From the NCBI GenBank assembly GCA_902801205.1, contig CADCHE010000009.1:31297-95296 (forward strand): a DNA stretch of 64,000 nt, in the 5' to 3' direction. Position numbers and translations under genes: made by a program. The notes under the pieces are model-generated. The model saw only the letters and a list, made by a program, of their open reading frames with translations, was not told the origin of the DNA and ran no database searches. The stretch comes from an uncultured Bacteroidia bacterium. Its GTDB lineage: Bacteria; Bacteroidota; Bacteroidia; Bacteroidales; UBA932. This document shows positions 1 to 64,000 of the stretch, one piece after another; the first letter of the stretch is position 1, and every line of letters begins with the position of its first letter.

Positions 1-270
1 GCGGCTGCCGTAGACCGTCTTCACCGCAATGCGCTTCGAGTCGGTCCGGAAGGCGACGGAAATGCCCGAGGACATCCGCACCTGGGCGTTCTCGCCCCTT
101 GTGAATCTTTTGAAGCGTACCGTGTCCACGCGGTGGTAGGGGTTGGGCGTGTCCGGCATCAGTTTTCCGACGAGGGTCAGGTCGGAGGCTTCCGTGTACT
201 TGAGCCCGTTCTGGGCGAAGGCGGCCGCCGCCGTGAGCAGCAGCGCGCAGAGTGCGATTATCCGTTTCAT
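1..270 (-). CDS. SGNH/GDSL hydrolase, N-terminal part (cut by window edge)
   Basis: Ninety codons are present, from the ATG at 270 to the window edge; the C-terminal part lies outside. Residues 1-19 form a signal peptide ending AFAQ, so the product is exported. The following stretch contains NPYHRVDTVRF and ENAQVRMSSGI, which resemble the small N-terminal domain (GxDLY type) that precedes the catalytic domain in Bacteroidetes SGNH/GDSL lipase/acylhydrolase-like proteins. No catalytic residue is inside the window. A TATATTTG promoter element lies directly upstream and diverges from the transporter gene at 333. The family call rests on recall of the N-terminal domain only. Confidence 0.6.
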   Translation of the reverse strand, partial: MKRIIALCALLLTAAAAFAQNGLKYTEASDLTLVGKLMPDTPNPYHRVDTVRFKRFTRGENAQVRMSSGISVAFRTDSKRIAVKTVYGSR

Positions 271-283
271 AAGGCGAAGATAG

Positions 284-291
284 CAAATATA
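284..291 (-). promoter_or_regulatory. -7 box of the SGNH hydrolase promoter
   Basis: The minus strand reads TATATTTG, matching the Bacteroidetes -7 consensus TAnnTTTG, 13 bases before the ATG at 270. It forms a divergent promoter pair with the element at 305. Confidence 0.7.
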
Positions 292-304
292 TTCCGAAAT
301 TGCG

Positions 305-312
305 TACCTTTG
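305..312 (+). promoter_or_regulatory. -7 box of the MFS transporter promoter
   Basis: TACCTTTG lies 20 bases before the ATG at 333. This position decides the start: an in-frame TTG at 300 would lie upstream of transcription initiation, so 333 is used. Confidence 0.7.
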
Positions 313-332
313 CCGGGAATGGCATCGGCATC

Positions 333-1682
333 ATGAAGTTCTATTCTTACTACAGGATCTCGAAACCCTCGGAGACGAAGGTCGCTCCGGAGCGGGTGCA
401 GGAGGAATACCGCCGCCTGCGCTCCCGGACATTCTGGGGCGTCTGCGCCGCGTATGCGCAGTACTATGTCTGCCGGATGGCCCTGTCGGTGGTCAAGCAG
501 CCGCTCATTGACAGCGGCACCCTTTCGGCCGCCCAGCTCGGCCTGGTCGGCTCCGCGATGCTGTTCGCCTATGCCTTCGGCAAGTTCGTGAACGGATTCA
601 TCGCCGATTACTGCAACATCCGCCGCTTCATGACGACGGGGCTGCTCGTTTCCGCCCTGGTGAACCTGCTGATGGGGACGCTCGGTATCGTACAGGGCCA
701 TACCGGCCTTCCGACGATGATGCTCTTCATCGCTTTCGCCCTGCTGTGGGGCGTCAACGGGTGGACGCAGTCGATGGGGGCCCCGCCGGCCGTGATCAGC
801 CTTTCGCGCTGGTTCCCGCTTTCGCGCCGCGGAACTTTCTACAGCATCCTGTGCGCTACGCCGTACCTGGGCAAGTTCCTGTCCTTCATCCTGACCGGCT
901 TCGTCGTCGCCTCGCTGGGCTGGCAGTACGGGTTCCTCTTCTCCGCCGTCGGCGGCCTGCTGGGTGTCGCCATCCTGCTGGTCTTCGTTTCCGATACGCC
1001 TGAGAGCAAGGGACTTCCCTCCGTTCAGGAGCTCTCCGGAGAGGAAACCCTCCCGACCGATTCGATGCCGACGGCTACCTTGCAGCGCTGGGTCCTCCGG
1101 CATCCGGGTATCTGGATCATCGCCCTCTCCAGCGCCTTTGTCTACATCGCGCAGTATGCCGTCAGCGGCTGGGGCGTGCTTTTCCTGCAGAAAGCCAAAG
1201 GCTTTTCGCTGGAGGCCTCCAGCCAGATCATCGCCATCTCCGAGGCGCTCGGCATCGCCGGTACCGTGCTGGCGGGCTGGCTCTCCGACACTGTTTTCAA
1301 GGGCCGGCGCGCCGCCCCCGTCCTCCTGGCCGGCCTCGTCTGTCTGGCCAGTCTGGCCGCTTTCCTGCTGCTGGGTGGGGGATACGCCGCCAATATCGCC
1401 TTCGTGGCGGTCTTCAGCATCTCGATCGGTGTCGTCTACTGCATCGTGTCCGGCCTGATGGCACTGGACATCGTTCCGCGCAAGGCCACCGGAGCGGCGC
1501 TGGGCCTCGTAGGCATCTCCAGTTACGTTGCCGCCGGCATCCAGGATGCCGTCAGCGGTCTGCTGATCGGCGGTCCCGATGCCGGCGGTTACGATTTCAC
1601 GGCGGTTTCCGTGTTCTGGCTGGCGTCCTGCCTGCTCGCTTTCGTCATTCCCGTCGCCGCCTGGCGACGCCTCAAGCCGTAG
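333..1682 (+). CDS. MFS transporter, organophosphate:phosphate antiporter (GlpT/UhpT-like) family
   Basis: A 449-residue inner-membrane protein with about twelve hydrophobic segments. The conserved blocks resemble the organophosphate:Pi antiporter branch of the major facilitator superfamily: YYVCRMALSVVKQPL in the first helix region, and WGVNGWTQSMGAPP followed by SRWFPLSRRGTFYS in helix 4-5, corresponding to the NGW and Arg-rich motifs of GlpT/UhpT. Likely substrates are sugar phosphates or glycerol 3-phosphate exchanged for phosphate, but the exact substrate cannot be read from the sequence. It is a single-gene unit, diverging from the SGNH hydrolase and converging on the gene at 1695-2612. 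The start is chosen downstream of the -7 box. Confidence 0.85.
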   Translation: MKFYSYYRISKPSETKVAPERVQEEYRRLRSRTFWGVCAAYAQYYVCRMALSVVKQPLIDSGTLSAAQLGLVGSAMLFAYAFGKFVNGFIADYCNIRRFMTTGLLVSALVNLLMGTLGIVQGHTGLPTMMLFIAFALLWGVNGWTQSMGAPPAVISLSRWFPLSRRGTFYSILCATPYLGKFLSFILTGFVVASLGWQYGFLFSAVGGLLGVAILLVFVSDTPESKGLPSVQELSGEETLPTDSMPTATLQRWVLRHPGIWIIALSSAFVYIAQYAVSGWGVLFLQKAKGFSLEASSQIIAISEALGIAGTVLAGWLSDTVFKGRRAAPVLLAGLVCLASLAAFLLLGGGYAANIAFVAVFSISIGVVYCIVSGLMALDIVPRKATGAALGLVGISSYVAAGIQDAVSGLLIGGPDAGGYDFTAVSVFWLASCLLAFVIPVAAWRRLKP

Positions 1683-1694
1683 GGCGCTTTACGG

Positions 1695-2612
1695 TTATTT
1701 TTCAGGATACTCCATCAGATAGAGCCCGGTCTGTGCCTGGATGAGGTACAGGTTCTTCCGGTAGTGGGCGAAGTCCTCGAGTTCGCCGGTGGTGTGGCCG
1801 CCGCCCATGTCCAGCACCGTGACGGGGCGCTGCTTCCGCAGGTCCCAGACGAAGAGCCAGCTCGGGTATTCCGCGTTACCGACGCCCGTGGGCATCATCA
1901 GCTTGCCCTTGTGGATGCACAGGCCCTGGCCGATCGTGGCATAGCTCAGCCCGTGGTCTTCCACCACGTAGTTCTCCAGGGCGTCTTCGGGACGCAGCAC
2001 CACCTCCTTGCCGGCCGACAGCTTGGGCAGCCGGAACTTGATGATCCTGTGGCGGTTGCCTTCGATGTCACGGTCGCTAGTGGTGTTCCCGAAGCCGTAC
2101 AGCATCTTGTGCCGGCGGTCGATGACCCACTGGAGGGCGTAGCCGAAATCCTTGTTCACGTCGTCGTAGCGGATGACCTGCACCAGCTCGGAGGACTGCA
2201 GGTCCGGACGGATGCGCTCGACGAAGAGCACGTCCTTCAGCCCGTTCCAGGGAATCTTGTGGCACTGGCTGACGTACACCAGCGGCATCGGGTCCTTCCG
2301 GTCGAACCGCTCAACGCCGAAGCTGACGACGTTGGCGTGGTTGGCGTCGCCCTGGCTGGCCAGGTTGAAGCGGCTGATCTTCCTCGGTTTCCCGCCCTCC
2401 AGGATCCACAGGTTAGCGATTCCGGTATGGTTGCAGCTGAGGACATAGTCCTTGTAGCAGTCCATTCCCTGGTAATTGCCCGGGTCGTAGGATGTGAGGT
2501 GCGTGGTCTTGAATCCGGTCCCGACGGGAGGGATGCTGACTTTCCCCTGCGCCCCGGCCAGGGCCGGGAGGAGGATGGCGAGCAACGCCGTGAGAAAGAA
2601 TCGTGTTCTCAT
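1695..2612 (-). CDS. Exported protein of unknown function, co-transcribed with CoA-transferase
   Basis: 305 residues with a clear signal peptide (residues 1-21, ending LAGAQG). The rest has no membrane segment and shows repeated short strand-like blocks around W and Y residues (LWILEGG, LFVWDLRKQRP, YLIQAQTGLYLMEYP), which suggests a beta-propeller-like periplasmic protein; this is inference. I do not recognise a catalytic motif. Only 13 bases separate it from the upstream CoA-transferase gene on the same strand, so the two are probably one transcript from the promoter at 3956. Why a periplasmic protein should accompany a cytosolic CoA-transferase is not evident. Confidence 0.6.
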   Translation of the reverse strand: MRTRFFLTALLAILLPALAGAQGKVSIPPVGTGFKTTHLTSYDPGNYQGMDCYKDYVLSCNHTGIANLWILEGGKPRKISRFNLASQGDANHANVVSFGVERFDRKDPMPLVYVSQCHKIPWNGLKDVLFVERIRPDLQSSELVQVIRYDDVNKDFGYALQWVIDRRHKMLYGFGNTTSDRDIEGNRHRIIKFRLPKLSAGKEVVLRPEDALENYVVEDHGLSYATIGQGLCIHKGKLMMPTGVGNAEYPSWLFVWDLRKQRPVTVLDMGGGHTTGELEDFAHYRKNLYLIQAQTGLYLMEYPEK

Positions 2613-2625
2613 ATAGGGCTTTCCT

Positions 2626-3927
2626 TTAAATGTTTACATAGTGCCAGTGCGGGCCGAAGCGTTCGAAGGCGGCTTCGTCCAGCATCTGTCGGTCATCGGG
2701 ATGGGCGATCGAGATGAGCAGTTTCGCCCGTTCCTGAAGCGATTTGCCATACAGGTCCACGGCTCCGTACTCGGTGACGATCCAATGGGCGTCCGCCCGC
2801 GGCGTTACGACGCCCGCGCCGGGATTCAGGAAGGGGACGATCTTGGCTTTTCCCTTGTTCGTGCGGGAGGCGAAGGCGGTCATGGAAACGCCGCCTTCGG
2901 ACATGACGGCGCCCTTGACGAAATCGAGCTGGCCGCCGGTCCCGGAGAAGATGCGGGTACCGATCGAGTCGGCGCTGATCTGGCCCGTCAGGTCGACTTC
3001 CGTCGCCGAATTGATGGCCATCATGTGCGGGTTCCGGCTGATGACCCAGGGGTCGTTGACATATTTGATGTCCTTCATCAGGACGTCGGGGTTGTGGTCG
3101 ATGAAGGAGTAGACGTCCTGCGAACCCAGCAGGAAGGAGGCGACGATCTTGCCGGGGTCCGTTTTCTTGGCGGCCCCGTTCACCACGCCTTTCTTGATCA
3201 GGCGCAGGATCCCGTCGGCGAACATCTCCGTGTGGACACCCAGGTCCTTGTGGTCCGTCAGCTGTGCGGCGAGGGCGTTCGGCAGGGCGCCGATCCCCAT
3301 CTGGATGCAGGCGCCGTCCGGGACGAGCTGGGCGCAGTTCTTGCCGATGAGGACCTCCGTGGGGGTGGGCTCGGCGAAGTCCTTGGTAACCAGCGGGGTT
3401 TCGTCATATACGAGGAAATCGAACCGGTCGATGTCCAGCAGGTCGCCATAGGCGAAGGGGACGTTCGGATTCACGACGGCGACTTTCAGCCGGGCTGTCT
3501 CGACGGCCGCGAGCGAGCAATCCACCGACGTGCCGAGGGAAACCTTTCCGTTCTCGTCCGGAAGGGATACCTGAACGAGGGCGGCGCCGAGTTTGATGGC
3601 TCCGCTGCGATAGAGTTTCTGCGATTCGCCCAGGTGGACGGGGAGATAGTCGGCATAGCCCGCATTGACGTTCGCACGCACATTCGGTCCGACGAAGAAA
3701 CCCTGTTCGAAGAAGATGCCTGCGTATTTCGGGTCGGAGTAGGGGGCGGGCCCTTCCGTGTGGAAATGATGGAAATGCAGGTCTTCGACTTCGCCCGCTT
3801 CGGCCCGGCGCACCAGGGCGTCAATGAGGACGTGGGGAACGCTGGCGACACTGCTCAGGTGGATGTGGTCGCCGCTGCGGATGCCTTTCACGGCCTCGTC
3901 CGCGGAAACATAGTGGATTTCTTTCAT
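2626..3927 (-). CDS. Acetyl-CoA hydrolase/transferase family protein (short-chain acyl-CoA:carboxylate CoA-transferase)
   Basis: 433 residues, the usual length for the 4-hydroxybutyrate/butyrate:acetate CoA-transferase group. Family landmarks are the N-terminal GDHIHLSSVASVPH block, the glycine loop QMGIGALPNALA, and the following HTEMFADG, whose Glu corresponds to the catalytic glutamate that carries CoA as a thioester. In fermenting Bacteroidales such enzymes move CoA between acetate and other short-chain acids (succinate, propionate or butyrate); the substrate cannot be assigned here. The longer reading frame begins at 3951, but that ATG lies only 4 bases from the -7 box, so the start at 3927 (MKEIHYVS) is preferred. 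It shares a transcript with the exported protein downstream. Confidence 0.88.
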   Translation of the reverse strand: MKEIHYVSADEAVKGIRSGDHIHLSSVASVPHVLIDALVRRAEAGEVEDLHFHHFHTEGPAPYSDPKYAGIFFEQGFFVGPNVRANVNAGYADYLPVHLGESQKLYRSGAIKLGAALVQVSLPDENGKVSLGTSVDCSLAAVETARLKVAVVNPNVPFAYGDLLDIDRFDFLVYDETPLVTKDFAEPTPTEVLIGKNCAQLVPDGACIQMGIGALPNALAAQLTDHKDLGVHTEMFADGILRLIKKGVVNGAAKKTDPGKIVASFLLGSQDVYSFIDHNPDVLMKDIKYVNDPWVISRNPHMMAINSATEVDLTGQISADSIGTRIFSGTGGQLDFVKGAVMSEGGVSMTAFASRTNKGKAKIVPFLNPGAGVVTPRADAHWIVTEYGAVDLYGKSLQERAKLLISIAHPDDRQMLDEAAFERFGPHWHYVNI

Positions 3928-3955
3928 CGTTCGTTTTCTTTTTTCATGCATCCTA

Positions 3956-3963
3956 CAAATATA
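3956..3963 (-). promoter_or_regulatory. -7 box of the CoA-transferase operon
   Basis: The minus strand reads TATATTTG, 28 bases before the preferred ATG at 3927. It is back to back with the mazG element at 3975. Confidence 0.7.
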
Positions 3964-3974
3964 GCCTTTTTTAC

Positions 3975-3982
3975 TAAATTTG
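3975..3982 (+). promoter_or_regulatory. -7 box of mazG
   Basis: TAAATTTG lies six bases before the ATG at 3989, implying a very short or absent leader. Confidence 0.65.
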
Positions 3983-3988
3983 CAGCCT

Positions 3989-4810
3989 ATGAATACGATA
4001 GAACAGAAGCTGGATGCATTTTCCCGCGCCCTCCAGGTGATGGACCGGCTGCGGGAAGAATGCCCGTGGAATGCGGCGCAGACCTATGACTCCTTGCGCC
4101 CGATGACGTTGGAAGAGGCGTACGAACTGTCGGACGCCGTGCTGAAGAAGGATTTCTCCGCGCTGGAGAAGGAACTCGGCGACGTTTTCCTCCACGTCAT
4201 CTTCTATGCGCGGATCGCGCAGGAAGAGGGCCGGTTCGACATCGCCGACGTCATGAACCGCCTTTGCGAGAAGATGATCTTCCGGCATCCGCACGTTTTC
4301 GCCAAACAGGACGGAGGCATGACGGCGCAGGATGTGGCAGACAACTGGGAGATGATCAAGGCGAAGGAAAAGGGTGGGAACAAACGGATTCTCTCCGGCA
4401 TTCCGGATGCGATGTCCCCGATCCTGAAGGCGCACGCGATGCAGGACAAGGCACGCGGCGTCGGCTTCGACTGGGAAGAGAAGCAGCAAGTCTGGGACAA
4501 GGTGAAGGAAGAGCAGCTCGAATGCGAGGATGAACTCAAGGCGATGGAGGCTGCCCGTGACGAGGCTGCCCTTGCGGCTGCCCGCGACCGGGCCGAGGAG
4601 GAGATGGGCGACTATCTGTTCGCGGTGGTCAATGCGGCGCGCCTGTACGGGATCGATCCCGACAAGGCCCTGCACCGGGCCTGCGACAAGTTCCGCCGTC
4701 GCTTTACATACTTGGAAGAGCACACCATCCGGCAGGGGAGGGACCTGCACGACATGACCCTTGCCGAGATGGACGCCATCTGGGACGAAGGAAAGGCCAA
4801 GGGCCTGTAA
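3989..4810 (+). CDS. mazG: Nucleoside triphosphate pyrophosphohydrolase MazG
   Basis: 273 residues, full length for MazG. The N-terminal half carries the all-alpha NTP pyrophosphohydrolase signature: RLREECPWNAAQTYDSL, then LEEAYELSDAV and KELGDVFLHVIFYA, which supply the acidic ExxE and ExxD residues that bind Mg2+. A second MazG unit follows with EEMGDYLFAVVNAARLYGIDPDKAL. The enzyme hydrolyses (d)NTPs to monophosphate and pyrophosphate in house-cleaning of the nucleotide pool. The start at 3989 is chosen because the upstream TTG at 3980 overlaps the -7 box. It diverges from the CoA-transferase operon and is followed by the separately promoted gene at 4858. Confidence 0.93.
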   Translation: MNTIEQKLDAFSRALQVMDRLREECPWNAAQTYDSLRPMTLEEAYELSDAVLKKDFSALEKELGDVFLHVIFYARIAQEEGRFDIADVMNRLCEKMIFRHPHVFAKQDGGMTAQDVADNWEMIKAKEKGGNKRILSGIPDAMSPILKAHAMQDKARGVGFDWEEKQQVWDKVKEEQLECEDELKAMEAARDEAALAAARDRAEEEMGDYLFAVVNAARLYGIDPDKALHRACDKFRRRFTYLEEHTIRQGRDLHDMTLAEMDAIWDEGKAKGL

Positions 4811-4820
4811 AAAGGTGCAT

Positions 4821-4851
4821 TTTGTCATTCAGAATACATTTTGTACCTTTG
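4821..4851 (+). promoter_or_regulatory. Complete Bacteroidetes promoter (TTTG-N19-TACCTTTG)
   Basis: TTTG at 4821-4824 and TACCTTTG at 4844-4851 are separated by exactly 19 bases, the textbook -33/-7 spacing. The ATG of the next gene follows at 4858. Confidence 0.8.
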
Positions 4852-4857
4852 CATGTT

Positions 4858-6009
4858 ATGTCTGAATTTCGGATTGTTGAGGTAAAAGGAAGGAAGGACT
4901 TGATGCGCTTCATCAAGTTCCCCGACCGGTTGTACAAGGATTGTCCGCAGTATGTTCCTGCCCTCCATTCCGACCAGGTGCACTCGCTGACGAAGGTATC
5001 GACGCTCTCCTACTGTCGCCGCAAGATGTGGCTGGCCCTGGATGGCGGCGGAAAGGTCGTCGGCCGCATCTGCGCGATGATCAATCCCCGTTACAATGCG
5101 TTGTATGGAAAAAAACGCGCCCGTTTCGGCTGGTTCGACCTCATCGACGACCGGGAGGTGGCCCGTCTCCTGCTCGGGACGGCAGAGGCCTGGGCGAAGG
5201 AGAACGGGATGAACGAGATCCATGGCCCGCTTTATTACAATACGCTTGGCAAGCAGGGCATGCTGGTGGAAGGGTTCGAGAACATTCCGCCGTTCAACTG
5301 CCTGTACAACTTCCCGTATTACAACGACCACGTCACTGCGCTGGGTTACGTGAAGGAGTGTGACTGGCTGCAGTACAAGATGCCGGCCGACCAGGGCGTG
5401 AGCGAGAAGATCTCCCGGATGGCGGGGCTGCTCAAGCAGCGCTACAACCTGCACGAAGGCAGCCTGGACAAACTGAAGAAAGACAAGAAGATGGTCCGGT
5501 ACTTCTTCGATGTGTATAACGAGAGCTTTGCAAAGTCGGTCTATAATTTCGTCCCGTTCACGAAAGAGGAGATCGAAGAGGAGGCCAAGGCATCGCTGCG
5601 TTTCGTCTCCGACAAGACCAGCAGCATCATCTTCGACGAGAACGGGGAACTGGTTGCGTTCGGCATCACCTTCCCGACCATTTCCAAGGCCCTGCAGAAG
5701 TGCAAAGGGCATCTTTTTCCCTTCGGGTGGTACCACCTCCTGAAGGCGATGCGGGACTATGACACCGTCGATCTCATGATCAACGGAGCGGTTCCGAAAT
5801 GGCAGAACACGGGCGTGTCCGCCATCTATCATAGCGCGATGTCCGAGAAGTACATCGCAGCGGGGACCCGGTGGGCGATCGCGAACCCGCAGATCGAATC
5901 CAACGGGGCGGTGAACGTGTGGTCGAAATACGACAGTGAGCTCTACATGCGCCGCCGTTGTTACATCAAGCAGATTTGGATATATGGCAGAGAACAATAC
6001 ACTGGTTGA
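4858..6009 (+). CDS. Conserved Bacteroidetes protein with GNAT-like fold
   Basis: 383 soluble residues with no signal peptide. The C-terminal half contains the strand/helix pattern of an acyl-CoA N-acyltransferase (SSIIFDENGELVAFGITFPT), and the N-terminal half has EFRIVEVKGRKDLMRFIKFP and GGKVVGRICAMINPRYN. This matches large two-part GNAT-like proteins that are common and uncharacterised in Bacteroidetes. No substrate can be named. It has its own complete promoter. Its 3' end overlaps the start of prfA by 26 bases in another frame, so the two are probably translated from one message. Confidence 0.6.
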   Translation: MSEFRIVEVKGRKDLMRFIKFPDRLYKDCPQYVPALHSDQVHSLTKVSTLSYCRRKMWLALDGGGKVVGRICAMINPRYNALYGKKRARFGWFDLIDDREVARLLLGTAEAWAKENGMNEIHGPLYYNTLGKQGMLVEGFENIPPFNCLYNFPYYNDHVTALGYVKECDWLQYKMPADQGVSEKISRMAGLLKQRYNLHEGSLDKLKKDKKMVRYFFDVYNESFAKSVYNFVPFTKEEIEEEAKASLRFVSDKTSSIIFDENGELVAFGITFPTISKALQKCKGHLFPFGWYHLLKAMRDYDTVDLMINGAVPKWQNTGVSAIYHSAMSEKYIAAGTRWAIANPQIESNGAVNVWSKYDSELYMRRRCYIKQIWIYGREQYTG

Positions 6010-7078
6010 CAAGATCCTGGGGCTTCAGGAGAAATACCTTTCCCTGCAGGAGCAGTTGACGGATCCGGCGGTCATCGCCGACATGAAGAAATATGTCCAA
6101 CTGAACAAGGACTACAAGCAGCTCAAGCCGATCGTCGAGACCGGCCTGGAATACAAGAAGGTGGTCGATGAGATCGCAGAGGCCAAGGATATCCTCATCA
6201 ATGAGAAGGATGACGACCTGCGCGAGATGGCGCGTGCCGAGCTGGCCGACCTTGAACCGAAGGTGCCGCAGATGGAGGAGGACATCAAGATCCTGCTGAT
6301 TCCGGCCGATCCGGACGACGCCAAGAACGCCATCATCGAGATCCGCGGAGGTACCGGCGGCGATGAAGCCGCCATCTTCGCCGGCGACCTCTTCCGCATG
6401 TATTCCAAGTTCGCCGAGAAGCGCGGCTGGAAACTCGAGGTCAACGACGAAGCGCCCGGAACATCCGGTGGCTACAAGCAGATCGTCTTCAAGCTTTCCA
6501 GCAACGACGAAGGTGTCTACGGAGTGATGAAATATGAATCCGGCGTGCACCGCGTGCAGCGCGTCCCGCAGACCGAGACCCAGGGCCGCATCCAGACGTC
6601 TGCGGCTTCCGTGGCCGTCTTCCCGGAGGCGGGCGAGTTTGATATCGAGTTGAATATGAACGATATCCGCAAGGATACCTTCTGTTCTTCCGGCCCCGGC
6701 GGGCAGGGTGTCAACACAACGTATTCCGCCGTCCGCCTGACGCACATCCCTTCGGGCATCGTCGTGCAGTGCCAGGAGGAACGCTCCCAACTCAAGAATC
6801 TCGACCGCGCGATGGAGGAACTCCGTACGCGCCTGTACAACCTGGAGCACCAGAAGTATCTCGACGGCATCGCCGCCAAGCGGCGTACGATGGTCTCTAC
6901 GGGCGACCGTTCCGCCAAGATCCGTACCTATAATTATCCGCAGGGGCGCGTCACCGACCATCGGATCAACTGGTCGATGTACAACCTGCCGGTTTTCATG
7001 GACGGTGACATCCAGGAATGCATCGACCAGCTCCAAATCGCTGAAAACGCCGAGCGCCTGAAGGAAGCCGGCGAATAG
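5984..7078 (+). CDS. prfA: Peptide chain release factor 1
   Basis: 364 residues, full length. It contains the GGQ loop in SGPGGQGVNTTYSAVRLTH, which triggers peptidyl-tRNA hydrolysis, and the stop-codon-reading region RVQRVPQTETQGRIQTSAA, where PQT takes the place of the RF1 PxT tripeptide that recognises UAG/UAA. Helical domain 1 spans roughly residues 1-100. The ATG at 5984 (MAENNTL) lies inside the end of the preceding gene; a longer frame from 5936 would add residues foreign to RF1, so it is rejected. Expression probably depends on the promoter at 4821. Confidence 0.96.
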   Translation: MAENNTLVDKILGLQEKYLSLQEQLTDPAVIADMKKYVQLNKDYKQLKPIVETGLEYKKVVDEIAEAKDILINEKDDDLREMARAELADLEPKVPQMEEDIKILLIPADPDDAKNAIIEIRGGTGGDEAAIFAGDLFRMYSKFAEKRGWKLEVNDEAPGTSGGYKQIVFKLSSNDEGVYGVMKYESGVHRVQRVPQTETQGRIQTSAASVAVFPEAGEFDIELNMNDIRKDTFCSSGPGGQGVNTTYSAVRLTHIPSGIVVQCQEERSQLKNLDRAMEELRTRLYNLEHQKYLDGIAAKRRTMVSTGDRSAKIRTYNYPQGRVTDHRINWSMYNLPVFMDGDIQECIDQLQIAENAERLKEAGE

Positions 7079-7096
7079 TTTATTGTTTTTCACCCC

Positions 7097-7143
7097 GCCG
7101 GAGGATACCGGCAGTGTGCTTGTCAACCACTTAAAAAACAAGG
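7097..7143 (+). ncRNA. Candidate preQ1-I riboswitch upstream of yhhQ-queF
   Basis: A leader hairpin GCCGG/CCGGC (7097-7101 with 7108-7112) is followed by a small pseudoknot-like element. Stem AGTG (7113-7116) pairs with CACT (7128-7131). The loop segment CTTG (7119-7122) can pair with CAAG (7139-7142) inside an A-rich tail, TAAAAAACAAGG (7132-7143). A short stem, a C-containing loop and an A-rich tail pairing back into the loop is the H-type architecture of preQ1 class I aptamers, and the tail closely resembles known examples. The tail ends one base before the yhhQ ATG, so ligand binding would mask the initiation region. Both downstream genes belong to queuosine metabolism, which independently supports the call. 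P1 is only 4 bp by eye. No covariance search was possible. Confidence 0.68.
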
Positions 7144-7144
7144 A

Positions 7145-7822
7145 ATGAAACCTAGATTTTCTGCAGCTTTCATGCTGATGGCCGTGCTCTTCACGGTCTG
7201 TCTCATCACCTCCAACCTGTTCGCGACCAAGATCTTCTCGGTCGGCGGCATCGCGCTTCCCTGCGCGGTGATCATCTTCCCGATCTCCTACATCCTCAAC
7301 GATTGTTTCGCCGAGGTGTGGGGTTACCGTGCTTCGCGCCTGGTGATCTGGACGGCTTTCGCGATGAACTTTTTCGTCGTGCTCGCCGGCTGGCTCGCCG
7401 TCGCCCTGCCCGGGGCTTCCTTCTGGGACGGGGCGGAGCATTTCGACTACATGTTCCGGATGGCGCCGCGCGTCGCTTTTGCGTCGCTGCTCGCCTTCCT
7501 GGCAGGTGCAACGCTCAACGCTTTCGTGCTGAGCCGCATGAAGGTGGCGCAACGGGGGAAGGCCTTCTCTCTCCGCGCCATCCTCTCCTCGGTCGCCGGC
7601 GAATTGCTTGACTCCCTGATCTTCATGCCGATCGCTTTCTGGGGAGCACCGTGGAGCCAGCTGGGGCGGATGATGCTCTTCCAGGTGAGTTTCAAGGTGC
7701 TTTACGAGATCGTCGTCCTGCCGGTCACGGCCCGTGTGGTGAAGGCGCTCAAGCAGCATGAAGGCGTGGATGTCTTCGATGAAGGCATCTCGTACAATCC
7801 GTTCATAATCAAAGACATTTAA
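7145..7822 (+). CDS. yhhQ: Queuosine precursor transporter, YhhQ/VUT family
   Basis: 225 residues with about six membrane segments. The family signatures are plain: ITSNLFATKIF near the N-terminus and FPISYILNDCFAEVWGYR after the second helix. Members of this family import the deazapurine precursors preQ0 or preQ1 (or queuine) across the inner membrane. It stands directly behind the riboswitch candidate and 3 bases ahead of queF, giving a coherent salvage pair: import of preQ0 followed by its reduction to preQ1. No other queuosine gene (queC, queD, queE, tgt) is present in the window. Confidence 0.9.
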   Translation: MKPRFSAAFMLMAVLFTVCLITSNLFATKIFSVGGIALPCAVIIFPISYILNDCFAEVWGYRASRLVIWTAFAMNFFVVLAGWLAVALPGASFWDGAEHFDYMFRMAPRVAFASLLAFLAGATLNAFVLSRMKVAQRGKAFSLRAILSSVAGELLDSLIFMPIAFWGAPWSQLGRMMLFQVSFKVLYEIVVLPVTARVVKALKQHEGVDVFDEGISYNPFIIKDI

Positions 7823-7825
7823 TCC

Positions 7826-8281
7826 ATGGAAAGAAAAAAGGAAGGCCTGTCCGCGCTGGGCAGGAAGGCGGAATACCGTGACGATTACGCTCCCGATGTG
7901 CTGGAAACGTTCGAAAACCAGCATCCGGACAATGACTATTGGGTGCGTTTCAACTGCCCGGAGTTCACGACGCTCTGCCCGATCACCGGGCAGCCGGATT
8001 TTGCGGAGATCCGCATCAGTTACATCCCGGACCGGCGCATGGTCGAGAGCAAGAGCTTGAAACTCTATCTGTTCAGTTTCCGCAACCACGGTGACTTCCA
8101 CGAAGACTGCGTCAATATCATCATGAAGGACCTGGTCAAGCTGATGGACCCGAAATACATCGAAGTGACGGGCATCTTCCTTCCGCGCGGCGGCATCTCG
8201 ATCTGGCCTTACGCCAATTACGGCCGCCCGGGTACGCCTTACGAGGAACTGGCACGCCGTCGCTTCGAGACCCACGAGTGA
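7826..8281 (+). CDS. queF: NADPH-dependent preQ0 reductase QueF
   Basis: 151 residues, the short unimodular form of QueF. The catalytic cysteine lies in [17 protein letters not shown] (Cys51 of TTLCP, with Asp58 of QPD). The family motif [22 protein letters not shown] follows, of which [13 protein letters not shown] binds NADPH and substrate. It reduces 7-cyano-7-deazaguanine to preQ1, the base inserted into tRNA by Tgt. It is separated from yhhQ by only 3 bases, so both sit under the same leader. Confidence 0.95.
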
Positions 8282-8296
8282 CGCGCGGTCTGACAA

Positions 8297-8328
8297 TTTG
8301 GCAGGACGGGGCGGTTGGCATACCTTTC
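8297..8328 (+). promoter_or_regulatory. dnaK promoter (TTTG-N20-TACCTTTC)
   Basis: TTTG at 8297-8300 and TACCTTTC at 8321-8328 have 20-base spacing; the last base of the -7 box departs from consensus. An unusually good purine-rich ribosome site, AAGGAG at 8381-8386, precedes the ATG at 8396. No CIRCE inverted repeat is visible. Confidence 0.65.
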
Positions 8329-8395
8329 GTAATTGTTTTCACGCCGGGCAAGGTGTCCGGTGAACAAAGAAAATTGAAAAAAGGAGAACAATACA

Positions 8396-10273
8396 ATGGG
8401 AAAGATTATTGGAATTGACCTCGGAACCACGAATTCGTGCGTGTCCGTCATGGAAGGCAACCAGCCTACCGTCATCATCAACAACGAAGGGGAGCGGACC
8501 ACTCCTTCCGTCGTGGCTTTCACCGACGGCGGCGAGCGGAAGATCGGCAACCCGGCCAAGCGCCAGGCGATCACCAACCCGAAGAACACCGTCTTCTCGA
8601 TCAAGCGTTTCATGGGCGAGACCTGGGACCAGGTGCAGACCGAAGTCGCCCGCGTTCCCTACACCGTCACCCGCGGTGAGAACAACACTCCGCGTGTGGA
8701 CATCAACGGCAAACTCTATTCGCCGCAGGAGATTTCTGCGATGATCCTCCAGAAGATGAAGAAAGTCGCCGAGGATTATCTCCGTCAGGATGTGACCGAG
8801 GCGGTCATCACCGTTCCGGCCTATTTCTCCGACTCGCAGCGCCAGGCGACCAAGGAAGCCGGCAAGATCGCGGGCCTCGACGTGAAACGGATCATCAACG
8901 AGCCGACGGCCGCTGCGCTGGCCTACGGTCTTGACAAGAAGAACAAGGATATGAAGGTGGCCGTCTATGACCTTGGCGGTGGTACGTTCGATATCTCCAT
9001 CCTGGAGCTCGGCGGCGGCGTCTTCGAAGTGAAGTCCACCAACGGTGATACCCACCTGGGCGGCGACGATTTCGACCAGGTCATCATCGACTGGCTGGCT
9101 TCCGAGTTCGCTTCCGAGAACGGCGGCATTGACCTGAAGAAGGATCCGATGGCCCTGCAGCGCCTCAAGGAAGCGGCCGAAAAGGCGAAGATCGAACTGT
9201 CCAGCCAGACTTCCACGGAAATCAACCTTCCGTACATCATGCCGGTCGACGGTATCCCGAAGCACTTGGTGAAGACCCTCACCCGGGCCAAATTCGAACA
9301 GCTGTGCGACAACCTGTTCCAGCGCAGCATCGAGCCTTGCCGCCGCGCCCTGCAGGACGCCGGCCTGAAGGCCTCCGACATCGACGAGGTGCTCCTCGTG
9401 GGCGGCTCCACCCGAATTCCGAAGGTGCAGCAGCTGGTGAAGGAATTCTTCGGCAAGGAGCCCAACCGGAGCGTCAACCCGGACGAGGTGGTCGCCATCG
9501 GTGCCTCTATCCAGGGCGGCGTGCTCGCGGGCGACGTGAAGGATGTCCTCCTGCTCGATGTCACTCCGCTTTCGCTGGGTATCGAGACGCTGGGCGGCGT
9601 GATGACCAAGCTCATCGAGTCCAACACCACCATTCCTGCGCGTAAGAGCCAGGTCTTCTCCACGGCGGCCGACAACCAGCCTTCCGTCGAGATCCGGGTG
9701 CTCCAGGGCGAGCGTCCGATGGCCAAGGACAACAAGCAGATCGGCGTGTTCCATCTGGACGGCATCGCCCCTGCACCGCGCGGCATTCCGCAGATCGAGG
9801 TGACCTTCGATATCGATGCCAACGGTATCCTGAATGTCTCCGCGAAAGACAAGGCGACGGGCAAGGAGCAGAACATCCGCATCGAGGCCTCTTCCGGGCT
9901 GTCCGACGACGAGATTCAGCGGATGCGTGACGAGGCGAAGGCCAACGAGGCTGCCGACAAGGCTGAGAAGGAGCGCGTGGACAAAATCAACAACGCCGAT
10001 TCGCTCTGCTTCCAGGCTGAGAAGTTCCTCCGGGAGAATGGCGACAAGGTACCTGCCGACATCAAGGGCGAGGTCGAGAGCAATGTGAACCTCCTGAAGG
10101 AAGCCGTGAAGAGCCAGAACATCGCCGACATCGACCGCTACAGCGAGGCGTTGAACGCCGCTTTCAGCAAGATGTACCAGGCGCAGCAGCAGGCTGGCGG
10201 TCCGCAGGCCGGTCCGCAGGGTCCCCAGGGACCTCAGCAGGGGCCGGATGACCAGGGCCCGGACGAGCAGTAA
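8396..10273 (+). CDS. dnaK: Molecular chaperone DnaK (Hsp70)
   Basis: 625 residues. The ATPase domain carries [18 protein letters not shown] at the start, the phosphate-2 loop [18 protein letters not shown] and the adenosine motif [13 protein letters not shown]. The substrate-binding beta domain includes [17 protein letters not shown] and the helical lid follows. It folds and protects cytosolic proteins with DnaJ and GrpE, neither of which is in this window. The C-terminal tail is unusual: residues from about 596 are rich in Gly, Pro and Gln, ending [10 protein letters not shown], and lack the conserved acidic EEV-type ending of many bacterial DnaKs. Transcription is monocistronic, bounded by its own promoter and the terminator at 10340. 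Confidence 0.97.
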
Positions 10274-10339
10274 TCCACACGGGCAGACGGCCGGCCGCTC
10301 CCTCACGACGGCCGCCGGAAGTCTCCCCTAGATAACTGG

Positions 10340-10380
10340 AAAGCCGACTAAAACGCGATTTTAGCCGGCTTTCTTTTTTT
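10340..10380 (+). terminator. Rho-independent terminator after dnaK
   Basis: A 14-base arm at 10340-10353 pairs with 10359-10372 with a single A/C mismatch around a 5-base loop, followed by C and seven T. It also separates dnaK from the convergent gene at 10403. Confidence 0.9.
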
Positions 10381-10402
10381 GTGCACCCGTCTCCGCTGCG
10401 GT

Positions 10403-11476
10403 CTACCGGAAGTGGATGGCCTGCACACCGCCCCGGTAGGTGGCGTCGACGGTGTATTGGACGGCGGTCTTGGAGAAGGGTTCTTCGAAGAAGTGGTGCA
10501 TGTGCCCGCAGAGGATGGCCTTGAGCAGTTTCTGCTCTTTCAGCCAGGCGATGAACGCGAGCGTCGGTTTGTCGGCCTTCTGCTGGACGGCACGGTACCG
10601 CCATTCCTGCCCGGCAGGATACGTTGCGCCGTTGTCGAACTTCGACGTAATCTCCAGCGGGGCGCCGGTCATGTAGGCGCAGATACCTTTCGTCTGCTCC
10701 AGTTCGTAGGCGCAATGCTTGGGCGTGTAGAGCGGAACGTGGCAGAGCATCACCACCGGGAGCCCTTTCTTCATCTCCGCTTCCATCTGCGCGTGCTGCG
10801 CTTCGGTGATGTTGTAGTAGACATCGTCGAGGGAGACGAAGTTCACGCCACCGATGATCCGGCTTGCGAAGGTGAGGTCGTTCGGGAAGGCGCCCTGGAC
10901 TTTGTCGCGGCTGTCGGCCTTGTACGCCTCGTCTTCCCTGGCCTCGCCGACATATTTGGAGTACTCATGGTTGCCGGCACTGACGAACCAGTCGGCAGCG
11001 CCCAGGTGGAGGGCGGCGCTGTCAAGGTTGGCTTCGGAAACAAAGTCGCACAGGTCCCCCGTGTGCATCATGTACATGCCGCGGTCGGCGGCGTAGCGGA
11101 TGGCCTCGTCGAGGTAGTGTTCGCCCCAGGCCGCCCAGCGGCTCCGACCGGCGGCCAGACGCATCTTCGCCTCGTCGTCGCGATTGTCAACCCGGGTGAG
11201 GTGCGTATCCGATACATGCAGGACGGAGAAGGGCGATTCTGCGCCGACCTTGATGTCGATCTCCTTGACTTTCAGCGGCGGAAGCGGCTGGAAGTCGCGC
11301 GTGATCCGCCGGGTGAAATCTTCGGCGGCGGGGGCGGTGCCGCTTTTTTTCCGCCGCTCGGCGGCGGCCATTGCGGGAGATGCTGCCAGGGGGGCGGACG
11401 GGATGCCGGCGATGCCCGGCAGTTCGGAGGCGAGGAGTGCGGCTGCTCCGGAAAGCAGGAATGATCTTCTGTCCAT
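10403..11476 (-). CDS. Exported calcineurin-like metallophosphoesterase
   Basis: 357 residues. The N-terminus MDRRSFLLSGAAALLAS is a twin-arginine-like or lipid-independent signal sequence, so the enzyme acts in the periplasm. The metallophosphoesterase metal ligands appear in order: VLHVSDTHL (DxH), HTGDLCD (GD), SAGNHEYS (GNHE), MLCHVPLY and CGHMHH (GHxH). This gives a complete dinuclear metal site; the substrate is a phosphomonoester or diester that cannot be specified. The start at 11476 is preferred over the longer frame to 11686, which would run through the divergent promoter region of the copper ATPase. A minus-strand TATCTTGC about 25 bases upstream may be the -7 box. Confidence 0.85.
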   Translation of the reverse strand: MDRRSFLLSGAAALLASELPGIAGIPSAPLAASPAMAAAERRKKSGTAPAAEDFTRRITRDFQPLPPLKVKEIDIKVGAESPFSVLHVSDTHLTRVDNRDDEAKMRLAAGRSRWAAWGEHYLDEAIRYAADRGMYMMHTGDLCDFVSEANLDSAALHLGAADWFVSAGNHEYSKYVGEAREDEAYKADSRDKVQGAFPNDLTFASRIIGGVNFVSLDDVYYNITEAQHAQMEAEMKKGLPVVMLCHVPLYTPKHCAYELEQTKGICAYMTGAPLEITSKFDNGATYPAGQEWRYRAVQQKADKPTLAFIAWLKEQKLLKAILCGHMHHFFEEPFSKTAVQYTVDATYRGGVQAIHFR

Positions 11477-11555
11477 ACGCGTGATGTGGTTTTCTCCTGC
11501 AAGATACGAATTCTCGCGGAAAAGTCGTATCTTTACTAGACAATCGCGTTTTAAA

Positions 11556-13721
11556 ATGAGCAAGACAGTCAGAAAGACTTTCCCGGTGCAGGGAATGGGA
11601 TGCGCGGCCTGCGTGGCCCGCGTCGAAAATACGATCAAGGGACAGAACGGTGTGTCTGCGTGCAGCGTCTCGCTGGCATCGAACACCGCCCAGGTCGATT
11701 ATGATCCGGGCGTCGTCACGGCGGCGGACCTGCAGAAAGCCGTCCGGGACGCCGGGTACGACCTCATCGTCGTAGACGGCGACGAGGACGGCGACGAGGC
11801 GGCCGACGAGGCCGAGCGAGCCTCGCAGGACAGTTATCGCGCCCTGGTCCGGGACACCCGCCTGGCCGTGACGCTGGCTGTCCTGCTGATGATTCTCTCG
11901 ATGGGCTTCAAGACGTATCCGGGTGTGCTCGCTGCCTGCCTGGCGGCGGTCGCTGTCTTCTGGTGCGGCCGCCGGTTCCTGTCGACGGCCTGGCGCCAGG
12001 CGCGGCACCGCAGTGCGAGCATGGATACGCTGGTCGCCCTTTCCATCCTCATCTCTTTCTTCTTCAGCCTGTTCAACCTCCTTTTTCCGGGCGTATGGAC
12101 CCGGCGCGGGCTGGAACCCCACCTGTATTTCGAGTCGGGTGCGATGATCGTCGCCTTCATCCTGATCGGCCGTGTGCTGATGGCGCGTGCGCAGCGGGGG
12201 ACGACGGCGGCGATCCGGGCACTGGCGGGCCTGCAGCCCCGTCAGGTCGACATCCGCGTGGGAGACGTCTTCTCCGTCCGGCCCGGCGATAGGATTGCGG
12301 CCGACGGTGTCGTCGTATCCGGTTCCTCCTATGTGGATGAGAGCCTGCTGACCGGGGAACCCGTCGCCGTCTTCAAGCAGGCGGGCGACAAGGTGTATAC
12401 CGGCACCATGAACCAGAAGGGTTCCTTCGATGTCCGGGCAGAAAAAGTAGGTCGCGAGACGATGCTTTCCGCCATTGTCCGGATGGTCAAAGAGGCGCAG
12501 GGCTCCAAGGCCCGCATCCAGACGACCGTCGACAAGGTGGCTGCCGTTTTCGTGCCCGTCATCATCGGCATTTCTCTGGTGACGCTGCTGTGCTGGGTGC
12601 TCCTCTCACCGACGGACGGCCTGACGCGCGGTCTCATGGCGATGGTCTCCGTGCTGGTCATCGCCTGCCCCTGTTCGCTCGGGCTCGCGACCCCGACGGC
12701 CCTGATCGCCGGCATCGGCAACGGTGCGCGGAAAGGCATCCTGGTGCAGGATGCGGATGCCCTGCAGGTCGCCGGGACGCTGGATACGGTCATCCTGGAC
12801 AAGACCGGCACCCTGACGGAAGGCCGTCCGGCCGTAACGGACGCCTTCTGGTATACCGCTTCGGAGGAAGAACGCCGTGCCAACCGTGCCATCCTGCTGG
12901 CCTTGGAACTCCGCTCGGAACATCCGCTTGCGATGGCCGTCGTCTCTTTCCTGCGCGCGGAGCGGATGGATGAAGAAGTCCCCGAAGCGGAGATCTCCTC
13001 CTTTGAAACCCTGCCCGGAAGCGGCATCGCCGGCTACTGCCGCGGAATGCGCTTCTATGCGGGACGCGAGGCGGCGGAACCTTCCGTTTATGCCGAGCGA
13101 TGGCAGAAGGAAGGGAAGAGCCTCGTCTATTTTTCCGGCGAGGAGGGACTGATCGCCGTTTTCGCCCTGACCGACCGGGTGAAGGAAGGCTCAGCCGAAG
13201 CCGTTTCCCTCCTGCATCAGCAGGGCATCCGGACGGTGCTGCTGACCGGCGACAATGCTGCGTCGGCGGAACGGGTGGCCGCGGAAACCGGCATCGGGAC
13301 GGTCCGTGCCGGTGTCCTTCCGTTGGAGAAGGAGGAATATGTCCGCCGTCTGCAGGAAGAAGGGCACAAGGTGGCCATGGTCGGTGACGGCATCAACGAC
13401 AGCGCTGCGCTGTCGCGGGCCGACCTGAGCATCGCGATGGGCAGGGGGAGCGACCTGGCCATCCATACGGCGATGGCGACGGTGGTCTCTTCCGACCTGC
13501 GGAAAGTGCCCCAGTTGATCCGGCTTTCCAAGAAGACGGGCCGGATTGTCCGGGAGAATCTGTTCTGGGCTTTTTTTTACAATGTGCTGGCCGTCCCGGT
13601 CGCCGCGGGCGTCCTGTATCCTGTGAACGGTTTCCTGTTGAATCCGATGGTGGCGGCCGCCTGCATGGCCCTGAGCTCGGTCTGCGTCGTCGCCAATTCG
13701 CTGCGCCTGCGCCGCGCCTGA
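11556..13721 (+). CDS. copA: Cu+-exporting P1B-type ATPase
   Basis: 721 residues. One N-terminal heavy-metal-associated domain is present (GMGCAAC, Cys16 and Cys19). An acidic linker around residues 75-90 is followed by eight membrane helices. The CPC metal site lies in VIACPCSLGLATP, the phosphorylation site in LDKTGTLTEG, and the nucleotide and hinge motifs in SEHPLAMAV and MVGDGINDSAALSRAD. The helix 7/8 residues YN and MxxSS (FYNVLAVPVA, MALSSVCVVANSLRL) are those used for Cu+ selectivity. It pumps Cu+ from the cytosol. The start at 11556 follows a TATCTTTA element at 11529-11536; the longer frame from 11184 overlaps the divergent gene. No copper regulator is adjacent. Confidence 0.94.
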   Translation: MSKTVRKTFPVQGMGCAACVARVENTIKGQNGVSACSVSLASNTAQVDYDPGVVTAADLQKAVRDAGYDLIVVDGDEDGDEAADEAERASQDSYRALVRDTRLAVTLAVLLMILSMGFKTYPGVLAACLAAVAVFWCGRRFLSTAWRQARHRSASMDTLVALSILISFFFSLFNLLFPGVWTRRGLEPHLYFESGAMIVAFILIGRVLMARAQRGTTAAIRALAGLQPRQVDIRVGDVFSVRPGDRIAADGVVVSGSSYVDESLLTGEPVAVFKQAGDKVYTGTMNQKGSFDVRAEKVGRETMLSAIVRMVKEAQGSKARIQTTVDKVAAVFVPVIIGISLVTLLCWVLLSPTDGLTRGLMAMVSVLVIACPCSLGLATPTALIAGIGNGARKGILVQDADALQVAGTLDTVILDKTGTLTEGRPAVTDAFWYTASEEERRANRAILLALELRSEHPLAMAVVSFLRAERMDEEVPEAEISSFETLPGSGIAGYCRGMRFYAGREAAEPSVYAERWQKEGKSLVYFSGEEGLIAVFALTDRVKEGSAEAVSLLHQQGIRTVLLTGDNAASAERVAAETGIGTVRAGVLPLEKEEYVRRLQEEGHKVAMVGDGINDSAALSRADLSIAMGRGSDLAIHTAMATVVSSDLRKVPQLIRLSKKTGRIVRENLFWAFFYNVLAVPVAAGVLYPVNGFLLNPMVAAACMALSSVCVVANSLRLRRA

Positions 13722-13725
13722 ACCC

Positions 13726-14355
13726 TTACATCAGCCAGGCGGACATGTCTTCGCCGCGGGCGATGCCTTCGCGGATCTGCGTGGAGGAGATGTCGACCAG
13801 CGGTGCGTCGATCAGCCGGATATGGTAGGCGCGGGCCAGGGTCTCTTCCAGGTTCGCCGATTCCGTCTGGGATGCGTCGAGGACATAGGGGGAGGGGAAG
13901 CGGCGGCATTCTTCGAGCAAATTGGCCGCAATGCGCTTCAGGTCGTATCCGGCTCGCGGGAAGACGGCCACGCCGTAGTCGGACAGCAGCCGCTGGAAGT
14001 CCCGCCAGCGGTGGATGTCCTCCAGGTTGTCCGCCCCGATCACCAGGGTGAAGTCGTTCTCTTTCTCGCGCTGCTTGAGGGCGTCCAGCGTGCGGATCGA
14101 ATAGTGCGGCGGCGGCATTTCCAGTTCGATGCGGTCGACATGGACCCGGAGTCCGGGATGGCGGCGGACGGCGGCGCAGGCCGCTTCGAAGCGTTCCTGC
14201 CCCGTAGCGGCACTGATCCCCTCCTTGAGCGGGTTCTTGGGCGAAACGACCAGGTAGACGGCGTCGTAGCCGTCCACTTCCGTCAGGTGCCGCATGATGG
14301 CCAGGTGCCCGATGTGGAGGGGGTTGAAGGAACCGGAATAGACCGCGATGTCCAT
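13726..14355 (-). CDS. nadD: Nicotinate-nucleotide adenylyltransferase
   Basis: 209 residues. The nucleotidyltransferase motif GSFNPLHIGHL near the N-terminus and the C-terminal ISSTQIR motif identify NadD, which converts nicotinate mononucleotide and ATP to deamido-NAD in NAD biosynthesis. The middle contains DFTLVIGADNLEDIHRW, the usual NadD block. It is co-directional with gmk upstream and 12 bases from it, so the two form an operon. Its 3' end is 4 bases from the convergent copper ATPase stop. Confidence 0.95.
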   Translation of the reverse strand: MDIAVYSGSFNPLHIGHLAIMRHLTEVDGYDAVYLVVSPKNPLKEGISAATGQERFEAACAAVRRHPGLRVHVDRIELEMPPPHYSIRTLDALKQREKENDFTLVIGADNLEDIHRWRDFQRLLSDYGVAVFPRAGYDLKRIAANLLEECRRFPSPYVLDASQTESANLEETLARAYHIRLIDAPLVDISSTQIREGIARGEDMSAWLM

Positions 14356-14367
14356 GGTCGGCCGGAA

Positions 14368-14958
14368 TCAGAAGTTGCCGTCCAGCTTGCCGTCGGCGAG
14401 GAAATCCTCGACGATGAACTCGGCCTCTTCGAAGGCCTCCTGAAGGTCGTCGTTGATGAGGACGTGGTCGAACTGCGGCGCATAGGTCATTTCTTCCGAC
14501 GCCTTTGCCACACGGTCTTCGATGGCCTCCGGCGTGTCCGTTCCGCGGCGGATGAGTCGTTCGCGGAGCACTTCGACCGAGGGCGCCTGGATGAAGACGG
14601 AGAGCGCGTTCTCACCGAAGTACTTCTTCAGGTTGACGCCGCCCTTGACATCCACGTCGAAGATGATGACGTGACCGGCGTTCCAGATGCGTTCCACCTC
14701 TTTCTTCAACGTGCCGTAGAACTTGTCCGTGTAGACTTCCTCATACTCGACGAAGGCGTCTTGTGCGATCAGTTCACGGAAGGCCTCGGGCGTTACGAAA
14801 TAGTACTCGCGGCCATCCTGCTCCTCGCCCCGTGGGGCGCGGGAGGTGGCTGAGATGGAGAATTCCATCTTATCTCCCCAGAGGCCCAGGATGTGGTTGA
14901 CGATCGTACTTTTGCCGGATCCGGATGGTGCGGAGAAAATCAAGACTTTATTGCCCAT
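14368..14958 (-). CDS. gmk: Guanylate kinase
   Basis: 196 residues. The P-loop IFSAPSGSGKST lies at residues 6-17. The GMP-binding block ATSRAPRGEEQDGREYYFV and the lid/Asp motif VIIFDVDVKGGVNLKK follow, all diagnostic of guanylate kinase, which phosphorylates GMP to GDP. It is the first gene of the gmk-nadD operon. Its upstream region is shared with the divergent small gene at 15029; I could not find a clear -7 box for this strand. Confidence 0.96.
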   Translation of the reverse strand: MGNKVLIFSAPSGSGKSTIVNHILGLWGDKMEFSISATSRAPRGEEQDGREYYFVTPEAFRELIAQDAFVEYEEVYTDKFYGTLKKEVERIWNAGHVIIFDVDVKGGVNLKKYFGENALSVFIQAPSVEVLRERLIRRGTDTPEAIEDRVAKASEEMTYAPQFDHVLINDDLQEAFEEAEFIVEDFLADGKLDGNF

Positions 14959-14968
14959 GTGTGTATCG

Positions 14969-14999
14969 TTTGTTTTTTGCTCGGAATATTGTATTTTTG
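14969..14999 (+). promoter_or_regulatory. Complete promoter (TTTG-N19-TATTTTTG)
   Basis: TTTG at 14969-14972 and TATTTTTG at 14992-14999 with exact 19-base spacing, about 30 bases before the GTG start of the small gene at 15029. It is the main evidence that this small frame is expressed. Confidence 0.8.
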
Positions 15000-15028
15000 T
15001 AGAGTAATATCCTCAAATCCATTCTGTT

Positions 15029-15265
15029 GTGGCCAGAAAGAAAAAATTGAAACTGACTCCTCACGCTCCGGAGCGTTTCGCGGAGAGAAACCGTCCGCTC
15101 AAACGGACCCACCGGCAGGTTATCTACTTGAACGACAATGAATGGGCGTTCCTGCAGGAATTCTGCAGCCGGTATGGGGTGAAGGGGCGTTCCTCCCTTT
15201 TCCGCGAGGCGACGATGGCCCACATTCTCGCACAGTTGGACGAGGACCATCCGACGCTTTTCTAG
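15029..15265 (+). CDS. Small basic conserved protein, GTG start
   Basis: 78 residues. The N-terminus is very basic (ARKKKLKL), followed by IYLNDNEWAFLQEFCSRYGV and SSLFREATMAHILAQLDED, a strand followed by two helices. This resembles small Bacteroidales proteins with a ribbon-helix-helix-like layout, so nucleic-acid binding is possible but unproven. The start is GTG, with no in-frame ATG nearby; the complete promoter at 14969 supports it. It ends 4 bases inside the convergent zinc peptidase gene. I do not know a named function. Confidence 0.65.
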   Translation: MARKKKLKLTPHAPERFAERNRPLKRTHRQVIYLNDNEWAFLQEFCSRYGVKGRSSLFREATMAHILAQLDEDHPTLF

Positions 15266-15945
15266 CGGCGGCTGTTCGCGATGGAAATATAGTAGATCAG
15301 CGTGGCGAGCGATCCGATCGCTGCGATGACGTAGGTGTAGGCGGCCCACTTGAGGGCATCCTGCGCCATCGGCTTGGTGCGGACATCGGCGATGCCGCTG
15401 CCCTCCAGCCACGCAACGGCCCTGCGGCTGGCGTCCACCTCGACCGGCAACGTGACGAAACTGAAGAGGGTGGTGACGGCGAAGAGGGCGATGCCGAGCC
15501 AGAGCAGCGTCGGGAAGACGTTCACGAGGAGCAGGCCGGCGAGCAGCACCCACTGGACGGCCATGCTGGAGAAATTGACGATGGGCACCATCGCCGTGCG
15601 CAGGCGCAGGGGCGCGTAGCCTTTGGCGTGCTGGATCACATGCCCGCATTCGTGGGCGGCAACAGCCGCGGCCGCGATGCTCCGCTGGTCGTAGACGGCG
15701 GCGCTCAGGTTGACGGTCTTCGTCTGCGGATTGTAGTGGTCGGTCAGCTTGCCGGGGACCGATTCCACCTTCACGTCGTAGATCCCGTTCTCCTGCAGCA
15801 TCTTGCGGGCGATTTCCGCGCCGGAAAGCCCGGTGCTGGTGGGAATCTTGGCGTATTTGTCGAATCTCCGCTGGAGGGAGTTCTGGATGATGTAGCTGGC
15901 GGCCATCACCGCGATCATGATGATCCAAATCAAAGCTGTGCTCAT
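15262..15945 (-). CDS. Membrane zinc metallopeptidase, YugP family
   Basis: 227 residues. One N-terminal membrane segment (residues 3-20) precedes AAHECGHVIQHAKGY, an HExxH zinc site at about residues 98-102. Further hydrophobic helices follow around residues 120-175 and at the C-terminus. This is the layout of the YugP/DUF zinc-dependent membrane peptidase group found across Firmicutes and Bacteroidetes, whose substrates are largely unknown. It has a TATTTTTG promoter box on its strand at 15968-15975 and diverges from alanine racemase. Confidence 0.85.
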   Translation of the reverse strand: MSTALIWIIMIAVMAASYIIQNSLQRRFDKYAKIPTSTGLSGAEIARKMLQENGIYDVKVESVPGKLTDHYNPQTKTVNLSAAVYDQRSIAAAAVAAHECGHVIQHAKGYAPLRLRTAMVPIVNFSSMAVQWVLLAGLLLVNVFPTLLWLGIALFAVTTLFSFVTLPVEVDASRRAVAWLEGSGIADVRTKPMAQDALKWAAYTYVIAAIGSLATLIYYISIANSRR

Positions 15946-15967
15946 GTCTTGACTGTTTCTTTGTCTC

Positions 15968-15975
15968 CAAAAATA
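15968..15975 (-). promoter_or_regulatory. -7 box of the zinc metallopeptidase gene
   Basis: The minus strand reads TATTTTTG, 22 bases before the ATG at 15945; it diverges from the alr box at 15999. Confidence 0.65.
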
Positions 15976-15998
15976 GCATATTTTCCCGAAAAAAGTGG

Positions 15999-16006
15999 TA
16001 AATTTG
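15999..16006 (+). promoter_or_regulatory. -7 box of alr
   Basis: TAAATTTG, 20 bases before the ATG at 16027. Confidence 0.65.
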
Positions 16007-16026
16007 TATGAATATCATCAAGGGAA

Positions 16027-17142
16027 ATGTCGAATCGGGAGAACGATTTTTCGAGGCTGGAACTCCGCCTCCCTGCGTGTCTGGACAATTACAGGTATTT
16101 CCGCTCGAAACTGGACCGGAAAACCCGCCTGCTCGTGCTCGTCAAGGCCAACGCCTACGGGCACGGTGCCGTCGAGTTCGCGTGGATGATGCAGAACGCA
16201 GGCGCTGACTACCTGGCCGTCGCCCTGCCCGTGGAGGGCATCGAACTCCGCCAGGCCGGTATCGGCCTTCCGATCCTGGTGCTCACTTCCGGGACGGATT
16301 TCTTTGATGAGATCATCGACAATCACCTCGAGCCCGGCATCCCGAACCTGTTCGCCCTGCGCGCCCTGGACGAAGTCCTGCGCCGGCGCGGCATCGAGCA
16401 GTTCCCGGTGCATCTCAAACTGGACTCCGGCATGCATCGCCTGGGGTTCATGAGCAGCGAGATCCCTGCATTGCTGGATTTCCTGAAGGAATGCCGGACC
16501 GTCCGCGTCAAGTCGGTCTATTCGCACCTGGCGGCGGCGGAAGACCCGGCGATGGATGCCTTTACCCTGTCGCAGGTCGACCTGTTCACCCGGAACGCCG
16601 ACCGCATCAGCGCGGTCCTGCCTGAACCCCCGATGCGGCATATCCTCAATTCCGCCGGCATCGAGCGGTTTCCGCAATACCAGTTCGACATGGTCCGCCT
16701 GGGCATCGGCATCTACGGCATCAGCGCCCTGCCCGGCGTGCACCTCAGCCAGGTGGCGTCGTTGAAGGTGAAAATCCTTCAGATCAAGGAGTTGTCACCA
16801 GAGGATGGAACGATCGGTTACGGCCGGAAGGGAAAGATTCCGCCGGAAGGGATGCGTATCGCGACAATCCCGGTCGGCTATGCCGACGGCATCGACCGGC
16901 ACCTGGGCTGCGGACGGGCGTCCTTCCTGCTGAACGGTGCGCGCGTCCCTACGGTCGGCAACATCTGCATGGATATGTGCATGCTCGATATCACCGGTGT
17001 CGAGGCTTCCGTCGGGGATACCGTCACCATCTTCGGTGATGATCCGACACCCACCGAACTGGCGGACCTGCTGGGCACGATCCCTTATGAAATCATGACC
17101 AGCGTACCGCGCAGGATCGAGCGTGTGATCCTGCGTCACTGA
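16027..17142 (+). CDS. alr: Alanine racemase, stand-alone
   Basis: 371 residues. The PLP lysine lies in LVLVKANAYGHGAVEF near residue 41, the second catalytic base Tyr in GTIGYGRKGKI, and the PLP-binding and dimer residues in KLDSGMHRLGF and GNICMDMCMLDI. The enzyme makes D-alanine for peptidoglycan. In Bacteroides the racemase is normally the C-terminal half of a MurF-Alr fusion; here the gene begins at a short independent N-terminus with its own promoter, and no MurF sequence is upstream, so it is a separate enzyme. An earlier ATG at 16008 is out of frame. Confidence 0.95.
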   Translation: MSNRENDFSRLELRLPACLDNYRYFRSKLDRKTRLLVLVKANAYGHGAVEFAWMMQNAGADYLAVALPVEGIELRQAGIGLPILVLTSGTDFFDEIIDNHLEPGIPNLFALRALDEVLRRRGIEQFPVHLKLDSGMHRLGFMSSEIPALLDFLKECRTVRVKSVYSHLAAAEDPAMDAFTLSQVDLFTRNADRISAVLPEPPMRHILNSAGIERFPQYQFDMVRLGIGIYGISALPGVHLSQVASLKVKILQIKELSPEDGTIGYGRKGKIPPEGMRIATIPVGYADGIDRHLGCGRASFLLNGARVPTVGNICMDMCMLDITGVEASVGDTVTIFGDDPTPTELADLLGTIPYEIMTSVPRRIERVILRH

Positions 17143-17156
17143 TTCTTCCCGGGAAA

Positions 17157-17720
17157 CTAGACGAACATGCCTTCGCGGACGGCCGCCGCGGTGTCCGCAC
17201 CTTTCAATGCGGAGAGGATGGCCAGCCCGAAATCGATGGCATAGCCGGGCCCGCGCCCTGTGACCAGGTTCCCGCAGGTGACGGCGGGCACCCGTTCGTA
17301 GATGGCTCCCTGCTTCTCAAGGGCCTCCTGGAATCCTTCGTAGCAGGTGAACCGGACACCTTGCAGGCCGTCCAGCTGCGATACCACGAGTCCGGGGGCG
17401 GCGCAGATCGCTGCGACGATGCCACCGTCGGCATAATGCGCTTTCATCAGGGTGATGAGTTCCTCGTTTCCGGCCAGGTTCGACGCGCCGGGCAGGCCGC
17501 CCGGGAAGATCATCACGTCTGCCGGGGAGGCTTTCTCCGCCGTCAACTCCACGAACAGCCGGTCGGCGATGAACGGCACGCCGTGCGCTCCGGTGACGAA
17601 GGGGTCTTCGTTCATCGATACGGTCTCGACCGCGACTTTCCCGCGGCGCAGTACGTCCAGGGTGGCGATGGCTTCGGTCTCCTCGAAACCGTCGGCCAGG
17701 AATAGGTAGATTCCTTTCAT
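17157..17720 (-). CDS. DJ-1/PfpI family protein
   Basis: 187 residues. The family core includes YLFLADGFEETEAIATLDVLRR with the conserved Glu, MIFPGGLPGASNL, and the nucleophile elbow AAICAAPGLVV, whose Cys corresponds to the reactive cysteine of DJ-1. The length and C-terminal block GRGPGYAIDFGLAIL match the DJ-1/ThiJ/YajL subgroup, proposed to act in protein or metabolite deglycation and oxidative-stress protection. The function in this organism is not determined. It diverges from the GH43 gene and converges on alr with a 14-base gap. Confidence 0.9.
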   Translation of the reverse strand: MKGIYLFLADGFEETEAIATLDVLRRGKVAVETVSMNEDPFVTGAHGVPFIADRLFVELTAEKASPADVMIFPGGLPGASNLAGNEELITLMKAHYADGGIVAAICAAPGLVVSQLDGLQGVRFTCYEGFQEALEKQGAIYERVPAVTCGNLVTGRGPGYAIDFGLAILSALKGADTAAAVREGMFV

Positions 17721-17742
17721 CGTTTGTGCGATTGTGTTTCTT

Positions 17743-17750
17743 CAAATATA
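17743..17750 (-). promoter_or_regulatory. -7 box of the DJ-1 family gene
   Basis: The minus strand reads TATATTTG, 22 bases before the ATG at 17720. Confidence 0.65.
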
Positions 17751-17762
17751 CGCATATTTGGC

Positions 17763-17770
17763 TATATTTG
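17763..17770 (+). promoter_or_regulatory. -7 box of the GH43 gene
   Basis: TATATTTG five bases before the ATG at 17776; divergent from the DJ-1 box, the two -7 elements being 12 bases apart. Confidence 0.6.
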
Positions 17771-17775
17771 CAGCG

Positions 17776-18744
17776 ATGAGCAAAAAACTTTTCCCCTTGA
17801 TCCTGCTGGCGCTCTTCCTGGTCCTTCCGGCGGCGTCCGGACGCGGGACGACCGGAAAGCCATTGACGCTGGCCGATCCGTATATCCTTGAGTATGAGGG
17901 CCGTTTCTATGCTTATGGGACGTCTGCGCGCGACGGTATCGCTGTCTATGTCTCAGACGACCTGAAGCATTGGTCGGGGCCGTGCGGCGCCGCTCCCGGC
18001 GGACTCGCTCTGTACCGGGAAGATTCCTGGGGCCGGCATTCCTTCTGGGCGCCGGAAGTCTACCGTCTCGGTGGGCGGTTCGTGATGACCTACTCCGTCG
18101 AGGAGCACATCGCCGTGGCGTTCGCCGATTCGCCGCTCGGTCCCTTCCGCCAGGAAGAGATGCGCCCGTATATCCCGGAAAAGAAGGGGATTGACAGCCA
18201 TATCTTCGTAGATGACGACGGCCGCGTCTATCTATACTGGGTCCGCTGGGACTACGGAAACGGCAACGAGATCCACGTGGCACCGCTGGCCGGCGACCTG
18301 AAGCAACTCGACACGGCGCATCACACCGCCTGTATCGTGACGCGTCCCGGGACCTGGGAGGCCGTGCCGGGCGGCGGCCGTGTGGCCGAAGGACCCTTCG
18401 TGTTGAAACACGGCGGAAAGTATTATCTTACATTTAGTTGCAACGACTTCCGCTCGCCGGACTACGCCGTGGGATATGCAGTATCTGACAGCCCCATGGG
18501 GCCGTGGACACGTTATGCCGGGAATCCTGTCCTGCACCGGCATGGCGGATTCCCGGGTACCGGACACCATTCTTTCCTGCGGACGTCGAAGGGAAAGATG
18601 TATATCGTCTTCCATGCGCACTGGAGCGCGGAGAAGGTCGGCCCGCGCCGGACGCTGCTTTCGCCCTGCCGGTTCGTCCGGGCGCGCAGCGGGCCGGATA
18701 GAATAAAAGTCGGGACGAAAATCATCGCCCCGACGGTGGATTGA
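17776..18744 (+). CDS. Exported glycoside hydrolase family 43 protein
   Basis: 322 residues with a signal peptide (residues 1-22). The five-bladed propeller of GH43 is recognisable: LTLADPYILEYEGRFYAYGT carries the catalytic-base Asp34, FWAPEVYRLGGRFVMTYS is the second blade, IDSHIFVDDDGRVYLYWV holds the pKa-modulating Asp, and VAEGPFVLKHGGKYYLTFS holds the general acid Glu. Typical substrates are arabinan, xylan or galactan side chains; the subfamily cannot be assigned by eye. No SusC/SusD pair is nearby, so it is not part of a recognisable polysaccharide utilisation locus in this window. Confidence 0.88.
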   Translation: MSKKLFPLILLALFLVLPAASGRGTTGKPLTLADPYILEYEGRFYAYGTSARDGIAVYVSDDLKHWSGPCGAAPGGLALYREDSWGRHSFWAPEVYRLGGRFVMTYSVEEHIAVAFADSPLGPFRQEEMRPYIPEKKGIDSHIFVDDDGRVYLYWVRWDYGNGNEIHVAPLAGDLKQLDTAHHTACIVTRPGTWEAVPGGGRVAEGPFVLKHGGKYYLTFSCNDFRSPDYAVGYAVSDSPMGPWTRYAGNPVLHRHGGFPGTGHHSFLRTSKGKMYIVFHAHWSAEKVGPRRTLLSPCRFVRARSGPDRIKVGTKIIAPTVD

Positions 18745-18748
18745 CCGG

Positions 18749-18820
18749 TTGAGATACCAGGACTCGAACCTGGACTGGCAGAACCAAAATCTGTAGTGCT
18801 ACCATTACACCATACCTCAA
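18749..18820 (-). tRNA. tRNA-Gln (anticodon TTG)
   Basis: The minus strand folds as a 72-base cloverleaf. The acceptor stem pairs TTGAGGT with ATCTCAA, and the T arm carries GGTTCGAGTCC. The anticodon loop TTTTGGT gives anticodon TTG for glutamine. CCA is not encoded; the base after the acceptor stem would be C. A TATCTTTG promoter box lies at 18829-18836 on the same strand. Confidence 0.9.
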
Positions 18821-18828
18821 TTCCGTTG

Positions 18829-18836
18829 CAAAGATA
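18829..18836 (-). promoter_or_regulatory. -7 box of tRNA-Gln
   Basis: The minus strand reads TATCTTTG, 8 bases before the mature 5' end at 18820. Confidence 0.65.
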
Positions 18837-18886
18837 TCATTTTTTTCGGTAATCTTCAAATCATCGGTCTTTTCCGAAGATGAGGA

Positions 18887-19324
18887 CTACCCGCGTTTGT
18901 CGCGGAAGAAGGAGAGCATCAGTTCGGTGCACTCGGTGGCGAGGACACCGGAGCGGAGCTCCGTACGGGGGTGCAGCAGGGGAGGGGAATAAAGCGACTG
19001 CCCGCGCTTGGGGTCGCCCGCACCATAGACAACGCGCCCGATCTGGGCCCAGTTGAGCGCGCCGGCGCACATCGGACAAGGCTCGACGGTGACATACAAT
19101 GTGCAGTCGCTAAGGTATTTCCCGTCGAAGGCTTCGGTGGCGGCCGTGATGGCGATCATCTCGGCGTGGGCGGTCGGGTCGTGCAGGCGCTCGGTCATAT
19201 TGTGGCCCTTCCCGATGATGGCGCCGCGGCAGACGACGACGGCCCCGATGGGCACTTCGCCTTCTTCCAGGGCGGCGCGAGCCTCGCGGAGCGCATCCTG
19301 CATGTATTTCTCGTCGATATCCAT
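18887..19324 (-). CDS. tadA: tRNA adenosine(34) deaminase
   Basis: 145 residues. The zinc-dependent deaminase motifs are DPTAHAEMIAI (His53 and catalytic Glu55) and TVEPCPMCAGAL (Cys83 and Cys86). The C-terminal TELMLSFFRDKRG matches TadA, which converts the wobble adenosine of tRNA-Arg(ACG) to inosine. The start at 19324 (MDIDEKYMQDALREA) fits the family; the longer frame to 19387 would run through the rpmH terminator hairpin. It lies downstream of rpmH on the same strand. Confidence 0.92.
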   Translation of the reverse strand: MDIDEKYMQDALREARAALEEGEVPIGAVVVCRGAIIGKGHNMTERLHDPTAHAEMIAITAATEAFDGKYLSDCTLYVTVEPCPMCAGALNWAQIGRVVYGAGDPKRGQSLYSPPLLHPRTELRSGVLATECTELMLSFFRDKRG

Positions 19325-19349
19325 GGGCGGTACAGGTCTGTCCGGAAAC

Positions 19350-19377
19350 AAAAAAAGCAGGCCTTGCGGACCTGCTG
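19350..19377 (-). terminator. Terminator after rpmH
   Basis: On the minus strand a GC-rich hairpin (19357-19375, arms GCAGGTCC and GGCCTGC around GCAA, with one bulged base) is followed by seven T. It lies between rpmH and the tadA start, so it may attenuate rather than fully stop transcription into tadA. Confidence 0.8.
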
Positions 19378-19394
19378 AAGAAGTCAAACGACGC

Positions 19395-19547
19395 TTACCA
19401 CCGGTCTTCGGAGGAAACGGTCAGTTTCTTGCGTCCGTGACGACGGCGCGCGGCAAGGACGCGACGGCCGTTGGCGGATGACATTCTCTCGCGGAAGCCG
19501 TGCTTGTTCACGCGCTTGCGTCTGGAAGGTTGAAATGTTCTTTTCAT
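19395..19547 (-). CDS. rpmH: 50S ribosomal protein L34
   Basis: A 50-residue very basic protein beginning [20 protein letters not shown] and continuing [20 protein letters not shown], the unmistakable L34 sequence. It is slightly longer than the classic 44-46 residues because of the tail LTVSSEDRW. It has its own complete promoter (19581-19611) and terminator (19350-19377). rnpA, the usual neighbour in many bacteria, is absent here. Confidence 0.97.
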
Positions 19548-19580
19548 ATCGCTTTGTTTTTATTTTCCAAAATCGGACTG

Positions 19581-19611
19581 CAAAATTAACCTTTTTGCGC
19601 TAAAAACCAAA
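19581..19611 (-). promoter_or_regulatory. rpmH promoter (TTTG-N19-TAATTTTG)
   Basis: On the minus strand TTTG (19611-19608) and TAATTTTG (19588-19581) are separated by exactly 19 bases, 33 bases before the L34 start codon. Confidence 0.8.
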
Positions 19612-19639
19612 ATATTTTGGGCATTTGTGCCGAAAAAAG

Positions 19640-20305
19640 TCATTTTGCGATGTCGATGACGTATTTCCCCGTGAAATAGGCATCCTGCAGCCACGCGTCC
19701 ACCGGCCAGGTGGACACGCTTCCGGCGGCGAGGTGTTCACGTCCCATCAGCAGCGCAGTTTCTTCGGCCACGTCGCCGCCGCGCAGATAGAGGATCCGCT
19801 CGGTGAACTGCTTCCTGACCCAGGGATAGAAGTCGGTCAGCGAAGCGACGGCGCGGGAGACGACGAGCTCGAAGGTCCGTCCGAGCGATTCCGCACGGGC
19901 GTTCACCACTTCCACATTCTCCAGCCCGAGGGCGTCCGCGGCCGCCTGTGCCACGAGGGTCTTCTTCCCGACGGAGTCGCAGAGCGTGAACATCGTGTCC
20001 GGGAAGAGGATGGCGAGGGGAATGCCCGGAAATCCGCCGCCCGTACCGAGGTCGAGTACGCGCGGACCTCCTTCCTGCAGGCGGGTGAGCAGCTCCGGCC
20101 GATGCAACTGCAGGTACCGCGCGATGGCGAGCGAGTGCAGGACATGATGGTCGTACAGGTTGTCGATGTCCTTGCGGGAAATGACGTTGATCTTGCTGTT
20201 CCATTCACGGTAGATCGCATCCATCTTCGTGAAGCGCTCTTCCTGGAGGGGGGTGAGGAAGTCGAACGTCTCCCTCAGCCGTTTGTTGCATTCCATGCCG
20301 TTCAT
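19640..20305 (-). CDS. rsmG: 16S rRNA (guanine(527)-N7)-methyltransferase
   Basis: 221 residues. The N-terminal helical region (FDFLTPLQEERFTKMDAIYREWNSKINVISRKD) and the SAM-binding glycine loop RVLDLGTGGGFPGIPLAI are the RsmG/GidB signature; VVSRAVASLTDF follows as expected. It methylates G527 of 16S rRNA. The ATG at 20305 overlaps the sigma-factor stop in an ATGA arrangement, indicating translational coupling; the frame continues upstream to 20407 but without family similarity. It is the last gene of the polA-sigma-rsmG operon. Confidence 0.93.
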   Translation of the reverse strand: MNGMECNKRLRETFDFLTPLQEERFTKMDAIYREWNSKINVISRKDIDNLYDHHVLHSLAIARYLQLHRPELLTRLQEGGPRVLDLGTGGGFPGIPLAILFPDTMFTLCDSVGKKTLVAQAAADALGLENVEVVNARAESLGRTFELVVSRAVASLTDFYPWVRKQFTERILYLRGGDVAEETALLMGREHLAAGSVSTWPVDAWLQDAYFTGKYVIDIAK

Positions 20306-20925
20306 CCGATGGCCTCCTCCTGTTCGTCTTGTTTGCGGAGTTCGTCGATGATCTTCTTGGCCCGGCGGATCCGTGTCTTTACGGTGTTCAGTTCCAGGTC
20401 CATGCACTCGGCGATCTCGTTGTATTTCATTCCGTCGATGATGCGGCGGCGTGCCACCTCGCGGTACAGGGCAGGCAGCCGCTCTACGTAGTGTTCGTGC
20501 TCCTCCTGCGTCTCCGTCTTGATGAGGCTGCCGAGGGCGTCTTCCGTCTGGTCGGGGATTCCTTCCACCCGCGCGGACGCTTCCTGGTCGTCCAGGTAGA
20601 TGATCTGGCTCTTCGGGTGGATCCGCCGGTCCTGCTCCAGCGCGTCCAGGGCGGTGTTCCGGGCGATGGTGCAGAGCCAGGTCATGAACTGGCTCCGGTG
20701 CTGGTCATAGGTGTGGATCTGCCGGAAGGCTTTTTCGAAACTGCGGCTGCAGATGTCGTCGATGGCGTAGTCGTCCAGGCCGGCGACCTTGTTTTTCACG
20801 TAGCCCCGCAGCTGCTGGATGTGCCGGTCCCACAGCGCAGTGAACGCCACGCCGTTGCCCTCCTTGGCCAGGATGATCAGTTCGTCAATGGGCTTCAAGC
20901 CAGTTTTCTCCATCATTGCATTCAA
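20302..20925 (-). CDS. ECF-type RNA polymerase sigma factor
   Basis: 207 residues. The region-2 helix (ALWDRHIQQLRGYVKNKV through FMTWLCTIARNTALDALEQD) and the region-4 helix-turn-helix (RRRIIDGMKYNEIAECMDLELNTVKTRIRRAKKII) define a sigma-70 family ECF factor. It overlaps polA by about 41 bases and rsmG by 4, so it is translated from the polA message. No anti-sigma gene or membrane partner is adjacent. The first ATG (20925) and two more at 20916 and 20913 are all possible starts. Confidence 0.88.
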   Translation of the reverse strand: MNAMMEKTGLKPIDELIILAKEGNGVAFTALWDRHIQQLRGYVKNKVAGLDDYAIDDICSRSFEKAFRQIHTYDQHRSQFMTWLCTIARNTALDALEQDRRIHPKSQIIYLDDQEASARVEGIPDQTEDALGSLIKTETQEEHEHYVERLPALYREVARRRIIDGMKYNEIAECMDLELNTVKTRIRRAKKIIDELRKQDEQEEAIG

Positions 20926-23527
20926 CGGTTAAAGGGACAGACAGCTGCACGACGCCTTCCATGCCGGCGACGACGGCTTTTTTCAACGTCGGAATCTCTT
21001 CGGGTACCGCGTCGAAGACCAGTTCGTCGTGGACCTGAAGCACCATGCGGCTCTGCAGCCCGAGGGTATCGATTTCCTGCTGGACGCGGATCATCGCCAG
21101 TTTGATGATGTCGGCCGCCGTCCCCTGGATGGGGGCGTTCACGGCGTTCCGCTCGGCGAGCGCGCGCAGGGTGGCGTTCCGCGAGTTGATGTCCGGCAGG
21201 TAGCGCCTCCGGCCGAAAACGGTCTCCACGTAGCCGGTCTCGCGGGCGGCGGCTTTCGTGTCTTCTATGTAGGAGCGGATGGCCGGGAACGAGGCGAAGT
21301 AGTCTTCGATGAGCTGTTGTGCTTCCCGCCTTCCGATGCGCAGGCGCTGGGCGAGGCCGAAGGCGGATATGCCGTACAGGATGCCGAAATTGGCGGTCTT
21401 GGCGATCCGGCGCTCCTCGGGGGAGACCTCTTCATGCGGGATGCCGAAGATCTTCGCTGCCGTGGCGCTGTGGATGTCGATGCCGGCGCGGAAGGCTTCG
21501 ATCAGATGGGCGTCGCAGCTCAGGTGGGCCATGATCCGCAGTTCGATCTGGGAGTAGTCCGCTGAGACGATTCGTCCGCCCGGTCGCGCGGAGATGAAGG
21601 CGCGGCGGATTTCGCGTCCGCGTTCGGTGCGGATCGGGATGTTCTGCAGGTTCGGGTTCGAGGAACTCAGGCGTCCGGTGGCCGTCAGCGCCTGGTTGAA
21701 GGTGGTGTGGATCTTGCCGTCCGCCGGATCGATGTAGCCCGGGATGGGCTCGATGTAGGTCGACAGCAGTTTCTTCGCGGCGCGGAACTCCAGGATCTCT
21801 TCGACGACCGGATGCCGGTCCGCAATGTCGAGCAGGGTCGTTTCGTCCGTCGAATAGGTGCCGTTCGCGTTCTTTTTCGGCTTGGAGGCGAGTTTCAGTT
21901 TGTCGAAGAGCAGGACGCCGATCTGCTTGGGGGAGGAGACGTTCAGTTCCGGCTCTTCCACCATCTCGCGGATCCTCCGTTCGCGGGTCGCGATCTCATC
22001 GCGCAGCATGTCCGTAAAGGCGCTCAGTGACCCCAGGTCCATCTTCACGCCTTCCCGTTCCATCCGGGCGAGCACACGCAGCAGCGGCTCTTCCATCTCG
22101 TCGTACAGCCGCGCGAGTCCGGCTTCCTCCAGTGCCGTACGCACCTTTTCACCCAGCAGGAGGAAGAGGACGGCCTTCCGCCGGTCCGACTCCTTCTGCG
22201 TGGGTTCCTCCGGCGCGTCGAAGAGCGAGCCGACCGACGCTTCCTCCGGCGTCTCATCCAGGGTTGCGTCCAGGTAGCTGCGGCACAGCACTTCGGCCGC
22301 GTGGCTTTTCTCCGGGTCGATGAGGTAGTGCATCAGCGGAATGTCGCGCAGCGGGCCGGCGAGGGCGATTCCCTCTGCAGCCAGGAGGTTCGTCGCGCGT
22401 TTGAGGTCTTCGCCATATTTGATGATGGCGTCATCTTCCAGCACGCTGCGGAAGGCATCGGCAGGTCCGTTGGCGGCAAGGGGCTCCGCTCCGGGCGCGG
22501 CCAGGGTCATCCGGCCCACCCTGGCGCTGATGCCGTTGCCTACGCCTTCGGTCAGGAGGGCGCAGCGGCCTGCTTTGCGTGCAGCGGCGGCCACTTCCTG
22601 CGCGGTCGCTTCTTTCCAGGAAATGTCCGCGGTTCCCTTGGAGGGAGTCGCTACGGCGACGTGTGCCAGAAAGCGTTTCAGGGAGTTGAATTCGTATTTT
22701 TCGAAGAGGTCGGCGGCCAGCGGGCCATATGCCTTGTCCACCGCCATCGCGCTGACGGGCGTGTCCACCGGGACGTCCGTCTTGATGGTGACGAGCTCAT
22801 GGCTCAGCGCCATGTGCGGGCGGGCTTCCTCGAACATGGCCTTCTGGCGGTCGGACAACTCGTCGAGGTGGGCGTAGATGCCGTCCACATCCTTGTATTT
22901 GGCCAGCAGTTTGGCAGCGCCGATTTCCCCGACGCCCTTGACGCCGGGCACGTTGTCGGCCGTGTCGCCGCACAGGGTGAGCATCTCGATGACCTGGGCG
23001 GGGGAGTCCAGCCCGTATTTCGCGCAGATCTCCGGCACGCCGTAGATCTCGTGGTCGGACCCGGCCTTGCCGGGCTTGTACTGGAAGATGTGCTCTTCGA
23101 TGAGTTGACCGTAGTCTTTGTCAGGCGTGACCATGTAGACGTCGAGCCCCTGCCGGGCGGCGCTTTTCGCCACGGTGCCGATCACGTCGTCCGCTTCGAA
23201 GCCGGGGACCATCAACACGGGAATGTTCAGGGCGGCGCAGAGCTCGCGCAGCGGGTCCAGGGCGTCGATCACGAGCTGGGGCGTTTCTGCGCGGTTGGCT
23301 TTGTATTCGGCGTACATCTGGTTCCGGAAAGTCCCTCCGGGCGGATCGAACGCCACCGCAAGCCGGTCCGGTGCTTCCCGCTCCAGCAGCTCGAGGATGT
23401 ATTTGGTGAATCCGTACAGGATCGACGTGTCGGCTCCTTTGGAATTGATCATCGGACGCCGCGCAAAGGCGTAGTACATCTTGAAGATGAGCGCGTGTCC
23501 GTCTATCAGGAATAACTTTTCTGCCAT
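20885..23527 (-). CDS. polA: DNA polymerase I
   Basis: 880 residues with three domains. The 5' nuclease (residues 1-290) keeps its acidic sites: LFLIDGHALIFK, GFEADDVIG, TPDKDYGQ and CGDTADNVPGVKG. The polymerase domain (about 480-880) has motif A SADYSQIELRIMAHLS, motif B RRIAKTANFGILYGIS and motif C LQVHDELVFD, so both functions should be active. The central 3'-5' exonuclease domain is degenerate: the DTE motif is replaced by LLTEG, LKYD by DLKRA, and the YxxxD motif is not recognisable. The enzyme probably lacks proofreading. It is the first gene of the operon with the sigma factor and rsmG. Confidence 0.96.
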   Translation of the reverse strand: MAEKLFLIDGHALIFKMYYAFARRPMINSKGADTSILYGFTKYILELLEREAPDRLAVAFDPPGGTFRNQMYAEYKANRAETPQLVIDALDPLRELCAALNIPVLMVPGFEADDVIGTVAKSAARQGLDVYMVTPDKDYGQLIEEHIFQYKPGKAGSDHEIYGVPEICAKYGLDSPAQVIEMLTLCGDTADNVPGVKGVGEIGAAKLLAKYKDVDGIYAHLDELSDRQKAMFEEARPHMALSHELVTIKTDVPVDTPVSAMAVDKAYGPLAADLFEKYEFNSLKRFLAHVAVATPSKGTADISWKEATAQEVAAAARKAGRCALLTEGVGNGISARVGRMTLAAPGAEPLAANGPADAFRSVLEDDAIIKYGEDLKRATNLLAAEGIALAGPLRDIPLMHYLIDPEKSHAAEVLCRSYLDATLDETPEEASVGSLFDAPEEPTQKESDRRKAVLFLLLGEKVRTALEEAGLARLYDEMEEPLLRVLARMEREGVKMDLGSLSAFTDMLRDEIATRERRIREMVEEPELNVSSPKQIGVLLFDKLKLASKPKKNANGTYSTDETTLLDIADRHPVVEEILEFRAAKKLLSTYIEPIPGYIDPADGKIHTTFNQALTATGRLSSSNPNLQNIPIRTERGREIRRAFISARPGGRIVSADYSQIELRIMAHLSCDAHLIEAFRAGIDIHSATAAKIFGIPHEEVSPEERRIAKTANFGILYGISAFGLAQRLRIGRREAQQLIEDYFASFPAIRSYIEDTKAAARETGYVETVFGRRRYLPDINSRNATLRALAERNAVNAPIQGTAADIIKLAMIRVQQEIDTLGLQSRMVLQVHDELVFDAVPEEIPTLKKAVVAGMEGVVQLSVPLTVECNDGENWLEAH

Positions 23528-23534
23528 AATGAAA

Positions 23535-23542
23535 CAAAGATA
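23535..23542 (-). promoter_or_regulatory. -7 box of the polA operon
   Basis: The minus strand reads TATCTTTG, 7 bases before the ATG at 23527, so the leader is very short. Confidence 0.65.
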
Positions 23543-23598
23543 CGAAAAAGTTTCAATGTTTCAGCAGGAAGGAAGAAGTCCGTCTTCCCGGTCCGGCG

Positions 23599-24891
23599 CT
23601 AGAGGTATACCGTCATCCCCAGACCGAGGACATTCTGCTCGGGCTTGTAGTAGAACCGACAGTCAAAATGGGGGATACCGATTCCGAGTTGAATGATCGT
23701 ACATCCCGTTCCTTTATACATTTCCGTCATCCCGAATGCGTAGCCGCCGCCGATGTACGTGGAACCGTAGTCCCCGCGGTACAGGTTCCAGTTGAGAAGG
23801 ACCGGAACCTGGAGGCCTTTCATGTCCCCGAACGTATACCTGACTCCGCCGATGAGGTTGAACAACTGGTCCGGGCGGCCGATCCGCGCACAAAGACCTG
23901 CGCCGTAGGCCATCCTGTCTTCCCCTTCCTCATAGTCGGTGTAGTAGTCGCCATAGTACGGATCATAATACGTCGTCATCGTTGCCGGCGTTTCGCTGAT
24001 GATATAATCCAGGCTGGCGTCAACGCCGATCGTGAACCAGGGTTCGTGGTACGAGCGTGTCCTTCCGCCGCGATAGCGATACTTGGACCTGGCGCTCGAA
24101 CCGGAACTCGGACTGTAGCGCGGGCTGCTGTAGCTCGATGTCGAGGTCGTCGGCGCGGGCTGTTCCGACGGCTCCTCCCAATAGGTGATGATACGCTTGA
24201 TCGAGTAACCTTTCCCGGATTCTTTGATCAATGTGTAATTTCCCTGAGAATCACGCTTTTCGATGACATAGTCGGCTGTAAACAGCCGGTAGTCGTCATC
24301 GTCCATCCCCAATTTGTTTTTCGCAAAGGATGCCAGAGAAGGAAGGAAATCCCCGCTTTTATTGAACCCATCCTCGATCAGGGGAAGGAATCTTTCCGAT
24401 CTGACTCCTGCTGCCGCAAAAAATCCTTTGTGGAATGATCCGTCCCCTTTTTGGGAAAAAGTATAGACCTGGCAGGCCTCTGAAAGACCGATATAAGCGT
24501 ATTCCGTTTTGATTTGCTTGTAGCATCCCAGGAGGTTCCCATCCTTGTAACGGAACCGGAAGTCGTATTGTGCTTTATCGCCGTCATGCTCATAGGTGTA
24601 TCTGAAACCGGTCAGCATGTCGCCCGACCGGACGATGTCCGAGATCCGCCTGGCGCATCCTTCCGGAGAGGACGACTCGTCTTCCATTTTTTCCAGTCTT
24701 CCGTCTCTGGTGAAGGACACTTTCTTGAACGGCAGCGGATCATTTGCCTCCGAAATCAGCTGACATTCCTTGACAGGACCCTTCAGGCCGAAGGCCGCAG
24801 CATCGTGGTACGGCTGGGCGGACAGGGAAAGGCTGGCGGACAGTCCCGCGACAACGGATAGCAGGAATAACCTTGATGGGATTCTTTTCAT
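23599..24891 (-). CDS. Exported protein of unknown function with Ser/Tyr-rich linker and C-terminal barrel-like region
   Basis: 430 residues. Residues 1-25 are a signal peptide ending LSAQ. Residues 30-230 contain repeated YD-type strand patterns (TYEHDGDKAQYDFRFRYKDG), reminiscent of secreted beta-rich proteins. A low-complexity linker follows (SSYSSPRYSPSSGSSARS, then KYRYRGGRTRSYH). The last 140 residues alternate in a way typical of outer-membrane or surface barrels and end GLGMTVYL with a terminal hydrophobic residue. No enzyme motif is recognised. GC content is visibly lower than in neighbours, particularly in the first half, suggesting later acquisition or relaxed selection. It has its own TATATTTG promoter box. 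Confidence 0.6.
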   Translation of the reverse strand: MKRIPSRLFLLSVVAGLSASLSLSAQPYHDAAAFGLKGPVKECQLISEANDPLPFKKVSFTRDGRLEKMEDESSSPEGCARRISDIVRSGDMLTGFRYTYEHDGDKAQYDFRFRYKDGNLLGCYKQIKTEYAYIGLSEACQVYTFSQKGDGSFHKGFFAAAGVRSERFLPLIEDGFNKSGDFLPSLASFAKNKLGMDDDDYRLFTADYVIEKRDSQGNYTLIKESGKGYSIKRIITYWEEPSEQPAPTTSTSSYSSPRYSPSSGSSARSKYRYRGGRTRSYHEPWFTIGVDASLDYIISETPATMTTYYDPYYGDYYTDYEEGEDRMAYGAGLCARIGRPDQLFNLIGGVRYTFGDMKGLQVPVLLNWNLYRGDYGSTYIGGGYAFGMTEMYKGTGCTIIQLGIGIPHFDCRFYYKPEQNVLGLGMTVYL

Positions 24892-24916
24892 AGGGTTATG
24901 ATAAAGTGAAGATTTA

Positions 24917-24924
24917 CAAATATA
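24917..24924 (-). promoter_or_regulatory. -7 box of the exported unknown gene
   Basis: The minus strand reads TATATTTG, 25 bases before the ATG at 24891. Confidence 0.65.
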
Positions 24925-25012
24925 GTCTTTTTTTGCTGATCGTCATCATTCTGCCGGATGAATGGGGGGAGGGGATGATGTCGATGGGGAGAATGTCGCC
25001 GGGACTGTGAGT

Positions 25013-25059
25013 CAAAAAAAGAGAAAAGGTGGAAGAAAGAGTACTACTTCCACCTTTTC
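25013..25059 (-). terminator. Strong terminator on the minus strand
   Basis: A perfect 13-bp stem (25023-25035 with 25047-25059) around an 11-base loop is followed on the minus strand by TCTTTTTTTG. It terminates the fragment at 25080-25250 and the Rpn gene upstream of it. Confidence 0.9.
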
Positions 25060-25079
25060 AATAATGTTATGTCGCAAGG

Positions 25080-25250
25080 TCAGTTCCAGCCTTCGATATC
25101 AGGATCGATGGAGATCTCTATCTGCTCCTGGTCCGGCGAGGTGTTCAACGTCAGATCGATGTAGTGGACAAAGCCCGGACGGAAGCTCAGGGAATATTCC
25201 AGCAAATAGGCGCTGCCACCCACGGACGACGCGGATGGCGATGTGGTCAA
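25080..25250 (-). pseudogene. C-terminal remnant of a secreted (possibly fimbrillin-like) protein
   Basis: The stretch between the Rpn gene and the terminator encodes 56 residues in one frame ending YIDLTLNTSPDQEQIEIS then IDPDIEGWN and TGA. The alternating strand pattern and W near the end resemble the last domain of Bacteroidetes surface proteins such as FimB/Mfa2 or fimbrillins; this resemblance is weak. There is no convincing start codon (only a TTG at 25250). I interpret it as the 3' remnant of a gene whose body was lost, with its terminator still in place. The rest of the 24892-25276 gap holds only the promoter at 24917, the terminator and a TATATTTG at 25258-25265 on the minus strand. 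Confidence 0.45.
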
Positions 25251-25276
25251 TCTATTGCAAATATAAGCGCCGGCTA

Positions 25277-26164
25277 TTATGCCAACGCGCCGATTTCCTC
25301 AGGGGAGAGGCCTGTGATGTCGGCGATGAGCGCTTTGTCCATGCCTTTCTCCAGCATCTTCCTGGCGTTGTCTGCTTTCGCCTGGGCGATTCCTTCCGCG
25401 AGCCCTTCCGTCCTTCCTTCCGCCAAACTGTTCTTCCGCATCTCCTCCAGTGCGTACTCCATCTGGTTGATCCGGTCTCTTTCGGTCGTCATGTCGAATT
25501 CGTATTTGGTTTTTTCCTGCGGGGTAAAGTTAGCGATTTCCGCGGTATCGAACAAGAGTGTGAAGATTTCCTGCGTCAGTTCTGCGGGTTTTTCCGGGAA
25601 CCGCTCCATGTTGCGCAGCGCGTAGCAGAAGTTCTCCAGGACGGTGGCCTTGTCGGTCAGCGCGCGGGTGCAGTTGGGCAGTTCGAGGACGATGTACTGG
25701 ATCCGGTCGGTCATTTTCTTTCCGGTCTGCACATCGCAGAGTTTGTATCGGAAGAAGATGCGGTCGCTTCCTGGGTGGAGGGAGAAGTCGAGGATGCCGA
25801 TGAAGTAGACGGGCGGGAACTGGTCGCTCGCCTTGCCGGCCAGGATCTGCTGCTGGATCGCGAAGGAGGAATAGAAGAGGGCTCGCTCGAAGAACCAGGC
25901 CTCCCTGGCGAGCTGCAGTTCGACGACGAACCGGCTTCCGTCGGCGTCGGTGCACTCCACGTCCACGCGGATGCATTTGTCGTCGGCATACGGGTTGACG
26001 TGTTCGGAGGACACGTAGGTGAGCTGGGTGATCTTCCTTTCGGGGAGCAGCTCCTGGAGGAAGAGGACCATCAGTCTTTTGCGGCTCTCAGAGCCAAAAG
26101 CGCGCTTGAACCAGTCATCAAGCAGGATGCGGGCGTATCGCCCTGCGGAGGGAGTGTTTTCCAT
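25277..26164 (-). CDS. Rpn/PD-(D/E)XK nuclease family putative transposase
   Basis: 295 residues. The N-terminal domain carries FKRAFGSESRKRLMVLFLQELL and the nuclease core RVDVECTDADGSRFVVELQLA, a D...ExQ arrangement typical of the PD-(D/E)XK recombination-promoting nuclease (Rpn) family, often annotated as transposase. The C-terminus has a charged helical segment with repeats LAEGRTEGLAEGIAQAKADN and a small helix-turn-helix-like end. Rpn proteins are implicated in RecA-independent DNA exchange or phage defence and can be replicated like selfish genes. No terminal inverted repeats are visible, so this is not an intact insertion sequence. It lies beside a gene remnant. Confidence 0.88.
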   Translation of the reverse strand: MENTPSAGRYARILLDDWFKRAFGSESRKRLMVLFLQELLPERKITQLTYVSSEHVNPYADDKCIRVDVECTDADGSRFVVELQLAREAWFFERALFYSSFAIQQQILAGKASDQFPPVYFIGILDFSLHPGSDRIFFRYKLCDVQTGKKMTDRIQYIVLELPNCTRALTDKATVLENFCYALRNMERFPEKPAELTQEIFTLLFDTAEIANFTPQEKTKYEFDMTTERDRINQMEYALEEMRKNSLAEGRTEGLAEGIAQAKADNARKMLEKGMDKALIADITGLSPEEIGALA

Positions 26165-26180
26165 ATGTTCGGTTTTTTCG

Positions 26181-26188
26181 CAAACATA
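26181..26188 (-). promoter_or_regulatory. -7 box of the Rpn gene
   Basis: The minus strand reads TATGTTTG, 16 bases before the ATG at 26164. Confidence 0.6.
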
Positions 26189-26297
26189 GGGAAGGGGAGC
26201 CCGCCGGCCGCTCCGTTTTAAAAAACAACGGTCGGATTTTCCGTTTCTTACAGGAATTGCTGTTTTTTATGTAAATTTACCCAAAATACGCAGACAG

Positions 26298-27692
26298 ATG
26301 AAACTTCGTACGATCCTCCTTGCCGCTGCAGCTTGCCTTTGTGCCGTAGCGACTGCATCCGCCCAGAACCAGACCGCCGGCGGTGGTATTACCGAGAAGA
26401 TGCTCACCCGGATCCGGGCCGCCTACAAAGGCGACGCTGCCGACAAGGCCATCCGGAACGCCCTGAACACGACCTCGATCGGCGTGCTGGCTGCCAATGC
26501 CGAGAATGCGGCGATGATCGACACCCATTTCTCAGACATGGTGAAGACCCAGGGACGCACCGACCAGAAATCGTCCGGTCGCTGCTGGCTCTTCACGGGG
26601 CTCAACGTGCTCCGCGCCCGGATGATCGACCGTTTCGACCTCGGCGCCTTCACCTTCTCGCAGAATTATCTCTTCTTCTATGACCAGCTCGAGAAGGCCA
26701 ATCTCTTCCTGCAGGGCGTGATCGATACGCGCGACAAGGGGTTTGATGACCGCGAAGTCGACTGGCTGTTCGCCAATCCGATCAGCGACGGAGGGCAGTT
26801 CACGGGCGTTTCCAACCTCGTAATGAAGTACGGGCTGGTGCCTTCCGAGGCGATGCCTGAAACCTATTGCTCCGACAATACCTCCCAGATGCGCACGCTC
26901 CTGGCCAACAAGCTGCGCGAAGACGGCCTGCGGCTCCGTCAGGCCAAGGCGAAGGACTGCGCTGCGATGAAGACCGACATGCTCGGCGAGATCTACCGCA
27001 TGCTCGTCCTCTGCCTCGGCGAGCCGCCGCAGTCTTTCGAATGGGCGCGCTACGACGCCAAGGACCAGCTGGTCAGCCGCGAGACCTATACCCCCAAGTC
27101 ATTTTTTGAGACCTTCGTCGGGGAAGACCTGGAGAACAACTATATCATGGTGATGAACGACCCGTGCCGCGAATATTATAAGGTATACGAAATCGAATAC
27201 GACCGTCATGTCTACGACGGGCAGAACTGGGTCTATCTCAACCTGCCGGTCGACCGGATCAAGGAGATGGCCATCGCTTCCATCAAGGACAATACGGCGA
27301 TGTACTTTTCCTGCGACGTCGGCAAGTTCCTCGACCGCCAGCGCGGGGTGCTGGACGTGAATAACTTCGACTATGGCTCCCTGCTGGGCACATCTTTCGG
27401 GATGGACAAGGAAGAACGCGTCCGGACGCATGCCAGCGGCTCCTCCCATGCGATGACGCTCATCGCTGTCGACCTGCGCGACGGGAAGCCGGTCAAGTGG
27501 ATGGTGGAGAACAGCTGGGGTGCCACGTCGGGCTACAAGGGCAACATGATCATGACGGACGAGTGGTTCGACGAATACATGTTCCGCCTTGTCGTCGAAA
27601 AGAAATACGTTCCGGCGGACCTCCTCGGCATGATGGACCAGCAGCCGGTCCGGCTGCCCGCCTGGGATCCGATGTTCCTTCCGGAAGAGTAA
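26298..27692 (+). CDS. Exported C1B family aminopeptidase (PepC/bleomycin hydrolase type)
   Basis: 464 residues with a signal peptide (residues 1-22, ending ASAQ). The papain-fold catalytic residues are in place: QKSSGRCWLFTGLN (Cys96), ASGSSHAMTLIAVD (His) and KWMVENSWG (Asn). Bleomycin hydrolase/PepC enzymes are normally cytosolic hexamers; Bacteroidetes members with signal peptides are placed in the periplasm, where they trim peptides. The 3' end is 6 bases from the convergent rbfA. A weak TAAATTTA element at 26272-26279 may be its -7 box. Confidence 0.9.
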   Translation: MKLRTILLAAAACLCAVATASAQNQTAGGGITEKMLTRIRAAYKGDAADKAIRNALNTTSIGVLAANAENAAMIDTHFSDMVKTQGRTDQKSSGRCWLFTGLNVLRARMIDRFDLGAFTFSQNYLFFYDQLEKANLFLQGVIDTRDKGFDDREVDWLFANPISDGGQFTGVSNLVMKYGLVPSEAMPETYCSDNTSQMRTLLANKLREDGLRLRQAKAKDCAAMKTDMLGEIYRMLVLCLGEPPQSFEWARYDAKDQLVSRETYTPKSFFETFVGEDLENNYIMVMNDPCREYYKVYEIEYDRHVYDGQNWVYLNLPVDRIKEMAIASIKDNTAMYFSCDVGKFLDRQRGVLDVNNFDYGSLLGTSFGMDKEERVRTHASGSSHAMTLIAVDLRDGKPVKWMVENSWGATSGYKGNMIMTDEWFDEYMFRLVVEKKYVPADLLGMMDQQPVRLPAWDPMFLPEE

Positions 27693-27698
27693 AGGGGA

Positions 27699-28049
27699 TT
27701 ACTGCTCCTTGAGAAGCTGGTCGATATGCTCGGCGTAGTCGAGCGTGGTGTCAAGGTAGAAGACGATCTCCGGGACGATGCGGAGCTGCCGGCCCACTTT
27801 CCGGCCCAGTTCTCCGCGGATTGTCCGCAGGTTTTCCTCCAGCAGCTTCATCACCTCTTCCGCCTTCGCGGAAGGGAAAATGCTGACATAGGTCTTGGCT
27901 ACGGAGAGGTCGGGGCTGATGCGCACCTCGCTTACCGTCACCATTGCGCCGCCGAAAGCGGCCATGCCCTTGCCACGGATGATCTCCGCCAGGTCCTTCT
28001 GGATCTCCCGCGCTACTTTGAGCTGGCGTGTCGTTGCTGGTTTCTCCAT
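27699..28049 (-). CDS. rbfA: 30S ribosome-binding factor
   Basis: 116 residues. The KH-like fold of RbfA is evident from ARKVAREIQKDL-type helix 1 (here QLKVAREIQKDLAEII), VTVSEVRISPDLSVAKTYVSIF and GRKVGRQLRIVPEIVFYLD. It binds 30S precursors and supports maturation of the 16S rRNA 5' end. The start ATG overlaps the tyrS stop by one base (TGATG), so it is translated from the tyrS message. Confidence 0.93.
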   Translation of the reverse strand: MEKPATTRQLKVAREIQKDLAEIIRGKGMAAFGGAMVTVSEVRISPDLSVAKTYVSIFPSAKAEEVMKLLEENLRTIRGELGRKVGRQLRIVPEIVFYLDTTLDYAEHIDQLLKEQ

Positions 28050-29341
28050 CAGATGACGTTGATAATGAAGTAGTTCTTCTTTCCTTTCTGGGCCAGGATG
28101 TACTTCCCGTCCACGATGTCAGCCGCCGTCACCTCATAGGCGATGTCGGTCACCTTGTCCTTGTTCAGGCTCACGCCGCCGCCCTGGACCATCTTCCGGG
28201 CTTCGCCCTTGGAAGGGAAGACAGCCGTCTTCACGGCCAGCAGGTCGAGCAGGTTGCAGGGGAGTTCCGCCGCGGGAACGTCGAAGGTGGGTACACCGCT
28301 GAAAACGGAGAGGAAAGTCCGTTCGTCCAGCTTGCGGAGCTGCTCCGAGGTGGAGTTCCCGAAAAGCATCTGCGAGGCCGCTACGGCGTTGTCGTATTCG
28401 GCCTGGCCATGGCACATGACCGTCACCTCGCGGGCGAGCACCTTCTGGAGTTCGCGCCGTCCCGGATCTTCACGGTGGCGGGCGATGAGGCCCTCGATCG
28501 TCTCGCGGTCGAGCATGGTGAAGATCTTGATGTACTTCTCGGCATCGTCATCGGCCACGTTCAGCCAGAACTGGTAGAACTCGTACGGCGAAGTCCGCTC
28601 GGCGTCCAGCCAGATGTTGCCTTTCTCCGTCTTGCCGAACTTCGTGCCGTCAGCCTTGCGGATGAGGGGGCACGTGAGTGCGAAAGCCTCGCCGCCTTCC
28701 ATCCGGCGGATCAGTTCGCTGCCGGTGGTGATGTTGCCCCACTGGTCGGAACCGCCCAGCTGCAGGACGCAGCCCTTGTTCTTCCAGAGCCAGTAGAAAT
28801 CGTAGCCCTGCATCAGCTGGTAGCTGAATTCAGTGAAGGACATGCCTTCGGAAGAATCGCGCTGCAGGCGCTTCTTCACGGAGTCCTTCGCCATCATGTA
28901 GTTGACGGTGATGTGTTTGCCGATGTCACGGATGAAGTTGATGAACGAATAGTCCTTCATCCAGTCGTAGTTGTTGACGAGTTCCGCCCGGTTGGGGGCG
29001 TCGGAATCGAAATCGAGGAAGCGGGCGAGCTGCGCCTTGATGCAGGCCACGTTGTGGGCGAGCGTCTCCTCGTCCAGCAGGTTCCGTTCGGCGGACTTCA
29101 TCGACGGGTCGCCGATCATGCCGGTCGCACCGCCCACCAGGGCGATCGGCTTGTGCCCGCAGTTCTGGAAATGCCGCAGGATCATCACACTGACCAGGTG
29201 GCCGATGTGCAGGGAGTCCGCCGTCGGGTCGATGCCGACGTAGGCGGCCTGCGGGCCTTCCATCAGTTTTTCCTCGGTTCCGGGCATGATGTCCTGGATC
29301 ATTCCGCGCCATTTCAGCTCTTCAACGAAATTCTTTTCCAT
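28049..29341 (-). CDS. tyrS: Tyrosyl-tRNA synthetase
   Basis: 430 residues. The class I motifs are HIGHL in [18 protein letters not shown] and KFGKT (the KMSKS equivalent) in [26 protein letters not shown] binds tyrosine and tRNA. The C-terminal S4-like RNA-binding domain spans about residues 360-430 ([15 protein letters not shown]). It charges tRNA-Tyr. It heads a two-gene operon with rbfA and diverges from tpiA. Confidence 0.97.
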
Positions 29342-29373
29342 ATGTCGTATTACTATTTATCGGTTCAAGCGTG

Positions 29374-29381
29374 CAAAGTTA
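29374..29381 (-). promoter_or_regulatory. -7 box of tyrS-rbfA
   Basis: The minus strand reads TAACTTTG, 32 bases before the ATG at 29341. Confidence 0.65.
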
Positions 29382-29394
29382 ACTAAAAATACGT

Positions 29395-29402
29395 TAATTT
29401 TG
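29395..29402 (+). promoter_or_regulatory. -7 box of tpiA
   Basis: TAATTTTG, 42 bases before the ATG at 29445. The position excludes the upstream part of the longer frame beginning at 29286. Confidence 0.65.
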
Positions 29403-29444
29403 CAGGATTGCAAAAAGAACGTTTGTATTAAATCAAGTGATCGT

Positions 29445-30200
29445 ATGAGAAAGAAGATTGTTGCCGGAAACTGGAAGATGAATACTACCGTTTCCGAAGG
29501 CGTGGAACTGGCGAAGGCCGTTGTGGCCCGCAGCGCGGAAGTCCCCGCGAACGTCGGCCTCATCGTGGCCGCTCCGTTTACCCATCTGGTCTGCGTTGCC
29601 GATGCCGTCAAGGGTTCCAAGGTGGAAGTTTCCGCGCAGAACTGCGCCGACCATGAGAAGGGTGCCTACACCGGAGAGGTCGCCGTGAACATGCTTGTCT
29701 CCGCCGGATGCACCTGGACGATCCTCGGTCACTCCGAGCGTCGCCAGTACTACGGCGAGACCGACGAGAAGCTGGTCGTGAAGACCCGTCTCGCCCTGGA
29801 TGCGGGCCTGGGTGTCATCCTCTGTGTCGGCGAGAACCTCGAGCAGCGTGAGGCCGGCGAGCACTTCGCCGTTGTGAAGGAACAGGTCGAGAACGTCCTC
29901 TTCCACTTCACCGCCGAGGAAATGGGCAGGATCGTCATCGCTTATGAGCCGGTCTGGGCCATCGGTACGGGCAAGACCGCTACGGCAGAACAGGCCGAGG
30001 AAATCCACGCCTGCATCCGTCAGGTGCTGGCCGGGAAGTTCGGTGCCCAGGTGGCTGAAGACACCACCATCCTCTACGGCGGCAGCTGCAAGCCTTCCAA
30101 CGCGAAGGAACTGTTTGCCCAGAAGGACATCGACGGCGGCCTGATCGGCGGCGCCGCCCTGAAAGCGGACGACTTCATCCAGATCGCTCTTTCCTTCTAA
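29445..30200 (+). CDS. tpiA: Triosephosphate isomerase
   Basis: 251 residues. The TIM-barrel active-site residues are present: VAGNWKMN (Lys), ILGHSERRQYYGE (His) and VIAYEPVWAIGTGKTA (catalytic Glu and start of loop 6), then YGGSCKPSN and GLIGGAAL for the phosphate site. It interconverts dihydroxyacetone phosphate and glyceraldehyde 3-phosphate in glycolysis. It is monocistronic, ending in the strong terminator at 30224. Confidence 0.98.
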   Translation: MRKKIVAGNWKMNTTVSEGVELAKAVVARSAEVPANVGLIVAAPFTHLVCVADAVKGSKVEVSAQNCADHEKGAYTGEVAVNMLVSAGCTWTILGHSERRQYYGETDEKLVVKTRLALDAGLGVILCVGENLEQREAGEHFAVVKEQVENVLFHFTAEEMGRIVIAYEPVWAIGTGKTATAEQAEEIHACIRQVLAGKFGAQVAEDTTILYGGSCKPSNAKELFAQKDIDGGLIGGAALKADDFIQIALSF

Positions 30201-30223
30201 TTGGTGAGGGCACGGATATAAAC

Positions 30224-30254
30224 AAACGGCTGGCTCGGAAGAGCCAGCCGTTTT
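30224..30254 (+). terminator. Terminator after tpiA (bidirectional)
   Basis: A 13-bp perfect stem (30224-30236 with 30241-30253) around GGAA, with T-rich sequence after it. The minus-strand copy also has A/T-rich flank and can serve the Hc1 gene. Confidence 0.9.
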
Positions 30255-30275
30255 GCCTTTTAGAAGAGGGAGTTA

Positions 30276-30452
30276 TTATTTCTTCGCTTCCTCGACAGAG
30301 ACTTTGCGGAACGCCTTGAGGTCCTGCATCAGGGCAAGAGCGGCCTTGCGGGCGCGGGCGCCGGCAGCCTTGTTACCTTTTTCAATCTGCGCATCGGCAT
30401 TGACGACGAATGCATCAATCTCTTCCTTGATTTGTGCGACAAGCTTTTTCAT
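30276..30452 (-). CDS. Histone H1-like protein Hc1
   Basis: A 58-residue Lys/Ala-rich protein starting MKKLVAQIKEEIDAFVV, with the core EKGNKAAGARARKAALAL and ending FRKVSVEEAKK. This is the short Hc1-like histone H1 family of Bacteroidetes, a small helical DNA-binding nucleoid protein related to chlamydial Hc1. The upstream 130 bases to pth are extremely A/T-rich with several A6-A11 tracts, unlike the rest of the window, and no TAnnTTTG box stands out. Transcription ends at the bidirectional hairpin at 30224. Confidence 0.88.
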   Translation of the reverse strand: MKKLVAQIKEEIDAFVVNADAQIEKGNKAAGARARKAALALMQDLKAFRKVSVEEAKK

Positions 30453-30586
30453 TTTTTAAAATATTAAGTGAATAGTTGAACTATAATAACTTCGCTTCTA
30501 TTCTGTGGCTATACTACGGCCAGCAATTTATGAAAAAAAAAAGAATATTCAAAAAAAAATGAAAAAAACTGCGCTTTTTTGAACGT
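30453..30586. other. A/T-rich spacer between Hc1 and pth genes
   Basis: About 130 bases with long A tracts (for example 30530-30540 and 30552-30560), in a chromosome that is otherwise GC-rich. It holds the Hc1 leader and the pth 3' flank. A weak A/T hairpin with T-run follows pth on the minus strand. I see no gene in it. Confidence 0.6.
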
Positions 30587-31174
30587 TTAGGCTTCTTCCT
30601 GCGCTGCTTTTGGCTTGACATTCAGGTTATTCATGGCCCGTTGCAGCCCGATGGTCGCGATGTCCTTGATGCCGGAAATCACGCGGTCGAAGACGGGCGT
30701 AACCGCCTCTTTTTCCGCTTGGGAAAATGGCCCGATGACGTAGTCCACCTGCCCGCCCCGGGCGAAATCGTTTCCGATGCCGATCCGGATACGGGCGAAC
30801 TGGTCGGTCTCCAGCAGTGCAATGATGTCCTTCAGTCCGTTGTGTCCTCCATCGCTGCCCCTCCCACGGAGCCGGACCGTCCCCAGGGGGAGGTTGAGGT
30901 CGTCGCACACGACGATGAGGTTCTCGACCGGCAGGTGGAGCTTGTTCATCCAGTAGCGGACGGCATCACCGCTGAGGTTCATGTACGTGGAGGGTTTGAG
31001 CAGGGTGAACTTCCTGCCCTTGAAGGAGATCTCCGCGATGTCCCCGTAGCGTTGCGTGGAAAAAGAAGCATTGGATGCCTGTGCCCAGGCATCCAATACC
31101 ATAAAACCGACATTGTGTCTGGTTGAAGCGTACTCGGCGCCGATGTTCCCCAATCCTGCGACAAGGTAGTTCAT
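30587..31174 (-). CDS. pth: Peptidyl-tRNA hydrolase
   Basis: 195 residues. Diagnostic blocks are LVAGLGNIGAEYASTRHNVGFMVLD (with the catalytic His), LKPSTYMNLSG (substrate-binding Asn) and VVCDDLNLPLGTVRLRGRGSDGGHNGL (catalytic Asp). It recycles peptidyl-tRNAs released prematurely. It is 36 bases downstream of rplY on the same strand, the conserved L25-Pth gene order. Confidence 0.96.
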   Translation of the reverse strand: MNYLVAGLGNIGAEYASTRHNVGFMVLDAWAQASNASFSTQRYGDIAEISFKGRKFTLLKPSTYMNLSGDAVRYWMNKLHLPVENLIVVCDDLNLPLGTVRLRGRGSDGGHNGLKDIIALLETDQFARIRIGIGNDFARGGQVDYVIGPFSQAEKEAVTPVFDRVISGIKDIATIGLQRAMNNLNVKPKAAQEEA

Positions 31175-31210
31175 ACCAGCAATGTTTCAGACGTTGAATC
31201 CGGAAGGGGA

Positions 31211-31795
31211 TTACTCCTCGGTGGCCTGATCGGCCTGGGCGGCCATCTGGCGGGTAGCCTTGACCGTGCAGAGGATCGTGTCCTTCGGGGTGACGACGGC
31301 GAGGTTGTCGTATTTGAGGTCGCCGGCGACGATGCGCTTCTCGATATCCAGCGGGGTCGTGTCGATCACCAGCTCGTCCGGGAGGTCCTTCATCAGGGCG
31401 CAGACGCGGACGGTACGGGCGGACTTCACGAACTTGCCACCTTTCTGGACACCGACGGGATGGCCTTCGAAGACCAGCGGAACGTCGATCGCGATCGGCT
31501 TCTCCTCGTTGACGGCGAGGAAGTCGACATGGTAGCAGAGATCCTCGATCGGATGGAACTGGAGCTCATGCACGACGGCGGTGTAGGCTTTGCCATTGTC
31601 CAGCTTGATGTCGACGATGTAGGAGGCGGAGGTGTGGGTGAGACCCTTCAGGTCCTTCGCGGAGACGGTGAAAAGAACATTCTCCATGCCGAGTCCGTAG
31701 AGGTTGCAGGGAACGAGGTCCTGCTTGCGGAACGCCTTGATAACGGCCTTGTTGCCGACCTGGCGAACGGCGCCGTTGAGTTCAAAATGCTTCAT
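31211..31795 (-). CDS. rplY: 50S ribosomal protein L25/Ctc
   Basis: 194 residues, the long Ctc form: an N-terminal 5S-rRNA-binding domain (residues 1-95, with KAFRKQDLVPCNLYGLGMEN) followed by the C-terminal beta domain (IAIDVPLVFEGHPVGVQKGG). It binds 5S rRNA in the large subunit. It is transcribed with pth from the TATCTTTG promoter at 31882, giving a leader of about 80 bases with no obvious structure. Confidence 0.95.
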   Translation of the reverse strand: MKHFELNGAVRQVGNKAVIKAFRKQDLVPCNLYGLGMENVLFTVSAKDLKGLTHTSASYIVDIKLDNGKAYTAVVHELQFHPIEDLCYHVDFLAVNEEKPIAIDVPLVFEGHPVGVQKGGKFVKSARTVRVCALMKDLPDELVIDTTPLDIEKRIVAGDLKYDNLAVVTPKDTILCTVKATRQMAAQADQATEE

Positions 31796-31881
31796 TGTAC
31801 TTTAATTAAAAATGTGTTACTCAGTTCCGGACGGACCGGAACCCCATTGCACCAAAAGCATATGCTTTTATAAAGGGCGGG

Positions 31882-31889
31882 CAAAGATA
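31882..31889 (-). promoter_or_regulatory. -7 box of rplY-pth
   Basis: The minus strand reads TATCTTTG, 86 bases before the rplY ATG, just downstream of the stop codon of the C11 peptidase gene. Confidence 0.65.
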
Positions 31890-31900
31890 GGAAATATTTT

Positions 31901-33274
31901 TTATTCCACCAAGCGTATCGCCTTGTTCCAGGCCTCGTTCCGATAGGCGGCGTCCAACAGGGGCGTTCCGCCGCAGGGCAGGTACATGCTCATCCCACTG
32001 TAGGTGTCGATCTTGATGTTCAGGAAGTAGGGCGTGGCGTTCCGGTAGACGATGCAACGGTCCACGGCCTGCCTGAGCCGGGTGAGGTCGCTTTCCGTAG
32101 CGTCGCATTGGACGAAGATGTCTTCCAGGTCGAAGAAAAAGTGACGGTTCAGCCGGTAGAAACCCTGCACGCGGTTGTAGTTCAAGGCGGCGAGTGCATC
32201 GCGGTACTTGGCGGTGAGGGCGGCGCAGACTTCGGCCAGCCCCTCCATGGCGTCTGAGCGCACCAGCGTCACCGTCGAAGACTGCCGCTGGCCGGTCTGC
32301 CGGTAGTACCGCATGAAGTTGTCGCGGAACAGGCCTTCCAGGTCGTATTGCTCCGGCTTCAGCAGGTACCCGGTGATCTGTGAATAGTCGAATGTCCCTT
32401 CTGCCAGTACTTCTGCGGGGGAACCGCCGATATAGTCCGCGATGTCCTTGAAACGGTAGAACAGTTCGACGCCGCCCGAGAAGCACATGTCGAAGACCAG
32501 ATAGTCCAGGTGCATGGCGATGCCCTGGGCGAACTCCTCGGCGGTCATCTCCAGTGCGTCGCCGCCCTGGCCCTGCTCGTCCATGCCGATGCTCCGGACC
32601 ATCCCGGCGAACGGGTCGTCGGAGAGGGACTCGGTGGGGATGTCGGGTTTCCGGCGCGCGGAGACGGAAGAAGGCGCCTGGTGGCTTTCCTCGTATTCAG
32701 AAGGGCTGAAGTAGTAACGGGCTGGAAGCCAGCCGGAACCGTGGGAGGAAAAGACCATCCCGTAGCCTTTCGCGGGGAAGTGTTCCTTGACATAGGAGGT
32801 GACGCGGCGCAGGCCTTCCGTGCTGGCGGCAGCCATCGTCTCCTCGAAGACTTGGAGCGTATCGGTGACCAGGGCACCGTTCCCGTCGAGGTACAGCCGT
32901 TTGAGGTATGACTTGACCGGCTTGTAGGCCATGCCGTTGGCCAGTTTCGTGTAGACGAGCAGGACATCGCTGCTTCGGCCCCCCTTGGGGATGTATGCCT
33001 TCGGCAGCCCGGCGATGCGGTCCGCTTCGGAGTAGCCCTGCACCAGTTCCTTGTTCATGTCGTCGTTCAACGCATCGGTCAGCGAGTTGAATCCGGCTTC
33101 GTAGAACAGCAGGACGCGACGGGTTTCCTCATGCTCCTGCCTTCCGCCGGCACCCTGGGCGTGGATGCCCGGTTCGGTATCGATGTCGAAATCCGAGTCC
33201 TTCCCGCAGGCGGCCGCCAGCAGGAGAAGGGCGATGGCGCTGAAGCGCCGGAGCATGGAACCATATTTCATCAT
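31901..33274 (-). CDS. Clostripain-family (C11) cysteine peptidase, lipoprotein
   Basis: 457 residues. A lipobox (LLLLAAACGKD, Cys23) anchors the protein to a membrane. The caspase-fold dyad of family C11 is in GMVFSSHGSGWLP (His178) and LDYLVFDMCFSGGVE (Cys264). Clostripain-like peptidases usually cleave after Arg or Lys and are common in gut Bacteroidetes. The aspartate-rich patch following the lipobox (DSDFDID) looks like a surface-export signal, inferred only. It diverges from the dipeptidyl peptidase III gene. Confidence 0.87.
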   Translation of the reverse strand: MMKYGSMLRRFSAIALLLLAAACGKDSDFDIDTEPGIHAQGAGGRQEHEETRRVLLFYEAGFNSLTDALNDDMNKELVQGYSEADRIAGLPKAYIPKGGRSSDVLLVYTKLANGMAYKPVKSYLKRLYLDGNGALVTDTLQVFEETMAAASTEGLRRVTSYVKEHFPAKGYGMVFSSHGSGWLPARYYFSPSEYEESHQAPSSVSARRKPDIPTESLSDDPFAGMVRSIGMDEQGQGGDALEMTAEEFAQGIAMHLDYLVFDMCFSGGVELFYRFKDIADYIGGSPAEVLAEGTFDYSQITGYLLKPEQYDLEGLFRDNFMRYYRQTGQRQSSTVTLVRSDAMEGLAEVCAALTAKYRDALAALNYNRVQGFYRLNRHFFFDLEDIFVQCDATESDLTRLRQAVDRCIVYRNATPYFLNIKIDTYSGMSMYLPCGGTPLLDAAYRNEAWNKAIRLVE

Positions 33275-33278
33275 GCCA

Positions 33279-33286
33279 CAAAGATA
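33279..33286 (-). promoter_or_regulatory. -7 box of the C11 peptidase gene
   Basis: The minus strand reads TATCTTTG, 4 bases before the ATG at 33274; a start at the second Met or at Met7 would leave a longer leader. Confidence 0.6.
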
Positions 33287-33307
33287 TGAAAATCTCCGGA
33301 AATTCCT

Positions 33308-33315
33308 TACCTTTG
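33308..33315 (+). promoter_or_regulatory. -7 box of the dipeptidyl peptidase III gene
   Basis: TACCTTTG, 38 bases before the ATG at 33354. It rules out the long frame from 33165. Confidence 0.65.
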
Positions 33316-33353
33316 AAGTCTTGCAACCTGAATATGGAATGAATATTTTGAAT

Positions 33354-35366
33354 ATGAAGAGAATTTGCAGAATGTTAGCATGGATCGGTACGGCTGCGGC
33401 CCTCTTTTCCTGCAGCGGAAAGGCGCAGCAGGAAGCGGAAAATGAATCCTTCCGTTATCTGATCGACGAGTTCGCCGACCTGAAAGTGATGCGTTACCGT
33501 GTTCCCGGATGGGAAAGCCTCACCCTCAAGCAGAAAGCATATGTCTATCACCTGGCCGAGGCCGCCAAGTGGGGACGCGACATCACCTGGGACCAGTATT
33601 GCAAGTGGAACCTGCCCATCCGCCATGTGGTCGAGAAGATCCTCGACACTTATGAAGGCGACCGCGACTGCGCGGAATTCCAGCAATTCGTCGTCTATGC
33701 CAAGCGGCTGTTCTTCTCCAACGGCATCCATCACCATTATGCCGAGGACAAGATTTTCCCGGAGTGCTCCGAAGCGTATTTCCGCTCCCTGATGGAGGCG
33801 GTCGGCGAAGGGGATCGCGCTGCGGAACTGCTGCCTGTCATCTATGATCCGGCCATCTACCCGCAGCGGCGTTCGACCTCGCCGGACGGCGACATCGTCG
33901 CCCTGTCGGCCGTCAATTTCTACGACGGCGTCAACCGCGCCGAAGTGGAACGCTATTATGCCTCCATCCTGGATCCCGCTGACGATACGCCCATCTCCTA
34001 TGGCTTGAACACCAAGCTGGTGAAGGAAGACGGTAAGATTGTCGAGAAGCCCTGGAAGGTCGACGGTATCTACTCGGACGCCATCGTGAAGATCTGCGAG
34101 GAACTGGAGAAGGCGGCCGAAGTGGCCGAGAACGACATCCAGAAACGTGCGCTCGCCCTTTTGGTCGAATACTACCGGACCGGTGACCTGAAACTGTGGG
34201 ACGACTTCAATATCGAGTGGGTGAAGGATACCCTCGGAACGGTCGATTTCATCAACGGCTTCATCGAGGACTATGATGACCCGCTCGGGCGAAAGGCCAC
34301 CTGGGAAGGATACGTGAACATCAAGGACTCCGCCGCCTCCGCGCGTACGGAAATCCTGAGTGCCAACGCCCAATGGTTCGAGGACCACTCGCCGGTGGAT
34401 CCGCGTTTCCGCAAGAAGGAAGTCAAGGGCATCTCTGCGAAGGTGGTGAACGCCGTGACCCTCGCCGGCGCCACCTATCCGTCGACGCCGATCGGCATCA
34501 ACCTGCCGAACGCCGACTGGATCCGCCGCGACCACGGCTCCAAGTCCGTGACCATCGCCAACATCACCCATGCTTACGACTTGGCCGCGCAGGAGTCGCC
34601 CAAGAGCGTGCTCGGCGAATTCGCCTGGTCGCAGGAAGAGATCGACCTGTGCAAGAAATACGGCGACTACACGGACGAGGTCCATACCGACCTGCACGAG
34701 TGCCTCGGACATGGCTCCGGCCAGTTGCTCCCCGGCGTGTCTTCCACGGCCCTGGGCGAGTACCAGTCGGCCCTTGAAGAGGCCCGTGCCGACCTGTTCG
34801 GCCTGTACTACATCGCCGACCCGAAGATGGTGGAACTCGGGATCATCCCTGACGCGGAGGCCTACAAGGCACAGTATTCCTCCTACATCCGCAATGGCAT
34901 CTTCACGCAGTTCACGCGTGTGGAACTGGGGCGCCCCAACACGGAGGCGCATATGCAGAACCGCAAGCTGATCGCGGAGTGGTGCTACGAGCAGGGCAAG
35001 GATGCGGGCGTGATCGAGAAAAAGACGCGCGACGGCAAGACCTATTTCGTCGTCAACGACTTCGAAGCCCTGCGCGGCCTCTTCGGAAAACTGCTGGCGG
35101 AGATCCAGCGCATCAAGTCGGAAGGAGATTACGCCGCCGGCAAGAAGCTGATCGACACCTATGCCGTGAATATCGACCCTGACCTGCACAAGGAGGTCCG
35201 CGAGCGTTACGCCGCCCTGAACCTCAAGCCGTACGGTGGATTCGTCAATCCGGAGATCGTTCCCGTCGTAAAGGACGGAAAGACGGTCGACTATGTCCTG
35301 GAGTATACGGACGACTACCTCGGCCAGCAGCTTGCGTACGGCAAGAAGTACGGCATCCTCAGATAG
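33354..35366 (+). CDS. Dipeptidyl peptidase III (M49), lipoprotein
   Basis: 670 residues. The N-terminus MKRICRMLAWIGTAAALFSC is a lipoprotein signal with Cys at residue 20. The M49 zinc site HECLGH (HExxGH, near residue 448) and the second motif EEARADL follow at the usual spacing. DPP III removes dipeptides from the N-terminus of short peptides. Unlike the cytosolic eukaryotic enzyme, Bacteroidetes versions are envelope lipoproteins. An in-frame ATG at 33339 would add five residues. It is 8 bases upstream of xerD and probably co-transcribed with it. Confidence 0.93.
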   Translation: MKRICRMLAWIGTAAALFSCSGKAQQEAENESFRYLIDEFADLKVMRYRVPGWESLTLKQKAYVYHLAEAAKWGRDITWDQYCKWNLPIRHVVEKILDTYEGDRDCAEFQQFVVYAKRLFFSNGIHHHYAEDKIFPECSEAYFRSLMEAVGEGDRAAELLPVIYDPAIYPQRRSTSPDGDIVALSAVNFYDGVNRAEVERYYASILDPADDTPISYGLNTKLVKEDGKIVEKPWKVDGIYSDAIVKICEELEKAAEVAENDIQKRALALLVEYYRTGDLKLWDDFNIEWVKDTLGTVDFINGFIEDYDDPLGRKATWEGYVNIKDSAASARTEILSANAQWFEDHSPVDPRFRKKEVKGISAKVVNAVTLAGATYPSTPIGINLPNADWIRRDHGSKSVTIANITHAYDLAAQESPKSVLGEFAWSQEEIDLCKKYGDYTDEVHTDLHECLGHGSGQLLPGVSSTALGEYQSALEEARADLFGLYYIADPKMVELGIIPDAEAYKAQYSSYIRNGIFTQFTRVELGRPNTEAHMQNRKLIAEWCYEQGKDAGVIEKKTRDGKTYFVVNDFEALRGLFGKLLAEIQRIKSEGDYAAGKKLIDTYAVNIDPDLHKEVRERYAALNLKPYGGFVNPEIVPVVKDGKTVDYVLEYTDDYLGQQLAYGKKYGILR

Positions 35367-35374
35367 ATGCCGGC

Positions 35375-36250
35375 ATGGACCTGACCGGAAAGATCCTCTC
35401 CGACTACGCCTACTACTTGAAGGTGGAGCGGGCGATGTCGCCCCGGACGGCGTCTTCGTACCTGTCCGACCTGGAGCATTTCTTCGCTGCGGTGCCTGCG
35501 GATCCCCGGGTCGTTACGTCCGCAGATCTCGTGGCTTACCTGGAGCGCCGGTCCGACCTCTCCAAACGTTCGCAGGCACGCCTGGTGAGCGCTTTCCGCT
35601 CTTTCTTCGGCTTCCTGGTGATGGAGGGCGACCGGAAGGACAACCCGGCCGACGCCGTCGACACCCCGAAACTGGGCAAGTACATCCCGGCCGTCCTGTC
35701 CGTGGAAGAAGTGACGGCCATCATGGATTCCGTCGACTTGCGGCAGCCTTCCGGCCCGCGTGACCGGGCCATCCTGGAAGTGCTGTACGGCTGCGGCCTG
35801 CGCGTGTCGGAGGCGGTTTCGCTCCGGCTTTCCCAGATCTATTCGAAAGAAGGTTTCGTCCGCATCGTCGGGAAAGGGGACAAGGAACGCCTCGTCCCGC
35901 TCGGCGAGATGGCTTCCGCCGCCCTGGCTGCCTACCTTCCGGTCCGCCCCGAACCGGCCCTCCCGGCCTTCGACGACGTCGTCTTCCTGAACCGGAACGG
36001 CCGTCCGCTGAGCCGCGTCAGCGTCTTCAACCTGGTGAAAAAACAGGCGATGCTGGCCGGCATCCACAAGGAGATTTCCCCGCACACGTTCCGGCACTCG
36101 TTTGCAACGCACCTCATCGAAAACGGGGCTGACCTGCGCGTGGTCCAGGAGATGCTCGGCCACGAGAGCATCCTTACGACCGAGATCTATACGCATATCG
36201 ATTCATCGACCTGGCAGGAGACGATCCTATCGCACCATCCCCGGGCCTGA
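35375..36250 (+). CDS. xerD: Site-specific tyrosine recombinase XerD
   Basis: 291 residues. An N-terminal core-binding domain (residues 1-95) precedes the catalytic domain. The tyrosine recombinase residues are visible: YGCGLRVSEAV (Arg), HTFRHSFATHL (HxxR), LGHESILTTEIYTHI (His and catalytic Tyr). The length and C-terminal pattern fit XerD, which with XerC resolves chromosome dimers at dif. No dif site is apparent here. Its 3' end overlaps the convergent ComEA-like gene by 24 bases. Confidence 0.9.
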   Translation: MDLTGKILSDYAYYLKVERAMSPRTASSYLSDLEHFFAAVPADPRVVTSADLVAYLERRSDLSKRSQARLVSAFRSFFGFLVMEGDRKDNPADAVDTPKLGKYIPAVLSVEEVTAIMDSVDLRQPSGPRDRAILEVLYGCGLRVSEAVSLRLSQIYSKEGFVRIVGKGDKERLVPLGEMASAALAAYLPVRPEPALPAFDDVVFLNRNGRPLSRVSVFNLVKKQAMLAGIHKEISPHTFRHSFATHLIENGADLRVVQEMLGHESILTTEIYTHIDSSTWQETILSHHPRA

Positions 36251-37150
36251 GCGCGGTACCAGCAGGCACCTGCCCAGTTTTTCAGCTTGCGCTTCGGAGA
36301 GCACCCCCGCTTTCCGGAGCGCTTCCACGCTGCAGGCTTCCGGCGGGTTGTTGTCGCGGAACAGGACGATGCCGTGCGCGGCATGCTTCCCGATGTACGG
36401 ATGACAGGCCAGTGCCGCTTCGTCCAGTTCCCAGAGCGGATACGGCCTGCACGTCTCCGTCCGAATGGTTACCAGGTCCTTCAGTCCGTCGAACTTCTCG
36501 CGGTCGAAATGCCAGATGTCCATCAATTGTTCGGAATAGGAATACCCGCCAAGTTCCCCGCGGTAGGAAACCATCTTCGCTGCGAAGAAGGGACCGATGC
36601 CCGGGAGGGTCTCGAACGCGGCGGAGTCAGCGGTGTTGAGGTCGATTTTCGGAATGTCGATGAAGGGCTCCAGCCGACGGAAAACGCTGTCGTCCACGAC
36701 GTAGGACCGTGCGAAGTCGACTTTCCGCCGGAAGCGGCCGCCCTTTTTCCGGTAATTGTCGATGGATTGGGCCTGTTTCTGGCTGAACCCCAGGCGCATC
36801 AGGTCGTCGATGCTCACGGTGTTGGGGTCGAAGCGGAACGATTCGTACCGGCGCGGCGTCACGCTCCGGCGGATGTCCTGGGCGGCAGCGCTGTGGGGAG
36901 CATTCCTCCGGTAGGAAGCGGAAGGCGTTCCGGAGGATGCGGTGGCTCCGGAATCCGCCGGGGGGACAGTTGCTGTCGCGATATAGACTGTGTCCGGGGC
37001 GTCGTGGTTTGCGACGATGCGCAGGACCCCCGCCCGCTGGATGAACAGTGCGGACTGATAGCCGATGATCAGGAAAAGGAGGGCGCATGCGCCGATGACG
37101 AAGGAGGCTTTCGGCCGGTCAGCGCCGGCCTTCTCTTTGAAGTCTTTCAT
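36227..37150 (-). CDS. Membrane-anchored helix-hairpin-helix protein (ComEA-like)
   Basis: 307 residues. One N-terminal transmembrane helix (ASFVIGACALLFLIIGYQ) is followed by a low-complexity linker and three or four helix-hairpin-helix units, including FRFDPNTVSIDDLMRLGFS, IDLNTADSAAFETLPGIGPFFA and YIGKHAAHGIVLFRD. This is the ComEA-type DNA-binding repeat, here in a tandem arrangement common in Bacteroidetes. A role in DNA uptake is possible but no other competence gene is present. The start at 37150 removes a long upstream frame that overlaps rsmI. Confidence 0.82.
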   Translation of the reverse strand: MKDFKEKAGADRPKASFVIGACALLFLIIGYQSALFIQRAGVLRIVANHDAPDTVYIATATVPPADSGATASSGTPSASYRRNAPHSAAAQDIRRSVTPRRYESFRFDPNTVSIDDLMRLGFSQKQAQSIDNYRKKGGRFRRKVDFARSYVVDDSVFRRLEPFIDIPKIDLNTADSAAFETLPGIGPFFAAKMVSYRGELGGYSYSEQLMDIWHFDREKFDGLKDLVTIRTETCRPYPLWELDEAALACHPYIGKHAAHGIVLFRDNNPPEACSVEALRKAGVLSEAQAEKLGRCLLVPRSGPGMVR

Positions 37151-37184
37151 GTTATTGATGTTTAGGTGTTGGTTTTCAGGAGGT

Positions 37185-37898
37185 TCACTCGTCTTCTGCG
37201 TCGTCTCTCCGATGCTTCGGGGCGGGCGGTGCGCCGGCCACGACGAGGACGATCTCGCCCTTGGGCGGATGCGCGCGGTACCAGAGCGCGACTTCTTCCA
37301 GCGTGCCCTGCCGGTGCTCTTCGTGGATCTTGGAGATTTCGCGCGCGACGGAGCACTTCCGGTCGGCGCCGAAGCAGTCGGCCAGCTGTTCCAGAGTCTT
37401 GACAAGGCGGAATGGACTCTCGTAGAAGATCATCGTCCGGGGCTCTTCCGCGAGGGCTTTCAGCAGGGTCTGCCGTCCTTTCTTGACGGGCAGGAAGCCT
37501 TCGAAGCAGAACCGGTCGCAGGGGAGTCCGGACGAGACGATGGCGGGAATGCACGCCGTCGCCCCCGGAAGGGTCTCCACTTCGATCCCTTCCTCCAGGC
37601 AGGTGCGTACCAGCAGGAAGCCGGGGTCGGAGATGCCCGGCGTCCCGGCGTCCGAGATCAGGGCGACATCCTGCCCGGCCAGGATCTTCTCCTTGATGAG
37701 CTGGACGGTCGCGTGTTCATTGAATTTGTGGTGCGACTGCACCTTGCCCGTAATCCCGTAGTGGTGCAGGAGCACGGAACTGGTCCGGGTGTCCTCCGCG
37801 AGGATCAGGTCCGCTTCCTGCAGGACGCGGACAGCCCGGTAGGTCATGTCTTCCAGGTTCCCGACGGGCGTGGGGACGATATGGAGGCGGCCGCTCAT
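37185..37898 (-). CDS. rsmI: 16S rRNA (cytidine(1402)-2'-O)-methyltransferase
   Basis: 237 residues. The SAM-dependent tetrapyrrole-methylase fold is shown by LHIVPTPVGNLEDMTYRAV, LILAEDTRTS and ALISDAGTPGISDPGFLLV, the RsmI signature. It methylates the ribose of C1402 in 16S rRNA. It overlaps the upstream 252-residue repeat protein by 4 bases, implying coupled translation. Confidence 0.94.
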   Translation of the reverse strand: MSGRLHIVPTPVGNLEDMTYRAVRVLQEADLILAEDTRTSSVLLHHYGITGKVQSHHKFNEHATVQLIKEKILAGQDVALISDAGTPGISDPGFLLVRTCLEEGIEVETLPGATACIPAIVSSGLPCDRFCFEGFLPVKKGRQTLLKALAEEPRTMIFYESPFRLVKTLEQLADCFGADRKCSVAREISKIHEEHRQGTLEEVALWYRAHPPKGEIVLVVAGAPPAPKHRRDDAEDE

Positions 37899-38653
37899 GC
37901 GAGCTTGCGGCGGACAGCCATCATCAGGCGGTAGACCGGCTCGGTGTTCAGGTTCCAGTCGGGGAAGTGCTCACCGATGTAGGCGACGGCTTCTTCCAGG
38001 CCGCCCATCGCATTGAAGGCGGAGACGGTCTCCTGGAAGAGCATGGGATCCTCCTTGAAGAGGGTGTTGATGAGCAGGACGCGGTCATTCAGCGAGATGG
38101 CGCTGATGATGTTCTTCACCGGCGTGCCCGGGCGGTCGGTCCGCCAGGCCTGTTTCTCGGCCATGACATCCATCACCGCCTTTTCGGCGAGGGGAGTGTC
38201 CAGGATCGTCTTGACCTTCGCATGCTCCGCCTCGGGATCGGGAATGGAGACGGGCTCGGGTTCCATGATGTCGATCGGTTCGTCAGCGCTCTCCGTCGCG
38301 GGGGCGGCGGGTGTCTCCCCGGCAGGGGCATCCGCAGCCGGTGCTGCGGCGATTTCCACCTCGGAGATCGACAGGTCGATCGGCTCTTCGGGAGCGGCTT
38401 CGGGCAGGTCCTCGGGCAAATCCTCAGGAAGGTCTTCCGGCAGGTCCTCCGGTGCGGGAGCTTCCACGACGGGCTCCGGTTCCGGTGCTGCTTCCGGTGC
38501 TGGTGCCGGTGTTGCTGCGGGCGCTTCTTCCACGACGGGGGCGGGGGTCACGGCCATCTCGCGGACCTCGGCCGCCAGGGCGTCCAGTTCCTCCTTCATC
38601 CGGGCGATCCGTTCCAGCATCCCGGCGATTCTTTTTTCATCAAGGTTTCCCAT
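37895..38653 (-). CDS. Conserved Bacteroidetes protein with Pro/Glu-rich linker and tandem LPED repeats
   Basis: 252 residues. The N-terminal 35 residues form a short coiled coil ([20 protein letters not shown]). The centre (about 36-145) is a Pro/Ala/Glu-rich disordered linker with four exact copies of a 4-residue unit ([16 protein letters not shown]). The C-terminal 85 residues are a conserved folded domain ([20 protein letters not shown] and [16 protein letters not shown]) that I recognise from unnamed Bacteroidetes proteins often beside rsmI. No function is known to me. The repeats are encoded by near-identical 12-base units at about 38402-38450. Confidence 0.75.
38402..38450 (-). repeat. 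12-base tandem repeat encoding LPED units
   Basis: Four consecutive 12-base units differing only at third positions, inside the gene at 37895-38653. They can change copy number by slippage without breaking the frame. Confidence 0.7.
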
Positions 38654-38669
38654 AAGCCATAAAAATGAT

Positions 38670-38677
38670 TATCTTTG
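38670..38677 (+). promoter_or_regulatory. -7 box of tdk
   Basis: TATCTTTG, 34 bases before the ATG at 38712; a TTTC at 38646 lies 20 bases upstream as a possible -33. Confidence 0.65.
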
Positions 38678-38711
38678 TCTCTACGGACAATCGCTAGGCA
38701 AATCTAACAAA

Positions 38712-39290
38712 ATGTTTTCAGAAAATACAAAAAAAACGGGTTGCATCGAAGTAATTTGCGGTTCGATGTTTTCCGGCAAGACGGAAGAACTGATCCGCCG
38801 CCTGCGCCGGGCCCAGTTCGCCAACCAGCAGATCGCAATCTTCAAACCCGCCGTGGATACGCGCTACTCCGAGGACGACGTCGTCTCGCATGACCTGCAC
38901 AAGATTCCCTGCGTACCGGTGAAATACCCCGGGGAGATGCTTTCTGTCGGCCCCGACGTGCAGGTCGTGGGCATCGACGAAGCCCAGTTCTATGACGATA
39001 CGCTCATCCCTGTGGTCCAGTCGCTGGCCGCCCGGGGCATCCGCGTGATCGTCGCCGGACTGGATACCGACTACCTGGGCAAGCCCTTCGGCCCCATGCC
39101 CGCGCTGATGGCGATCGCCGAAGACGTCCAGAAAGTCCATGCCATCTGCGTCCGCTGCGGATCCCTCGCCAACCATTCCCACCGCCTCTCATCCAGCAAC
39201 GAACTCGTCGTGCTGGGAGAGAAGGACATTTACGAACCGCTTTGCCGGGAGTGCTACAACCGGGCACTCGAGGCAGAGCGTGAAAGTTGA
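38712..39290 (+). CDS. tdk: Thymidine kinase, type II
   Basis: 192 residues. The P-loop [20 protein letters not shown], the Mg site [12 protein letters not shown], and the zinc ribbon cysteines in CVRCGS and CREC identify a type II thymidine kinase. It salvages thymidine. The start at 38712 is set by the promoter at 38670; the frame upstream to 38013 is an antisense artefact of the repeat protein. It converges on recA with a 17-base gap. Confidence 0.96.
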
Positions 39291-39307
39291 TCCCTGACCG
39301 GGGAGCG

Positions 39308-40336
<1,029 letters not shown>

Positions 40337-40386
40337 TTTAGGAAGTATTAAGTGTTTCAAGGAGAAAAAAATGATCCCCTTTGTCG

Positions 40387-40394
40387 CAAAGATA
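40387..40394 (-). promoter_or_regulatory. -7 box of recA
   Basis: The minus strand reads TATCTTTG, 50 bases before the recA start at 40336. Confidence 0.65.
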
Positions 40395-40428
40395 TTAAAA
40401 TAACCCGGAATCTGACGTGATTTTTGCT

Positions 40429-40436
40429 TATTTTTG
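40429..40436 (+). promoter_or_regulatory. -7 box of rlmN
   Basis: TATTTTTG, 24 bases before the ATG at 40461. Confidence 0.65.
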
Positions 40437-40460
40437 CATAGAAAAAAGAAACGTCCGGAT

Positions 40461-41555
40461 ATGCGACCGAAACTCTTGGGAATGACCCCCGTTCAACTGA
40501 AGGAAGCCGCCCTTTCCGTCGGCCTTCCCGCCTTCACCGGCGGGCAGCTCGCGCGCTGGCTGTACACCCGCCGCGCACGGTCTTTCGCGGAAATGACCGA
40601 CATCTCCAAGGCCGGTCGCGAGAAGCTTGCCGCGGCCTTCGACCTCGGCGTCACGCTACCGTCCGGCTGCCAGGTTTCCCGCGACGGGACGAAGAAGTAC
40701 CTTTTCCCGGTCGCCTGTTCCCGCGCAGCGGGGCTGGACGCCTACGTGGAGAGCCGCCCTTCCGAACTGGAAGAGAGCGCGGTGGAGGCCGTGATGATTC
40801 CCGATGAAGACCGCCGGACGCTCTGTGTCTCTTCGCAGGCCGGCTGCCGGATGGGCTGCACCTTCTGCATGACCGGACGGCAGGGGTTCCACGGGCACCT
40901 CTCCGCCGCCGATATCCTGTCGCAGCTTGTCGCCGTCGACGAGGCCGCCGACCTGACCAACGCCGTCTTCATGGGGATGGGCGAACCGCTCGACAACGAG
41001 GAGAACCTGCTGCGTGCCATCGAGGTGATGACGGCCCCCTGGGGTTTTGCCTGGAGCCCGAAGCGGATCACCGTCTCCACCATCGGGGTGCTGCCCGCAC
41101 TCCGGCGTTTCCTGGACGGTACCCGCTGCCACGTCGCCGTGAGCCTGCACGATCCGTTCCCGGAGGAACGCGCCTCCTTGATGCCCGTCCAGAAAGCCTG
41201 GGCGGTCGCCGATGTCGTCGACCTGCTGCGGCAGTACGATTTTACGGGTCAGCGGCGCGTGAGTTTCGAATATACGATGTTCGCCGGCGTGAACGATTCC
41301 GTCGCACACGCCGACGCCCTGATCCGTTTGCTGCGCGGTCTGGAGTGCCGCGTGAACCTGATCCGCTTCCACAAGATCCCGGACGCGCCCTACGAGACGT
41401 CTCCCGACCTGGTAATGGAGCGCTTCCGTGACCGGGTCTCCCGGCATGGAATCACCTGTACCATCCGTGCCTCGCGCGGAGAAGACATCCTGGCAGCCTG
41501 CGGAATGCTCGCGGGCCGGCATGAACAGCTGAAGAATAAAGATGAGAACTGCTGA
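40461..41555 (+). CDS. rlmN: Dual-specificity 23S rRNA/tRNA adenine-C2 methyltransferase
   Basis: 364 residues. The radical-SAM cluster is [12 protein letters not shown] (Cys129, Cys133, Cys136). Other RlmN blocks include [28 protein letters not shown] and [15 protein letters not shown], and [16 protein letters not shown] carries the C-terminal catalytic cysteine. It methylates A2503 of 23S rRNA and A37 of some tRNAs. Its 3' end overlaps the patatin-fusion gene by 14 bases, suggesting co-transcription. Confidence 0.95.
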
Positions 41556-43962
41556 TATCCGAAAGATCCTGCTCCTGCTGGCCGTCGTCCTGCTGCCCTC
41601 GCTGCTCGCCGGCCAGGTGCGCCGGACCGCCGTTCCGGCGCGGTCGACAGACCGTGACCTGCGTGTATGGAAAATGCAGATGCGACTCGATTCCATCCGC
41701 CGCCACCGTCCTACCGTCGCCCTCGTGTTGAGTGGCGGCGGCGCCAAGGGCGCTGCCCACGTCGGCGTCCTCAAGTATCTTGAATCCGCCGGCATCCCAG
41801 TGGATATGGTCCTCGGTACCAGCATGGGCGGCCTCGTTGGCGGTATCTATGCCATGGGATACGATGCCGCCCACCTGGAGCGGATCATCCGCAACATCGA
41901 CTGGAACCGGGCCCTGAGCGATGATGTCCCGCGTGACTACATCTCCTATTCCCGAACGAAGTACAAGGAGAAGTATGCGCTGTCCTTCCCGTTCTTCTAT
42001 TCCAGTATGGATTTCCTCCAGCAGATGAAGGACGACTATGAGTATATGCCCGCCGAGGGTGTCGGTGAGATCCACCTGGGCGCCGGCGAGGCCGACGCGA
42101 CCGGGCTGGTCAAGGATAACCTGCTCGGAAGCCTGCCGTCCGGCATGGTCTTCGGCCAGAACGTCACCAACCTCTTCAGTGCACTGACGGTCGGGTACCA
42201 GGACCGGATCGACTTCTACGACCTCCCGATCCCGTTCCTCTGCGTGGCGGCCGACCTCGTCACCGGCGATGCGAAGATCTGGACGGAGGGCAAGCTGAAC
42301 ACCGCGCTCCGTTCCACGATGTCCATCCCCGGGCTCTTCGCGCCGGTGCGCACGAACGGCATGGTGCTGGTGGACGGCGGCATCCGCAACAACTATCCGA
42401 CCGACCTGGCCGAGCGCCTGGGGGCCGACATCATCATCGGGGTGGACCTTTCGCAGGGTTTCCGCAAATATGCGCAGATCAATAATCTGGGCGGTATCAT
42501 CGACGCTGGCGTGGATATGCTCGGCCGGAATTCCTACGAGCAGAACAAGTCCATCCCGGATGTCAGTATCCATCCGGACATGGAAGGCTACGGGATGATG
42601 AGTTTCGATGCGGCCAGCATCGACACGCTGATCCGCCGTGGGTATGAAGCGGCCGCGGCCTGCGCGGCTTCCCTGGATTCCGTCAAGACGTTGCTCCACG
42701 GGGCGACATCGACCCCGCTGCGCAACCGTCCCGCGCTCGACCTGAGTGAATCGAAGGTGCTCGTCGATGGTGTGGAGATTGTCGGTGTCAGCGATGACGA
42801 GAGCGCCTTCCTGATGAAGAAACTCAAGCTGCAGGCCGGTCAGCGGATGGGCAGCTCGGAGATTGAAGACGCGGTTGCGACGATATTCGGGACAAACGCC
42901 TTCGACTACGTCAATTACGAACTGCTGGGGGAGAATGAGCCCTTCCGCCTGCGGTTCAGCTGCAAGAAGGGCCCGATCAACCAGCTCGGTGTGGGCGCCC
43001 GCTTCGATACCGAGGAAATCGTGTCTGTCCTGGTGAACCTGGGTATAGGCGTGCACAAGATACAGGGGACGTCCCTGGACTTCACCGGCAAGATCGGCGT
43101 GAATCCTTCCGCCGCCGCGACGTTCTCCTATGCGACTTCGGGCGGTTATTCCGTCGGCGCGCTCGCCAGCCTGCGCTACACCGACAAGAACATGATCAGC
43201 ATCGGTGACAACCGCTTCCGCATCAACTTCACGAATATCCGGCAGGAGGTGTTCCTGTCGAACATGAAATGGTCGAAGTTCTTCGTGAAGGCCGGTGCGC
43301 GGAACGACTATTTCAATGTCAGTTCCATGATGGCGGAGCAGGTGATCGGCGACTACGACATGACCCTGCTCACCAACGACTATCTTTCCGTCTTCGCGGA
43401 CCTGCGCTCCGACTCCTTCGACAACGGCTACCTGCCGACGAAGGGTTCGTCGGTCGGCCTGAACTATTCCTGGGTCTTCGGCGGCGGGCCGCGGAAGGTG
43501 GACGGCTTCCATACCCTTTCGTTCGACGCGAAGAAGGTCGTGGGGAAGGGTGGTTTCTTCGCCTTCATCCCTTCGTTCAACCTGCGTTTCCTGGTCGGTG
43601 AAGAGATCCCCGTCCCGTATACCAACGTGATGGGCGGCTCCATGGCCGGCCGTTACCTGGAGCAGCAGATCCCCTTCATCGGGGTGAACAACGCCATTGC
43701 GACCCGGGGCATCCTGGCGGTCGCCCGGACGGACTTCCGCTTCCGGCTGATGAAGAACAACTACCTGACGGCGATCGCCAACTATGCGTTGTCCGCGGAT
43801 GAACCGGCGATGTTCTATTCGCAGGACGATTACATGGACGCGATCGGGATCGGGCTGCAGTATACCTATCACTCCATCATCGGGCCGATCTCGGCGAACC
43901 TGCACTGGTCCGACGTCACCGGCAAGGTGGGTGCCTACATCTCCGTCGGTTTTGATTTCTAG
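41542..43962 (+). CDS. Patatin-like phospholipase fused to an outer-membrane beta-barrel (PlpD-like, type Vd)
   Basis: 806 residues. A signal peptide (residues 1-24) is followed by the patatin domain: oxyanion loop VLSGGGAKGAAHVG (residues 62-75), nucleophile elbow GTSMGG (Ser94), and catalytic Asp in LVDGGIRNNYP. A POTRA-like segment (about 400-470) leads into a 16-stranded-type barrel of about 330 residues that ends in Phe (VGFDF), the signature for BAM-dependent insertion. This is the type Vd autotransporter architecture, in which the lipase is presented at the cell surface. It is flanked by rlmN and recX, with overlaps or small gaps. Confidence 0.9.
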   Translation: MRTADIRKILLLLAVVLLPSLLAGQVRRTAVPARSTDRDLRVWKMQMRLDSIRRHRPTVALVLSGGGAKGAAHVGVLKYLESAGIPVDMVLGTSMGGLVGGIYAMGYDAAHLERIIRNIDWNRALSDDVPRDYISYSRTKYKEKYALSFPFFYSSMDFLQQMKDDYEYMPAEGVGEIHLGAGEADATGLVKDNLLGSLPSGMVFGQNVTNLFSALTVGYQDRIDFYDLPIPFLCVAADLVTGDAKIWTEGKLNTALRSTMSIPGLFAPVRTNGMVLVDGGIRNNYPTDLAERLGADIIIGVDLSQGFRKYAQINNLGGIIDAGVDMLGRNSYEQNKSIPDVSIHPDMEGYGMMSFDAASIDTLIRRGYEAAAACAASLDSVKTLLHGATSTPLRNRPALDLSESKVLVDGVEIVGVSDDESAFLMKKLKLQAGQRMGSSEIEDAVATIFGTNAFDYVNYELLGENEPFRLRFSCKKGPINQLGVGARFDTEEIVSVLVNLGIGVHKIQGTSLDFTGKIGVNPSAAATFSYATSGGYSVGALASLRYTDKNMISIGDNRFRINFTNIRQEVFLSNMKWSKFFVKAGARNDYFNVSSMMAEQVIGDYDMTLLTNDYLSVFADLRSDSFDNGYLPTKGSSVGLNYSWVFGGGPRKVDGFHTLSFDAKKVVGKGGFFAFIPSFNLRFLVGEEIPVPYTNVMGGSMAGRYLEQQIPFIGVNNAIATRGILAVARTDFRFRLMKNNYLTAIANYALSADEPAMFYSQDDYMDAIGIGLQYTYHSIIGPISANLHWSDVTGKVGAYISVGFDF

Positions 43963-43966
43963 CCTC

Positions 43967-44461
43967 ATGCAGGAAGCGGAAGGAAAGGTGATCGGACGGT
44001 TGCAGGCCCTGTGCTCCCGACGGGAGTACTGCAGCGGCGACGTATATGCGAAGGCGCTCCGCGCCCTGGACGGCGATGCCGCCGCGGCCGGCCGCGTGCT
44101 GGACGCGCTCCGGAAGGACCGTTTCGTGGACGACCTGCGCTATGCTTCGTCCTTCGCCCGGGAGAAGTCCCGGCTGACCGGATGGGGACCGCTGAAGATC
44201 CGTCACGCGTTGACGGCGAAGGGCATCGCCGCCGAGGTGCAGGACGAGGCGCTGCGGCAGCTGGATCCGGAGGAGACTTCCCGCCGGATGCAGCAGGTGC
44301 TCGCTGCGAAGAGCCGGCTTCTGGCACGGGATCCGGCGCGGAAAGAAAAACTCCTGCGTTTCGCCCAGTCGCGGGGATATTTGTACGGGCAGGTGTCGCC
44401 GCTGCTGGAGGAACTCCTGGGCGACGGCGGCGCGCGTGAAAGAGAAGAAGATTACATATAA
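43967..44461 (+). CDS. recX: Regulatory protein RecX
   Basis: 164 residues. The three-helix RecX repeats are seen in GRVLDALRKDRFVDDLRYASSF, GPLKIRHALTAKGIAAE and RMQQVLAAKSRLLARDPARK, with KLLRFAQSRGYLYGQV at the end. RecX inhibits RecA filament growth. The ATG at 43967 follows the patatin gene by 4 bases; upstream frame extension is antisense to nothing useful and is rejected. It is in the same transcription unit as rlmN and purC. Confidence 0.85.
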   Translation: MQEAEGKVIGRLQALCSRREYCSGDVYAKALRALDGDAAAAGRVLDALRKDRFVDDLRYASSFAREKSRLTGWGPLKIRHALTAKGIAAEVQDEALRQLDPEETSRRMQQVLAAKSRLLARDPARKEKLLRFAQSRGYLYGQVSPLLEELLGDGGAREREEDYI

Positions 44462-44470
44462 CATTGATAC

Positions 44471-45409
44471 ATGGATGCAATTGTGAAGACCAGCTTCCAC
44501 TTTCCGGGTCAGACGGGAAAGTATGTGGGAAAAGTGCGTGATGTGTATGACATCGAGGACAAGTATCTGGTGATGGTGGTCACCGACCGGATATCCGCCT
44601 TCGACGTAGTGCTTCCGGAGGGCATCCCCTACAAGGGACAGGTCCTGAACCGGATCGCCGCCAAGTTCCTGGACGCGACGCAGGACATCCTGCCGAACTG
44701 GAAGATCGCCGTTCCGGACCCCTGCGTCACGATCGGGCACAAATGTGAGCCGTTCAAGGTGGAGATGGTGATCCGCGGCTACCTCGCCGGCCATGCCTGG
44801 CGCGAGTACAAGGCCGGTAAGCGGACGCTCTGCGGCTGCCCGCTCCCCGAGGGAATGGTCGAGAACCAGCGTTTCCCCGAGCCGATCGTTACGCCGACGA
44901 CCAAGGCGGCCGAAGGCCACGACGAGGACATCTCCAAGGAGGAGATCATCGCTCAGGGCCTGGTGAGCCGGGAGGATTACGAAAAGCTGGAGCAGTACAC
45001 CCGCGCCATCTTTGCGCGTGGGACCGAGATCGCTGCGAAGCAGGGGCTGATCCTCGTGGATACAAAATACGAGTTCGGCAAGAAGGACGGGCAGATCTAC
45101 CTGATGGACGAGGTCCACACCCCGGATTCGTCCCGTTATTTCTACGCGGAAGGGTATGAAGAGCGTCTTGCCCGCGGGGAGCACCAGAAGCAGCTCTCGA
45201 AAGAATTCGTCCGCGAATGGCTGATGGCCGGTGGTTTCCAGGGCAAGGAAGGCCAGCAGGTGCCTCCGATGACCCCCGAAGTGGTTTCCGGCATCACCGA
45301 CCGTTATATCGAATTGTACGAGCACATCACGGGCGACCGTTTCGACAAGGAAGATTACAGCGTCGAGACGATCGAAGCGCATGTCCGGGCGGCGCTTGCC
45401 GCCCTCTGA
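44471..45409 (+). CDS. purC: Phosphoribosylaminoimidazole-succinocarboxamide synthase
   Basis: 312 residues, the longer eukaryote-like form. Motifs include [26 protein letters not shown] (ATP-binding start), [16 protein letters not shown], and [29 protein letters not shown] (substrate and metal binding). It ligates aspartate to CAIR in purine biosynthesis. It follows recX by 9 bases and precedes the glycan cluster by 12, so read-through into that cluster is possible. Confidence 0.97.
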
Positions 45410-45421
45410 TCCGGCTCACCC

Positions 45422-46411
45422 GTGCGGCTGTCCCTGGTCATACCGGCGTACAATGCGGAGGCCTTCCTCCGCAGGTGCCTTGCGTCCTGCCTGACCCAGG
45501 ACCTGCCCGCGGATGCTTATGAAGTCATCGTCGTCGATGACGGCAGCACGGATGGAACGCGCGCCGTCGCCGACGGCGTGGCGTCTTCTTCCCCTGTTTC
45601 CGTCCGGGTCGTATCCCGCCCCAACGGCGGGCTGAGCGCCGCCCGGAACATGGGCATGGACCTCGCCCGGGGCGAGTATGTCTGGTTCGTGGATGCGGAT
45701 GACTGGGTGGAGGAGAACTGTCTGCAGGCGCTGTTGGGCGAAGCGGACGGGTGCGATATCCTGGCTTTCGGGGCGACGGACCGGCTGCCGGCTCCGGACG
45801 GCGGCTTTCTCGAAGCCGGCGTCTTCCGTTATCCCGCATCCGTCCTGCGCAGTGGTCCGGAGCACATCGCTGCCATGAGTGAGAAACTGAAGATGTGCGC
45901 GCCGTTCCACTTCTTCCGCCGCGCCTTCCTCGCCGAGGCGGGGCTCCGTTTTCCGGAGGGCCTCCTGCATGAGGATGCCGAATTCACGCCGCGGGCCGTC
46001 TACCGTGCCCGGACGGTGCGGGTGTCCATGGCCGTTCCGTACGACCGGCTCGTGCGCCCCGGCTCGATTTCCCGGACCCCCGATCCCCGGCGGATCACCG
46101 ACCTGCTCGCTGTTGTATCCCGCCTGCGCGCTTTCCTGGAGGAGGAACCTGTCGCTGACACCTTCCATGCCCCGTTCTGCAGCATCATCGCAAACGTGGC
46201 GAACCAGGCGATGAAACTCGTCCGCGACTTCCCGGACGCCGATGCCTCTCCGGTCGTCGCGGCCGACGGCCTTCCTGCCGTCTTCCTTGGCGCTGCCGAA
46301 CGGAAATACCGCCTGGAAGGGCGGCTGCTCAAGTGGTTCCCGCATCATCCGGTGGCCGTCTATGCGGCGCTCGCCTGGATCCGTGACCGGTTGTCCGGCT
46401 TGAAAAAATGA
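45422..46411 (+). CDS. Family 2 glycosyltransferase (GTG start)
   Basis: 329 residues. The GT-A fold begins SLVIPAYNAEAFLRRCLAS, with EVIVVDDGSTDGTRAVAD and the metal-binding VWFVDADDWVEENCLQALLG, typical of GT2 enzymes that add sugars to a lipid-linked glycan. The start is GTG at 45422; no ATG is available. It opens the surface-glycan cluster and overlaps the flippase gene by 4 bases. Donor and acceptor are unknown. Confidence 0.9.
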   Translation: MRLSLVIPAYNAEAFLRRCLASCLTQDLPADAYEVIVVDDGSTDGTRAVADGVASSSPVSVRVVSRPNGGLSAARNMGMDLARGEYVWFVDADDWVEENCLQALLGEADGCDILAFGATDRLPAPDGGFLEAGVFRYPASVLRSGPEHIAAMSEKLKMCAPFHFFRRAFLAEAGLRFPEGLLHEDAEFTPRAVYRARTVRVSMAVPYDRLVRPGSISRTPDPRRITDLLAVVSRLRAFLEEEPVADTFHAPFCSIIANVANQAMKLVRDFPDADASPVVAADGLPAVFLGAAERKYRLEGRLLKWFPHHPVAVYAALAWIRDRLSGLKK

Positions 46412-47967
46412 CCGTTATGGGAGAGAAGGACACGCAACTGAACGCCGGTACGCGGAGGGTGGCACGGAACACGCTGCTGCTCTACGTGCGGATGTTCCTG
46501 CTCATGCTGATCGGGCTGTACACCTCCCGGGTGGTCCTGCAGGCGTTGGGCGAGACCGACTTCGGCGTCTACACGGAAGTCGGCGGTTTCGTGGCCATGT
46601 TCTCGCTCCTGTCCGGTCCGCTTTCCAGCGCGGTCAGCCGGTTCCTCACCTTCGAACTGGGAAAGGGGGCGGAAGGACGTCCCGGGGTGGTCTTCTCATC
46701 CGCCGTCCTGATCCAGGTCTGCCTGGTCGCCTTGGTGGTCGTTGCGGCCGAGTGCGTCGGCCCTTGGTACATCACCCATCACCTGAATATTCCCGGGGAG
46801 CGGCTGCAGGCCGCGCGCTGGATCTTCCACTTCTCGCTCGCCGCTTTCGCCGTCAACCTGCTCAGCGTCCCTTACAACGCTTCCATCATCGCACACGAGA
46901 AGATGGAGGCGTTTGCCCTCATCGGCATTTTCGAAGGGGCCGCCAAGTTCGCCGTCGCCCTTCTGTTGGCGGCTGCGCCCGTGGATACCCTCGTCTGGTA
47001 CGGTGCCCTGATGGCCGTGGTGGCCCTGGCCGTCCGGCTCTGCTACGGGCTGTACTGCCGCCGCCATTTTGCCGAATGTCGCCTGCAACGCCGCACCTAT
47101 GATCGCCGGACGGTCCGGGAGATGTTCTCCTTTGCGGGCTGGAATTTCATCGGTTCCGGTTCCGCCGTGCTCCGCGACTATGGCGGCACCCTGCTGCTGG
47201 GATATTTCTTTCCGCCCGCCCTGGCCGCCGCCCGCGGCCTGGCGACGCAGGTGAACGGCGTCGTCTACCAGTTCGTCTCCAGTTTCACCACCGCCCTCAA
47301 TCCGCAGATCACCAAGTCGTACGCAGCCGGCGAACATGCCTACATGACCGGGCTCGTGCTTCGCGGCTCGCGTTTTTCCTTCTTCCTGCTGGCGGCGGTC
47401 TGCATTCCCGTCCTGCTCAATACGCCCTGGTTGATGGACGTCTGGCAGGTGACCGTTCCGGCCCATACGGTGAATTTCGTACGCCTGGTATTGGTGTTCA
47501 CGATGGTCGAGTCGCTGTCGTACCCGCTGGTCACGGCCATGCTTTCGACGGGGAAAATACGTGATTATCAGCTTCTTGTCGGCGGACTGCAACTGCTGAA
47601 CCTGCCGCTGGCCTGGTGGCTGCTCCGCACGACCCGCGTTCCCGAGTCGGTGTATGTCGTCTCGATCGCCCTGGCCCTGGCTTGCCTGGCCGCGCGGGTG
47701 GGCATGCTCCGGAAGATGATCGCTTTCCCGGTCCGGCGCTTCGGTTCGGAAGTCCTGGCGCGGATCGCCGCCGTCCTGTCCATTGCCGTACCGGTGCCCC
47801 TTTTCCTGGCCGTCCGGATGCCGGACGGCTTCGTCCGCCTCGTCGTCACGACGGCGGTCTTCCTGCTCTTTCTGGCGGCTGGTCTGTGGCTGGCCGGCCT
47901 GCGTCCTGATGAGAAAGCGCTCGTCCGTTCCGAAATCCGAAAGCGAATGGGGAGGAAAGGGGTATGA
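46408..47967 (+). CDS. Wzx-type oligosaccharide flippase
   Basis: 519 residues with about 14 hydrophobic helices, beginning NTLLLYVRMFLLMLIGLYTS and containing NASIIAHEKMEAFALIGIFEG, FSFAGWNFIGSGSAV and FTTALNPQITKSYAAGE, the pattern of the MOP/PST flippase superfamily used for O-antigen and capsule repeat units. It should move lipid-linked glycan across the inner membrane. It overlaps both neighbours by 4 bases. No Wzy polymerase or priming transferase is present in the window. Confidence 0.88.
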   Translation: MTVMGEKDTQLNAGTRRVARNTLLLYVRMFLLMLIGLYTSRVVLQALGETDFGVYTEVGGFVAMFSLLSGPLSSAVSRFLTFELGKGAEGRPGVVFSSAVLIQVCLVALVVVAAECVGPWYITHHLNIPGERLQAARWIFHFSLAAFAVNLLSVPYNASIIAHEKMEAFALIGIFEGAAKFAVALLLAAAPVDTLVWYGALMAVVALAVRLCYGLYCRRHFAECRLQRRTYDRRTVREMFSFAGWNFIGSGSAVLRDYGGTLLLGYFFPPALAAARGLATQVNGVVYQFVSSFTTALNPQITKSYAAGEHAYMTGLVLRGSRFSFFLLAAVCIPVLLNTPWLMDVWQVTVPAHTVNFVRLVLVFTMVESLSYPLVTAMLSTGKIRDYQLLVGGLQLLNLPLAWWLLRTTRVPESVYVVSIALALACLAARVGMLRKMIAFPVRRFGSEVLARIAAVLSIAVPVPLFLAVRMPDGFVRLVVTTAVFLLFLAAGLWLAGLRPDEKALVRSEIRKRMGRKGV

Positions 47968-49124
47968 TCCGGACCGATGACAAGTCACTGTGCTGCGGTT
48001 GCGGCGCCTGCGTCGGGGTCTGCGCCGTGCAGGCCATTACGATGCAGACGGATGCGATGGGATTCCGGTATGCTTCCGTTGCGGAGGATATCTGCATCGG
48101 TTGTGGCCGCTGCGAGCAGGTGTGCGCATTCCAGAAAGCGATCCTGCGGAGCGATTCCCTTTCTGCGGAACAGCCTGCAGCCTACGCTGTCCGCAGCCGG
48201 GATCCCGAGGCGCTTCGCCGCAGTACCAGCGGTGCGGCCGGTTACCACCTGATGGATGCCTTCGCCGCTGCCGGCGGTGTGGTTTACGGCGCCCGTTTCG
48301 ACGGGCCGTTCCTCGTCCGGCATGAACGGGCGGAAACCCGTGCGGACATCGGACCGCTGCGGACGACGAAATATACACAGAGTGAGACGGACGGCGTCTT
48401 CGCCCGGGTGCAAGCGGACCTGGACGCCGGGCGGCCGGTGCTTTTCACCGGTACGCCCTGCCAGACGGCCGCCTTGGCCGCATCCGTTTCCGGACGCGAC
48501 CGGCTTCTGCTCGCGGACGTGCTTTGCCACGGGGTTTCCGCCCCGGCGGTGTGGCGTGCCTGCCTGGAGGATGCGTCCCGCCGCTACGGGGTACCTGTCG
48601 CCAGCGCCGCCTTCCGCGACCCCGTCGGCCGCTGGAGCGAGACGGTCAGCAGCGTCCTCTTTGCCGACGGTACGCGCCGGACGTTCCGGCACTGGGCGCG
48701 GCTCTATCAGAAGAATCTGATGCTGCGGCCAGCCTGCGCCCGTTGTCCGTACGCTTCGCTGCACCGTCCGGCCGACGTGACGCTCGGTGACTGCTGGGGA
48801 ATCGGGAAGGTCCGCCCGGACTGGGCTGCCGATGACCTGGGTGCCTCGCTGCTCCTCGTGCATACGGCGGCCGGAAAGGCTTGGGCGGAACGCCTGCAGG
48901 CCGATTGGGAATGCGTTCCCGTCCCGTTGAATGCGGTTATGCAACCCAGCATGACGGCTCCTGTCCGGCCGGGAGAGCAGGCGGATGCGTTTGCCCGCGA
49001 TTTCCTGGCGCACGGTTACGCTTTCGTCCGCCGCCGGTACGCGGCCCGTTCCTTGCGGGAGCGGTGGCGGTTGTTGAAATGGAATGTGAAACGCTTTCTG
49101 AAACGGATCGGTCTATGGAGATAG
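47964..49124 (+). CDS. Fe-S protein of the coenzyme F420 hydrogenase/dehydrogenase beta-subunit family
   Basis: 386 residues. Two N-terminal 4Fe-4S ferredoxin motifs, CCGCGACVGVC and CIGCGRCEQVC, are followed by the family's central domain with STSGAAGYHLMDAFAAAGG, LFTGTPCQTAALAA and CPYASLHRPADVTLGDCWG (further conserved cysteines). This family is found in methanogens and, as here, in polysaccharide clusters of gut anaerobes beside pyruvyl transferases; its role there is not established. A redox reaction on a sugar or the pyruvyl group is a reasonable inference. Overlaps both neighbours. Confidence 0.88.
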   Translation: MIRTDDKSLCCGCGACVGVCAVQAITMQTDAMGFRYASVAEDICIGCGRCEQVCAFQKAILRSDSLSAEQPAAYAVRSRDPEALRRSTSGAAGYHLMDAFAAAGGVVYGARFDGPFLVRHERAETRADIGPLRTTKYTQSETDGVFARVQADLDAGRPVLFTGTPCQTAALAASVSGRDRLLLADVLCHGVSAPAVWRACLEDASRRYGVPVASAAFRDPVGRWSETVSSVLFADGTRRTFRHWARLYQKNLMLRPACARCPYASLHRPADVTLGDCWGIGKVRPDWAADDLGASLLLVHTAAGKAWAERLQADWECVPVPLNAVMQPSMTAPVRPGEQADAFARDFLAHGYAFVRRRYAARSLRERWRLLKWNVKRFLKRIGLWR

Positions 49125-50227
49125 GCATCATGACACAGCCCTTCTCGGGCAATTACGGAGGCATCCTCCAGAACTGGGCCCTCCAGCAGGTGCTCCGCCG
49201 GATGGGGCATGACCCCGTTACGGTGGAAGTCGTCCCTTCCCATACCGTATCGCAGGAGTGGAAGTATTTGAAGATGAATACGAAGGCATTGGCCAGCCGG
49301 GTGACACTGCAACGGCCCGGCCGCTGGTTCACCTGGGAGAAGCGCCGCTTCACGGAAGCGGTTGCCGCCCCGCTGCGGGCCTTCGTCGACACACAGATCC
49401 GGACTTGCCGCGTGCATGCTTCCGGCCTGGGGGCCCTGACCGCCGGCCTGGGCGCCTGGATCGTCGGCAGCGACCAGGTCTGGCGTCCGGCCTACAACCC
49501 CGACCTGTCCCTGCCTTACCTGGCTTTCGCGACCGATCCGTCGGTGCGGAAGATTGCCTATGCCGCCTCTTTCGGGGTCGATACGTGGGAGTACACGCCT
49601 GCCCAGACGGCGGCGGCCCGGCAGGCGGCAGCCCGCTTCGACGCCGTCTCCGTGCGCGAGCGTTCGGGCGTCGGTCTCTGCCGGGAGCATCTCGGCGTGG
49701 CGGCCGAACACGTCCTCGACCCGACTCTGCTGCTGGATCGAGAAGCATACCTGCCCCTGTGCGACGGAGACGTCCACCCCGGTGGGACGCTCCTCGTCTA
49801 TTTCCTGGACCCGACTCCCGGAAAGACCGCCTGGGCCGCCTCCCTGGCCGCCGCCCGCGGTCTGAAAATGGACGCCGTGCTGCCTTTCAGCCTGGCCGGC
49901 ATGCAGCGGAGGGAGGCCGGAGATTTCCGCCTGCGGCCGGTCGGCGCATGGCTCCGCGCCTTCCTGGAGGCCGATGCCGTGGTTTGCGACAGCTTTCACG
50001 GCCTGCTCTTCAGCCTGCTCTTCGAGAAGGATTTCTGGATCGTTCCGCATGAGGGTCGCGGCAATGCCCGGTTCGTTTCCGTCCTGGAGGACCTCGGCCT
50101 GCGCGACCGCATCCTTCCGGCGGACGGTTCCCTTCCGGAGGCCGGCCTGCCCGACTGGTCTGCCGTCCGTGCCCGCCTTTCCGTGCTTCGCGCCTCGTCC
50201 CTCGCTTTCCTTGAAAACAATCTCTGA
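49115..50227 (+). CDS. Polysaccharide pyruvyl transferase family protein
   Basis: 370 residues. The N-terminus MEIGIMTQPFSGNYGGILQN carries the NYGGILQ block of the WcaK/CsaB-like family, followed by AWIVGSDQVWRPAYN, KIAYAASFG, VSVRERSGVGLC and VVCDSFHGLLFSLLFEK (family His). These enzymes transfer pyruvate from phosphoenolpyruvate onto a sugar as a ketal. The start overlaps the Fe-S gene by 10 bases, so both are made together. Confidence 0.9.
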   Translation: MEIGIMTQPFSGNYGGILQNWALQQVLRRMGHDPVTVEVVPSHTVSQEWKYLKMNTKALASRVTLQRPGRWFTWEKRRFTEAVAAPLRAFVDTQIRTCRVHASGLGALTAGLGAWIVGSDQVWRPAYNPDLSLPYLAFATDPSVRKIAYAASFGVDTWEYTPAQTAAARQAAARFDAVSVRERSGVGLCREHLGVAAEHVLDPTLLLDREAYLPLCDGDVHPGGTLLVYFLDPTPGKTAWAASLAAARGLKMDAVLPFSLAGMQRREAGDFRLRPVGAWLRAFLEADAVVCDSFHGLLFSLLFEKDFWIVPHEGRGNARFVSVLEDLGLRDRILPADGSLPEAGLPDWSAVRARLSVLRASSLAFLENNL

Positions 50228-50229
50228 CC

Positions 50230-51204
50230 ATGGATACGTGCCCCGTTGTCTCGATCGTCATTCCCCTCTACAATGTGGAGGCGCTGCTGCCGCGCTGTCT
50301 CGATTCCATCCTGGCGCAGACCCGGACGGACTGGGAGGTGATCGGTGTGGATGACGGCTCCAGCGATGGAACGGCTGCCGTTTTTGAACGTTATGTGCTG
50401 GCTGACAGTCGTTTCCGTCTTGCCCGACATTCGGAGAACAAGGGCCAGATGACGGCCCGCCATACCGGCTGTTCCCTCGCACGCGGTGCCTGGATCCTTT
50501 TTGCGGACGGCGACGATGCTCTCCGTCCCCGGGCCGTGGAGGTGCTGCTGGGCGCCGCCCTCGCCGAAGGCGCCGACATCGTCACCGGCGGTGTGGATTC
50601 CGTCCGCGACGGCAAGTCGGACACCCGTCGCTTTTCCAACGTGCTCCGGTACGGGAACGACCGCACGGGCGCCTTCCGGGCGATGCTGCGCGGGGAGATC
50701 ACCCACTCCTTGTGGAACAAGATCTACCGGGCCTCCCTGTTCCGCGACCCGGAGCCACGGACATGGGACCACATGACCAATGCCGAAGACGCGCTGCTGA
50801 ACTATCAGCTCCTCGGACGCATCACGCGCATCGCAGCGGTCCCGGACATCGTTTACACCTATTATCACAACCCTGCCTCCTCGACGGGAAGCGGCCTGTC
50901 CGCCGCAGCGGTCGAAAGCCACGTTTTCTTCCAGAAACAGCGCCTGGCGCTCCTGCAGGACCAGCCCTCCCTTCGGCGCGACCTGTATGCGGCGGTCGTG
51001 CGCGACTTGTGCCGGCTGTGCATCCTCGGATCCGACCGGGAGACGGTCAACCGGTTGCTCGGCGCGGATTTTCCGCTGCATTTGACGGTCCGCGACATCG
51101 TTCGGTACGGAAATGGCAGGTATCGGATCAAAGGCGTGCGCCAGGCCTATCTGGCGCCCCTGCTGAAAAAATGGAAACAACTCTTTAAATCATTGGAAAG
51201 ATGA
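50230..51204 (+). CDS. Family 2 glycosyltransferase
   Basis: 324 residues. The GT2 motifs are VSIVIPLYNVEALLPRCLDS, EVIGVDDGSSDGTAAVFERY and ILFADGDDALRPRAVEVLL. It is the second transferase of the cluster, 3 bases after the pyruvyl transferase. Its stop overlaps the next gene's ATG (ATGA). Specificity is unknown. Confidence 0.9.
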   Translation: MDTCPVVSIVIPLYNVEALLPRCLDSILAQTRTDWEVIGVDDGSSDGTAAVFERYVLADSRFRLARHSENKGQMTARHTGCSLARGAWILFADGDDALRPRAVEVLLGAALAEGADIVTGGVDSVRDGKSDTRRFSNVLRYGNDRTGAFRAMLRGEITHSLWNKIYRASLFRDPEPRTWDHMTNAEDALLNYQLLGRITRIAAVPDIVYTYYHNPASSTGSGLSAAAVESHVFFQKQRLALLQDQPSLRRDLYAAVVRDLCRLCILGSDRETVNRLLGADFPLHLTVRDIVRYGNGRYRIKGVRQAYLAPLLKKWKQLFKSLER

Positions 51205-51845
51205 AAAAAATCGTATCTCTCCTGGCGGCTGCCCTTATGCTCGGCAGCGTCTCCGCGTTCGCGCAGAAAGTGGGTGTCGAGGCTGGTTTCGGCTTCAGCA
51301 CCACGACGTTCGATTACACCCTCGGCAAGACCAGCCTCGACATGAGCGGCCTTTCCGTCGGCATGAACTACGAAATGCCCATCGGTACCTCGGGGCTCAA
51401 CTTCATGCCGGGAATCGTCTTTACGTATTTCTCGAAGAATGACGCGAATGTCCACGTCCCCGTCATCGACTACACCCTGCAGGCCAAACTCTCCGAGAGT
51501 TATCTTTCCATCCCGCTCGACGTGAATTTCCGCCTGAACCTGGGCGAGGGTATCGACGCCCTGGTCTATGCCGGACCGACGCTTTCGATGGGTCTGACGG
51601 CGAATGCACGCGAGACGGCTACCAGCATGAATTACGACATCTATGACGGCGCCCTGAAGAATTTCACCCGCTACGGCCGTTTCGACGTGCTGGTCGGCGG
51701 TGGCCTCGGACTGGAACTGTATGACATGCTCCGCTTCACGGTCGGGTACGACTACGGCCTGATCAACCGCAACAGCGGCAGTACCAGCAGCCTGCTCGAG
51801 ATCCACCGGAGCCAGTTCAAGGTGGGAGTCGCGTACCTCTTCTGA
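51201..51845 (+). CDS. Small outer-membrane beta-barrel protein (porin-like family)
   Basis: 214 residues. A signal peptide (residues 1-22, SVSAFAQK) is followed by alternating strands typical of the small outer-membrane barrel family of Bacteroidetes, ending FKVGVAYLF with a terminal Phe for BAM insertion. The ATG is shared with the stop of the preceding glycosyltransferase, so it is translationally coupled to a glycan enzyme, an unexpected partner. It precedes the sialate esterase by 10 bases. Function unknown. Confidence 0.78.
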   Translation: MKKIVSLLAAALMLGSVSAFAQKVGVEAGFGFSTTTFDYTLGKTSLDMSGLSVGMNYEMPIGTSGLNFMPGIVFTYFSKNDANVHVPVIDYTLQAKLSESYLSIPLDVNFRLNLGEGIDALVYAGPTLSMGLTANARETATSMNYDIYDGALKNFTRYGRFDVLVGGGLGLELYDMLRFTVGYDYGLINRNSGSTSSLLEIHRSQFKVGVAYLF

Positions 51846-51855
51846 TCTCGCGGCC

Positions 51856-53445
51856 ATGAAACGATGGATCCTTTGCGCGGCGATCCTCGCCGCGCTTTGC
51901 AGTGTTCTGTCCGCGCAGGACAAGGGACAGGAGGAAGCCGCATTCCAGGTGGCCAGCATCTTCACAGACCACATGGTCCTGCAGCGGGAAGCCTCCGTAC
52001 CGGTCTGGGGCTGGGCAGAACCCGGCACGAAGGTTATGGCCGTCCCTTCCTGGGATAAGAAAAAGTACACTGCGACAGCCGCTTCCGACGGACGTTGGGA
52101 AATGAAGGTCGCTACACCGGCGGCCGGCGGCCCGTATACGCTGAACCTCTTGGCGGGCAAAAAGGAGCGGATCTTCCTGCAAGACGTGATGATCGGGGAG
52201 GTCTGGCTCTGTTCCGGCCAGTCGAACATGGCACTGAGCATGATCGGAGGCACCTCCCAGGGCGTCGTCGGGGCGTTCGAGCAGATCGCGGAAGCGCCGG
52301 AATATGCCGACCGCATCCGCTTCTTCGATATCAAGGACGGAAAGGCTTTCGAGCCGCAGACGTCGGTGAAATGCAAGTGGGAACGGACAGACGGTGCGGT
52401 CACCGCGAATGTGTCCGCCGTCGGCTATCTCTTCGCCAAGCGGCTGACGCGGAGCCTCGGCGTCCCCGTCGGCATCATCGCGAACCCCTGGGGGGGCTGC
52501 CTGCTGCCGCCGTGGATGCCTGTCGAATACCTGGAAAAGTATGTGAAGGGCCAGATCCCCGATGAAAAGTACCAGGCGATCCTCGACCGCCGCGATGCGC
52601 CGGATCCCGACCGCAACGCGCCGCGCCAGGTCGGAACGATGTACAACGCTCGGATGTATCCGGTAAAGGGGTATGCCATCCGCGGCTTCGTCTGGTACCA
52701 GGGATGTTCGGAACTGATTTTCAACGACATCGCCTATTACGATAAGTTGCAGGCTGCGATGGTCCGGTGCTGGCGCGACATGTGGGGGGATACGGAGGAC
52801 AAGCTTCCGTTCTACTTTACCTTGCTCGCACCGTACGGCTACAGCCACCCGGAAGGGGAGGGGCGCGGTTATTTCGTGGAAAACCAGCTTGCTTCGCTGG
52901 ATATCATCCCGAATTCCGGCGTCGCCGTCACGGAGACCCTGGGTGACATTGGCTGCATCCATCCCGGTCGCAAGCAGGAAGTGGCGGACCAGTTCGCCGT
53001 CCTCGCGCTGGAGCGCGTGTACGGGGTCGGGACCGGCCTCGGAAACGGCGCCTTCGCCCATCCCGACAGGGTTTCCTTCCCGGCGGATTCGCCCGTCGAG
53101 GTGCGGAAGATCCACCAGTCCGGCTATGACCTGGACATCCGCAAGAGCGACCGGGCGGACGACACCATCGTCCTCCACTTCGTCGACACGCGCATCGGTC
53201 TGGGCCACTATTCCGACTACGGTTTTCCGGTGAAGGGATTCGAGGTCGCCGGCGCTGACCGGGTCTTCCATCCCGTTCCCGCGCTGGCAAACCTGGACAA
53301 CATCGTCATCGACTGCTCCGGTATCGAAGGCCCCGTTGCCGTCCGTTACGCGTTCCACAACTGGTGCGAGGCGGACCTGCAGACCGCGCTCGGCATTCCC
53401 GTCGCTTCTTTCCGGACCGACGACTGGCCGATGACATCGAAATAA
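51856..53445 (+). CDS. Exported sialate O-acetylesterase family protein
   Basis: 529 residues with a signal peptide (residues 1-21). The SGNH-type serine lies in GEVWLCSGQSNMALSM and the catalytic His in CIHPGRKQEVADQFA; VGIIANPWGGCLLPPWMP and GFVWYQGCSEL are other family blocks. These enzymes remove acetyl groups from sialic acids or hemicellulose. The residue two before the His is Cys, where I recall Asp in most relatives (DIHP), so the triad may differ. It lies just after the glycan cluster and before secA. Confidence 0.85.
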   Translation: MKRWILCAAILAALCSVLSAQDKGQEEAAFQVASIFTDHMVLQREASVPVWGWAEPGTKVMAVPSWDKKKYTATAASDGRWEMKVATPAAGGPYTLNLLAGKKERIFLQDVMIGEVWLCSGQSNMALSMIGGTSQGVVGAFEQIAEAPEYADRIRFFDIKDGKAFEPQTSVKCKWERTDGAVTANVSAVGYLFAKRLTRSLGVPVGIIANPWGGCLLPPWMPVEYLEKYVKGQIPDEKYQAILDRRDAPDPDRNAPRQVGTMYNARMYPVKGYAIRGFVWYQGCSELIFNDIAYYDKLQAAMVRCWRDMWGDTEDKLPFYFTLLAPYGYSHPEGEGRGYFVENQLASLDIIPNSGVAVTETLGDIGCIHPGRKQEVADQFAVLALERVYGVGTGLGNGAFAHPDRVSFPADSPVEVRKIHQSGYDLDIRKSDRADDTIVLHFVDTRIGLGHYSDYGFPVKGFEVAGADRVFHPVPALANLDNIVIDCSGIEGPVAVRYAFHNWCEADLQTALGIPVASFRTDDWPMTSK

Positions 53446-53484
53446 TCTTCTGGTTTTCCGGAATAAACCGGGCCCGATAATTGT

Positions 53485-53531
53485 AATTGTCTCCGATTAT
53501 CGCTACATTTGTAGGTTAATCAGAGACAATT
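53485..53531. promoter_or_regulatory. Nested inverted repeat enclosing the secA promoter
   Basis: Arms 53485-53499 and 53517-53531 are complementary at 14 of 15 positions. Between them lies an inner perfect palindrome CTACA-TT-TGTAG (53503-53514). The centre coincides with the TACATTTG -7 box of secA. The start codon is at 53539. Confidence 0.75.
53504..53511 (+). promoter_or_regulatory. -7 box of secA
   Basis: TACATTTG with a possible ATTG at 53480-53483, 20 bases upstream. It lies at the centre of the nested inverted repeat. Confidence 0.7.
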
Positions 53532-53538
53532 CTTTTAT

Positions 53539-56500
53539 ATGGCTATAGCAGACATCCTCCGAAAACTGTTCGGCTCCAAGGCCGACAGGGATTTGAAGCA
53601 GATCAAGCCGGTCCTGGACCTGGTCTTGGCTGCGTACGAGAAGATTGACAAATTGTCAGACGACGAACTCCGGGCGCGTTCCGCCGAACTCCGGGAGAAA
53701 CTCCGCGAATGCGAAGTGCCTTTCGAGCGCCGCATCGAGGAAATCAAGCTGAAGATGGACGAGGACATTCCCGTGAATGAGAAGGAAGACCTCGCGACGG
53801 AGTCCGACAAACTGGTCAAGGAGGAGGACGAGCAGATCGAGAAGGTGCTCGACGAGATCCTGCCCGAGGCTTTCGCCATCATGAAGTCCACAGCGCGCCG
53901 TTTCGCGCAGAACGCCGAGATCACCGTCACCGCGACGGATTTCGACCGTGCCCTCAGCATCAAGAACGATTTCGTCAGGATCGAGGGTGACAAGGCCGTC
54001 TGGCAGAACCACTGGATGGCCGGCGGCAACGAGGTGACCTGGGACATGGTCCATTACGATGTCCAGCTGATCGGCGGTATCGTGCTGCACCAGGGCAAGA
54101 TCGCGGAGATGGCGACCGGTGAGGGAAAGACCCTCGTCGCGACCCTGCCGGTCTTCCTGAACGCGCTGGCGGGGAAGGGCGTCCACGTGGTTACGGTCAA
54201 CGACTACCTGTCCAAGCGTGACTCCGAGTGGATGGGCCCGCTCTACATGTTCCACGGCCTGTCCGTCGACTGCATCGACAAGCACGAACCCAACAGCGAC
54301 GCCCGCCGCAGGGCCTATGCCTGCGACATCACCTTCGGGACCAACAACGAGTTCGGTTTCGACTACCTGCGTGACAACATGTCCGTCCACATGAGCGACC
54401 TGGTGCAGCGCAAGCACCACTTCGCGATCGTCGATGAGGTCGACTCCGTCCTGATCGACGACGCGCGTACGCCGCTCATCATTTCCGGTCCCGTGGCCAA
54501 GGCGGAGGACGACGCCCAGTTCATGGAGTACCGGCCTTATGTCGAGAACCTGTACAACAAGCAGCGGGCCCTGGTGACGCAGATCCTGGGCGACGCCAAG
54601 AAGACCATCGCCGCGGGCGACGAGACGGAAGGCGGCAAACTGCTGCTGCGCGCCCACAAGGGCCTCCCGAAATACCAGCCGCTCATTAAGTTCCTCAGCG
54701 AGCCCGGCATGAAACAGCTCCTCCAGAAGACGGAGAACTTCTACATGCAGGACAACGAGCGCGAGATGCATATCGTGACGGACGAACTCTATTTCGTCAT
54801 CAACGAGCAGCACCACAGCGTCGACATGACCGACAAGGGCCACGAAGCCCTGGCGAAGGCGGTTTCCGATCCGGACTTCTTCGTCCTGCCGGATGTCGGC
54901 ACCCAGATCGCCGAGATCCAGAAGATGGATATCTCCGCGCAGGAAAAGCAGGAGAAGAAGGACGCCCTGATGGAGGACTTCTCCCTCAAGAGCGAGCGCG
55001 TACATACGATGATCCAGCTGCTGAAGGCGTATGCGATGTTCCAGAAGGACGTCGACTACATCATCACGGACAACAAGGTGAAGATCGTCGATGAGCAGAC
55101 GGGCCGCGTGATGGAGGGCCGCCGCTGGAGCGACGGTCTGCACCAGGCCGTGGAGGCGAAGGAAAACGTCAAGGTGGAAGCCGCCACGCAGACCTTCGCG
55201 ACCGTCACCCTGCAGAACTACTTCCGCATGTACCACAAGCTGGCCGGCATGACGGGTACCGCTGAAACGGAGGCGGGCGAGTTCTGGTCGATCTACAAGC
55301 TTGACGTCGTCGTGATTCCGACCAACAAGCCGGTCATCCGCGACGACCAGGACGACCTCATCTACAAGACGAAGAAAGCGAAGTACAACGCCGTCATCGC
55401 ACGGGTCCAGGAACTGATCAAGGAGGGCCGCCCGGTGCTGGTGGGTACGACGGATGTCGAGACGTCCGAACTCCTGAGCCGCATGCTCCGGCTGCGCGGC
55501 ATCAAGCACAACGTCCTCAATGCGAAGGAACACGCCCGCGAGGCGGAGATCGTGGCGCAGGCCGGCCAGTCCAGCACCGTCACCATCGCGACGAACATGG
55601 CGGGCCGTGGTACGGATATCAAGCTCTCGCCGGAAGTGCGGGCTGCCGGCGGTCTGGCCATCATCGGTACCGAGCGGCATGATTCCCGCCGTGTCGACCG
55701 TCAGCTGCGCGGCCGTGCCGGCCGTCAGGGCGATCCCGGTTCCTCCGCCTTCTATGTTTCCCTGGAAGACAAGCTGATGCGCCTCTTCGGTTCGGAGCGG
55801 ATCGCCGGCATTGTCGACAAACTGGGTATGGAAGACGACGAGGCCCTGGTGAACGGCATGCTCTCCAAGTCCATTGAGAATGCCCAGAAGAAGGTGGAAG
55901 AGAACAACTTCGGCATCCGCAAGCGCCTGCTGGAATACGATGACGTGATGAATTATCAGCGCGAGGCCGTCTATGCCCGCCGCCGCAACGCCCTTTCCGG
56001 TGAACGCATCGAGATCGACGTGCAGAACATGATGATCGATACGGCCGACTTGCTCGCTTCCCGCGCCGAAGGGCTGGAGTTCTCCGAATTCGAGGAGATG
56101 GTGATGGGCAAGCTTTCGATCGATCTCGGATTCGATGAGGCGTTCTACGCCAACGCCTCCGCCGATGCCATTTCCGATGCCCTGCGCGCCCACATGGAAG
56201 AAGTCTACCGCCGCAGGATGGATACGATGGCCGAAAAAGTCTATCCCTTCATCAAGCAGGTCTTCGAGAAGCAGGGACAGATGTACAAGAACATTGCGAT
56301 TCCGATTTCGGATGGCCGCAAGATGCTGACACTCAGCGTCGACCTGGAGAAGGCCTACAACACGAACGGCAAGGAGATCGCCAAGGCGCTCAGCCGTACC
56401 ATCATCCTTTACCAGATCGACGACCATTGGAAGCAGCACCTGCGCGATATGGACGACCTGCGCCAGAGCGTGCAGAACGCTTCCTATGAGCAGAAGGACC

Positions 56501-56814
56501 CGCTGGTGGTCTACAAGCTCGAGAGCTACAACCTCTTCGCAACGATGCTGGAGGAGCTGAACCAGGGCGCCCTGTCGTTCCTGCTCCGCGCCTTCATCCC
56601 GTTGCGTGACGAGAACGAGGCCCGTCCTGCCCAGGCGCCTTCCCGCCGCACGGACATGAGCCAGATGCGTACTCAGCGCCAGGACCTGAGCACGAACGGT
56701 GAGCAGAAGGCCAATACGCCGGTCCGTGTCGAGAAGAAGATCGGCCGCAACGATCCCTGCCCGTGCGGATCCGGCCTGAAGTACAAGAACTGCCACGGCA
56801 AGAACATGAACTGA
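53539..56814 (+). CDS. secA: Preprotein translocase ATPase SecA
   Basis: 1091 residues, longer than the ~900 of E. coli but typical for Bacteroidetes, which carry insertions. Landmarks are [19 protein letters not shown] (Walker A, near residue 190), [39 protein letters not shown] (DEAD-like box), [16 protein letters not shown] and the helicase motif [15 protein letters not shown]. It ends in the zinc-binding [14 protein letters not shown] that contacts SecB or ribosomes. It drives export through SecYEG. It is transcribed from its own promoter inside an inverted repeat. Confidence 0.98.
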
Positions 56815-56839
56815 CAAACAATCAAAAACGCATAATACC

Positions 56840-57355
56840 ATGAGCAATCTGAATCAAAGACTGTCCGACTCCACCCCGAGCGTGAACGATGTGAGCAGGA
56901 TCTCCGCCGGATCGACCATCCGTGGTGAGATCATCTCCCCGTATGACATCCGTATCGACGGAAATTTCGAGGGCAAGATCATTTCCGACGCCAAGGTCGT
57001 CGTGGGCGAGAAGGCCACGATCAAAGGCGACATCATCTGCAACGATTGCGATTTCAGCGGTACGATCGAAGGCAACTTCTATGTGAAGGACACCCTTTCC
57101 CTGAAGGGTACCTGCTCCGTGGACGGTGACCTGCACACGCGCCGTTTCCAGGTCGAACTGGACGCCAAGTTCAACGGCAACTGCCGCATGATCACGCCGG
57201 AGGAATTCGATGTCCTTACCGGCAGTGCTGTCGCTCCCGAAGCGGCCGCTTATCCTGAGGCGGACATCCCCCCTGTGGCGTCTTCCTCTCCGTTCTCGAT
57301 CGGTGAGACTCCCGCCGAGCCCACCGCTTCCTATGACGGTATCCCTGAGGCGTAA
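56840..57355 (+). CDS. Bactofilin (polymer-forming cytoskeletal protein)
   Basis: 171 residues. The central region (about 25-125) shows the right-handed beta-helix repeat of bactofilins: TIRGEIISPYDIRIDGNFEG, KVVVGEKATIKGDIIC, TIEGNFYVKDTLSLKG. A disordered Pro/Ala-rich tail follows. Bactofilins form filaments that organise cell-wall enzymes and cell shape. It is 25 bases after secA and ends at the terminator at 57382. Confidence 0.92.
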   Translation: MSNLNQRLSDSTPSVNDVSRISAGSTIRGEIISPYDIRIDGNFEGKIISDAKVVVGEKATIKGDIICNDCDFSGTIEGNFYVKDTLSLKGTCSVDGDLHTRRFQVELDAKFNGNCRMITPEEFDVLTGSAVAPEAAAYPEADIPPVASSSPFSIGETPAEPTASYDGIPEA

Positions 57356-57381
57356 GCCCTTTTCTTCCTGTAAGTTAAGCG

Positions 57382-57417
57382 GCGGCCGGAGGTCCTCCGG
57401 CCGCGCTTTTTGTTTTA
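57382..57417 (+). terminator. Terminator after the bactofilin gene
   Basis: A perfect 11-bp GC-rich inverted repeat (57382-57392 with 57394-57404) followed by GCTTTTTGTTTT. Confidence 0.9.
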
Positions 57418-57436
57418 TCACCAGACCATCGATCCC

Positions 57437-60400
57437 ATGCGCAAGAGAATCCTTCTTTCCGCTGCCACCCTGCTGGCTTTTTCCATCGCCGCTTCCGCTG
57501 CCGTGCAGGACGGCGAGGCCCGGCTGCTCCGTTTCCCCGCCACGAACGGTACGGACATCGTCTTTTCCTATGCGGGCGACCTGTACACCGTCCCCGTTAC
57601 CGGCGGTACGGCCCGCCGCCTGACATCCCATATGGGCTATGAGATGTTCGCGCGTTATTCCCCTGACGGCCGCAGCATTGCCTTCACCGGTGAGTACGAC
57701 GGCAACCGCGAAGTCTACCTGATGCCCGCCACGGGCGGAGAACCGGTCCGCCTGACGTACACGTCGACCAACGGCCGGGACGACCTGGGCGACCGGATGG
57801 GCCCGAACAATATCGTCATGGCCTGGCAGCCGGACGGAAAGGGCATCGTGTACCGCAACCGCATCGGCGACGGCTTCGAGGGCAAGTTGTGGACCGTTGC
57901 GCCGGACGGCAGCATGCCGCAGGCGCTGCCGCTGCCCGAGGGCGGCTTCTGCTGCTGGTCTCCGGACGGCAAACGCCTGGCTTACAACCGGGTCATGCGT
58001 GAATTCCGTACGTGGAAGTATTACCGCGGCGGCATGGCCGACGATATCTGGATCTGGGATCCGAAGGCCGGAAAGGTGGAGAATATCACTTCAAACGCCG
58101 CCCAGGACATCTTCCCGATGTGGATCGGCGATGCCGTCTATTTCATCTCCGACCGCGACATGACGATGAACCTCTTCCGTTATGACTTGCGTACGAAGCG
58201 GACGGACAAGGTGACGGATTTTACGGAATTTGACATCAAGTTTCCCAGTACGGACGGCAGGACCATCGTTTTCGAGAACGGCGGCTTTCTCTACCGGTTC
58301 GATCCAGCGGACGGAAAGGCGGTCAAGGTGCCCGTCACGCTTGCCTCTGACGACGTTTACGCCCGGCCGGTGCGTATGAACGTGGGGAATCGCCTGTCTT
58401 CGATGGCCCTTTCTCCCGACGGCAACCGCCTGGTTGCGGCCGGCAGGGGAGAAGTCTTCGAGATCCCCGTCGAAAAAGGGGTTACGCGCAACATCAGCCG
58501 CAGCCCCGGTTCCAATGACCGGAGTGTGGACTGGAGTCCGGACGGGAAGTATGTCGTATGGATCGGCGACGCTTCCGGTGAATCGGAGATCTACCGTTAC
58601 GAGCCGGCGGCCGGGGGAGACCCCGTCCAGTTGACGAAGGACAACGACACCTACATCCGCTCGCTGCAGTGGAGCCCGGACAGCCGGCACATCCTGTACA
58701 CCGACCGCAAGAACCGGATCGTCGAAGTCGACCCGGAGAGCGGCGCCAAACGGGTCGTGATGCAGAATCCCATGGCGGAATTCTTCGGCGTGGCCTATTC
58801 TCCGGACAGCCGCTGGATTACTTATACGCGGCCGGCGGAGAACGAGATGAACATCGTGTATGTCTACAACCTGGAGACGGGCAAGGAATATCCTGTGACG
58901 GAGCGCTGGTACAACTCCGGCGCCCCCGCGTTCAGCGAGGACGGGAAATACCTCTTCTTTACGTCGGACCGTGACATCAACCCGACCTACAGCCGGATTG
59001 AATGGAATTTCGCCGTGACTTCCATGTCCGGCGTCTACATGGCGCTGCTGGCCGCTGACACGCCTTCCCCGATGCTTCCGACGGATGGCGCTCCTGCTGC
59101 CCCCGCAGCGGACGAGAAAGGCAAGGATAAGGCGGCGAAGGAAGCCGGCGATGCAAAACCGGAAGTGCGTGTCGACCCGGACGGCCTGTCCACGCGCATT
59201 CTCAAACTGCCGGTGCAGGGTGCAGCCCGCGGGTTCTATTCCGACGGGAAGAAACTGTGGTACAACACGGCGTCCGGTACCCATGTCCTTGATTTCAAGA
59301 CCGGGAAAGACGACCTTTGTTCCGAGTCGCAGGTGTACTATCGCCGGGGAGACAAGAAGGCGATCGTCCACAAGGCTGGTTCCATCAGCGTGGCTTCTTT
59401 CGGCCCGAAGGTCGCTGGCGGCGAGACCGTCTCGACGGCCGATGCCGTCGCCGTCATCGATTATGCGCAGGAGTGGCCGCAGGTCTTCGACGAGGTCTGG
59501 CGTGCTTTCCGCGACGGTTTCTACCTGGAGAACATGCATGGCCGCGACTGGAAGGCCATCAAGGAGAAATATGCCGTGCTGCTGCCCTACGTCAAGACGC
59601 GGCTTGACCTCAACTACGTGATCGGCGAGATGATTTCCGAGCTGGCCTGCGGCCATGCTTATGTCAATCCGGGCAGTTACCCGAAACCGGAACGGATACC
59701 GATGGGACTCCTGGGGGCGAGCTTGAGCAAGGACCGCAAGTCGGGCTTCTTCCGGATCGACCATATCCTGCAGGGCGCCCCGTATGCGGAGTCGCTGCGT
59801 TCCCCGCTCACGGAACCGGGCATCGGTGTCCGGGAAGGGGACTATATTACCGCCGTCGACGGCCTGCCTGTGAAGGATGTCGCGAACATCTACAGCCTGC
59901 TGGTGGGCAAGGCGGGCGTACTGACGGAACTGACCGTCAACTCCTCCGCCAAGGAAGGCGGCCGCAAGGTCGTCATCAAACCCATCTACGATGAGCATCC
60001 GCTGTATCATTTCGAATGGGTGCAGAAGTGCATCCGTACGGTCGAGGAGAAATCCGGCGGCAAGGTCGGTTACATTTACATCCCGGACATGGGGCCGGAA
60101 GGCCTGTCCGAGTTCGCGCGCTATTACTATCCGCAGCTGGACAAGGAGGCGCTCATCATCGACGACCGCGGCAACGGCGGCGGGAACATCTCCCCGATGA
60201 TCATCGAACGCCTGCAGCGTGAGGTGTACCGGATGACGATGCGCCGTACCTCTTCGATGACCGGGACCGTTCCCGAGGGGACGCATACCGGGCCGAAGGT
60301 CCTGCTGGTGAACAAGTATTCGGCGTCCGACGGCGACCTCTTCCCTTGGAGTTTCAAGGCGAACAAGCTCGGTACGGTGATCGGAACCCGTTCGTGGGGA

Positions 60401-60688
60401 GGCATCATCGGCATCAGCGGATCGCTCCCTTATATGGACGGGACGGATGTGCGCGTGCCTTTCTTTACGAATTATGATGCCGCGACAGGGGAGTGGATCG
60501 TGGAGAACTACGGCGTCGATCCGGACATCGTGATCGATAACGACCCGGTCCGCGAGGCGGCTGGCGAGGACCAGCAGCTCTTGAAGGCCATCGAGGTCGC
60601 GTTGGAGCAGATCAAGGACCGGAAGCCGTTGCCGGGCGTTCCGGCGCCGCGTACGTTTGAGGACCTGGGACTTCCGCAGATGAAATGA
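57437..60688 (+). CDS. Exported tricorn-like S41 protease
   Basis: 1083 residues with a signal peptide (residues 1-24). The N-terminal two thirds form WD40-like PD40 beta-propeller repeats (SPDGRSIAFTGEYDG, WQPDGKGIVYRNR, WSPDGKYVVWIGD). A core domain (FRDGFYLENMHGRDWKAI), a PDZ domain (about 780-860) and the S41 catalytic region with VLLVNKYSASDGDLFPWSFK (nucleophile Ser near residue 964) follow. Tricorn proteases degrade oligopeptides; this exported form would process peptides in the periplasm. The start at 57437 is chosen for the signal peptide. It is 4 bases before the GH125 gene. Confidence 0.92.
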   Translation: MRKRILLSAATLLAFSIAASAAVQDGEARLLRFPATNGTDIVFSYAGDLYTVPVTGGTARRLTSHMGYEMFARYSPDGRSIAFTGEYDGNREVYLMPATGGEPVRLTYTSTNGRDDLGDRMGPNNIVMAWQPDGKGIVYRNRIGDGFEGKLWTVAPDGSMPQALPLPEGGFCCWSPDGKRLAYNRVMREFRTWKYYRGGMADDIWIWDPKAGKVENITSNAAQDIFPMWIGDAVYFISDRDMTMNLFRYDLRTKRTDKVTDFTEFDIKFPSTDGRTIVFENGGFLYRFDPADGKAVKVPVTLASDDVYARPVRMNVGNRLSSMALSPDGNRLVAAGRGEVFEIPVEKGVTRNISRSPGSNDRSVDWSPDGKYVVWIGDASGESEIYRYEPAAGGDPVQLTKDNDTYIRSLQWSPDSRHILYTDRKNRIVEVDPESGAKRVVMQNPMAEFFGVAYSPDSRWITYTRPAENEMNIVYVYNLETGKEYPVTERWYNSGAPAFSEDGKYLFFTSDRDINPTYSRIEWNFAVTSMSGVYMALLAADTPSPMLPTDGAPAAPAADEKGKDKAAKEAGDAKPEVRVDPDGLSTRILKLPVQGAARGFYSDGKKLWYNTASGTHVLDFKTGKDDLCSESQVYYRRGDKKAIVHKAGSISVASFGPKVAGGETVSTADAVAVIDYAQEWPQVFDEVWRAFRDGFYLENMHGRDWKAIKEKYAVLLPYVKTRLDLNYVIGEMISELACGHAYVNPGSYPKPERIPMGLLGASLSKDRKSGFFRIDHILQGAPYAESLRSPLTEPGIGVREGDYITAVDGLPVKDVANIYSLLVGKAGVLTELTVNSSAKEGGRKVVIKPIYDEHPLYHFEWVQKCIRTVEEKSGGKVGYIYIPDMGPEGLSEFARYYYPQLDKEALIIDDRGNGGGNISPMIIERLQREVYRMTMRRTSSMTGTVPEGTHTGPKVLLVNKYSASDGDLFPWSFKANKLGTVIGTRSWGGIIGISGSLPYMDGTDVRVPFFTNYDAATGEWIVENYGVDPDIVIDNDPVREAAGEDQQLLKAIEVALEQIKDRKPLPGVPAPRTFEDLGLPQMK

Positions 60689-60692
60689 TGCG

Positions 60693-62093
60693 ATGAAAAA
60701 GACGCTTCTTTTCTTGTTGACCTTCGCCTTTGGTTTGGTGTCGAAGGCGGAGGATCTGCCTTCGCAGCGTCCCGCGCCGGCAGACCGTTTGTTCGTTTCT
60801 TCCGCCGTAGAAGCGAAGATCGCGGAGGTACAGCGGCTGCTAACCCATCCTTACCTGTCCTGGATGTTCGTCAACTGCTTCCCGAATACGCTGGACACGA
60901 CCGTCCATTTCGACGAAGATGCCTGCCGGACCTTTGTCTACACCGGCGATATCCACGCAATGTGGCTTCGCGACTCCGGAGCGCAGATCTGGCCGTATGT
61001 GCATCTGGCTCCGGAAGATCCGCACTTGCAGCGTATGATCGCCGGCGTGGTCAACTGCCAATTTTCGCTGATTTGCATCGACCCGTACGCCAATGCCTTC
61101 AACGATGGCCCCACGGGTACGGGCTGGCAGGACGACCGGACCGACATGGACCCGAACCTGCATGAACGCAAGTGGGAGATCGACTCTGTCTGCTATCCGA
61201 TCCGCCTTGCGTACCATTATTGGAAGACGACCGGCGACACGTCCGTTTTCGGGAGAACCTGGCTGGAGGCGGTCCGGAAAATCCTGGCGACCTTCCGTGA
61301 GCAACAACGCAAGGATGGTCCTGGTCCGTATCACTTCCAGCGCAGGACCGAAGCACAGCTGGACACCAAATCCAACAGCGGCTACGGACATCCCGTTCGT
61401 CCGGTCGGCCTGATTGCTTCGGCTTTCCGCCCCTCCGACGATGCCACGCAGTTCGAATTCCTGGTTCCTTCTAACTTCTTCGCAGTCAGTTCTCTCCGTA
61501 AGGCTGCGGAAATCCTGTCCGAGGTCAACCACGAAAGGCGTCTGGCCCGGGCGTGCCGCGCCCTGGCCGACGAGGTGGAGGAGGCTCTCCGCGCATACGC
61601 TGTATACGACCATCACAAATACGGCAAAATCTACGCGTACGAGGTGGATGGCTTCGGCAATCATTACCTGATGGACGATGCCAATGTCCCCAGTCTCCTG
61701 GCGATGGCTTACCTGGGCGATGTCCCTGCCGATGATCCCGTCTACCGGAACACCCGACGCTTTGTCTGGAGCGAGGACAATCCGTATTTCTTCCGGGGCA
61801 AGGCGGCCGAGGGCATCGGCGGCCCGCATGTGGGGCCTGACATGATCTGGCCGATGAGTATCATGATGAAGGCGTTCACGGCGACGGACGACGAAGAGAT
61901 CCGCTGGTGTCTGGAGACGCTGATGCGGTGTGATGCCGGCACCGGATTCATGCATGAATCGTTCGATAAGGATGATCCGTCGCATTTCACGCGGGAGTGG
62001 TTCGCATGGCAGAACACGCTTTTCGGGGAATTGATTCTCAAGCTGATTGCGGACGGCAAGCTCTCTCTCCTCAACTCCCTCCCGCCGCGGTAG
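60693..62093 (+). CDS. Exported glycoside hydrolase family 125 (exo-alpha-1,6-mannosidase)
   Basis: 466 residues with a signal peptide (residues 1-19). Family blocks include FVYTGDIHAMWLRDSGAQIW (general-acid Asp region), GTGWQDDRTDMDPN, GHPVRPVGLIASAFRPSDD, and the C-terminal GFMHESFDKDDPSHFTREWF with the second catalytic acid. GH125 enzymes remove terminal alpha-1,6-linked mannose in a metal-independent, inverting reaction, and gut Bacteroides use them on host N-glycans or yeast mannan. It is co-transcribed with the tricorn-like protease. Confidence 0.9.
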   Translation: MKKTLLFLLTFAFGLVSKAEDLPSQRPAPADRLFVSSAVEAKIAEVQRLLTHPYLSWMFVNCFPNTLDTTVHFDEDACRTFVYTGDIHAMWLRDSGAQIWPYVHLAPEDPHLQRMIAGVVNCQFSLICIDPYANAFNDGPTGTGWQDDRTDMDPNLHERKWEIDSVCYPIRLAYHYWKTTGDTSVFGRTWLEAVRKILATFREQQRKDGPGPYHFQRRTEAQLDTKSNSGYGHPVRPVGLIASAFRPSDDATQFEFLVPSNFFAVSSLRKAAEILSEVNHERRLARACRALADEVEEALRAYAVYDHHKYGKIYAYEVDGFGNHYLMDDANVPSLLAMAYLGDVPADDPVYRNTRRFVWSEDNPYFFRGKAAEGIGGPHVGPDMIWPMSIMMKAFTATDDEEIRWCLETLMRCDAGTGFMHESFDKDDPSHFTREWFAWQNTLFGELILKLIADGKLSLLNSLPPR

Positions 62094-62101
62094 GACACAC
62101 C

Positions 62102-62152
62102 GGCCGCATCCAGGGACGTTATTCCGCGAAAAAAGGCAGCCGGTTTCAGGCT
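62102..62152. repeat. 51-bp direct repeat, copy 1 (degenerate terminator)
   Basis: Identical to 62251-62301 over 51 bases. Here the sequence after the repeat is TTGTTTTAAGG, so only the beginning of the terminator hairpin survives. Confidence 0.9.
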
Positions 62153-62250
62153 TTGTTTTAAGGAGCGTAGCGACGAAGGCGGCATCAGCCGCCGTGTCGG
62201 AACGTCCGCGAGATGCCGCAGGCATCGAAGCAGTGAGGGCACCGGCCGCA
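62153..62250. other. Spacer between repeat copies with several small palindromes
   Basis: The 98 bases contain GCGGC-ATCA-GCCGC, GATGCC-GCA-GGCATC and GGCCGCAGGCC-type hairpins in close succession. This looks like a REP-like palindromic element rather than coding sequence. I see no gene in it. Confidence 0.5.
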
Positions 62251-62301
62251 GGCCGCATCCAGGGACGTTATTCCGCGAAAAAAGGCAGCCGGTTTCAGGC
62301 T
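62251..62301. repeat. 51-bp direct repeat, copy 2 (functional terminator)
   Basis: Second identical copy of the 51-base repeat at 62102. Its 3' part forms the left arm and loop of the terminator at 62278-62310. Confidence 0.9.
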
Positions 62302-62310
62302 GCCTTTTTG
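62278..62310. terminator. Bidirectional terminator between GH125 and tRNA-Gly
   Basis: Left arm AAAAAGGCAGCC pairs with GGCTGCCTTTTT around a GGTTTCA loop. T-runs occur on both strands, so it serves the GH125 operon and the convergent tRNA-Gly gene. Confidence 0.85.
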
Positions 62311-62383
62311 AGCGGAATACGAGATTCGAACTCGCGACCCTCAGCTTGGGAAGCTGATGCTCTACCAACTGAGCTAATTCCGC
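62311..62383 (-). tRNA. tRNA-Gly (anticodon CCC)
   Basis: The minus strand folds as a 73-base tRNA. The acceptor stem pairs GCGGAAT with ATTCCGC, the D arm has GCTCAGTTGGTAGAGC, the T arm GAGTTCGAATCTC. The anticodon loop TTCCCAA gives CCC, which reads GGG glycine codons. CCA is not encoded. A TATCTTTG promoter box lies at 62394-62401. Confidence 0.92.
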
Positions 62384-62393
62384 ATTGGTGTTA

Positions 62394-62401
62394 CAAAGAT
62401 A
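62394..62401 (-). promoter_or_regulatory. -7 box of tRNA-Gly
   Basis: The minus strand reads TATCTTTG, 10 bases before the tRNA 5' end at 62383. Confidence 0.65.
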
Positions 62402-62487
62402 GTATATTTTATGAAATCTGCAAAATCGGGCGAAGAAAGGGACATTTGGAGAAAAAGTTCGTATCTTGTGTGACAAAAGCACAGAAA

Positions 62488-62940
62488 ATGAAATTAGCAG
62501 AAGCCTTGAATCTCCGCGCGGACACACAGACACGTGTCGCGCAGTTGAAGGAACGCCTTCTCTCCAACGTGAAAGTACAGGAAGGAGATGAACCTGCCGA
62601 AGCGCCCCAAGCCCTTTTCTCCGAATTGGACGCCGCGCTGAAATCCCTGCAGGAGTTGATTCTCCGCATCAACAAGACCAATCTTTCCACCGTTTGGGAG
62701 GGACGCACCCTGACGGACATGATCGCCGAGAAGGACATCCTGTCGCTTCGCCTGTCCGTCCTCCGCGAAGTCCTTGCAGACGCATCCGTGCGGGGCGACC
62801 GCTTTTCCCGGAACGAAATCAAGTTCGTCCGCACCATTGACATCGCCGTCTTGCAGAAGCAGATCGACGATTACTCCAAGCAGTTGCGCGAATTGGACGT
62901 GAAACTGCAGCAGGCCAATTGGATGACGGACCTTCTCTAG
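62488..62940 (+). CDS. DIP1984 family protein
   Basis: 150 residues, almost entirely helical: MKLAEALNLRADTQTRVAQL, LDAALKSLQELILRINKTN, TLTDMIAEKDILSLRLSVLR and IDDYSKQLRELDVKLQQANW. This matches the DIP1984/septicolysin-related family of about 150-residue coiled-coil proteins. Its function is not known; an old link to septicolysin has little support. The start at 62488 follows a TATCTTGT element at 62462; the longer upstream frame runs through the tRNA and is not real. Confidence 0.85.
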   Translation: MKLAEALNLRADTQTRVAQLKERLLSNVKVQEGDEPAEAPQALFSELDAALKSLQELILRINKTNLSTVWEGRTLTDMIAEKDILSLRLSVLREVLADASVRGDRFSRNEIKFVRTIDIAVLQKQIDDYSKQLRELDVKLQQANWMTDLL

Positions 62941-63166
62941 CATCGGCAAGGCAGGGCGGGCGCGACCTCGTCGGCAGGAGGCAAGCCGTCAATCTGATCT
63001 GTGGGTCGGGGCACAACACAACGAGTATCGTCATGCCCGGCACCGTGTACAGGCGCATCTTTTATCGTTTATTCCGCACAACCGGACGTGCCGACTGCCT
63101 TTGTCGCCTCCTCCCTCCGGGGAGGAGGTTTTTCGTTGTCCTGTCCGGACACGGAACGGTTTATCT
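62941..63166. other. Intergenic region with terminator, no gene
   Basis: After the DIP1984 gene there are about 165 bases in which I see no credible coding frame, then the terminator at 63107. A possible hairpin GGGCA...TGCCC occurs around 63017-63047. The region could contain a small RNA but nothing proves it. Confidence 0.5.
63107..63133 (+). terminator. Terminator in the 63.1-kb gap
   Basis: A perfect 9-bp stem CCTCCTCCC/GGGAGGAGG (63107-63115 with 63120-63128) around TCCG, followed by five T. Confidence 0.88.
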
Positions 63167-63652
63167 TCACTTCTCCCGCACTTTTTTCCCCGTGACGTGC
63201 TCGAGGGACAGTTCCAGGACGACGGCTCTCGGACCGTTCTTCGCCAAGTCGCCTTCGATGTCGTAACCTTCCGGGAAGTATTTGGCTCCCAGCGTTTTCA
63301 AATGGACGAGAGCTTCTGCTGCGTCTTCGATGATCCGGATGTGACCGAAGCAGATGACGCTGTTGACGTGATACCACCAGTCGCCCGGTTCCCGGACGGG
63401 GTCGCCGATGACCGTGAAGCACGCTTTGTCACAGGCGCGGAGGGCGTCCAGCTTGTGTCCTTCCCGTGCGCAGTGAAAGTACAGCTTGCCGTCGGTGTAC
63501 ACGAAGTTGATGGGAAGCGTATAGGGATACCCGCCGTCGCCGATGACGGAAAGGAAGCCCCTGTAGGCGGAATGCAGGATCCGGTCGCAATCTTCCCGGG
63601 GAAGTTCCTGCTTTAACCGGCGCATCGGCCGGAAGGGGGTAGTGTCATTCAT
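63167..63652 (-). CDS. FMN-binding split-barrel protein (pyridoxamine 5'-phosphate oxidase-like, NimA-related)
   Basis: 161 residues. The split-barrel pattern is seen in RGFLSVIGDGGYPYTLPINFVY, KLYFHCAREGHKLDALRACDKACFTV and WWYHVNSVICFGHIRIIE. This is the group that includes nitroimidazole-resistance NimA and related flavin reductases common in anaerobes; the resistance function cannot be inferred from the fold. The start at 63652 (MNDTTPFRPMRR) fits the family, and a TATCTTTG box lies at 63680-63687 on its strand. Confidence 0.88.
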   Translation of the reverse strand: MNDTTPFRPMRRLKQELPREDCDRILHSAYRGFLSVIGDGGYPYTLPINFVYTDGKLYFHCAREGHKLDALRACDKACFTVIGDPVREPGDWWYHVNSVICFGHIRIIEDAAEALVHLKTLGAKYFPEGYDIEGDLAKNGPRAVVLELSLEHVTGKKVREK

Positions 63653-63679
63653 GTCGCGTCCTTTTGATCTTGAACAAGA

Positions 63680-63687
63680 CAAAGATA
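63680..63687 (-). promoter_or_regulatory. -7 box of the FMN split-barrel gene
   Basis: The minus strand reads TATCTTTG, 27 bases before the ATG at 63652. Confidence 0.65.
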
Positions 63688-63758
63688 CTTTTTTTCCGTT
63701 TCATTTGACGCAACCCGTCTGCCTGTTCGTTTTTCAACGCATTAAGTATCTCCTAAGC

Positions 63759-64000
63759 GTGTGTAAAATTGATCGCCCGGTTCCGCAGTATAATGAGGAA
63801 ACCCGGCAAAACGATTATATTCCTCTCCACTCTGTCGGAAGCAGCAAGCTGGCGCGTAAGACTCACGTTGATATGCTCAACAAGGTGCAGATAGACCTTT
63901 ATGCATCCGGCTTACACAAAGCAGGAAGCACTGCTGTCAGGCGATACACGGCGATGGAACTGAAAGATCGTTTTGCGCTTATGAACGCGGCCTTTGACCA
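63759..64000 (+). CDS. Possible partial CDS running off the right edge, unrecognised
   Basis: One frame stays open from upstream of 63700 to the window end, reading (from a GTG at 63759) CKIDRPVPQYNEE, then KLARKTHVDMLNKVQIDLYA, SGLHKAGSTAVRRYTAMELK and DRFALMNAAFD. No ATG starts it convincingly. Base composition is lower in GC and codon choice differs from the neighbouring genes, so it may be recently acquired. I do not recognise the family; whether it is a real gene depends on the sequence beyond the window. Confidence 0.35.
   Translation, partial: MCKIDRPVPQYNEETRQNDYIPLHSVGSSKLARKTHVDMLNKVQIDLYASGLHKAGSTAVRRYTAMELKDRFALMNAAFD

Follow-up and report, generated by a model that had tools for sequence, protein, structure and literature searches.

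A candidate class I, type II preQ1 riboswitch abutting the start codon of yhhQ in Bacteroidales

Described preQ1-I switches and the leader of yhhQ

In the account given in PMC11625349, the consensus that precedes the 3' strand of helix P1 in preQ1-I riboswitches is AC in type II and UC in type I, and type III is described by UU together with a buried AAGG. The type II switches of Thermoanaerobacter tengcongensis (Tte) and Bacillus subtilis are presented there as H-type pseudoknots with a U after P1, a G-C pair closing P1, the AC, an A-rich L3 and queuosine genes downstream (PMC11625349), features that are all found in the element reported here. The type III switch of E. coli yhhQ, which is described as switching gene expression in E. 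coli (PMC10622847), resembles this element in being small, in carrying an AC motif and in being located 5' of yhhQ (PMC10622847, PMC11625349). Type I and type II switches have already been reported for Bacteroidota in general (PMC11625349), and a 2013 regulon survey describes preQ1 switches as mostly limited to Firmicutes (PMC3766115).

The DNA analysed (the window) is a stretch of 64,000 nucleotides from an uncultured Bacteroidia bacterium, in which an H-type pseudoknot can be read directly at 7113-7142 of the forward strand, two bases 5' of the yhhQ ATG at 7145. P1 is formed by AGTG (7113-7116) and CACT (7128-7131), the latter strand also supported by covariation, and P2 by CTTG (7119-7122) and CAAG (7139-7142), which is followed by GA and the start codon. 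P1 is closed by G7116-C7128, and L1 is TG (7117-7118), with U7117, directly after the 5' strand of P1, as the conserved uridine. L2 reads TCAAC (7123-7127), where C7127, within the type II AC, is the putative preQ1 specificity base, and the A-rich L3, TAAAAAA (7132-7138), occupies positions -13 to -7 relative to the start codon. All eight pairs and the named pocket positions are intact. This is exactly the fold drawn in a first-pass annotation of this DNA, AGTG/CACT and CTTG/CAAG with an A-rich tail, and both of its helices covary in relatives.

Judging from its sequence, the element at 7113-7142 is very probably a class I, type II preQ1 riboswitch, for which binding of the ligand is predicted. 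The AC preceding the 3' strand of P1 (A7126 C7127; present in 85 of 87 distinct cores, having been imposed for the cores picked by pattern) points to type II, and the pseudoknot, the closing G-C followed by U (T in all 87 distinct cores, a count partly imposed by core selection), the A-rich L3 and the linkage to queuosine genes are those of this type. A type I switch would carry UC before the 3' strand of P1 and UU after its 5' strand, whereas the window has AC and UG. With regard to type III, P1 of the E. coli switch is followed by UU and an AAGG Shine-Dalgarno sequence is sequestered, whereas L1 in Bacteroidales is UG, UA or UU and pairing is confined to CAAG; in the window itself L1 is UG and the last G of the AAGG is unpaired. 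The identity proposed in the first-pass annotation, preQ1 class I, is accordingly supported by the covariation, the queuosine-gene linkage and the type II residues.

The Bacteroidales elements nevertheless depart from the Tte and B. subtilis type II switches in several respects: P1 may be reduced to 4 bp, as it is in the window, most leaders have a P2 made up of four ordinary pairs, a Shine-Dalgarno sequence is missing at the usual distance, the tail lies mostly 2-6 nt from the AUG, an extra hairpin is often found 5' of P1, and the scores fall below the cut-off of the Rfam PreQ1 model (RF00522). The P2 tail, CAAG or CUA(A)G, is shared. The aptamer itself thus belongs to a known type, and its less familiar features are an expression platform lacking a Shine-Dalgarno sequence and the hairpin 5' of P1. 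In the open-access literature that was searched we found no published description of this Bacteroidales set, some of which may be included in a 2014 survey by McCown and colleagues. TPP riboswitches differ from the preQ1 switch in both fold and ligand. Those of Bacteroides have in common with the present element a phylum without Shine-Dalgarno sequences, and control of either transcription or translation is reported for them in the title of a work cited in PMC7366714.

Covariation in relatives and detection by covariance models

Of the 299 genomes of the window's family, 122 contain YhhQ relatives, and 90 loci, mostly the higher-scoring matches, were read. A landmark pattern caught 75 of these 90 leaders, 43 of them distinct, and after omission of L054, L056 and L070 for their unusual length the remaining 40 distinct leaders constituted alignment A1; L035, L036 and L059 were missed by the pattern yet match the model. 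In A1, 97.5% of the cells are paired (P1 99.4%, P2 95.6%), double changes occur in 31 cells versus 6.1 in shuffled alignments, and the covariation score reaches 0.304 versus 0.082 after shuffling and 0.000-0.077 for slid structures. Changes affecting both partners are seen at pairs 4-22 and 6-20 of P1 and at 11-39 and 12-38 of P2, the latter helix being found as CTTG/CAAG, CTAG/CTAG or CCAG/CTGG, so that the alignment of yhhQ leaders recommended in the first-pass annotation did reveal compensatory changes in both helices. Four A columns are invariant in the A-rich L3 of A1. Since the landmark pattern fixed the last G of the P2 5' strand, the first C of its 3' strand and the G-C closing P1, those pairs are uninformative; the closing G-C is found in 40 of 40 sequences of A1, where extraction imposed it, and in 26 of 26 of A2, where it was found by the model. 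This second alignment, in which most of the 26 distinct sequences belong to other families, is paired in 99.5% of its cells (100% in P1) and scores 0.181 versus 0.035 after shuffling and 0.000-0.057 for slid structures, with the covariation located in P1 and P2 nearly invariant. Two of the five covariation measures were not striking, namely further pair types (6 versus 5.4 in A1, a value reached by 231 of 500 shuffles, and 3 versus 2.4 in A2, reached by 249 of 500) and pairs with a double change (4 versus 2.7 in A1, 26 of 500 shuffles being as high, and 2 versus 1.5 in A2, 296 of 500), and relatedness among the sequences can inflate the remaining ones.

At E<=0.01 a model derived from A1 matches 76 of the 90 family loci, its training loci included, and leaves 14 of the 90 without a match. 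An anchor-free pseudoknot parse, which accepted 52 of 90 real versus 22 of 270 shuffled leaders at its top threshold and 83 of 90 versus 194 of 270 at a low one, misparsed several leaders and was replaced by the covariance model. Within the family, the leaders L053, L054 and L057 (genus g17) resemble altered or decaying versions; L054, with a model E of 0.14, could pair TTCC/GGAA in place of the usual P2, and neither L053 nor L057 has a model match. In L059:456-511 L2 is much enlarged, with a match of 56 nt versus 33, and P1, P2 and the AC are kept as judged by eye. Two distant Vut_1 relatives, L090 and L091, show an aptamer-like arrangement (AAGG/CCTT and TCGG/CCGA) just inside a possible first ATG, perhaps a coincidence of coding sequence.

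Folding of the single sequence 7090-7160 was unremarkable (z -0.55; an equally good fold is reached by 54 of 200 shuffled sequences), and P1 is absent from its minimum-energy structure, in which other pairs are preferred. The alignment of RF00522 covers the full length of the model at 7108-7147 and scores 13.0 bits, the cut-off being 39; this corresponds to an E of 5.5 in a search of 4227 families over 401 nt, or, by our own arithmetic, to about 0.0013 if the family is named beforehand. The Rfam search proposed in the first-pass annotation thus gave a full-length alignment to preQ1-I below the threshold, and at E<=10 the models of preQ1 classes II and III did not match anywhere in 6900-7300. 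None of 40 related loci tried reached the RF00522 cut-off, and 20 of the 40 had no match to it at E<=10. With 13.0 bits against 39 the element is not filed as a member of RF00522, a cut-off that is a matter of detection and not a biochemical feature. The description 'potentially divergent' accordingly holds with respect to the Rfam model, whereas within the large Bacteroidales group the element is ordinary; and of a model hit and covariation, whose joint absence had been named as speaking against the switch, the Rfam cut-off was missed and the covariation is clear.

Two models of our own were also applied to this locus. R1, a model of A1 that carries P1 only and counts the window's sequence among its 40, finds a single site in the window's genome at E<=10. 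R2, with no loci from the window's genus and one (L102) from its family, finds the site at 7110-7142 with 42.7 bits (E 1.1e-6 over 64 kb, the next best being E 1.5) and, genome-wide, with E 4.3e-5 (next best 8.38); its independence is incomplete, as R1, which was trained partly on the window, served to recruit its loci. Taken on its own, the evidence from the window is weak, and the comparative evidence is strong. A second switch in the window's genome, where a further RF00522 match, of 15.9 bits, is present, was considered and rejected, and a ZMP-ZTP riboswitch match (14.7 bits against 39, 6971-7079) was rejected, as it sits in the end of the prfA gene. In 247 Bacteroidota genomes RF00522 exceeds its cut-off in one only, with 50.7 bits at L093:1501-1545 on the reverse strand, near a possible start codon. 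This match, whose genome belongs to the window's class, has the appearance of a type I switch, judging by the UC before P1, and shares fold, pathway and phylum with the window's element; type I, with its UC, is described as binding two ligands (PMC11625349), whereas the window has AC. Weaker RF00522 matches in L094 (26.6 bits) and L095 (25.1 bits) were discarded as, by eye, stretches within coding sequence.

Occurrence across Bacteroidales and beyond

Over 295 Bacteroidales genomes R1 gave 47 matches in 43 genomes of many families, three of them (G000, G022 and G005) in genomes whose yhhQ leaders had trained it. The gene downstream is a queuosine gene in all 47 cases, yhhQ in 39 and queC in 8. 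Curated models confirmed queC in L106, L119 and L265, and queD both in L106 and downstream of L098, a match of the phylum-wide search; for the incomplete third gene of L106 QueE models rank first, below their cut-offs. In the phylum-wide sample R1 matched 5 of 395 genomes. The R1 match L100 (G681, E 0.024), which lies inside a long ORF, was considered false and excluded from later analysis. These numbers point to a blind spot of Rfam, with RF00522 attaining its cut-off in 1 of 247 Bacteroidota genomes and R1 giving matches in 43 of 295 Bacteroidales, in samples that differ and with R1 itself at 5 of 395 across the phylum.

A scan of public genomes with the exact pattern returned at least 119 stretches, and among the 80 loci listed 77 precede yhhQ or queC, whereas for 3 the sequence stops before the next gene could be told. 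Records titled Tannerella forsythia, Bacteroides graminisolvens, Barnesiella, Paludibacter and Prolixibacteraceae are represented among those listed. Individual loci vary in their helices, the outer pair of P2 being changed to A-U in L259 (ATTG/CAAT) and P1 being GGGG/CCCC in L265 and L266. The same aptamer is also found two bases 5' of yhhQ in L141, L182, L198 and L206 (Mailhella) and in L203 (Avidesulfovibrio), in records that are five metagenome-assembled genomes titled as Desulfovibrio relatives. Four of their YhhQ proteins form one clade with a support of 99/96 (L203 is outside the tree), which suggests a joint transfer of switch and gene rather than mis-binning. In a record titled Patescibacteria, L209, a Bacteroidales-like switch and yhhQ were found, sister of L113 in the tree, and this contig is probably mis-binned.

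Queuosine salvage, the start codon and alternative readings

The gene presumed to be controlled by the switch is yhhQ (7145-7822, forward strand), encoding a preQ0/preQ1 transporter (TIGR00697, 98.6 bits against a cut-off of 50.95; Pfam Vut_1, 3.6e-46). The second gene of the operon, 3 nt past the yhhQ stop, is queF (7826-8281, forward strand), encoding the preQ0 reductase, or preQ1 synthase (TIGR03139, 172.9 bits against 86.9), and the two family models thereby confirm the queuosine salvage pair recognized in the first-pass annotation. Upstream on the same strand lies prfA (5936-7078), for peptide chain release factor 1 (TIGR00019, 469.5 bits against 423.25), whose true start is probably slightly inside the listed ORF. 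In the window's genome, which is 98.7% complete, tgt and queA are present and queC, the only one searched among queC, queD and queE, gave no match; consequently, the bacterium appears to depend on imported precursor, and probably salvages queuosine precursors. A second queA-like frame was observed in this genome at G000:C15:63862-65043, besides queA on contig C1. Given the apparent dependence on import, an off-switch that senses preQ1 and acts on the importer and QueF makes sense, and a salvager that seems to regulate import bears on the sharing of queuosine precursors within gut communities.

The same context raises the question of the ligand, since the aptamer could have preQ0 or another 7-deazaguanine as its main natural ligand and report the imported precursor. 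YhhQ is described as importing preQ0 over preQ1, and the type II Tte aptamer as binding preQ0 with a 17-fold lower affinity (35 nM) (PMC10622847), to which the missing queC match in the host may be added. We consider this reading unlikely, however, in view of the queF gene in the same operon, whose product converts preQ0 to preQ1, and of the statement that every class I type binds preQ1 (PMC11625349).

Returning to preQ1 as the ligand, the position of the aptamer indicates how it may act. The gap between P2 and the first ATG is 2-6 nt in 166 of 178 distinct leaders, which leaves no room for a terminator, and no terminator was predicted in 6900-7300 of the window. Control at the level of translation, as proposed in the first-pass annotation, is thus strongly suggested for the window by the position against the start codon. 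Members of the phylum are described as lacking Shine-Dalgarno sequences, A at -3, -6, -12 and -13 being associated with better initiation in Flavobacterium johnsoniae (PMC6847099). In 180 leaders the frequency of A is 0.96 at -12 and 0.97 at -11, values that are partly by construction, as 80 of 189 leaders were chosen by a pattern containing the A-run; the distance to the ATG is not affected by this choice. A permissive Shine-Dalgarno-like match is found in 16 of 178 leaders, including the AAGGA of the window, where it almost touches the ATG. At the window's own ORF starts an A-tract is not evident (A 0.19 at -12 for 37 ORFs with unverified starts).

Based on this layout, we hypothesize that preQ1, when plentiful, would occupy the pocket that lies between P1 and P2 and would pair with C7127, upon which P2 (CTTG/CAAG) would close and the A-rich L3 would pack along P1. 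This would conceal from the ribosome the 10-14 bases that immediately precede the AUG, among them the A-tract thought to replace the Shine-Dalgarno sequence in Bacteroidota, and yhhQ would be translated less, as would queF by coupling. When preQ1 is scarce the tail would be free, preQ0 and preQ1 would be imported, and preQ0 would be reduced to preQ1.

An aptamer of this kind might instead control transcription, by pausing or termination, as the B. subtilis type II switch is reported to terminate, and also pause, transcription (PMC11625349). In six leaders (L115, L119, L125, L175, L200 and L263) a stretch of 72-169 nt separates the aptamer from the first ATG of the queC frame, a distance at which a different expression platform is likely; folding of three of these queC leaders yielded no common structure. 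For the window such control is nonetheless improbable, considering the gap of a few nucleotides before the ATG in nearly all leaders and the 6900-7300 region devoid of terminator-like sites.

A loss of regulation in the window's species, the fold being intact by descent, has a conceivable precedent in the family, where some yhhQ loci have no match and a relative carries a degenerate copy with P1 intact and P2 broken (L022:596-627; ACAG versus CAAA), possibly a leader whose switch was lost. In the window itself, however, not one of the eight pairs or named pocket positions is altered, and we hold a relic to be very unlikely. Least probable of all is that the leader harbours, in place of a ligand-binding RNA, a conserved protein-binding element or an unstructured A-rich enhancer of translation, a reading for which A-rich upstream regions accompanying good initiation in Flavobacterium johnsoniae (PMC6847099) and the unremarkable fold of the single sequence might be invoked, against the compensatory changes in P1 and P2 (in P1 across other families as well), the exclusive location of the order-wide matches at queuosine genes and the agreement of the class I pocket residues.

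The interval delimited in the first-pass annotation, 7097-7143, also holds a hairpin that it did not mention. This hairpin, P0 (7097-7112, forward strand), consists of GCCGG (7097-7101), the loop AGGATA and CCGGC (7108-7112), is part of the minimum-energy fold, and ends directly at P1 with zero gap. Hairpins scoring at least 14 and abutting P1 (0-4 nt) are found in 70 of 175 distinct leaders, as compared with 8.3% of shuffled sequences and 11 of 172 windows taken farther 5'; a strong 5' hairpin is missing from most leaders. As MAFFT misaligned this region, the hairpin pairs were counted by end-anchored positions, and in 49 common-landmark leaders positions 2-8 are paired in 88.0% versus 60.1% after shuffling of the arms (maximum of 2000 shuffles, 67.3%). 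By inference, stacking on the short P1 and protection of the 5' end are possible alternative roles of this hairpin. A lineage-wide form of preQ1-I without a Shine-Dalgarno sequence can be envisaged, in which L3 would take the A-tract site at about -10 to -13, binding would hide the initiation signal, and the 5' hairpin would steady P1, a proposal whose chances we regard as evenly balanced. If true, it would be a natural case of what the preQ1 field has predicted, and with many natural examples at known positions this prediction is directly testable in laboratory Bacteroides. As for the promoter, TAnnTTTG, the Bacteroidota promoter element, occurs within 90 nt upstream in 137 of 178 leaders (a raw count with no background); it is absent from these 90 nt in the window's leader, and yhhQ may thus be co-transcribed there with prfA.
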